The notes beneath the pieces were generated by a model, which was given only the letters and a program-made list of their open reading frames with translations, was not told where the DNA came from and searched no databases. This document shows, piece after piece, positions 1 to 28,504 of a stretch of 28,504 nt of DNA. The position numbers and the translations under genes were made by a program. The first letter of the stretch is position 1. Each line of letters begins with the position of its first letter. Source of the DNA: a virus; the IMG/VR virus record IMGVR_UViG_3300014838_001981, positions 1-28,504 of that record, one strand, 5' to 3'.

Positions 1-120
1 AAGATCAAACACTACCGAGCCGTCGCCACGCGTTATGACAAACGCGCCGACAATTTCATCGCCGGCGTGAAGCTCGCCTCAATCCGAATTTGGATGCGGT
101 TTAACGAGTCGATGACCTAG
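1..120 (+). CDS. IS5-type transposase, C-terminal end (partial)
   Basis: The first 120 bases are open in frame 1 and end at TAG. The 39 codons contain the pattern HYRAVATRYDK followed by LASIRIWMR, which is the usual C-terminal end of IS5-family (IS427-like) DDE transposases. The 5' part, including the catalytic DDE residues, lies outside the window, so I cannot say whether the element is intact. It runs on the plus strand, toward the phage late operon, which ends only about 10 bases further on. I see no clear terminal inverted repeat right after the stop, so this could be the edge of an insertion or a relic. Family assignment is from the motif alone. Confidence 0.72.
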   Translation, partial: KIKHYRAVATRYDKRADNFIAGVKLASIRIWMRFNESMT

Positions 121-129
121 CGCGAAACG

Positions 130-166
130 AAAAAAAGCCCCTGCCCCGCATGCGCGGGACAGGGGC
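130..166 (-). terminator. Intrinsic terminator of the phage late operon
   Basis: Bases 137-143 (GCCCCTG) pair with 160-166 (CAGGGGC). The stem continues through 145-149 against 154-158 after one mismatch, closing a four-base loop at 150-153. Read on the minus strand it is followed by seven Ts (136-130). There is no T tract on the plus side, so it acts on the minus-strand operon and not on the transposase. It lies beyond the last phage gene. Confidence 0.85.
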
Positions 167-298
167 GTGAAAAAATGCGACGGAGTTGTCTCTTGAATGT
201 CAGCATTTGGATTTAGCGGACGGACAAACCCTCCGCCGCCGGACCATGGCGGGCAAGCTCTATAGTCTCACGACAGGCGGCGTCCGCGGGAATCTGCG

Positions 299-571
299 TC
301 ATACGCCAAGACCGCGATGCATGCGGGCGTCCTCCAGCGCCCTGGTCAAGCCGTCAATCTTGCCTTCGAGCTTTGCGATTTCATGTTGCAGATCGCTGAT
401 GCGCCTTTCATAGCCCTCGATTAACGTCCGAATGCGGGCGTCGATCATCGCCGCCATCGGCGGTTGCCGATTGATCATGGCCGTCAGAATCGTCCCTATG
501 ACGCCAATCAGGGCGCCGAATCCGCCGGCGCCCAACGTGCTCCAAAAGTTGCCGCTGCTATCCGTCATCAT
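299..571 (-). CDS. Small membrane protein with C-terminal coiled coil (lysis cassette)
   Basis: A 90-residue protein with a short polar N-terminus, one hydrophobic Gly/Ile-rich segment at about residues 11-33 (GALIGVIGTILTAMI) and a charged helical tail at about 45-85 with heptad-like spacing. It starts with two ATGs (571 and 568) behind AAGG. It is the last gene of the minus-strand operon and follows the holin-like genes, so a holin, antiholin or inner-membrane spanin-like role is plausible. This is inferred from position and topology. No lipoprotein partner was found, so a full spanin pair is not shown. The 165 bases upstream (572-736) hold no convincing gene. Confidence 0.7.
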   Translation of the reverse strand: MMTDSSGNFWSTLGAGGFGALIGVIGTILTAMINRQPPMAAMIDARIRTLIEGYERRISDLQHEIAKLEGKIDGLTRALEDARMHRGLGV

Positions 572-736
572 TGACGCCTTCTACTTGCGCGAAACGTTCA
601 AATCTTAATCAGCAAGAATTTGAATCCGCCTTTAGGCCGCGAATTGCGCCTCGCTGGGATCCCGCTCAGATCGCCACTTTGGTCCACGCCGTCATCGACA
701 TGCTTAAGGACGCAGAGAAGGATGGCGGCGCGATCA

Positions 737-1192
737 TCAGGCGCTTTTGCTTTTGCTCAGCCACGCCGAGACATTGCTTGTCCCGAGATGGACGCCTTGA
801 ACTAGGAAAAAGCTCGTTACGATCGCCCATTCGTATTTGTCATACGGCGCCGGGAGCTTCGGCACGCCAAGAATGGCGGCGCCATAAAAGACCTTCGCCG
901 CCAAGACCGTGTCGATAAAGACAAGACCGAAATGAAGCGCTGCGGGAAACCCGGCGACCCACATGACGGCCCGATTGATGAAATGCCCGTAGACTTGAAT
1001 CTTCAGCGCATTGTTCTGCGTCTCAGCCGCCAACGCAGCTTGCATGACGGCGGCGTCGCTCTTCGTTGCAGCTTCGAACCCAGCCTCCTGGGTCGTGAGC
1101 TTGTCTTTCTTGTAGGTTACCCACGCATTGACTAACGGATTAATGATCCCGCCGAGCAAGGCGTTCAAGATTGGAAGGCTCAAGGCTAGCAT
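737..1192 (-). CDS. Putative GTA-type three-helix holin
   Basis: A 151-residue membrane protein. An N-terminal hydrophobic segment (LALSLPILNALLGGI) is followed by a charged linker with QEAGFEAATKSDA. Two more hydrophobic segments follow: FINRAVMWVAGFPAALHFG and the region around VLAAKVFYGAAIL. The layout and the VMWVAGFPAALHF region resemble the three-transmembrane holin family linked to GTA release. It would form the membrane lesion that lets the muramidase reach the wall. I chose ATG at 1192. A TTG at 1207 would add five residues, and neither has a strong ribosome site. The preceding 38-codon gene ends at 1197, so the genes nearly touch. Family is moderately sure, holin role likely. Confidence 0.78.
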   Translation of the reverse strand: MLALSLPILNALLGGIINPLVNAWVTYKKDKLTTQEAGFEAATKSDAAVMQAALAAETQNNALKIQVYGHFINRAVMWVAGFPAALHFGLVFIDTVLAAKVFYGAAILGVPKLPAPYDKYEWAIVTSFFLVQGVHLGTSNVSAWLSKSKSA

Positions 1193-1196
1193 GGCG

Positions 1197-1313
1197 TCAT
1201 TCCGCAAGAGCCGCGACGATGTCGCGATGGAAAAACAGCGCGAAGGCGAGCATGACGATTACGAGCAACGCCCAAACGCCAGCGCGCTCGATGACGATTT
1301 GCAAGTCACTCAT
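1197..1313 (-). CDS. Possible 38-residue single-span membrane protein
   Basis: ATG at 1313 opens a 38-codon frame ending at TGA (1197-1199). The product is almost one transmembrane helix (VWALLVIVMLAFALFF) with a charged start (MSDLQIVIER) and a short tail. Its start overlaps the end of the 121-residue gene (1306-1671) and its stop lies just before the holin-like start, fitting the tight packing here. The ribosome site is weak, which is the main doubt. It could be a small holin, antiholin or pinholin-like helper, or a chance frame. Confidence 0.45.
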   Translation of the reverse strand: MSDLQIVIERAGVWALLVIVMLAFALFFHRDIVAALAE

Positions 1314-1671
1314 TCGTCTGCACCGGTTCAGCTTTTGCGGCCGATAGAAGGCCACTGATATGAGTTATCGTTGCGACCAAGGAGGTCGCCGCGGCGACCT
1401 TTCCAGCCCAATTCGATCCGATCAACGGCGATAGGTCAACGTCCGCGAGGTCCTTCGTGATTTCCGGGACGATCGCCGCGATGGCGCCGCCGACGAGCAC
1501 CAAGATCGTCTTGATCCCTTGGGTTTGCAATTTCAACCGCGCCCAAAGGCTTTCCGCTTCCGCTATCTTGGCGTCGAGCCCAATCGACGCCCGAAACTCA
1601 ACGATCTTGGGGCCTACCCAAAACCACAGCAGCCCGATGAAAATAAGGAAAAGACCAGCAATCCAAAACAT
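1306..1671 (-). CDS. Membrane protein of the lysis cassette, unknown family
   Basis: A 121-residue protein starting at ATG 1671 behind a good GAGGAG site at the right distance. Longer upstream starts would only add Arg-rich sequence. It begins with a strong hydrophobic segment (FWIAGLFLIFIGLLWFWVG, residues 2-20), then a charged helix, then a second hydrophobic stretch around residues 55-70 (TILVLVGGAIAAIVP), then a mildly hydrophobic region (VAAATSLVATITHISGLL). I do not recognise the family. It starts 11 bases after the 58-residue gene, so the two are probably translated together. A second holin or antiholin is possible but not shown. Confidence 0.75.
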   Translation of the reverse strand: MFWIAGLFLIFIGLLWFWVGPKIVEFRASIGLDAKIAEAESLWARLKLQTQGIKTILVLVGGAIAAIVPEITKDLADVDLSPLIGSNWAGKVAAATSLVATITHISGLLSAAKAEPVQTNE

Positions 1672-1681
1672 CTTAGACTCC

Positions 1682-1858
1682 TCAGCAGAGAACGAGGCCG
1701 TTGACCACGAAAAGCGCGGCCGAAAGAAATCCGAAGGACGCCGCCCAACGCGCCGTTTCATAGAACTGAAGGGGCCTATCGAGCGCGCCAACCCATGCGC
1801 CAACCAGAACGGCCCAAAGTGAAATAGCGATCGCGGACTCCATGAGATCCGGCGTCAT
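1682..1858 (-). CDS. 58-residue two-span membrane protein
   Basis: A short gene beginning at ATG 1858, whose first bases overlap the muramidase stop (ATGA, 1855-1858). It ends at TGA 1682-1684, just before the SD of the next gene. The product starts MTPDLMESAIAIS and has two hydrophobic segments, at about residues 8-25 (SLWAVLVGAWVGAL) and 41-57 (FGFLSAALFVVNGLVL), joined by a loop with charged residues. The overlap and topology make it a convincing small class-II-like holin candidate. No family is recognised. Confidence 0.72.
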   Translation of the reverse strand: MTPDLMESAIAISLWAVLVGAWVGALDRPLQFYETARWAASFGFLSAALFVVNGLVLC

Positions 1859-2802
1859 GACTTTTGCTCCTGGGTTGATGCAGCGGCCGCCGGCGGCCCG
1901 CCCGCGGTTCCGGACGGCGCGGCCGTCGCCGACAGAGGCGTCGGATCTTTCAGCGCCGCTTCGGCCGCTGTCGCGAGATCAATCCGAGCCTGCAGAGCGG
2001 CCTTCTGAGCCGCCTCTGCCTTTTGGGCCGCATCGAGCGCTTGCTTTTTCGCGGCCCAATCCTTGAGCGTCGCTTCGAGAGCGTCGCCGCGTTGGCTCTG
2101 GCGCCAGGCGTTAAAGAGCAGCGCCACAATCATGATCGCAACGATGACGCCAACGAGGAGAATCAGCCACGAATGATCGCCGCTGGGGCCGTGAGCGATC
2201 GCCCCGGCGCCTGCGACCCCGCCGCCAGCTGCGCTCTTCACAACCCCCGTCTTTGTTGCGGCGTGTGCGTCATTCGCTTTTTGCGGAAGGACCGATCCGG
2301 CCGCTGCCCCGTGCAACATTTGCAGAGCTAGCGCCTCGCAGGCGGCGACGCGGCGACCCCATGCGCCGCCAAAGCGCGACCAGGAACCGAGCGCATGCAT
2401 GAATGAAAGCCGATAGGCGCAAATCTCCTGGATCACGGCGCCGGCGTCGGCCGATCCCCCGCCGGCTGCGCGCCACCATGAGAGCGCCTTCGCGGGCCCA
2501 GAATTCACCGCCGGATCCATGACCGCGAGATCTTCGCCTGGCCGCAATCCATCGCCACCGATCGCGTCCCAATATTCGGTCTTGTAGATCGCCGAGGCCT
2601 CCGCCTTAGTCAGATTTGCGATGTCGAGGCCCGGATGCGAGTTTGCCGCAATTCCGAAATTTGTTCCGCGAAGAAAGCCGCCGCCGACGCTGCCGCCGGT
2701 CCAATTGCCGGGATCGTTCGGGTCGGCGCTGAAGCCGCCCTCCTGCTGGAAGATGAACGCCATGACGGCGTCGCGATTGTCTTTCGCCATGATGGACCCC
2801 AT
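1855..2802 (-). CDS. GH108-like N-acetylmuramidase (endolysin) with C-terminal membrane anchor and coiled coil
   Basis: Cleaves peptidoglycan glycan strands at host lysis. The N-terminal domain (about residues 8-170) has the family pattern: FQQEGGFSADPNDPGN near the start, with Glu21 as expected general acid, then GGFLRGTNFGIA, IYKTEYWD and a VMDPAVNSGP segment. Residues 211-232 form a strong membrane helix (WLILLVGVIVAIMIVALLF). Residues 235-286 are an Ala/Lys/Gln-rich likely coiled coil, followed by a Pro/Ala tail. There is no N-terminal signal peptide. The start could be 2802 or ATG 2790 (MAKDNRD), because the T tract of an upstream hairpin touches 2804. It is first in the lysis cassette and overlaps the next gene by ATGA. 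Enzyme family is fairly sure; the role of the C-terminal part is unknown. Confidence 0.85.
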   Translation of the reverse strand: MGSIMAKDNRDAVMAFIFQQEGGFSADPNDPGNWTGGSVGGGFLRGTNFGIAANSHPGLDIANLTKAEASAIYKTEYWDAIGGDGLRPGEDLAVMDPAVNSGPAKALSWWRAAGGGSADAGAVIQEICAYRLSFMHALGSWSRFGGAWGRRVAACEALALQMLHGAAAGSVLPQKANDAHAATKTGVVKSAAGGGVAGAGAIAHGPSGDHSWLILLVGVIVAIMIVALLFNAWRQSQRGDALEATLKDWAAKKQALDAAQKAEAAQKAALQARIDLATAAEAALKDPTPLSATAAPSGTAGGPPAAAASTQEQKS

Positions 2803-2803
2803 G

Positions 2804-2827
2804 AAAAAAGTCGCCCTGAAAGGCGGC
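2804..2827 (-). terminator. Hairpin with T6 just upstream of the endolysin
   Basis: Bases 2810-2815 (GTCGCC) face 2822-2827 (GGCGGC) with one mismatch and a six-base loop. On the minus strand TTTTTT follows at 2809-2804. It lies in the 68-base gap after the glycosyltransferase-like gene and ends two bases from the possible start at 2802. It is likely a weak or partial terminator, since the lysis genes need transcription from somewhere. Confidence 0.55.
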
Positions 2828-2870
2828 CGACGGTCAGTTTATTGTTTTGCGCAAGTTGGCGGCGCTTGCC

Positions 2871-3878
2871 CTATTCGGTATCTATCGAATCCGGCCGCAT
2901 CTGTCCGATGAGCCGGCGCAACCCATCGCGTAGCAACCGATTGTCGCCGGTCAGCGATGGAATGCCATGGACATCGCGGACAAGATCAACGTCAGGATCA
3001 AAATTACTCTCGAGCAAGACGTCGAAGCGCGTCAGATATTGCCGGTCCTTCTTCCTGCCGTGCCAATGATGTTGGATCATGCCCGGCACGCAACCGATGT
3101 CCTGCTGAATGTAGAGGTCGCAGAGCCGCGCGAACTCCTTCAAGCGCCGCGTGTAGCCCGGCGTCATGCGCTCATCGAAATTCTGCAGATAGCCGGCGAA
3201 GGCGAGGGCCATATGCCAGTCGGACGAGCCAGTGACCATCCAATCTAGCAAGCCGCCAATTCCGTTCAATGCGTCGCGGCGAATCGCCCAGGAATAGCCC
3301 GTATGCGCCCGCCAATCGGTCTGCTTCTTGTTCTTGAACAGGGCGCGGGATTGAAGGCGCAGCGTTCCCGCGTAGCCTTCTTTCGGGGCGTCGACATCAC
3401 CCTGGAGCCACGCCCAACAAAAGCTGCGGTCGGTCTCGTGATTCCAATCGTTCGGCACGATCTCATGCTGCGGCCCGAGATCCACGGAATGCGACCAGGT
3501 TTGCCCAACGCGATAATGCTGAAGCATATGCACCGTCTCGACCGCCCAGTCGGGACGCGCATGGCGCAGGTCGGTATCGTCCCAACAAACATATTTGGCG
3601 TCCTCGGGAAGATGCGCGATGCCCCAATTGACCAGCGCATCGCGGACCCACAGCTCGTTTTGAGAGCGCCCTCGCAACTGAAAGAGCCGCGCACGCGCAA
3701 GCTTTGGGTCATCCGGGTCGAGCTCGTAGGGCCGCTCGCCAAGAGCGAATTCGACAATCGTAAGCGAGACGCCGGAATCGAGCTGATAGTCGATCCATTC
3801 ATGAAACAATTTCCTCGGCGTCTTGGAGCGGCGGAAATTGTAGTACGCCCCTATAACGTGCAGCAGATCCTTTTTCAT
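2871..3878 (-). CDS. Glycosyltransferase-like (GT-A fold) phage protein
   Basis: A 335-residue protein with ATG 3878 behind GAGGGG. Longer starts would run into the upstream gene. The N-terminal part has a strand pattern typical of nucleotide-sugar binding (LTIVEFALGER, 39-49). WDDTD at 99-103 is a candidate metal-binding DxD motif. HTGYSWAIRRDAL (192-204) and GSSDWHMALA (217-226) look like acceptor-side and catalytic-loop segments of GT2-type enzymes. The tail has IQHHWHG and LTRFDVL. It sits with lysis and cell-wall genes, not with regulators. A role in changing host surface sugars or virion glycans is inference. No membrane segment is seen, so it should be cytoplasmic. Confidence 0.65.
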   Translation of the reverse strand: MKKDLLHVIGAYYNFRRSKTPRKLFHEWIDYQLDSGVSLTIVEFALGERPYELDPDDPKLARARLFQLRGRSQNELWVRDALVNWGIAHLPEDAKYVCWDDTDLRHARPDWAVETVHMLQHYRVGQTWSHSVDLGPQHEIVPNDWNHETDRSFCWAWLQGDVDAPKEGYAGTLRLQSRALFKNKKQTDWRAHTGYSWAIRRDALNGIGGLLDWMVTGSSDWHMALAFAGYLQNFDERMTPGYTRRLKEFARLCDLYIQQDIGCVPGMIQHHWHGRKKDRQYLTRFDVLLESNFDPDVDLVRDVHGIPSLTGDNRLLRDGLRRLIGQMRPDSIDTE

Positions 3879-3885
3879 AAGCCCC

Positions 3886-4248
3886 TCATCTTCTGCGCAT
3901 GATCCGCACAATGCCGACGCCGGCCCCCACGAGGCCGAGAGCCGACGCGGCGCCTTGCGAAAGATCGAGACACCGGCCTCGAACAAAAGGCCCACGATCG
4001 TTCACGCGCACTGTAACGCTTCGCTCATTGGCCGAAACAAGGAGCCGCGCGCCGAACGGGAGCGTTCGATGCGCCGCAGTCAGGCCGCCAGGCCGGAACC
4101 GCTCTCCGGAGGCGGTGATGCGACCGCTCTCGTAGCCATAGAAAGAGGCGCTACACGTCGCCGCTCGCAAACCGAGCGCAAGGCCGAGCCATAGGAGCGC
4201 GGAGAGGACCAAGAGGAATGTCGCCTTAAACAGAACCGGCTCCTCCAA
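3886..4248 (-). CDS. RlpA-like double-psi beta-barrel protein (putative lytic transglycosylase)
   Basis: Up to 120 residues. An N-terminal hydrophobic segment (about 9-28, FLLVLSALLWLGLALGL) acts as signal or anchor, so the domain should face the periplasm. The rest is a short double-psi beta-barrel: CSASFYGYESG, then TASGERF, LTAAHRTLPFG, and VTVRVNDRGPFVRGRCLDLS. The key Asp of NDRGPF is residue 84. It lacks the SPOR domain of cellular RlpA. The start is odd: the TTG at 4248 has no ribosome site, while GGAGGAG at 4241-4247 is well placed for an in-frame CTG at 4233. The next gene starts 7 bases after its stop. It likely helps open peptidoglycan at lysis or entry; its catalytic activity is not proven by sequence. 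Confidence 0.8.
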   Translation of the reverse strand: MEEPVLFKATFLLVLSALLWLGLALGLRAATCSASFYGYESGRITASGERFRPGGLTAAHRTLPFGARLLVSANERSVTVRVNDRGPFVRGRCLDLSQGAASALGLVGAGVGIVRIMRRR

Positions 4249-4270
4249 AAAGAAAACCGCCCAAAGGCGG
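4247..4270 (-). terminator. Hairpin with T tract before the RlpA-like gene
   Basis: CCGCC (4257-4261) pairs with GGCGG (4266-4270) around a four-base loop. On the minus strand TTTTCTTTTT follows (4256-4247). The T tract runs straight into the GGAGGAG ribosome site of the RlpA-like gene. This fits an intrinsic terminator that partly separates the tail-fibre genes from the cell-wall genes. Confidence 0.7.
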
Positions 4271-4399
4271 CTAGGGTTGCAGTGCGCGAGAACTCTTTGC
4301 AGGCTTGGCTAAGCGCAAATAGAATTTGACGATTTGCATACGACTTTCATTTCGAAGAATAGCGCTCGATCCATGAGGCGGTCATGGTCCAACTCTCAA

Positions 4400-4491
4400 G
4401 TCGAGCCCAGAGCCTTGACTCGACCCAATCCAACGTGGGACCTAGTCTCGATCCCACGCAAATTCGGTCTTGTCCGACGGTCGCTTCGGAC
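4400..4491 (-). other. Three consecutive hairpins after the SGNH gene
   Basis: The 258-base gap 4272-4529 has no convincing gene. It holds three inverted repeats in a row: GTCGAG/CTCGAC (4400-4405 and 4419-4424), CGTGGGA/TCCCACG (4434-4440 and 4452-4458) and GTCCGA/TCGGAC (4472-4477 and 4486-4491). None has a T tract. They would form a structured 3' end on the SGNH transcript, or protein sites; the role is unknown. Confidence 0.4.
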
Positions 4492-4529
4492 GCCGTCTGG
4501 ATTATCGTTAGCGGATCATCTCGCTTCGG

Positions 4530-5879
4530 TCAGAACAGCACGAAATTGGCGGTGGGCACCAAAGCGGCCATCGCCGTGACGGCCGTCGAAGTCGGGTGGA
4601 TGCCATCCGTTGTGTAGCTGTTGGCGCCAGTGGTTTTCCAGTAGCCGCCCGTTCCCGTAGTTTGCTGGCCATTGTTGCTAAGAGATAGCGCCGAGCCACT
4701 GGAATTGACCTCGATCGCCGGGCAAGCGTCGATCGTCTGGATGACGGCCGTGACGCTCTGATTGGCGTTCAAATAGGCGGCTGCGCCTGTGGAGGTCTGA
4801 TCGCGGAGCCAATTGTTGATCTGGACGCGCACTGATTCCCAGGAAGAAACGGTTTGGTTAGTCTGCGTCGCCCAAGTGTCCGTCGAGGTTGTTCGCGGCA
4901 AGATGGTGCAGATGGCGACGCGATTAGTCTTGTGGCCATAGGCCTTGACCCATTGGAGGAGCAGCGCTTGAGCTTGCGCCAGCGTCGTTATGCTTGCTGT
5001 GCTTAAATCGTTCGTTAACATATGAAGAACGGCGTAATCTACGAAGCGCGCAAGATATGGCCGCACCGGCTCGTATTTGATCATATTGGTCAGGCTAGCG
5101 CCCGCCATGCCGTTATTGTGGAAGGCGACGCCCGCGTTAAGGCAGGCCTGACCTATATAGCCGAGCCCGCGCGTCGAGCCGTTCCCGGCTGCGATGCTGT
5201 CGCCGAAGACTCCGACCACAGGCGCCGGAGTGATCTGTTCGCCAATGATCGCAAGCGCCGACCATGCGTAAGAGGTGCTGGCGAAAGCTCCCCAGGATTG
5301 TGCGCCGTAGGATGTAGTCTGATCTGAGCCGTTGACGACCGTAGAGCCGTACACGAAATCCGTGGTGTTAACTCCGCCCCATCCATAGAACGAATTCTCG
5401 TTGGTGTAAGGCCATTTCTGCCCGGAGGAAACGGTCTTGTAAACACGGTAATATTGGGTTGATCCAGCCGTCAGACTGAGACCCCCAACACCGAATGGAA
5501 GAGAATGCGCAATGCCGCCGTCGGCGAGAGCCACCCCGCTTCTGGCGCCGGTTGCTGTAGAAATCGTCGCGCCTGTCGAGGAGTTGAACGGGATAGAATA
5601 GAGCTGATTGGCGACTTCCAATGCGGCATGGAACGTGAGCGCATTCCCGTTCTGATTAAGCGGGCCGCCATTGCTGGAATAGGCGTTGACGAAGACGAAT
5701 TCGAGATTCGTCACGTCTGTGTTCAAGATAAATGAAAATCGGTCCGTCCCACTGACCTGAGTTCCACCGTTGCTTTGCGAAACGTCGGGGTTCTGAAAAC
5801 CGCCATGCAAGGACGCGATCCGGCGGCGAGGCGCCGCAAGAGTTAGAGACTGCGGAGGAACAACAAGGCTAGGAGTCAT
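4530..5879 (-). CDS. SGNH/GDSL-type esterase tail protein
   Basis: A 449-residue protein with an N-terminal beta-rich part (about 1-215) and a C-terminal SGNH hydrolase domain. Block I is GVFGDSIAAGNG with Ser228, block II is NNGMAGAS with Gly260, and block III is MLTNDLS with Asn290. The last block is TTDGIHPT with Asp425 and His428. All four signature blocks are present, so it should be an active esterase, probably removing acyl groups from surface polysaccharide during adsorption. It lies at the end of the fibre genes and its start overlaps the previous stop (TAATG, 5877-5881). The N-terminal part probably attaches it to the tail or binds sugar. Substrate is not predictable. Confidence 0.85.
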   Translation of the reverse strand: MTPSLVVPPQSLTLAAPRRRIASLHGGFQNPDVSQSNGGTQVSGTDRFSFILNTDVTNLEFVFVNAYSSNGGPLNQNGNALTFHAALEVANQLYSIPFNSSTGATISTATGARSGVALADGGIAHSLPFGVGGLSLTAGSTQYYRVYKTVSSGQKWPYTNENSFYGWGGVNTTDFVYGSTVVNGSDQTTSYGAQSWGAFASTSYAWSALAIIGEQITPAPVVGVFGDSIAAGNGSTRGLGYIGQACLNAGVAFHNNGMAGASLTNMIKYEPVRPYLARFVDYAVLHMLTNDLSTASITTLAQAQALLLQWVKAYGHKTNRVAICTILPRTTSTDTWATQTNQTVSSWESVRVQINNWLRDQTSTGAAAYLNANQSVTAVIQTIDACPAIEVNSSGSALSLSNNGQQTTGTGGYWKTTGANSYTTDGIHPTSTAVTAMAALVPTANFVLF

Positions 5880-6547
5880 TAGTAAAGCTCCTCAACGCTG
5901 ATCGATTGGGCGCCGCTCACAACGATGCCGTAGACAGCAGCGCTGGTCGGAATGACTTTGGATGCGCCGACGACGCCCGGCAGAAGCGCGCCAGCGCTCG
6001 TGGTCACGCCGGAGCCGCCGAGATAGACCGGCGTGGAGCCCAAATTTGTAATGACGACCGCTTGGCGTGCAGACCGCGCGGCGACAATTGAAGTAGCGGT
6101 GGTTGCGACTGAGACCTGAGTGACCGCCCAATTCGACGATCCAACCTCGGTGACGCCGTTCGTTGTGCCTGGCGTGGTCTGATCTACGCCAACTTTACCG
6201 ATCAACGCGGAGCCGGCGACAAGGGTCGGCAACGAAGTGAGCGAAACAGGCTGCGTCGCTGGCCAGAATGTGCCCGAAACCGCGATCGTGCCGGAAAGCT
6301 TCGAATAGATGCCTGAGAGCCAGCCGCGAATGCCCAAACCGCCGGTAGGCGGCGTAATCCCGGTTCCGTCCGCACCGTCTTGCGCCGCGCCGATGGGCAA
6401 TGGCAGGCTTGACGCGGTGACCGGCACGGCCGCCTGGTCCGTCGCCAACGCCACCGAAACGCTGTTCGCAGTTACAGCCGGCGCATTCGGAAGAGTGTTT
6501 ATCGTCGCTCCTGCTCCAGGGGTGACGCTTAGAGTCGGTAATGCCAT
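5879..6547 (-). CDS. Phage structural protein, fibre-associated, unknown family
   Basis: A 222-residue Ala/Thr/Val/Ser-rich protein starting at ATG 6547 with AGGGG upstream. The N-terminus (LPTLSVTPGAGATI) and middle (VSVALATDQAAVPVTAS) are low-complexity beta-type sequence. The C-terminal half has RSARQAVVITNLGSTPVYLGG, a pattern seen in phage decoration and fibre proteins. It sits between a paralogous pair of small proteins and the SGNH esterase with overlapping or near-touching ends, so it belongs to the receptor-binding module. It could be an adaptor, a fibre shaft or a capsid decoration protein. No enzyme motif is visible. Confidence 0.75.
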   Translation of the reverse strand: MALPTLSVTPGAGATINTLPNAPAVTANSVSVALATDQAAVPVTASSLPLPIGAAQDGADGTGITPPTGGLGIRGWLSGIYSKLSGTIAVSGTFWPATQPVSLTSLPTLVAGSALIGKVGVDQTTPGTTNGVTEVGSSNWAVTQVSVATTATSIVAARSARQAVVITNLGSTPVYLGGSGVTTSAGALLPGVVGASKVIPTSAAVYGIVVSGAQSISVEELY

Positions 6548-6563
6548 GGATTATCCCCTTGGT

Positions 6564-6890
6564 TTAGGCGGCGATTGCGGCAAGAAGCGAAGAATTCGTG
6601 GCGACGCTGAAATCCATTGCGCTGCTGGGCGACGAGCTATTGGCGCTGACGATCGGGGCAAAGATGATCGCCGCGCTTGGGACGGGCGTCGAGGCGTAGA
6701 CCTGCGTCGTTGTCCAAATATCCTCCTTCTGCCCGGCGTCGATCAGGATCCCGGGCTGTCCTTGAGTTGGCGCTGCGCCGCCCCACCAGAGCCAGATCGG
6801 ATACGGCCGGGCCTCGACACGAAATGGTCCTGTTCCGAGCAGCACCCAATTTCCTTCCGTGAGAGGTTGGGCGTTTGTTGCTACCGCCAT
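6564..6890 (-). CDS. Small tail or fibre protein, paralogue of 6909-7154
   Basis: A 108-residue protein with start ATG 6890 behind GGAGAG. It shares an N-terminal pattern with its upstream neighbour (QPLTEGNWVLLGTGPFRVEAR here, QPLMEGLWSLLGAGPLLVQAR there) and later Trp/Thr-Gln-Val-Tyr-Ala-Ser-Thr and AIIFAP-type segments. The rest is low complexity. No known domain was recognised. The position between tropism-type and esterase genes suggests a fibre or baseplate-tip component. The duplication probably arose in place. Confidence 0.7.
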   Translation of the reverse strand: MAVATNAQPLTEGNWVLLGTGPFRVEARPYPIWLWWGGAAPTQGQPGILIDAGQKEDIWTTTQVYASTPVPSAAIIFAPIVSANSSSPSSAMDFSVATNSSLLAAIAA

Positions 6891-6908
6891 TGCGAATGAC
6901 TCTCCTCT

Positions 6909-7154
6909 TCACGTGATCGGGCCGAACATGATTGCGCCGCCATTCGTCGCCGACGTCGAGGCCCACACTTGGCTCTCCGTCCAAAGCTCATCTCTCTCAT
7001 CAGTTGCGAGGCTAAAACCGATCGTCCCCGCGGCTGGCGGCGTGTCGGAAATAACGTACCAAGCAGGCGCCGATCTCGCCTGAACGAGCAGCGGCCCGGC
7101 GCCGAGGAGGCTCCATAGCCCCTCCATAAGCGGCTGAAATGTCGTTGATGCCAT
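6909..7154 (-). CDS. Small tail or fibre protein, paralogue of 6564-6890
   Basis: An 81-residue protein starting at ATG 7154 (MASTTFQPL). An upstream in-frame start at 7196 would run through a terminator hairpin and is rejected. It has the shared GLWSLLGAGPLLVQAR block, WYVISDTPPAAG, an IGFSLATDE segment, and QVWASTSATNGGAIMFGP near the end. Its stop lies 18 bases before the start of its paralogue. No function is recognised; context suggests a virion part. Confidence 0.68.
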   Translation of the reverse strand: MASTTFQPLMEGLWSLLGAGPLLVQARSAPAWYVISDTPPAAGTIGFSLATDERDELWTESQVWASTSATNGGAIMFGPIT

Positions 7155-7172
7155 GTCAGATCCCGAGCAAAG

Positions 7173-7193
7173 AAAAAGCCGCCAAATGGCGGC
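7173..7193 (-). terminator. Intrinsic terminator-like hairpin between fibre genes
   Basis: GCCGCC (7178-7183) pairs perfectly with GGCGGC (7188-7193) around AAAT. On the minus strand TTTTT follows (7177-7173). It lies between the tropism-type gene and the small paralogous pair, so it could reduce transcription of the fibre genes below the tail-tip level. Confidence 0.72.
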
Positions 7194-7220
7194 CAAAGGA
7201 TGCAGCGTTCGGCGGTTAGC

Positions 7221-7772
7221 CTATGATGTCGGGGCGCCAAAAAGCGCGTATTGAATTGCGACGCGCACCTGTCCGCCTGTGAAATTTCCACCATTTGCGG
7301 TGAACGTTATCGTTGATGGCGCGTACCATGCCGTTGGGCCGACGACGCCGGAATTGATCGAGCCGGCCAAAATCCCGAGATTCGCGCCGAACTGACCGCC
7401 AGTTGCGCCCACGCTACCGTTATAAGCAGTAGTAGCATCGACATTGTAGGAGGTCGCGCCCGTAATCGCTGTGACGACCCGCACGGAAACCGCGAAGATG
7501 ATCGCGCGATTGGGGATTTGAATCGTCGAAACGGCCGAAGCGCCGGACACCGTCACAAGCTCCTCAAGGACGCCGAATTGGATGTACGCCGCGTGCGGAC
7601 TTGGAGAGCAAGGAACTTCGCTCAGCTTCGCTGCGGGGAAGCCGCCCGGAGTCAATCCGTCATGAACTTGGACGCGGTTGTTTGTTGTATCGACAAGGAG
7701 TTCGCCGGCCGCGCCCGTAAATGTCGAAAGAAAGCTTGCCGCCTCACGGCGGCGTTTGACCTGAATGCTCAT
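7221..7772 (-). CDS. Tail fibre protein with Mtd-like N-terminal domain
   Basis: A 183-residue protein. The N-terminus has the pattern RRREAASFLSTFTGAAGELL, then VDTTNNRVQVHDGLTPGGFP. This is the short repeat-type domain found at the start of major tropism determinant and hyaluronidase-like phage fibres. The C-terminal half (from about residue 70) is beta-rich with Gly/Thr/Asn runs and ends TGGQVRVAIQYALF. Its start overlaps the tail-tip gene stop by ATGA (7769-7772), linking it to the tail tip. It probably attaches by its N-terminus and binds a receptor by its C-terminus. It is short for a full fibre, so it may be an adaptor. No C-type lectin fold is evident. Confidence 0.78.
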   Translation of the reverse strand: MSIQVKRRREAASFLSTFTGAAGELLVDTTNNRVQVHDGLTPGGFPAAKLSEVPCSPSPHAAYIQFGVLEELVTVSGASAVSTIQIPNRAIIFAVSVRVVTAITGATSYNVDATTAYNGSVGATGGQFGANLGILAGSINSGVVGPTAWYAPSTITFTANGGNFTGGQVRVAIQYALFGAPTS

Positions 7773-9928
7773 GCCGATGCCAATCCAAGATCTATGATGG
7801 TGACGGAGGAGTCGGATGCGAGGCCGAAATCATCGGTCTCATTGATGCTGGCGCCCGCAAGCCCGTAATCGAGGTTCGAGCCCACAGCCAAGGCAGACGC
7901 GACCGGTCCTTCATAGCCAGCGCCAGTAGGCGTGTAAGTGTAGACCGCACAAGTCGAGATATTTTCGACCGCCTCGCCCCAAATGTTGAAGCTTTGGAAC
8001 TTGAAATAGAGCTTTACGCCGATGCATGCGGGCGGCAGATCATATTTGAAAATCGCGTCATCAAGTCGCGCGAAGGGCGCGCCGGATGAATGCGCCGCCG
8101 CCGTCGTGCCATGGAGCCCACGTTCGAGATAGGTCAGATTATAGGCGTTCGAACCAGTCAGGGTCGCCGCCGCATAGGCCAAGAGCTCCTGATCGACGAT
8201 CAAGAGCGTCACCCCGCTTTGCGCATCGAGATTCGACACGGATGGCAATGCGCCGCCGCTTTCTGCGAGGCTCACTGCGAGCGTGTTGGTCGTGTCCGGG
8301 TTCCCGCCGGAAGGTGCGGCGAGGCTCGCGGTAAGCACGCCCTGCCGCGTCGGCGCCTTGACCATCCCGATCTGGCCATAGGTTGCGTTGTCGAGCGAGA
8401 TATTGACAATCGCGCCGCCCCAATTCGGATCGGCTACGCCGGCGTTGCCGCCCGAGATCGCAATCCAAACTTGCGAAGTCTCGTCTGTCAGCGAAGGCCC
8501 CGGCTCGAAAATAATCGGTGGATTGACCGGGGAAGCGGCAACCCCGCTATCGTATCCGACGCCATTGCTGATCGGAACCTGATAAACCGCCGCCATCGCC
8601 GAGCCGATCAGAAAATCTTCCGCCGTCACGCTCAAGAGGCCCGCGTCATCTTCCTCGATCGATGTTATCCGCACTGGGAAGCTATTCAGACCAAGACCGG
8701 CATCCGTCAGCGCAACGATATCCATCGGCTCCAGCAGGCAGTATTCGAAAGACAGCTTGAACGCATAGGCATTGCGGATGTTGAGGTCGCGTTGAAGGAT
8801 CAATTGCAGCGAGATTTGCGCAACGGCCGGGTCGCAGATCTCATGCGCCGTAACCGTCGACCCTTTGCGGAGCCCGTAAAGCTCTATGGCGTTCTGGTCC
8901 CATGCTTCGATCGGAACCGAACTGTAAGCAACTGACCGCTGCGCTATTTCCATCGTCCGCCAGTTTTTAGCGGTGAAAGGATCCGACCGCGTGATTTGCA
9001 CCGGATCACTGTCATCGTCATGAACAAAATCGTCGTCGGTCAAATTGTAGATCGGCAATGTGTTCGGGTTGAAGGCAATCAATCCGCCTCCATGGAGCGT
9101 CCCCGTTATTGACGTATCTCCATACGGCAGAAATTTAAGCTTGCCCCCGGACCAAATCGCCGCCGTGTTGGTCAATCGCAGCCAGCGGGTCATGATGCTG
9201 CTTGCGGTTTCTTGATTGACGATCGCGGGCGATAATGCGAGCCCAGCCGCCCGGCAATAGGTTTGATAGGACGAATCGCCGGAGGCGCCGAGAAGCGTTG
9301 TCGTATCAATGCTGGCAGGCGGAAATCCGACACCGTATTGCGAGCTCGTGAGAAAGTCTTGGATGACGAGCGCGGGATCCGCGTCATAGCCGTTCACGAC
9401 GGCTGAAGTCGTAGCGGATGATAGGAAGCCATAGACTTCGAACGTGAGCGACGGGAGAGTCGCATCTGCTCCAAGATAGAATTGCGGCGCCGAAAGATAC
9501 GCCAGTCCGCCATAGGGGAGCGATTGGCTCGAATAATAGGTGCTCAGAAATGACCACGGAGCTTGAGGCGTGGTTCCGCTGAAAAAGGACAGGCTCAGGT
9601 CGCCAGGAATTCCGACAGAGGTTCCAGCCCAGGTTTGAGAAACGGTTGTGACTGGCCCTTCGCACAGGCCAAGGATCAGGGCCGTATAATACTGGTATCC
9701 AGATACCTGACTGCTGCTATGGCCGCCCTTGCCGCCGGAACTAGTCTTCGTATATTGGGGGTTGGCGAAAAACCCTCCTTGCCAAATGAGGTTGAACGAA
9801 ATCTTATTGACGCCGTAAAGAATAGGAATTGGGACCCCATTGGTCGAGGTCTGGATCTGCAAGCCGGTATATTCCGGCACATATGCCGGCTGCGCATTGG
9901 CTGCGCCGCTGCCTCGAAGGAAACTCAT
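7769..9928 (-). CDS. Phage tail-tip protein (GTA gp15 C-terminal-like)
   Basis: A 719-residue protein. I chose ATG 9928 (MSFLRGSG), which overlaps the NlpC/P60 stop by ATGA. The N-terminal part has TSTNGVPIPILYG and ALILGLCEGPV, usual for siphophage tail-tip proteins. Further on come ADPALVIQDFLTSSQYGVGF and the conserved-looking RITSIEEDDAGLLSVTAEDF of the Phage-tail_3 type family. The C-terminus has a domain with YLERGLHGT. It builds the tip or hub to which fibres attach. In RcGTA this part is fused behind a TIM barrel in one large protein; here the TIM barrel is in a separate gene four positions upstream. Confidence 0.85.
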   Translation of the reverse strand: MSFLRGSGAANAQPAYVPEYTGLQIQTSTNGVPIPILYGVNKISFNLIWQGGFFANPQYTKTSSGGKGGHSSSQVSGYQYYTALILGLCEGPVTTVSQTWAGTSVGIPGDLSLSFFSGTTPQAPWSFLSTYYSSQSLPYGGLAYLSAPQFYLGADATLPSLTFEVYGFLSSATTSAVVNGYDADPALVIQDFLTSSQYGVGFPPASIDTTTLLGASGDSSYQTYCRAAGLALSPAIVNQETASSIMTRWLRLTNTAAIWSGGKLKFLPYGDTSITGTLHGGGLIAFNPNTLPIYNLTDDDFVHDDDSDPVQITRSDPFTAKNWRTMEIAQRSVAYSSVPIEAWDQNAIELYGLRKGSTVTAHEICDPAVAQISLQLILQRDLNIRNAYAFKLSFEYCLLEPMDIVALTDAGLGLNSFPVRITSIEEDDAGLLSVTAEDFLIGSAMAAVYQVPISNGVGYDSGVAASPVNPPIIFEPGPSLTDETSQVWIAISGGNAGVADPNWGGAIVNISLDNATYGQIGMVKAPTRQGVLTASLAAPSGGNPDTTNTLAVSLAESGGALPSVSNLDAQSGVTLLIVDQELLAYAAATLTGSNAYNLTYLERGLHGTTAAAHSSGAPFARLDDAIFKYDLPPACIGVKLYFKFQSFNIWGEAVENISTCAVYTYTPTGAGYEGPVASALAVGSNLDYGLAGASINETDDFGLASDSSVTIIDLGLASA

Positions 9929-10383
9929 TCGGAAGCCCTTGGCCACAGGGTGAAGAAACGGCGCGGTCGTTTCGGATCGGCAAGCGCAAGGTTGACCGCC
10001 AGAGGCTCTTCGATGACGCAGCCGGCAGGCTGAAAGGCATGAATGATCGTCAGCGGATCGACCTTAGTCACAAGCGCGCCATGGCTGTAGCAGCGGCCGT
10101 AGCGGAAGACAGCAATATCGCCCGGAAGGGGCCTTTCGGTTTCGACGAAACGATCCGTGACATAGCTCAAGTACCGTTCTTCGCTCCGGTGAAGATGCCA
10201 GTCTTCTGGATATGGACGCGGATCAAACGGCGCGAGCAGGCCGCTGTCGACGAAAACGCGGACCAGCAACATTGCGCAATCGGTTCCCGCCCCTTTCACG
10301 TCAGCGCAGGAATGATATCGCGTTCCAGCCCATGTCTTGGCTTCCGCCACAACACGCGGGCGCCCATTGGTCTCCTGAGTCAT
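9925..10383 (-). CDS. NlpC/P60-type tail peptidase (GTA gp14-like)
   Basis: A 152-residue cysteine peptidase of the phage tail-tip NlpC/P60 type. It opens peptide cross-links of peptidoglycan during DNA entry. The catalytic Cys is in GAGTDCAML (Cys36) and the His in CYSHGALV (His101), and the N-terminal AKTWAGTRYHS is typical. The frame stays open further upstream, but that part is the antisense-like shadow of the neighbouring gene, so I chose ATG 10383 (MTQETNG), two bases after the DUF2163-like stop. It overlaps the next gene by ATGA. Order relative to DUF2460 and DUF2163 is that of the GTA cluster. Confidence 0.88.
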   Translation of the reverse strand: MTQETNGRPRVVAEAKTWAGTRYHSCADVKGAGTDCAMLLVRVFVDSGLLAPFDPRPYPEDWHLHRSEERYLSYVTDRFVETERPLPGDIAVFRYGRCYSHGALVTKVDPLTIIHAFQPAGCVIEEPLAVNLALADPKRPRRFFTLWPRASE

Positions 10384-10385
10384 GG

Positions 10386-11252
10386 TCAATACGCATAGGT
10401 CGGCGGCGGGATGAAGGGGAAGCCTCGGAAATTCGCTACGTTGTTGAATTTCGTCGTGCATGTTGCTTGCGTGTGATCGCATCCCTGGTAGGCGGTGAAG
10501 GCGTCGCCAGTCGCCGGCGACGTCGGCAACGCGTAGGCAAGAGTCAAGGCGCTCGTCGTGGCCTCCTTGATTGTCGCCGTGACGCCGGTGTTCGCTCCCG
10601 ATGTGAAGGTTATTGTGCCTTGCGTATAGCCAGCAGATGAGCTCGACCAGTTGATCACCGAAGCCGCAGAGCCTGCCCCCACGGCTCCAGAGGCACCAAA
10701 CGCATTTTTGACGAGGCCGCAGCCGGAATCGAAAAGCACATGCTGGCAAGTCGGAGAATAGAGATTGCGCGGCATGTCGAGATCGAGCAGAACGAGATCC
10801 GAATTGACGGTAATTTGCGCCGTAGTGCGGCCAACGTGATCGACCGTGCCGACTCGGCCCTTGAATAGAATTACGCCGCCGACCGGCGCACCTGTCCATG
10901 ACGTGAGAAACGCCCGCTCGCGTTGAACCTCGGCACCGTCGAAAACTCCATTGCGGATTGCTTGAAGGAAGGGTATGCCGCCAAGTGTGTCGGTTGACCG
11001 CGCTGAAAGCGTGATTTGCTGTTGATCGACATTGAGGCCGACTTCGCATTTGAATTTTAGACCATCCACCAGGATCGAGTTCGCGGCGTAAACATAGCCG
11101 TTGAGCGTGATCGGAACGTCGGCATTGGTATAGGTGAGGACAAGCTCCGTTCGCAGCGTGAAGGTGTAGCAATCGGCGACAAGCGCTGTGGCGTCATTTT
11201 GCGCTCGTAAATTGTTCAGGAAGGTGATCAATGCGGGCGATGCGGCTCTCAT
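10386..11252 (-). CDS. DUF2163-type tail hub protein (GTA gp13-like) with four cysteines
   Basis: A 288-residue protein of the DUF2163/BR0599 type that forms part of the baseplate hub. The N-terminal half has YTFTLRTELVLTYTNADVPI and the C-terminal half has RNLYSPTCQHVLFDSGCGL. A Cys-rich layout follows: Cys169, Cys178, Cys258 (YQGCDH) and Cys265 (QATC). This spacing matches the four cysteines that bind an iron-sulfur cluster in lambda gpL and the RcGTA hub. The end FRGFPFIPPP is family-typical. It overlaps the DUF2460 gene by ATGA and precedes the peptidase by two bases. The cluster itself is inferred. Confidence 0.88.
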   Translation of the reverse strand: MRAASPALITFLNNLRAQNDATALVADCYTFTLRTELVLTYTNADVPITLNGYVYAANSILVDGLKFKCEVGLNVDQQQITLSARSTDTLGGIPFLQAIRNGVFDGAEVQRERAFLTSWTGAPVGGVILFKGRVGTVDHVGRTTAQITVNSDLVLLDLDMPRNLYSPTCQHVLFDSGCGLVKNAFGASGAVGAGSAASVINWSSSSAGYTQGTITFTSGANTGVTATIKEATTSALTLAYALPTSPATGDAFTAYQGCDHTQATCTTKFNNVANFRGFPFIPPPTYAY

Positions 11253-11860
11253 GGCTTCACCGATCTAAATTTCAGCGATTGGACTTGCCAAAGGCCGGAC
11301 GTGAAGTTCTCGAAGTCGCTCTGATCGTCGAGGAAGCGGCATTGAAAAGCGAAGGCGAAATCGCCGGCGATAGCCACGCCGACGCCCGGCGGAGTCGTGA
11401 ATGTGAGCGTGTTAGGCGTCGTCAACGTCCATCCTGACGTTTCGACAACGCCGTTGAGATAGATATCCGATACGGCCGTGACCCAAGATACCGGCTCAGT
11501 CGAACCGCCAAGGGTGCGCATAAACGTGAAGGCGGTAGTCGCTCCGTCGCCGGTTGCGATAATCTGACCTGAAACCGAATTATCCGACGGGTCGGTATAG
11601 AGGAAGGTCCCATACTGGCCTTGGCATTGGAGATAGAGCCCCATCAGACTCTGCAAAGAGTTTGAGCCGAGGTTTGGGAAGGCGGCATTTGAGATGAGCG
11701 CATCGAAGGTCAGCTCGAATTCGTAGAGCGGATAGGAATAAAACGGCGTCCTCGCCTCACGGCCCGAGACATGTGAAGCTACGCGCGTTGAATAAGACGG
11801 GCGCTTGTGGACGGACCAGGCTTGGCCTGGCAGCACAGGAAATGACGGCGGAGTGAGCAT
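11249..11860 (-). CDS. DUF2460 distal tail protein (GTA gp12-like)
   Basis: A 203-residue protein of the DUF2460 family that forms the ring between tail tube and hub. It begins PPSFPVLPGQAWSVHKRPSY, has ASHVSGREARTPF, then YEFELTFDALI. After a central beta part comes a galactose-binding-like DGATTAFTF segment. It ends FQCRFLDDQSDFENF and LWQVQSLKFRSVKP. It overlaps both neighbours: TAATG with the TIM-barrel gene and ATGA with DUF2163. It has a clear paralogous copy as the C-terminal domain of the preceding TIM-barrel protein. Confidence 0.88.
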   Translation of the reverse strand: MLTPPSFPVLPGQAWSVHKRPSYSTRVASHVSGREARTPFYSYPLYEFELTFDALISNAAFPNLGSNSLQSLMGLYLQCQGQYGTFLYTDPSDNSVSGQIIATGDGATTAFTFMRTLGGSTEPVSWVTAVSDIYLNGVVETSGWTLTTPNTLTFTTPPGVGVAIAGDFAFAFQCRFLDDQSDFENFTSGLWQVQSLKFRSVKP

Positions 11861-14124
11861 TATTCGCCTTTCACCGTGCGCAGCCTAACTGATTGCGCCT
11901 GCCAAAGCCGAGTCATGAACTGTTCCAAATCTTCCTGATCGTCTGCGAATCGGCAGAGGAAAGTCGACCCGAGTCCGAGTTCTACAGGCACCGGGAAGGT
12001 AAACGGCGAACTTTGTCCGAGTCTCCCCTCAACGAATCCGATCAAGGCTTGCAACTCCGTATATGGCGCATCCATGCGTAAAAGATCGAAGGCGATCGCA
12101 ATTTCAAAGACTGGCGCCGACATACGCGCGAAACGGCTTTGCCGTCCTGAAGCATGTTCAGCCGAGCCGGTTGCGAATTGTGGCTTATAATGAACGCTCC
12201 ATCCCTGACCAGCCAGCGTCGGAAAAGCCGGATACGCCCCTGCCGGCGGCGGGGGATCGGCGATGGGCGGCGCGACGAATGGCCCTTTACCCGAGAGCCA
12301 ATTTCCTGCTGGCCAATTGCCGGCGTCACTCCAAACATTTTCCATTATGGGAAAAACTGGGAAGGGCCGTGCGTCCCAATTCCAGACCGACATGAATGTC
12401 GGCTCGATCATCTTCACGCCCGCGCTGGAGATCTGGTTATTGCCGTCGGTGACCCAATATTCGAAGATCGCCTGCAAGGCGAGAGAGGCGAGCGTTTGGT
12501 CGCGCCGCGGCAAATACCCGCCGCCGTCGGCTGAATCCCAGATCGACCAGAACGGCGTCGCGCTCTCGGTCGATTTGGCGTTGAAGAAGACGTTCGGCTG
12601 GTTCGCACATCGATCGCAGGTCGGAAAGCCATATTCCGTGAAGGTGATCGGCTTCGACTGCGCGATCCATTCCGTCGTCGGGCCGTGCGGCTGCCAGCCT
12701 GCGCCGTCGCCGTCATCATAAACAGCCTGGTGAGAATTGCTCCACCACCAGCGCACCTGCTTGTTCGAGAGCAATTCTTGATTGGCGTAATAAGGTTGAC
12801 GGTTCTGCGCGAGCCGGTCGCCTTCGGGCAACGAGACCATCAGGTCGGAGCCGTTAGGATCGAAGCCGCGTCCAAGATTGTTTGAATCGCTGTAGAACCA
12901 ATTGAACTTCTCGCCGCCTTCGATATTCGCCTTGAGATAGTCCTTACTGTAGATCGTCGGCGTTCCGCTCAGCCCCAAGCCGTTCATCGCGACAGTCGAA
13001 GGCGGCCAAGAAGACGGCTTGGCCACCGACCAATTGAGGACATCGAGGCCGCTAGTTCCTGTCGTCCAATCCGATAGCGGCAAGTAATTGTCGAAACATA
13101 CGAGATCGATATTCGAATGCGCATAGAGCTGATCGAGATGTGGCCATTGGCCATTCTCGCCCAGGTGTTGGCAACCCATCCATGCGGACCAGTCTGCCGC
13201 ATAGCTAATGAGATTGTGGAGGCCCAATGTGTCCTTGCTTAATGAGGCCGCGTCAAAAATCCCGCGCACATCATCAGAAAGTTGGATAAGACCTTGGACG
13301 AATGGATAGTCCCAAATAGCATGGCCGGTGTTGTCGGTGGTCCCCGTCTTTGTCCAAGCGGAACCACGAATCGCTTCGAGACCGCGAAGCTCCGATCCAA
13401 GCAAAAAGAGATCGACGCCGCCTGCGATGACGCAAAGATTAGCATAATGCAGAATCATGCGACGGTAGGTGAAATTGGTCAACGATCCTGCATATGAGAC
13501 TGTCAGGTTCGTCGCATCGCGCGTGAACTGCGAAGCCGCGGCGGATCCGAGGAACGCATTGACGGCGCTGGCCGCATCGGCCGAAATGTCTGGCGCAAAG
13601 GTAATGCGTCCACGCCAAGGAAAACCCGTCGCATCCATCAAAATGAATGGATAGAAGACGACGCGGAACCCGCGCGCCTTCAAATCCTGAATGCACCGGA
13701 CGATTGATTGGTCGGACGGGGTGCCGCCATAGTTGAACGACGGACCATTTGATGAGATCGGAATGAGGCCCGACGAGGCTTGCGTCAAGCTCGTGCATCT
13801 CCACATGTCCGAAACCCAAGCTGTCCCGCTCCATTTCTGGAACGATCCGCCGATATAGGTTGTCGAAGGATAAATCTTGCATTTCGAAGCATCCGTCGAA
13901 TTGCCAAACCAAGAGACGACGACGGCGACCGTCATGCAAGCGGGAAAGGTCGATTCGAGCTGATCGATGGCGAGGTCGAAATCCGTCCTATACGACGGTT
14001 GCCCAGCATAGGCGTTGATCGCCAACATTGCGGGCTCTGTTATGCGTTGACCTTGATAGGCCACGGAGTCGTAGGTAAATTCTCCAGTCGATGGGAGAAG
14101 ATTGACGCCGAGGATATAAGCCAT
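11860..14124 (-). CDS. GTA-type TIM-barrel glycoside-hydrolase-like protein fused to a DUF2460-like domain
   Basis: A 754-residue tail protein. Residues about 1-615 match the GTA TIM-barrel domain: LLGSELRGLE (Glu245), PITFTEYGFPTCDR (Glu497), CANQPNVFFNAKSTES and the end marker WNWDARPFPVFP. In RcGTA this domain is the N-terminal part of gp15 and lies last in the cluster. Here it stands before DUF2460. A Pro-rich linker (617-629) leads to residues 632-754. That part copies the DUF2460 protein encoded next: FPTLAGQGWSVHYKPQF, EHASGRQSRF, FLCRFADDQEDLEQF, LWQAQSVRLRTVKGE. It lacks the central insertion of the full protein. The barrel may cleave wall glycans, as two acidic residues stand in the expected places; activity is not shown. 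Confidence 0.85.
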   Translation of the reverse strand: MAYILGVNLLPSTGEFTYDSVAYQGQRITEPAMLAINAYAGQPSYRTDFDLAIDQLESTFPACMTVAVVVSWFGNSTDASKCKIYPSTTYIGGSFQKWSGTAWVSDMWRCTSLTQASSGLIPISSNGPSFNYGGTPSDQSIVRCIQDLKARGFRVVFYPFILMDATGFPWRGRITFAPDISADAASAVNAFLGSAAASQFTRDATNLTVSYAGSLTNFTYRRMILHYANLCVIAGGVDLFLLGSELRGLEAIRGSAWTKTGTTDNTGHAIWDYPFVQGLIQLSDDVRGIFDAASLSKDTLGLHNLISYAADWSAWMGCQHLGENGQWPHLDQLYAHSNIDLVCFDNYLPLSDWTTGTSGLDVLNWSVAKPSSWPPSTVAMNGLGLSGTPTIYSKDYLKANIEGGEKFNWFYSDSNNLGRGFDPNGSDLMVSLPEGDRLAQNRQPYYANQELLSNKQVRWWWSNSHQAVYDDGDGAGWQPHGPTTEWIAQSKPITFTEYGFPTCDRCANQPNVFFNAKSTESATPFWSIWDSADGGGYLPRRDQTLASLALQAIFEYWVTDGNNQISSAGVKMIEPTFMSVWNWDARPFPVFPIMENVWSDAGNWPAGNWLSGKGPFVAPPIADPPPPAGAYPAFPTLAGQGWSVHYKPQFATGSAEHASGRQSRFARMSAPVFEIAIAFDLLRMDAPYTELQALIGFVEGRLGQSSPFTFPVPVELGLGSTFLCRFADDQEDLEQFMTRLWQAQSVRLRTVKGE

Positions 14125-14127
14125 TGG

Positions 14128-15198
14128 TCAAGCCGAGCCGAGCTTCGACAGACCAAGGTGCGAGCCGGTTCGAACGCTTTCATTGATCGAGCGTAAGACC
14201 GTCTTGCCGTGATCCTTGAAGAACTGCTTCACACCGGCCGCGTCAATCGCTTGAACATTGAAGTTCGTTGCGTGATGCACATGCACCGTGCCAGCGACGC
14301 CGCTGTTGCCCTCCATCATGCTGCGGAAAGCGGCCGCCGGGCCGGCGGGCACTATCATTTCGCCCTGGTGGACCTGCGCAATCATGTCGCTTGGCAGGCT
14401 CCAAGCCCCGACCGCGAAGGAGGCGAGACCTGACGCCGCTCCGATGACGGCAGCCTCGCCGGCAGCCGCCGGACCGGCGGCTGCCGGGCCCATGACTGGC
14501 GACAGAAACCCAAAAATGCCCGCGAAGGTTTCCGCCGCCGATGCGCTGATGCTTTTGAAGACTGCGCCCAGCGTCTCGGCCGCCGAGGCGGCTGATGCCG
14601 TCGCTTCGAGACTAGTTCGCGCGGTGGTTCCCGCCGCAACCGCCTCGGTTTTTGCCGCCTCGCTAGTCGTTGTTTGCGCGATCTGCGTCACCAATCCGGC
14701 TGCCCAATCCGCCGCCATTTTCACTCTGGCTTGGACAAAGGACTGAACGATCGACAGAGCGGCTTTTTGAGCCTCCTTTCCAAGCGTTTCGTGTCCGCGG
14801 ATCATGCTCATGACGGAGCTTGAGAAGCTCGACCCTACTTGCTCAAAACTGCGACGATAATCGGCGCTCACGTCGTCGTTAACGACGCTCTCAAGCTGCG
14901 CCTGCTCCTTGATGAGCGCAGACCGCTGCGTCGCGCCCTCCAGCGCGGCGGCATATTGCTCTTGCTGGACTCGCCGAGCGCTCGCCAATACCGCGTCCCC
15001 GGCCGTCTGCTCGATCGCGACCTTCTGCGCCGCGTTACCTGCATAGGCCTGCGACAGCGAAGAAAAGGATGTACTGATCTGCGCCGCGCCGTTCCGCAAA
15101 GAGCCAGTTGTCGCCTCCACCGCACCTGTCGCTTGCTGCATTCCTTTTTGCAAGTCGGAGACATCAGCGATAAATTTGATGGTGATGTCATCGGTCAT
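14128..15198 (-). CDS. Short tail tape measure protein
   Basis: A 356-residue, Ala/Ser-rich, mostly helical protein that sets tail length and guides tube assembly. The N-terminus ITIKFIADVSDLQKGMQQA is typical of minor tail or tape measure proteins. A helical middle carries Q- and E-rich segments, and a hydrophobic Ala/Gly part (about 225-270) may be membrane-active. The C-terminal block PSDMIAQVHQGEMIVPAGPA and VQAIDAAGVKQFFKDH is widespread in phage tape measures. By the usual rule of about 0.15 nm per residue the tail would be near 50 nm. Start overlaps the small gene upstream by ATGA. It lies right after the frameshifted chaperone, as expected. Confidence 0.85.
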   Translation of the reverse strand: MTDDITIKFIADVSDLQKGMQQATGAVEATTGSLRNGAAQISTSFSSLSQAYAGNAAQKVAIEQTAGDAVLASARRVQQEQYAAALEGATQRSALIKEQAQLESVVNDDVSADYRRSFEQVGSSFSSSVMSMIRGHETLGKEAQKAALSIVQSFVQARVKMAADWAAGLVTQIAQTTTSEAAKTEAVAAGTTARTSLEATASAASAAETLGAVFKSISASAAETFAGIFGFLSPVMGPAAAGPAAAGEAAVIGAASGLASFAVGAWSLPSDMIAQVHQGEMIVPAGPAAAFRSMMEGNSGVAGTVHVHHATNFNVQAIDAAGVKQFFKDHGKTVLRSINESVRTGSHLGLSKLGSA

Positions 15199-15362
15199 GC
15201 GCGATTGTCCTTGATTTGGATATGACTGTGCCCGAGTGAGACGTCATGAAAATCAAAAGAGTTGGGTTTGACGATGCGGAGGAGCCTGCCTCGTCCTCCC
15301 GTGGTCGGTTGTGGAGCGCACGACGCTTCAGTCATCACAACAAAAGAAGACTCAACCTTCAC
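15195..15362 (-). CDS. Small protein between chaperone and tape measure, unknown
   Basis: A 55-codon frame with GTG 15362, overlapping the chaperone stop (GTGA), and a stop that overlaps the tape measure start (ATGA). The product starts MKVESSFVVMTEASC and ends FDFHDVSLGHSHIQIKDNRA. ATG 15335 would give a 46-residue form. GGGA lies upstream of the GTG. Overlap at both ends suggests a real, coupled gene. No family is recognised and no membrane segment is seen. It could be an extra assembly factor. Confidence 0.5.
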   Translation of the reverse strand: MKVESSFVVMTEASCAPQPTTGGRGRLLRIVKPNSFDFHDVSLGHSHIQIKDNRA

Positions 15363-15981
15363 CCGCTTTCCCGTGCTTTCACAAAGCCATCGGGAAACCG
15401 CGCGATGAGGTTGCTGATCCCGCTTGGATCCCCGCCGCTTCCGGCAACGGCCGGTTTGGCCTTTGGCTCGATTCGGTAGACCGCTTTCAAGATCTCGTGC
15501 ACTGGCGGACAGTCTCGCCAATAGGAAAAAAGCCCAAGCACGTCGTGCAGCGTCATTTCATCGATCTCGGCCGGCGTATAGCCGCAGGCAGTCATCAGTC
15601 TTGCGTAGACGAAGCCGAAATCGATGCGGGCGGATGTTTTGCGTTCATCGCGCCCGCTCAGGCTTCCCCCAAATAAATGTCTCCTCGCTCGGCTCCGTCC
15701 TCAGAGCACACTTCGATGAAACCGCCGAGGCGTAGGACCGCCGCCATGGCGGCGGCGATTTCGGGCGCCGTCGCCTCGATATCCGCAAGCGCGTCTGCAG
15801 CCTCGGCGTGATCGCGACGCAGCGCGATCTCCACGATGCAGACCGCCGCAGCGACGCTGCCTTTCGAGTCGCGGTCGCCAGCCATCAGGATCGGCTCAAT
15901 TTCCTGCACTTGGCGCAACGTTAAAGGCCGCACCAGCCATTCGCGCTCGCCAAGCTGGATCATCTCATGCCGGGGCCGCAC
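15359..15981 (-). CDS. Tail assembly chaperone, −1 frameshift product (gpGT-like)
   Basis: Reading the 107-residue frame to GAA at 15664 and slipping back one base opens a frame through the stop. It first gives SLSGRDERKTSARIDFGFVY and then joins MTACGYTPAEIDEMTLHDVL of the downstream frame. That downstream part ends at 15359 and contains FSYWRDCPPVHEIL. The predicted fusion is 207 residues. This is the conserved arrangement of siphophage tail chaperones. The second part (from ATG 15595, 78 residues) has no need of its own start. The fusion is predicted from the open frame, the slippery run and gene order. Confidence 0.78.
15658..15981 (-). CDS. Tail assembly chaperone, unshifted form (gpG-like)
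   Basis: A 107-residue protein, the product made without frameshifting. It starts at GTG 15981, which has GGAGG at a good distance; an inner ATG at 15963 is less supported. It begins with WLVRPLTLRQVQEIEP and continues with helices rich in Ala, Glu and Asp, including a segment with AAAVCIVEIALRRD, in line with GTA gp10-like tail chaperones. It would coat the tape measure protein and recruit tube subunits. A −1 slip near its end makes the longer form described separately. It follows the tail tube gene at once, as in other siphophages. Confidence 0.82.
   Translation of the reverse strand: MRPRHEMIQLGEREWLVRPLTLRQVQEIEPILMAGDRDSKGSVAAAVCIVEIALRRDHAEAADALADIEATAPEIAAAMAAVLRLGGFIEVCSEDGAERGDIYLGEA
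15664..15670 (-). promoter_or_regulatory. −1 ribosomal frameshift site in the tail chaperone gene
   Basis: On the minus strand the heptamer is G GGG GAA in codon register, with the zero-frame codons TTG GGG GAA and a TGA two codons later (15658-15660). The −1 frame is open from here to 15359. The GGG codon can re-pair perfectly after slipping, and GAA can re-pair as GGA with one change. Distance to the stop fits known sites. Confidence 0.72.
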
Positions 15982-15982
15982 G

Positions 15983-16720
15983 TTACGACGCCTCCGCGAA
16001 CGACCAAGTCATCACATTGCCCGCAGCATCGGCGAAGCAAGAGAAATCGAATTCTGGCATGACATAATCCTCAAGCTTGGTTTGAAAGCTCAATTTCGTC
16101 GATGCGCAATTGTTGAGCTTCAGTGAGATGGCCTGGCCTTGAAAGGATGTATAGAACAGTGCTTGAAATGTCGGCGTCGTTCCCAAAAGTTGATTGGCCA
16201 CCGTGAATTTCTGCCCGGCGCCGCTGACCGTGTAAGTGTAGCTTGTCAACACAGATTTGCCGGCGTCCGCCGAGTTGAACGTATAGACGCCTGACGCCAT
16301 CGAATACTGTCCTGTAGCAGGACTCGATGCGACCCTAGTCAATGGCAAGCCAGTCGCTGCATAGAGGACGCCATCGTCATCGACGAAGGTTGCCGCATTG
16401 GCGACTGTCACGGTGAAGGGCGTTGTCGCCGAAACCGCCCCAGCTTCGGCGAATGACGTGGCTAGCTGGCCGGCCGATGGAACGACGCCGTAGAAGAGAT
16501 TGGCGAAAGCCAACCCAGAGATCCGCGCCACCTTGGCTTTTCCGGTCGTCTTGATTGTGCCGCGGGCTGCGGCAAGCGGTCGTTGATACTGCCCGTACAA
16601 CTCTTTGATCGTTGCAGTCTCCTCGATCGTAACCTCTTGCACCAAGCCAAAGTTGACGGGTGTGGCGTTTGCAATGTCCGTGCGAGTTCCGAGCAATACG
16701 CCCGAGCCGAAACTATACAT
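15983..16720 (-). CDS. Major tail tube protein
   Basis: A 245-residue protein with ATG 16720 behind AGAGG. It begins MYSFGSGVLLGTRTDIAN and continues VQEVTIEETATIKELYGQYQRPLAAARG, a pattern usual in siphophage tail tube proteins. It ends with beta strands FQTKLEDYVMPEFDFSCFAD. Residues about 137-163 (GQYSMASGVYTFNSADAG, then YTYTV) form a module that also occurs in the head-tail connector at 18094-18921. Its stop is one base before the GTG of the chaperone. Many copies stack as hexamer rings to form the tail. Confidence 0.85.
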   Translation of the reverse strand: MYSFGSGVLLGTRTDIANATPVNFGLVQEVTIEETATIKELYGQYQRPLAAARGTIKTTGKAKVARISGLAFANLFYGVVPSAGQLATSFAEAGAVSATTPFTVTVANAATFVDDDGVLYAATGLPLTRVASSPATGQYSMASGVYTFNSADAGKSVLTSYTYTVSGAGQKFTVANQLLGTTPTFQALFYTSFQGQAISLKLNNCASTKLSFQTKLEDYVMPEFDFSCFADAAGNVMTWSFAEAS

Positions 16721-16891
16721 GGAGAACCTCTTTCCTACGAACTATGCCGTGAACCTGTTGCAAACATTTGCATAATCTGGCACCGTCTCCAGGCTTGAAG
16801 AAGGCGAGCGATATCTTCCGCCAATGCGTAGTTGACTGCGTTGCAGCAATCATTGAGCGGGCTTATCCGAACACGCCTAGCGGCGACGCGA

Positions 16892-16928
16892 TCTTGCGCG
16901 CAAGAGGGAGCGACGCCAGACGGCGTCG
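16892..16928. other. Perfect palindrome and adjacent hairpin upstream of the tail tube gene
   Basis: TCTTGCGCGCAAGA (16892-16905) is a perfect 14-base palindrome. CGACGCC (16911-16917) pairs with GGCGTCG (16922-16928) around a four-base loop. They lie in the 217-base gap between the 60-residue gene and the tail tube gene. No T tract follows on the minus strand. Either a processing or regulatory structure for the abundant tube mRNA, or chance in GC-rich DNA. Confidence 0.35.
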
Positions 16929-16937
16929 GCGTAAGGG

Positions 16938-17120
16938 CTATGGCGCCCGTGACGGCAACGCAGCAATCAGGCGTTGCTTCAGGTCTTCGGCAGCGCCGCG
17001 AACGAAGTTCCAGACTTCGACATCACGCGCCACGATGGAGCCGTGGAAGACGTCGAAACGCCATTGATCGATAAGCGCCTTCAGACGTTCGGCTTCCAAC
17101 GTGATTTCAGACTCGGACAT
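16938..17120 (-). CDS. Small helical protein between terminator and tube genes
   Basis: A 60-residue acidic helical protein starting at ATG 17120 with AAAGGG upstream, 12 bases after the tail terminator stop. It begins MSESEITLEAERLKALIDQW and includes FHGSIVARDVEVWNFVRGAA. No family is recognised. It fits the gene order as a minor connector or chaperone, but its function cannot be read from the sequence. Confidence 0.62.
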   Translation of the reverse strand: MSESEITLEAERLKALIDQWRFDVFHGSIVARDVEVWNFVRGAAEDLKQRLIAALPSRAP

Positions 17121-17132
17121 TCGGCGCCCTTT

Positions 17133-17579
17133 CTATGGGAGGATGATCTTTACCGGGGCAATCAGAACAGCGTCGCCGTCCAGATCGCCAGGATCCTTCA
17201 GAACCTTACCGTCAACTCGGCAATGGTAGGCCGCGCCGCCAAGTGTGTTTCGGCCTGTGACTATGTCCGCGCCGGAAAGCGCGAAGGCGGAGTCGAGCGC
17301 GTCCATGACGTCATTCAGGAGGGCGGCGCCAACAATGGTGGGATCCTTTGCGTTGAGATAGATGAAAAGTTTGACCTCAATAATCCGCTTCGGCACAGCG
17401 CGCTCTGTCCAAGAATAGGCTTCCTGGCCACCCTCAAAAAGAAAGCAAGCCGGCCGGCTTGCCGCCGGCACGTCGCTCCAGAGCTTAAGACGTCGCGCGG
17501 GACCAAGCTTCCACGCATAGGCGCCGGCGACCACGCCGATGAGCGCTTCGATTGCCGCTTCCCGTGTACTCGCGGGCAT
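17133..17579 (-). CDS. DUF3168 tail terminator protein (GTA gp9-like)
   Basis: A 148-residue protein with a near-perfect ribosome site (GAGGAGG) before ATG 17579. The pattern REAAIEALIGVV, then WSDVPAASRPACFLFEGGQE, and IEVKLFIYL with the C-terminal GRNTLGGAAYHCRVDGKVLKDPGDLDGDAVLIAPVKI split over two strands is typical of DUF3168. These proteins cap the tail tube and join it to the head. The order between the gp10-like gene and the tube gene supports this. Confidence 0.82.
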   Translation of the reverse strand: MPASTREAAIEALIGVVAGAYAWKLGPARRLKLWSDVPAASRPACFLFEGGQEAYSWTERAVPKRIIEVKLFIYLNAKDPTIVGAALLNDVMDALDSAFALSGADIVTGRNTLGGAAYHCRVDGKVLKDPGDLDGDAVLIAPVKIILP

Positions 17580-17650
17580 TAAGCCTCCTCGCTACTAGCT
17601 CGTTTGAAGACGCACGTGAAAGTGCGATAAACTGCTTTGCTCGGATCGCG

Positions 17651-18097
17651 TCAGTCTTGTCCCAAGGACTCTAGCACCGCCTGTTTCCACGCTGATTCTA
17701 TCTCATCACGCATCTCCAAAAGCGTGCTGGCAAGATAAGATCGCGCCGGAATGGTAGAGCCAGGATGGCGTACGCTCTTGGCGAAGACTTCCCCGCCGCC
17801 TGCGCTAAACGCCAATGCCTTCGCCTTCACCGCGACAATGTCATGGGCCGCCGTCTTGCCGCCGAACTCTTGAATTGCTGCGTAGGGCACGCCAGCGCTA
17901 GAGGTCGAGACGGAGACCGCCGACCCATCATCATCGATGGAGGAAGAAATAGATTCGGCAAGCGCGCCAGAACGCGCCTGCAAGACTTCGCCAGACAGCT
18001 TTTGGCGGATTCGAGCTTCGACCGTATTGCAAAGCGCGGCGGCCTGATCCAAGAGCGCATCATGTATTGCCGACGCATCGCATTCGAAATCGATCAT
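17651..18097 (-). CDS. HK97 gp10-like head-tail joining protein
   Basis: A 148-residue protein. The N-terminus is helical (FECDASAIHDALLDQAA). The core has RSGALAESISSSI, then PYAAIQEFGGKTAAHDI, AKALAFSAGGGEVFAKSV and HPGSTIPARSYLAS, which is the usual signature of HK97 gp10-like proteins. The C-terminus is a helix. It connects head and tail. Its ATG overlaps the connector gene's stop (ATGA, 18094-18097), and 71 bases separate it from the terminator gene. Confidence 0.86.
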   Translation of the reverse strand: MIDFECDASAIHDALLDQAAALCNTVEARIRQKLSGEVLQARSGALAESISSSIDDDGSAVSVSTSSAGVPYAAIQEFGGKTAAHDIVAVKAKALAFSAGGGEVFAKSVRHPGSTIPARSYLASTLLEMRDEIESAWKQAVLESLGQD

Positions 18098-18921
18098 GGC
18101 GTCACGACGCGGCGATATGGCTGCAGAAGACTCGCAACGAAATCGGGAATATCCTTGACAATGAAGGCCATTGTCTCCTGGCCGCCGAGCGACTTGGACT
18201 GCTGGCCGATGCGCGAGCGATACGTGTAGCGTTCGGCCGCCCAGTCGATGCAGCAGACCGCAAGATCGGCAGGAACATAGCCATAGGTGAGTTGCACGGC
18301 CGCGCCTGCATCGGCTGAAGCAAATGTATACACGCCACTCGCCACGACATATTGTCCAACGGTTGGATTAACTGTAACTGACGCCAGCGAAGCGCCATTG
18401 GCGTATGTCACGCCGCCGTCGCTCCCCCAATCGCCATATGGCGCAAGCGCAGCGATAATGTAGGGCGCGTTTGCTGGCACAATGGCGTTCTCGCCGTTGA
18501 TTTGATAACCTGCGGAATAGGAAATCGTAACGTTCTGAACCCCACGCGTAAAAATTCGGCGTCGTAGCGAGAGTCTCTGCATACATCCGGGCGGCGCGAC
18601 ATCCGGCGGCTCGAGAACATAGCCCATCTGAGATCCGGCTCCAGCCTCGAGCGGCGGCGAAGGCGGAAGCGGCGCCCCATTTATGCTGCATGTCAGAATC
18701 GTGTTGACCGGCCATTGCCGAAGCGTGATCGCGGTATTATTGCCGCCATCGAGCGTTTCCGTATAGGAGCCTGGCAGGATCGAAGGCCGATCGAGGACAT
18801 TGAGGATCGCCCTGCTGATTTGCGTGATCAGCTGCGCGAGAAGAACGTCGTCATCGGTTCCTGCGACGTCGAGCCAGGCCTTGAGATCGGTCAAGCTCAC
18901 AAGATCAAAAGGAGACGCCAT
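18094..18921 (-). CDS. Head-tail connector (gp6-like adaptor) with an inserted beta module
   Basis: A 275-residue protein starting at ATG 18921 (MASPFDLVSLTDLKAWL) behind AAGGAA. N-terminal helices (DDDVLLAQLITQISRAIL) followed by beta strands match gp6-type connector proteins that form a ring under the portal. Usually a C-terminal segment like PADLAVCCIDWAAERY follows directly after the strands. Here it is preceded by an inserted stretch (about 155-214) with GQYVVASGVYTFASADAG, shared with the tail tube protein. The end has KSLGGQETMAF. Length is greater than common gp6 proteins, explained by the insert. Confidence 0.8.
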   Translation of the reverse strand: MASPFDLVSLTDLKAWLDVAGTDDDVLLAQLITQISRAILNVLDRPSILPGSYTETLDGGNNTAITLRQWPVNTILTCSINGAPLPPSPPLEAGAGSQMGYVLEPPDVAPPGCMQRLSLRRRIFTRGVQNVTISYSAGYQINGENAIVPANAPYIIAALAPYGDWGSDGGVTYANGASLASVTVNPTVGQYVVASGVYTFASADAGAAVQLTYGYVPADLAVCCIDWAAERYTYRSRIGQQSKSLGGQETMAFIVKDIPDFVASLLQPYRRVVTP

Positions 18922-19103
18922 GTTGTAAGATTCCTTTCGACGCACTCGACAGGCGTGCAAAGCCGCTGAGAACCGAGCTCTGGCCGTCAGCCAAGCCAGA
19001 CCCGTTCGGCGGGACTCGCGCTTCGACTTGCCGAACTCAAGGCGGCCGCCGACATCAGCCGACGGATAGCGATGACAAGAGGATGGCTGGCGACGACGAA
19101 GGT

Positions 19104-19562
19104 TCAGCCAAGCGCGCGTCGCGCCACCGCCCGCAATTCGTCATTGGTTATAGGCAGTGACACCGAGACGCCCTTCGCTCTGAGGAAAGCAAAAAGCTCA
19201 TATCGATTGAACGCCGAAATGGCTTCGCCATCGATATCGGAAGGCGTCTTAGACGTCACGACGCTCTCAATTTCAGAAGGCCCAACGCTGTCTTCAGCCG
19301 CAAGAAGCCTTGCGCGAATATCCTCCGTGCCGAGCCCCTGCAATGTCTTCAAAGTCGCATTCATAACCCGCATAACGAGCCCCTCGCGCGTCATGGCGGC
19401 GATCTCCAGAGCGGCATGCTCCTCGCTCCAGGGGCTAAAACCATGGCTCGAGAGGATTACCCAATCATCGTCATCGACATCGATTGACCCATCCTCAGCG
19501 ACCTCCAATAATTGGCCCTGGTGCGAGACGGCGTCACAGCCATCCGGGACGCGTAATTTCAT
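19104..19562 (-). CDS. Putative head-associated protein with C-terminal helix-extension-helix-like motif
   Basis: A 152-residue acidic protein starting at ATG 19562 (MKLRVPDGCD) behind AAGGA. The N-terminal 45 residues contain VSHQGQLLEVAEDGSIDVDDDDW, a small beta domain common in phage head genes. The C-terminal segment YELFAFLRAKGVSV with LPITNDELRAVARRAL resembles the small HeH or Rho-N type domain. It lies between capsid and connector genes, so it may be a head completion, decoration or fibre protein. Family naming is tentative. No catalytic motif is seen. Confidence 0.68.
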   Translation of the reverse strand: MKLRVPDGCDAVSHQGQLLEVAEDGSIDVDDDDWVILSSHGFSPWSEEHAALEIAAMTREGLVMRVMNATLKTLQGLGTEDIRARLLAAEDSVGPSEIESVVTSKTPSDIDGEAISAFNRYELFAFLRAKGVSVSLPITNDELRAVARRALG

Positions 19563-19715
19563 GGCGATTGTCCTTGCTCGACGCCGCATCAGAACGCGAT
19601 AGGTCAAACGAAATGCGCCTGATTACTTTGCAATCATATCATCTTGCATAGCGCTTAGGCGCACGCGCCGCGAACATCTGATCGGCGACCAATACATCCA
19701 CCGACCTGCAGTCGA

Positions 19716-21233
19716 TCAGCCGTTGCCAATGTTCGTAATCAGGGCCATCGACGGTGGGAAGTAGCTCTGCAGTACTTCATCTGCATAAACTCCATATTCA
19801 TATCTCCGGGTGCGAAGCGGCCACTCGATTTGGTAATAGTCCTGCCGCGTCCGGATCTGCATAACATTGCCGACGCCGGCGAGCGGATAAGGCAACGTCC
19901 TGGTTGTCATGAGAATAGAGCCCGCCGGCATATTAGGATGCACCTTAATGTCGATCACGCTGCCGCCCTGCATCGAGAAGCGATTCAGATAGGTGCGCAC
20001 CATGATTCCGCCGCCGACCAGATCCTGCGCCGTCTCGAACACAAAGCGCTGCGCCGCGGTCTGGGAGCCCGATAAGATCTTCCTCGATATATTCAAAGCT
20101 TCTTGCGAATTCACCCACATTGTATCCGGCGAGAGACGATAATGGTCCCACATATATTTCAAGACCGTGTCGATCTCGATGATCCCGCCCGCGCTATCCG
20201 ATGTCAGCGGCGTGCCGGTCCCTGCGGTTCCGGAAGCCATCGTATAAATATACGAGCCGGAGCCAGGTTTGACGGCTTGATAAATGAGTCCGTCAAACGC
20301 GAGGAGATTGTTGGAGTTGTCATTGACGCCGAGCGAGGCTGCGGTTTGCGTGCCCGTGGCCGAGGCGCCGATGACAACAGAATTGATCGTCGTGATGGCG
20401 CCAAGCGTTTCGGCGCCGCCGGCGCCCCAGAACCAAGCATAGCCCAAAGCGCCGGAAACGGGGGTAACTGTCGCGCTGATCGATCCGGTCGCGCCGGTTG
20501 TCGTAACAGTCGCATTCGCGCTTTTCATTGCCACTCCGCCGCCGAACGTGTCGGATGACCCGTCTGCGTTCGTGCGACTGATCTGACCCTGCACGCCCCC
20601 AGCAATCGAACCATTCATGAGTCCATCTAGAGTCAACGCCGCGCAAATGACGGACCAGGTCTGCGCGGCAAGCGAGCCCCCTGTCGTCAAGGCAGTAAGG
20701 GTAGGCGTTGGCGTCAAACCGAGCGAAGATGAAGCGCAGCCGCCAAGGATCATCGCCTCTTCGCCAAGCATGAGCGCTTCGAGGCCGGTTTTGGCTGCGA
20801 TCGAGCGAACGTCATCGAAACCCTGTCCAGCATATTGCGCTTCGAAATCGACGCTCGTCTCAACGCCAATGCCTTTGTAGGTCGCGGTATAGTCCTGCGT
20901 CGCAACCGCGAGCACGCCGCCACGATTTGCCGAGGACACGCCGAAACGTAGTCCATTGGTGTTGATTGCGGTGATTGCGCGCCACGCCGCCTGAATGCCG
21001 CCTTTGCCCGAAACGCGCGGGATCGTGTTGCGCAGCGGCGTCAGCACCGGATAGAGGAACTTCGCGCCGAGCTCGAGATCGTAGAAGGTAAGTCCCGAGG
21101 TCGCACTCGCGCTTTCCGAGTATGTGCTCTTTTCGAGCCCCAACAGGCTCCTAAACCGCGGATCGCCGAGCGGTCTTTGCTGCGCGGTCTTAAGCCGGTC
21201 CAATACGTCCTGAACGTCGGTTTGCATTGTCAT
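19716..21233 (-). CDS. Major capsid protein with inserted Ig/FN3-like domain
   Basis: A 505-residue protein with ATG 21233 behind AGGAG. N-terminal LKTAQQRPLGDPRFRSLLGLEKS and FLYPVLTPLRNTIPRV, then AVATQDYTATYKGIGVETSV, and C-terminal YQIEWPLRTRRYEYGVYADEV support the capsid call. HK97-type shells usually need about 300-400 residues. The excess is a Gly/Thr/Ala-rich region at about 170-340 with VTPVSGALGYAWFWGAGG, typical of an Ig or fibronectin-like insert that would face outward. It follows the protease gene, from which it is separated by 192 bases with no gene. Confidence 0.83.
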   Translation of the reverse strand: MTMQTDVQDVLDRLKTAQQRPLGDPRFRSLLGLEKSTYSESASATSGLTFYDLELGAKFLYPVLTPLRNTIPRVSGKGGIQAAWRAITAINTNGLRFGVSSANRGGVLAVATQDYTATYKGIGVETSVDFEAQYAGQGFDDVRSIAAKTGLEALMLGEEAMILGGCASSSLGLTPTPTLTALTTGGSLAAQTWSVICAALTLDGLMNGSIAGGVQGQISRTNADGSSDTFGGGVAMKSANATVTTTGATGSISATVTPVSGALGYAWFWGAGGAETLGAITTINSVVIGASATGTQTAASLGVNDNSNNLLAFDGLIYQAVKPGSGSYIYTMASGTAGTGTPLTSDSAGGIIEIDTVLKYMWDHYRLSPDTMWVNSQEALNISRKILSGSQTAAQRFVFETAQDLVGGGIMVRTYLNRFSMQGGSVIDIKVHPNMPAGSILMTTRTLPYPLAGVGNVMQIRTRQDYYQIEWPLRTRRYEYGVYADEVLQSYFPPSMALITNIGNG

Positions 21234-21425
21234 AGCTTGCTCCTAGCAGCAGGGACATTTGAAGGAAGGATTTGTCGAGCCGCCTTCAGCCAAATGCGTC
21301 GGCGGTCGGGACGGCGCGCCGATCTAGAAAGGCGCGGGAGGATCATCGCCGACCTTGCGCGTGGAAGTGCGGTTTAGACGTTTTTCTTGTAGATTGCGCT
21401 ACGGCTTCGCGTTCAGCTCACCGGC

Positions 21426-22547
21426 TCATCGCATCGATGCGCGGCCGTTGCGTTGGGCCAATTTGATTGCGAGAACAGAGAGCGCTTCCGGATCGGAGAG
21501 GAGCTTCTCTACTGTATCGGCGGAGTGAGGGCCGCCTGCGTCCTCATGTTTTCCGATTGTCCGCGGCCTGCCTGCGAATGGCAAAGGCATTGGCTGCTCC
21601 TCGATGCGCTTCACGCGCTGCAATACGTCGGCGAGAGTCACGGCCAGCGCATCGAAACGCTTCTCCAATCCGCCTGGCATACTTTTCTGCGCGCCGCACG
21701 CGGCGCCAAGCTCAACTGAAGTATCATGCAGGTTTTGAATGCGGGTCAGATCTTCCGCACTGTTGCGCGCGCCGACTTTAGCGAGAGAAGCAGCCTTTGG
21801 AGAGGCCGCAAATTTTGGCGTCACAGACATGGTCATCTGTTGTTGCGGCGCATCTTCGGCTTGAGTCAGCTCCGAGGTCTCTTCGGCCGCCATGGCGCGC
21901 AAAATGGCCGACGCGCGGTCCACGAGATCACGCAATTTGTCAGGCAGTTTCGAATCGTCCCGCTCGGCCTTCTCCTCGAGCGCTACATCATTCTGCAGCT
22001 GATTCAATTCCTGGATCAGGCTCGCCAATCGTGCAACGTTATCGAGCCCTTTGTCAAAGCGGCGCCATTCGCGCGTCCCGTCGGCCTTGATCATTTCGAA
22101 GCGGGCTTGCGGCAAGCATGGCAAATCAACGAGCGAGATTTCGGTAGGCGCCGCCGTGTAGCGCGTGAGGCCATCCGTATCTGTCCATCGTCTCGCGTAG
22201 GCGCCCCCTTGCGAAAAGCCTGTGTAGACGCCTTCCGCAACTTTTTCCCATTCGGCGTCATCAACGACCTTGGCGCAAATTTCAATCTGCTTATCGGCGT
22301 CGTTGAAATTGATGGCGGTCACCTTGCCGGCCGCGATAGGCCCGTGCATAGCGCGCAGATTGCCAAGCGACTTGCCGCGCGTTGATTTGGCTATCTCCTG
22401 GGACCATTTTTCAAAGAACGGCTTTGTCGAGTCGTAATCGCAAATTTCGCCTGTTCGATCTTCGATCTCTGCGGTAGCGAGGCCATAGACGAGGCGCCGC
22501 GCCGCGTCGACCTTGGTGATTGGAATGAACATACGCAGCGCCGACAT
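21426..22547 (-). CDS. XkdF-like prohead serine protease with probable scaffold tail
   Basis: A 373-residue protein with ATG 22547 behind AAGGAG. The first 150 residues resemble XkdF-type phage proteases: MFIPITKVDAARRLVYGLAT, AMHGP (His68), VYTGFSQGGAY (Ser112) and APTEISLVDLP (about 134-142). The rest (150-373) is Lys/Glu/Ala/Gln-rich and mostly helical, including LIQELNQLQNDVALEEKAE. This fits a built-in scaffold removed during capsid maturation. It lies between portal and capsid genes as expected. Active residues are by analogy. Confidence 0.8.
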   Translation of the reverse strand: MSALRMFIPITKVDAARRLVYGLATAEIEDRTGEICDYDSTKPFFEKWSQEIAKSTRGKSLGNLRAMHGPIAAGKVTAINFNDADKQIEICAKVVDDAEWEKVAEGVYTGFSQGGAYARRWTDTDGLTRYTAAPTEISLVDLPCLPQARFEMIKADGTREWRRFDKGLDNVARLASLIQELNQLQNDVALEEKAERDDSKLPDKLRDLVDRASAILRAMAAEETSELTQAEDAPQQQMTMSVTPKFAASPKAASLAKVGARNSAEDLTRIQNLHDTSVELGAACGAQKSMPGGLEKRFDALAVTLADVLQRVKRIEEQPMPLPFAGRPRTIGKHEDAGGPHSADTVEKLLSDPEALSVLAIKLAQRNGRASMR

Positions 22548-22888
22548 GCGTGCTCCTTGCTTCTTGAAGGGATTGAAAGAGTAGACGGAGACTTATTTAG
22601 TCCCCACGGTGCCGCGCAGTAGCGAGGCAGGCGATCGCGGCCTGCATCAAGTGGGCAACCGAAGCTCGCATCCTGCAAGGCGAAATGTCAGCCGGCGCGC
22701 GCGAGCATTGTGCGCGGCCGCGGGCTCACGCGCCCCGCCAAAGGCAAGGTCATGCATCCACGAGTTCCGAAAGGGAGGACAAAAAGCCGCCGGAAGCGGG
22801 CGGCTCCAGCGGCTGAAACAAGCGTGGATTGAACCCGCGCCGAACGGCGTCTTAAGCCATCGCGATTCTCAACGGATCATGCGCGCGT
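22548..22888. other. 341-base non-coding gap between portal and protease genes
   Basis: No convincing gene on either strand. The gap holds the terminator-like hairpin at 22781-22804 and the ribosome site of the protease gene at its lower end. Around 22815-22860 the minus strand has a segment resembling a tRNA T arm (GGTTCAATCC) next to an anticodon-arm-like stretch, but no acceptor stem partner. A late promoter for the capsid genes could lie here; I see no clear one. Confidence 0.5.
22781..22804 (-). terminator. Hairpin with T5 after the portal gene
   Basis: GCCGCC (22786-22791) pairs perfectly with GGCGGC (22799-22804) around a seven-base loop. On the minus strand TTTTT follows (22785-22781). 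It lies about 85 bases past the portal stop, before the protease and capsid genes. Confidence 0.7.
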
Positions 22889-24244
22889 TTATTCCGGCAG
22901 CGCCACATATCCCGTCGCAGTTAGCGTCATGGGCCTATTGGCGGACGCATCGGCGACAGGCTCACGACCAAGCGCCGCCCGGGCCTCGTTGATCGTTAGA
23001 ATGCCTTTCGACGCATAGCTCGAAAGGATCGTCTCCTGCGCGACCGGATCGGTTTGCTGACCTGGACTCCAGACGAATTCGAGATCGGGCGCATCGAATT
23101 CGCTCGCAAGAATGTCGTCGACTAGGGATTTCGCCCAAGCCAGGATCGGGGCGAGGCCCTCTTCTTCCGCGAGCTCCTTTTGCGTCTCGGCAGTCGCGCG
23201 ATTCATGGTTTGCGTGAGAGCCTGAGGCGAGATTGAAAAAGCAAAGCAGACGATGCGCGCGAGCCATTCGTCGAATGGCCCTTTCAGCTCTGGCTCCTTG
23301 GTCTGAATGAAAGTTTTCGCTACTCCGCCGGGTACGAATTTCGCCCGCCGGCGCCGGCTGAGATCGCCGTCAAAGTAGGCGTCCCAATATTTCTGATAGG
23401 AGGCTATTTGGTCCGGCGTCCAGTTTTCGGGCACGCCGATCAGGCTATCTGGAATATTGCCTTCAGTGAAATAATCGAGAAGATACATCTGCCGGCGCAG
23501 CGCGATATTCACCGTCGTGATGATCTGCTCCACGGGGCTCATCCCATAGACGCGGTTCACGCGCAGATTGCGCGGCCGATAAATTAGATCGCGCACCGAA
23601 TAGTCGATGGCTGGATAGCCTTTCAGGATCTGTTGGTAGGCCGCCGGATAGACGAGCCTGTCGCCGTCCATATAAGGCTGCGGGCTGCGGCCCCAGGCGT
23701 CGATCACTGGTTTGATCGTGGCGCCGTCGAGCGGCATCATCGCCTTGAGGCGGCCGCCGCGATCCCGGCTCATATAAAGCGCCGGCGCGTCGGTTACGAA
23801 AACCTCTTCGAGAAGAAGCCGCAGCCAATCGGCGAAACCATGAATGCCGTCCGGCTGCGTAAAGAACGACTTCGCCGTCGCGATTCGCTCCGCATCGAGC
23901 GGCGAACGCGTTGTCTTGTCGCGGGCGCCAATGCTCCAAGATAGTCGCGCGGCCTGATCCTTTCGCGTTTCTATGACGAGGCGCAAGAGATCATAGCCGT
24001 CCGCGAGCCCACGCAGCGTTGCGAAAGTTACGGGCTCATAGGGACGCGAAATGGTCGAGAGATTATAACCGGCAGGAAAATCCCATTGTCGTCCGGCGAC
24101 TTCCGGCGGCGCAAGCGGCGTGATCGGCGTCAGCGGGCCAAACCAATTCGCCGCCTCCTCCGCCTTGGGAGCGCTTTCAAAACTGACATTGACCTGATAG
24201 GGACTGAGCGACCAAGTTCTTTGCCCTGCGCCACGATCGGCCAT
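22889..24244 (-). CDS. Portal protein
   Basis: A 451-residue HK97/GTA-type portal protein that forms the dodecameric vertex for DNA passage. I chose ATG 24244 (MADRGAGQ), which has AAGGAAG upstream. Recognisable segments are TFATLRGLADGYDLLRLVIETRKDQ, FADWLRLLLEEVFVTDAPALYM, YGMSPVEQIITTVNIALRRQ and FFTEGNIPDSLIGVP-like (here YFTEGNIPDSLIGVP), then AFSISPQALT and NRATAETQKELAEEEGL. The C-terminus has GILTINEARAALGREPV, typical for portals. The order terminase, portal, protease fits. Coordinates of the C-terminus are certain from the stop codon. Confidence 0.9.
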   Translation of the reverse strand: MADRGAGQRTWSLSPYQVNVSFESAPKAEEAANWFGPLTPITPLAPPEVAGRQWDFPAGYNLSTISRPYEPVTFATLRGLADGYDLLRLVIETRKDQAARLSWSIGARDKTTRSPLDAERIATAKSFFTQPDGIHGFADWLRLLLEEVFVTDAPALYMSRDRGGRLKAMMPLDGATIKPVIDAWGRSPQPYMDGDRLVYPAAYQQILKGYPAIDYSVRDLIYRPRNLRVNRVYGMSPVEQIITTVNIALRRQMYLLDYFTEGNIPDSLIGVPENWTPDQIASYQKYWDAYFDGDLSRRRRAKFVPGGVAKTFIQTKEPELKGPFDEWLARIVCFAFSISPQALTQTMNRATAETQKELAEEEGLAPILAWAKSLVDDILASEFDAPDLEFVWSPGQQTDPVAQETILSSYASKGILTINEARAALGREPVADASANRPMTLTATGYVALPE

Positions 24245-24308
24245 GTCTGCTTCCTTCATCATTTGAAGAGTTTTCGCCGCGCCTTTGCCCTGCGAGCGTG
24301 CGTGGGCG

Positions 24309-25616
24309 TCACGTCACGCCCCGGCCTTCCGCCTCGCGGCGATAAAATTCGATGATCCCTGCGCCATCATCGGCGCCGAAAAGATGCGTCAGCGCCCAGA
24401 TCGCGGCGTCAGCATGATCGGGGCTGCCGCCGCCGCTGTAGCCAGCCGAGGAAAAGGCGCAGAGCTGATCCTCAAGCTTGCCGAATCGTCCAGCATGATG
24501 AACCTGCCCTTGCGCGTAGCGCACCGAGATCGGCTCGGCTCTCACGGCCTTGCCGCGACTAGCGGCAACGAGACGCACCGGCACATTTTGATCGGCTGCT
24601 TGGATTGTCGCGCGGACCATCTCGCCGCCGAAATTCGACTCGGCGACGATGCAGTCGGCGCGAAATTCGTGAAAGGCGATGACCGCGCGCCTGCCCCAAA
24701 CAATGGGCGCCTCACGACAGGACCGATCGGCGAGAATATAACAATCCCCATCGGCTCCTCGCGCGGCGACAATAATGCCGATTTCATCGGCGCCGAGATC
24801 ATCGCGTCCCGCCGCTCCCGAAGGATCAACGGCGACGACCACGGCGGCCCGCTTTTCCTCCGGGATGTCGTCGAGTCCGCAGCGATTGGAATCGATTTCC
24901 TCATAGGTCCAAAGCGCCCCCTCAACCTCGTCGACATAAACGCCTTCATAGAAACGCTTGCGCTGCTTTTCCGGGAGATCGGCGAGACTCGCCAAGAACT
25001 CTTTCGAAAGATTCGCAACATTGTCAGGCGGGTTCAGGAATGCGCGCCAATAATTTTCAGGAGTCTTGAGCGGCTGCAGTGAAATCGGGTCGCGTTTGTC
25101 CCCGAAAAGCACATTCGTCCAATGTGTCTTGCCAACTGGGTTGAGGTCGACAAAAGCGCACTGGGACAGCCCCGGCGCCACTTGCGCCAGTCGCGTGAAG
25201 GCGATCAACGCGGAGGAATAAGGAATTTGCGACGCTTCGTTCAGGAACACCGTTACATATTCGAGCCCAAGGATTTTCTCGACCCGTTCCTTATCGTCGA
25301 GGCCGCCAATCCATATGCGGGAGCCATTCGGCAGCGCGAAGAATCCATCCTGTCGATGCTCCTTCAAAGATGTGCCTGGAAAACAGAGACGCATGACTTG
25401 AGGGAGCGTATCGAGAGCAATGGAAGCTCGCGCCGCGTTGGCGTGAAGACGTAAGATTGCGTGGCGTGAACATTCGGCTTTGAGCGCACGAATCACTATG
25501 GCTCGAACGATGAGAAACGTCTTGCCTGAGCGAGTGCCGCCGGCGAGACAGGTGTAACGCTGAGGCCCTTCCAGGATGCGGCGAGCCGCATCCTGGCCTG
25601 CGCTAAATGTCACCAT
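24309..25616 (-). CDS. terL: Terminase large subunit
   Basis: A 435-residue DNA-packaging motor. The ATPase has Walker A GGTRSGKT (26-33) and Walker B VTVFLNEAS with Glu127. The RNase H-like nuclease has VAVDPSG (Asp264), ESNFGG (Glu326) and DHADAAIWAL (Asp400, Asp403), so all main catalytic acids are present. The start ATG 25616 has AGGA six bases upstream; a GTG at 25613 is a close alternative. The gene is the first of the late operon. Upstream is the long non-coding repeat region. A gap of 64 bases separates it from the portal gene. Confidence 0.92.
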   Translation of the reverse strand: MVTFSAGQDAARRILEGPQRYTCLAGGTRSGKTFLIVRAIVIRALKAECSRHAILRLHANAARASIALDTLPQVMRLCFPGTSLKEHRQDGFFALPNGSRIWIGGLDDKERVEKILGLEYVTVFLNEASQIPYSSALIAFTRLAQVAPGLSQCAFVDLNPVGKTHWTNVLFGDKRDPISLQPLKTPENYWRAFLNPPDNVANLSKEFLASLADLPEKQRKRFYEGVYVDEVEGALWTYEEIDSNRCGLDDIPEEKRAAVVVAVDPSGAAGRDDLGADEIGIIVAARGADGDCYILADRSCREAPIVWGRRAVIAFHEFRADCIVAESNFGGEMVRATIQAADQNVPVRLVAASRGKAVRAEPISVRYAQGQVHHAGRFGKLEDQLCAFSSAGYSGGGSPDHADAAIWALTHLFGADDGAGIIEFYRREAEGRGVT

Positions 25617-25632
25617 GCACGGTCCTGTTCAT

Positions 25633-25671
25633 GATAATGATAATGATTGCCGCACGCCGAAGCTCTCGGCG
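25633..25671. promoter_or_regulatory. GATAAT-repeat (Fur-box-like) site and hairpin in the terminase leader
   Basis: 25633-25651 reads GATAATGATAATGATTGCC, which matches 16 of 19 positions of the classical Fur box. It is also simply three tandem GATAAT-like hexamers. On the minus strand the same bases offer two TATCAT-like −10 elements about 20 bases from the terminase start. Next to it CGCCGA (25655-25660) pairs with TCGGCG (25666-25671). It may be the late promoter region; a Fur role is only a resemblance. Confidence 0.4.
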
Positions 25672-25825
25672 CAAAGACGTGTTCCGCTTCAATGACCAGT
25701 CGGAATGACGAAAAGCTCTGTCGCCTGGCGCAAACCATGAGCAATTACGCGCGCTCTAGGGACTTTGGCGGCTGTTGTAGCAGCGGCGAATAGGAGCGCC
25801 AACCGCCAACCGATCTGGCGAAGAG

Positions 25826-25922
25826 AAGCAAGCGCAGGTCGTGCACTGCATACGCGCATATAGCCATAACAATCCGTAGCAAGTCAACGCACCGATGCGG
25901 CGCCGACTTGCGCATTCTTACA
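25826..25922. repeat. 97-bp conserved core repeat, copy 1
   Basis: First of three cores, nearest the terminase. It is identical to copy 2 over 97 bases, by eye. Inside, GCAAGTC (25879-25885) and GACTTGC (25905-25911) form an inverted repeat that encloses CGCA-CCGA-TGCG (25888-25899). On the minus strand TTGACT (25887-25882) looks like a −35 element, with TATATG (25862-25857) 19 bases on. The flanking DNA differs from the other copies on the terminase side. Confidence 0.9.
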
Positions 25923-26470
25923 TGATTTTCAGCGGCGCTGTTGTGTTGTCAGCCAACATGGCGAACGTGACCGCGCTTCTTGTGTGTCTTTTGAAAACGG
26001 CTAAGCCTTACGGCGAACTTGACGGATGCCGCAACGCATCGCCGCCGTTCAACAGCGATGTTGATTGATGCAATGGCGGAGATGTTGCGAGGCGCTCAGA
26101 CGCCTGGATGTCGCGTTGTCTGCGTGACGCCTGTAATTTTAAATGTTTGGAAAGCAAGCGCAGGTCGTGCACTGCATACGCGCATATAGCCATAACAATC
26201 CGTAGCAAGTCAACGCACCGATGCGGCGCCGACTTGCGCATTCTTACATGATCGATTGTAGCGGTGTTGGGTTGCTACTTAATGCAGCGAACGCGCTTGC
26301 GCATCCAGCATTTCTTTTTTAAAACTGCAAGGCTTTACAGTGAATGCAACGGATATCACAACTCATCGCAGCAGTTATGTTGATTGATGCAATGGCTGTG
26401 ATCTTATGAGGTGCGTCAGACGCCTGGATGTCTCATCGCCAGCCTGAAGCCCGCGATTTGAAACGCTGGA
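25923..26470. repeat. Two diverged spacer units of the repeat array
   Basis: The two stretches between cores are themselves related but much more diverged. ATGTTGATTGATGCAATGGC recurs at 26058-26077 and 26377-26396, and TCAGACGCCTGGATGTC at 26096-26112 and 26416-26432, both about 319-320 bases apart. So the array is a duplication of a unit of about 320 bases in which the core stayed nearly identical. The whole stretch has no convincing gene. Confidence 0.8.
26152..26248. repeat. 97-bp conserved core repeat, copy 2
   Basis: Starts 326 bases after copy 1 and matches it over the full core; shared sequence with copy 1 continues four bases further (TGAT). The left flank TGGA is shared with copy 3. 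The same nested inverted repeats are present. Confidence 0.9.
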
Positions 26471-26567
26471 AAGCAAGCGCAGGTCGTGCACTGCATACGC
26501 GCATATAGCCATAACAATCCGTAGCAAGTCAACGCACCGGTGCGGCGCCGACTTGCGCATTCTTACA
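26471..26567. repeat. 97-bp conserved core repeat, copy 3
   Basis: Starts 319 bases after copy 2. One difference was seen: A to G in the central loop, turning CGCACCGATGCG into the perfect palindrome CGCACCGGTGCG. The stem arms are unchanged. Beyond 26567 similarity stops. Confidence 0.9.
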
Positions 26568-26867
26568 CCGCCAGGCGATCTCCCTGCTCGTCTAATCGAA
26601 AAGAGGCTCAAGCGTAGTTTGTCGTCACGCGGGAAAATGCGCCGCGCACGGGCCAGATTTCCGGCGCAATGGCGTTCTACCCTGGCTGCCGCGTTCCGAT
26701 TAAAAGCGGCAAATGGCGGATCTCTACGCGCTTTCCCTATCGATTGGCGAAGCGGATGCTTGAACACACACTGCGCCATGCGTAAACCTGATAGACGCCG
26801 CGATGCAGGCGGGAGACCCGGCGGCTATCATAACCCGTAAGGGCGTCTAAAGGCCAAGATCATAGAC
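26568..26867. other. Non-coding stretch with a nested inverted repeat
   Basis: This 300-base stretch lies between the last core repeat and the end of the DUF6362-like gene. TAGACGCC (26792-26799) pairs with GGCGTCTA (26842-26849). Between them lies a smaller hairpin, CGGG-AGA-CCCG (26810-26820). It lies just past the stop of the DUF6362-like gene and could end or process the early transcript, but lacks a T tract. No gene is convincing on either strand. Confidence 0.45.
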
Positions 26868-27383
26868 CTAGAATACGGGAACGCTGCGGGCGTTGAGCCA
26901 ATTCGCCAAATGGTTTAGCGCCTTCGCTCGCTTTCGATAGAATGTGTGCGGCGCCCATTTTTTCTCGACGCAAAGCGCCTTGACCGATCGGCCGCGCGCC
27001 ATGCGCAGCGCCCAGAGGCTCGTAACCAGAGCCATGCCTGAATCCTCGGCGCGCAATTCCCGTAACCAGTCGAAGGCCGTTTCCATTTGCGCTATCTCGG
27101 CGCCGGTCGGCCGGATTGTGGTTCGATTGCTGGCCTGCTCGCGCATGCGCCGCTCGCTCTCGTCGAGTTCCGCTTGCGCCAATTGATCGGCCCATTCGAT
27201 GGCGTGGCGCGGCCAATGCCCACCCGGCTCGCGCGGCCCACGCAAGCGCGGAAGGCGATCGAGCGTGATGAAGGCTTTCACCAGCCTTTTCCCGACATGC
27301 TCCGGCTCCCATTGCGGAGGCACGCTATCGCGCTCCGAACAATAAGACTGCTCGAGCGCATTTATCTTCAAGCCCTCCTCCAT
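26868..27383 (-). CDS. DUF6362-like DNA-binding protein
   Basis: A 171-residue basic protein. ATG 27383 has GGAG upstream and lies two bases after the previous stop; longer frames upstream are Arg-rich shadow. The pattern QWEPEHVGKRLVKAFITLDRLP, HWPRHAIEWADQL, RPTGAEIAQMETAFDWLREL and SVKALCVEKKWAPHTFYRKRAKALNHLANWLN over several segments matches what I know of DUF6362. The end looks like a helix-turn-helix. In other alphaproteobacterial phages it lies near the terminase. It could be a regulator of late genes or a small-terminase-like factor that recognises the repeats downstream; both are inference. Confidence 0.72.
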   Translation of the reverse strand: MEEGLKINALEQSYCSERDSVPPQWEPEHVGKRLVKAFITLDRLPRLRGPREPGGHWPRHAIEWADQLAQAELDESERRMREQASNRTTIRPTGAEIAQMETAFDWLRELRAEDSGMALVTSLWALRMARGRSVKALCVEKKWAPHTFYRKRAKALNHLANWLNARSVPVF

Positions 27384-27385
27384 GA

Positions 27386-27727
27386 TCAAGCTCCGTCGTC
27401 GAGGATATTGTCGAGGAGGGCTGGGTCCGTCGCCACTACAAGGAGCAGCAGTCGAATCATGGATTCGCGCGTGAGGCTGCGTTTCGCCGCCGCGGCGTCG
27501 TAGAGGCTCGCAGCCTCCGGCGGCAGGCGCAAGGCGATGGCGGCGGCGGCGGCGCGAAAGGCGAGACCGAAGCGTTGCGCCTGTCGATGCACATTGTTCG
27601 GCGTCGAGGCGATCAGGGGATCCTCGGCAATCCTTCTCGCGTCCCAACCCAGGCCAAGCAGGAAGCCGAGACGGGCGATTCGCTCCCCTGTCCAGCGGGC
27701 TTTTCGGATCTCAGTTTGAACGGTCAC
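27386..27727 (-). CDS. GcrA-like helix-turn-helix protein
   Basis: A 113-residue protein with GTG 27727 behind AAGGAG at nine bases; a TTG at 27751 is less supported. Residues about 11-52 (WTGERIARLGFLLGLGWDARRIA, then TPNNVHRQAQRFGL) resemble the N-terminal DNA-binding part of GcrA, the alphaproteobacterial cell-cycle regulator that works with sigma-70 RNA polymerase. The C-terminal part (SLTRESMIRLLLLVVA and ALLDNILDDGA) is a short helical region that could mediate dimers. It is the first gene under the divergent promoter, so likely an early regulator. GcrA likeness is by motif only. Confidence 0.7.
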   Translation of the reverse strand: MTVQTEIRKARWTGERIARLGFLLGLGWDARRIAEDPLIASTPNNVHRQAQRFGLAFRAAAAAIALRLPPEAASLYDAAAAKRSLTRESMIRLLLLVVATDPALLDNILDDGA

Positions 27728-27789
27728 GGCAATGCTCTCCTTACGTCTCAAAAGCGACGCCGACAGCGGAAGCTTGGCTCGCCGGGATA

Positions 27790-27819
27790 GGCATACGGTA
27801 GCGCTACCTATATTGTCAA
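27790..27819 (-). promoter_or_regulatory. Divergent early promoter (PR-like)
   Basis: On the minus strand a perfect TTGACA (27819-27814) is followed after 18 bases by TATGCC (27795-27790). Operator dyad 1 (27797-27808) lies inside the spacer, so a bound repressor would block polymerase. It would serve the GcrA-like and DUF6362-like genes with a leader of about 55 bases. Confidence 0.65.
27797..27808. promoter_or_regulatory. Operator site 1
   Basis: GGTAGCGCTACC is a perfect 12-base palindrome in the spacer of the divergent promoter. It shares GGTA....TACC with the next site. Confidence 0.7.
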
Positions 27820-27842
27820 GGTAATTTTACCTGGTGCATTCT
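27813..27842 (+). promoter_or_regulatory. Repressor promoter (PRM-like)
   Basis: TTGTCA (27813-27818) overlaps the −35 of the divergent promoter. After 18 bases CATTCT (27837-27842) follows as a weak −10 with an upstream TG. Operator dyad 2 lies in the spacer. Transcription would begin near 27849, leaving almost no leader before GTG 27848 and 20 bases before ATG 27869. Confidence 0.45.
27819..27832. promoter_or_regulatory. Operator site 2
   Basis: AGGTAATTTTACCT has six-base arms around two central bases. Its centre lies 23 bases from that of site 1, about two helical turns. Confidence 0.7.
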
Positions 27843-27851
27843 AAAAAGTGT

Positions 27852-27867
27852 ACGGTTATTCTACCGT
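27852..27867. promoter_or_regulatory. Operator site 3
   Basis: ACGGTTATTCTACCGT has perfect five-base arms (ACGGT/ACCGT). One base in the GGTA half differs from sites 1 and 2. It lies directly before ATG 27869, where bound repressor could limit its own gene. Confidence 0.65.
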
Positions 27868-27868
27868 T

Positions 27869-28504
27869 ATGGATCTTGAAGACGTCCTCATGCGAATCGA
27901 AAGCCGACTAACGGAGCTGGGCCTCTCAGCTCACGCGGCGTCGATAGCCGCGAAGAAGCCTGACGCCATTCGCAACCTGAAAAGGGCGGTGAAGAATGGC
28001 GAGCGCAGGGGCGTTACGACGGAAACCTTGATCGCGCTCGCGCCGGTGCTGAAGACGACCGCGGCTTGGCTTCTCGAAGGGGTTGGCGAGCCCACGCCGG
28101 GCAACCGCGTTCGCGTCGTCGGACGCATTGGCGCCGGCGCGGAGATCCAGCCCGAATTTGAGCAAATTCCTCCTGAGGGCCTCTATGAAATCGAGGTTCC
28201 TTTTCCCATCGCCAAGGACGCCATCGCCTTTCTGGTCGAGGGCGACAGCATGTGGCCGCGCTATGACCCCGGCGACGTCATCATCTGCTGGCGTCATGGC
28301 GCCGACGCCGACGAAGTTGTCGGTTGGGAGGCCGCTGTGCGCACAGCTGACGGCAAGCGCTATCTAAAGCGGATCCAACGCGGTTCGGCGCCGGGGACCT
28401 TCGATCTCGAAAGCCATAATGCGGCGCCGATCCGAGGCGTGCGGATCGAATGGGCGGCGGAAATACAGGGGGTTGTGCGGTCCGGTCAATGGCGCCGACG
28501 GTAA
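27869..28504 (+). CDS. Phage repressor, XRE helix-turn-helix plus S24 peptidase (CI/LexA-like)
   Basis: A 211-residue repressor keeping the prophage silent. I chose ATG 27869; a GTG at 27848 would add seven residues and overlap operator 3. The N-terminal 70 residues are a helical DNA-binding domain (LTELGLSAHAASIAAKKPDAIRN in two parts, then TLIALAPVLKTTAAWLLEG). The S24 domain has GDSMWPRYDPGD with Ser127 and RYLKRI with Lys167. A likely self-cleavage site is Ala-Gly in GAGAE (89-90), so RecA-stimulated cleavage should induce the phage. It diverges from the GcrA-like gene with three operators between. No usual ribosome site precedes it, fitting a nearly leaderless mRNA. Confidence 0.9.
   Translation: MDLEDVLMRIESRLTELGLSAHAASIAAKKPDAIRNLKRAVKNGERRGVTTETLIALAPVLKTTAAWLLEGVGEPTPGNRVRVVGRIGAGAEIQPEFEQIPPEGLYEIEVPFPIAKDAIAFLVEGDSMWPRYDPGDVIICWRHGADADEVVGWEAAVRTADGKRYLKRIQRGSAPGTFDLESHNAAPIRGVRIEWAAEIQGVVRSGQWRRR

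Follow-up and report, generated by a model that had tools for sequence, protein, structure and literature searches.

Tandem promoter-like cores before terL in a phage with GTA-type tail genes: putative late promoters and a candidate antiterminator

What is the role of three nearly identical 97-nt sequences, set in otherwise diverged DNA directly before the terminase gene terL of a phage? We approached this question computationally in a virus record (28,504 bases), the whole stretch of which is called the window below, and in its relatives among viral contigs. The reading that we favor, to which we give a probability of about 0.55, is that the repeated cores are tandem, Q-like, antiterminator-loaded late promoters of the packaging and structural operon. 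The two parts of this reading differ in strength. That the cores are tandem sigma-70-type late promoters with a long spacer is, judging from their sequence, quite probable. That the DUF6362-like protein encoded next to them acts by antitermination is for us an even bet, which draws on a modest-scoring predicted fold, the gene position and the replacement of this gene by others in the same slot.

The array and its late operon

All late genes of the window are encoded on the minus strand. The first gene of the late operon, terL (24309-25616), lies downstream of the array and is followed by genes for the portal, protease and capsid (the latter two named by position and size, Pfam giving no match for either) and then by GTA-type tail genes, which carry GTA_TIM, DUF2460, Phage-tail_3 and Rcc01698_C domains; those with GTA_TIM and Rcc01698_C are found at 11860-14124 and 7769-9946. 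Directly upstream of the array, also on the minus strand, are the gene of the DUF6362-like protein (26868-27383; 171 aa, PHROG 6836), which is our proposed antiterminator, and that of a small protein of 113 aa with a weakly GcrA-like N-terminus (27386-27727), a candidate activator. An S24-type phage repressor is encoded on the plus strand (27848-28504), divergently from this regulator pair. Between the repressor and the GcrA-like gene, at 27797-27867, there are three short palindromes, GGTAGCGCTACC, AGGTAATTTTACCT and ACGGTTATTCTACCGT, which are probably operators of the S24 repressor. Neither an integrase nor a small terminase was recognised in the window. The window terminates exactly at the stop codon of the repressor and therefore may be a trimmed prophage.

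A direct-repeat search places the cores at 25826, 26152 and 26471, with a spacing of 326 and 319 nt; two copies are identical and the copy at 26471 differs from them at one base (A/G at 26540). A profile made without the window, from the cores of other phages, matches the three cores and no further site here (E about 1e-25 to 1e-27). These matches score 84-88 bits compared to 8.6 bits for the best match in 20 shuffled windows, and the two motifs named box A and the dyad (described below) occur outside the cores of the window no more often than by chance. The functional strand of the cores is minus. In the order of transcription, spacer 1 (26249-26470) is a diverged copy of spacer 2 (25923-26151), their aligned flanking blocks being 74-80% identical, i.e. 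about 20-26% diverged. Thus the earlier note, made from this DNA alone, described the array correctly as three cores with a single base difference and related but strongly diverged spacers, lying between the DUF6362-like gene and terL.

The same note left a choice between a core that is functional and one that was copied recently, and our data speak for both. A 20-nt linker inside the core is 95-100% identical within the window, whereas its mean identity between phages is 33%. Because this linker, which is unconstrained between phages, is also nearly identical, the near-identity of the window cores is best read as the result of recent copying or gene conversion on top of selection for function. 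In another contig (L018) the copies of one array are as unlike each other (54-65%) as copies from different phages.

Relatives were found with a TerL query, which gave 44 loci in viral_contigs, and core copies were gathered by repeated rounds of search with a nucleotide profile. Counting the window, 26 related viral contigs together hold 58 copies; each contig has one to four, all of them on the terL strand and 171 to 671 nt apart. In 25 of the 26 contigs the cores precede terL (truncated in L043), and the nearest starts 155-330 nt before it. The exception, L046, has its core within the late operon, where it lies in the sense direction between the genes of the portal and the protease, beside an extra small gene. 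When 2.9 million viral contigs were scanned with a degenerate motif, 17 stretches matched, all belonging to one TerL family, that of the window, and collections of phage and plasmid DNA contained no match to the array. Many copies scattered through the host chromosome, which the earlier note had named as evidence against its reading, did not appear in a search of GTDB genomes with one exact 20-mer of the core: only two Methanoperedens contig ends were matched, with 23 nt in common and the rest of the core absent, and this link was rejected as chance. Some arrays (L015, L017, L031 and L040) have wide gaps of 600-670 nt between two cores; the gap in L015 holds a reverse-strand ORF of 107 aa (L015:1913-2236, minus), which may be a cargo gene that entered between the putative promoters.

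One would argue that a repeat of this kind is selfish, or that it is a site for replication, partition or recombination, such as a set of iterons, since the motif is non-coding and repeated and its near-identity suggests recent copying. However, the copies keep a single orientation, are tied to the late operon and are absent elsewhere in the window and from unrelated viral contigs, and we consider this explanation extremely improbable. A coding function of the core was also rejected: although many copies share one open frame, the three codon positions are conserved to about the same degree (1.26, 1.14 and 1.10 bits).

Anatomy of the core and of the sequence after it

The alignment of 51 distinct core copies revealed a rigid layout. 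Box A (consensus GTAAGAWnnCGCAA) lies about 60-70 bp before the predicted start and is followed by the linker of about 20 unconstrained bases, after which the terL strand reads TTGAC-tTGCaAC-nn-ATTGYRA-ngg-CTATAT-GCGCGY-R-TGCmGnGcCgaACTGCG. We read this as a -35 element (TTGAC, in 50/51 copies and mostly preceded by A or G, not C), a dyad, a -10 element (CTATAT, the column consensus), a GC-rich discriminator, a purine start (48/51 copies) and about 20 conserved transcribed bases, where conservation ends. The dyad, TTGCRAC-nn-ATTGYRA, is the strongest in the core, with a mean of 3.6 out of 7 pairs compared to a median of 1.7 over all centres tested. The published sigma-70 consensus of the rhizobial species S. 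meliloti is CTTGAC-N17-CTATAT (PMC2873474); the hexamers of the core agree with it except for the first base. The distance from the start of TTGAC to the start of CTATAT is 24 nt in 41 of the 51 copies and 23 or 26 nt in the others, so that most copies have an N19 spacing instead of the published N17, which is compatible with a regulated promoter.

All three window copies follow this layout on the minus strand. Copy 1, the terL-distal one (26471-26567), has box A at 26553-26566, TTGAC at 26528-26532, the dyad at 26512-26527, CTATAT at 26503-26508 and the predicted +1 at 26496; in copy 2 (26152-26248) these elements are at 26234-26247, 26209-26213, 26193-26208, 26184-26189 and 26177, and in the terL-proximal copy 3 (25826-25922) at 25908-25921, 25883-25887, 25867-25882, 25858-25863 and 25851. 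From the last predicted start a leader of about 235 nt would extend to the ATG of terL. The promoter-like layout, the fixed orientation and the location of the L046 core within the late operon support the suggestion of the earlier note that these are late promoter or operator sites, and the core motif would accordingly mark late promoters in the phage group of the window.

The sequence downstream of the predicted starts is not conserved between phages. In three relatives (L031, L032 and L040) textbook terminators follow the terL-proximal core, at about +35 to +65; the window yielded none. Over all spacers, terminators are not enriched: at -10 kcal/mol we counted 13 in sense and 12 in antisense orientation, with 9.5 in dinucleotide shuffles. 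A loose first scan had suggested a general enrichment, which was gone in this stricter one. A -10-like sigma-dependent pause element is not evident either, as no hexamer with A(2)/T(6) lies near +1, though the initially transcribed region is conserved. An elemental-pause motif matches 33/51 copies at a fixed place in the initially transcribed region; it was rejected, other offsets in this GC-rich sequence being nearly as good.

These data also bear on the proposal that a small RNA is made three times, each time transcribed from the spacer with the core as promoter. A promoter-like core is usually followed by 70-330 nt of untranslated DNA, and the terminators of the three relatives would yield RNAs of about 60 nt, so that short terminated leader RNAs are possible there. 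Against it stand the lack of any Rfam family matching the window, the lack of conservation downstream between phages and the lack of a consistent fold after the start, with a mean folding z of only -0.54 over 52 copies; neither spacer 1 nor spacer 2 of the window contains a conserved RNA or a terminator (in spacer 2, on the sense strand). Thus we regard three small-RNA genes as highly improbable. Both spacers of the window contain CCATTGCATCAATCAACAT, and by eye some pairs in them look compensatory; a structure specific to the phage of the window is possible there.

The regulator slot and the candidate antiterminator

The DUF6362-like protein matches PHROG 6836 (E 3.9e-16), a family annotated as of unknown function. 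Its score against Pfam DUF6362 (PF19889), 22.9-24.6 bits, is under the curated cut-off of 31 bits, and therefore we use the name DUF6362-like. A structure model built from 13 relatives has a mean pLDDT of 72.7, and a Foldseek search of the PDB with it gave no significant match. On structural realignment, ranks 1 to 5 were taken by chains of the phage 21 Q protein (Z 7.4-8.0, 104-110 residues aligned within residues 25-171); AlpA came at ranks 8 and 10, and structures of sigma region 4 lay in between. The Q21 fold has a sigma-R4-like HTH core and a packed N-terminal helix. Since Z values up to 8.0 fall within the range where the tool warns of a common helical arrangement, the predicted Q21-like fold, although the closest one found, is suggestive only. 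The most conserved stretch of the protein, at about residues 41-69, is largely modelled as a low-confidence loop that connects helix 1 to the HTH domain; the ring-forming segment of Q21 occupies the matching place, after helix 1 (PMC6606751). The sequence of the protein has no similarity to the Q family: there is no match to Pfam Phage_antitermQ (PF06530), and hhalign with QuuD, a protein of the Q21 family, gave a probability of 0.3%. The neighboring small protein reaches 16.6-17.7 bits against the GcrA family PF07750, under the curated cut-off of 26.9 bits, and E 0.038 against GcrA in the PDB; its structure model was too poor for use.

A DUF6362 gene lies upstream in 15 array contigs. Five records have the array and no DUF6362 gene (L008, L019, L027 and the nearly identical L028 and L029); in these, array and terL stand beside unrelated genes (TPR/glycosyltransferase-like genes and IS fragments), and these records may represent remnants of prophages, or else GTA-like clusters that have their regulators elsewhere. 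The reverse case, DUF6362 without the array, is found in L045. In array-less relatives the slot upstream of a related terL is occupied by a NusG-family gene, i.e. by an unrelated protein family. Such is the arrangement in the S. meliloti pSymB prophage (CP090106), where the NusG-family gene adjoins a GcrA-family gene and is followed by TerS, in the Rhodoplanes plasmid NZ_LR026982, and in L044, which has a 75% identical TerL, a NusG domain (E 6.6e-12) and then TerS; none of the three has a core array. L080 carries a distant DUF6362 protein, then a separate TerS and an unrelated TerL, and L094 and L095 carry a GcrA-like gene, then TerS and TerL, with both the DUF6362 gene and the core absent. 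From the NusG-slot relatives and these contexts we infer that DUF6362 is not the small terminase and that the slot tends to hold a transcription elongation factor. NusG-family paralogues stand upstream of late operons of alphaproteobacterial prophages at L102:1756-2376, L103:2187-2735 and L044:4715-5245; the gap after the one in L102 holds, by eye, two strong terminator-like hairpins.

The same contexts bear on the view of the array as a packaging region (pac/cos) with repeated binding sites for the small terminase, as the earlier note had suggested. The array does adjoin terL and offers several sites in a single orientation. No TerS was recognised in the array phages searched (PF03592 is lacking there, and phrog_309 there and in the window), a result that can be read either way. 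However, the conserved elements match -35 and -10, the spacing of the cores varies from 171 to 671 nt, one core sits between portal and protease genes, the close relative L044 has TerS without an array, and DUF6362 is distinct from TerS, both being present in L080. We therefore judge a packaging function of the array to be quite improbable.

A more serious alternative is that the cores are tandem late promoters under an ordinary activator, without antitermination, the activator being the GcrA-like protein, a sigma-region-4-like DUF6362 or a host factor. The 19-bp spacer and the dyad would then mark activator dependence, as at MerR-type promoters. The promoter motifs fit this explanation equally well, the DUF6362 model also matches sigma region 4 folds, a GcrA-like gene adjoins and terminators are rare. 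It accounts less well for the NusG-family antiterminators filling the slot in relatives, for the strong terminators between core and terL in three relatives and for the best fold matches being Q21. Thus we find this alternative unlikely, though deserving more weight than any of the others.

Our preferred reading remains that of tandem late promoters, probably loaded with the DUF6362-like protein, because a promoter-like layout and an inter-hexamer element are seen, terminators follow the core in three relatives and the logic resembles that of the Caulobacter GTA. RNA polymerase would start at a core; the DUF6362-like protein, encoded immediately upstream, would bind the dyad between the hexamers and join the polymerase; and the two together would pass terminators, or the untranslated leader, and go on to transcribe terL with the rest of the long late operon. 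A part in activation, perhaps at box A, may fall to the GcrA-like protein. The array would then be a variant, probably a new one, of the Q-dependent late promoter. We propose more tentatively, at somewhat less than even odds, that the DUF6362-like proteins (PHROG 6836) form a new family of processive antiterminators with up to four tandem loading promoters before one late operon, which would amount to a lambdoid pR'-Q switch with several ports, used by alphaproteobacterial, GTA-like phages. In this way a function is proposed for an uncharacterised phage protein family, as well as a late-gene switch for a group of phages that have GTA-like tail genes and probably infect Alphaproteobacteria. If true, this offers a natural test of why a phage repeats its late promoter, and two unrelated antiterminators, one Q21-like and one NusG-like, occupy one slot.

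Comparison with known antitermination systems

Q-type systems combine a promoter ahead of the late genes, an inter-hexamer element to which the antiterminator binds, a pause close to the transcription start and a terminator that has to be overcome; the elements of Q and AlpA and the putative one of GafZ are all located between -35 and -10 (PMC6606751, PMC9371919, PMC11150451). The pR'-Q arrangement of phage 21 and the lambdoid phages (PMC6606751) is alike in having the promoter just before the late genes, the regulator gene immediately before the promoter, the element between -35 and -10 and the same operon logic, to which the predicted Q21-like fold of the regulator may be added. In contrast, there are one to four tandem promoters here and usually one there, the hexamers here are of the alphaproteobacterial type, and a dyad takes the place of the 6-bp direct repeats. 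A clear -10-like pause element and sequence similarity to Q are both lacking here, and the leader of the window is long and without a terminator.

The alpB promoter of Pseudomonas aeruginosa with its antiterminator AlpA (PMC9371919) likewise has an inter-hexamer element, an antiterminator with a Q21-like fold (predicted in our case) and a terminator downstream of the promoter (here in some relatives). However, the AlpA element is a single GGGACG, and the -10-like CACGAT at -1 to +5 of that promoter is without a counterpart here.

The Caulobacter GTA with GafY and GafZ (PMC11150451) also has an alphaproteobacterial, GTA-like late cluster under a repressor, an activator and an antiterminator, albeit with unrelated proteins; GafZ is reportedly unlike any known antiterminator in structure (PMC11150451). 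IHF is required there, and GafY binds further upstream. As in the window, the putative antiterminator element lies between -35 and -10, and repeats are found nearby, three of 150 bp. Those repeats are a terminator, whereas the ones described here contain the putative promoters.
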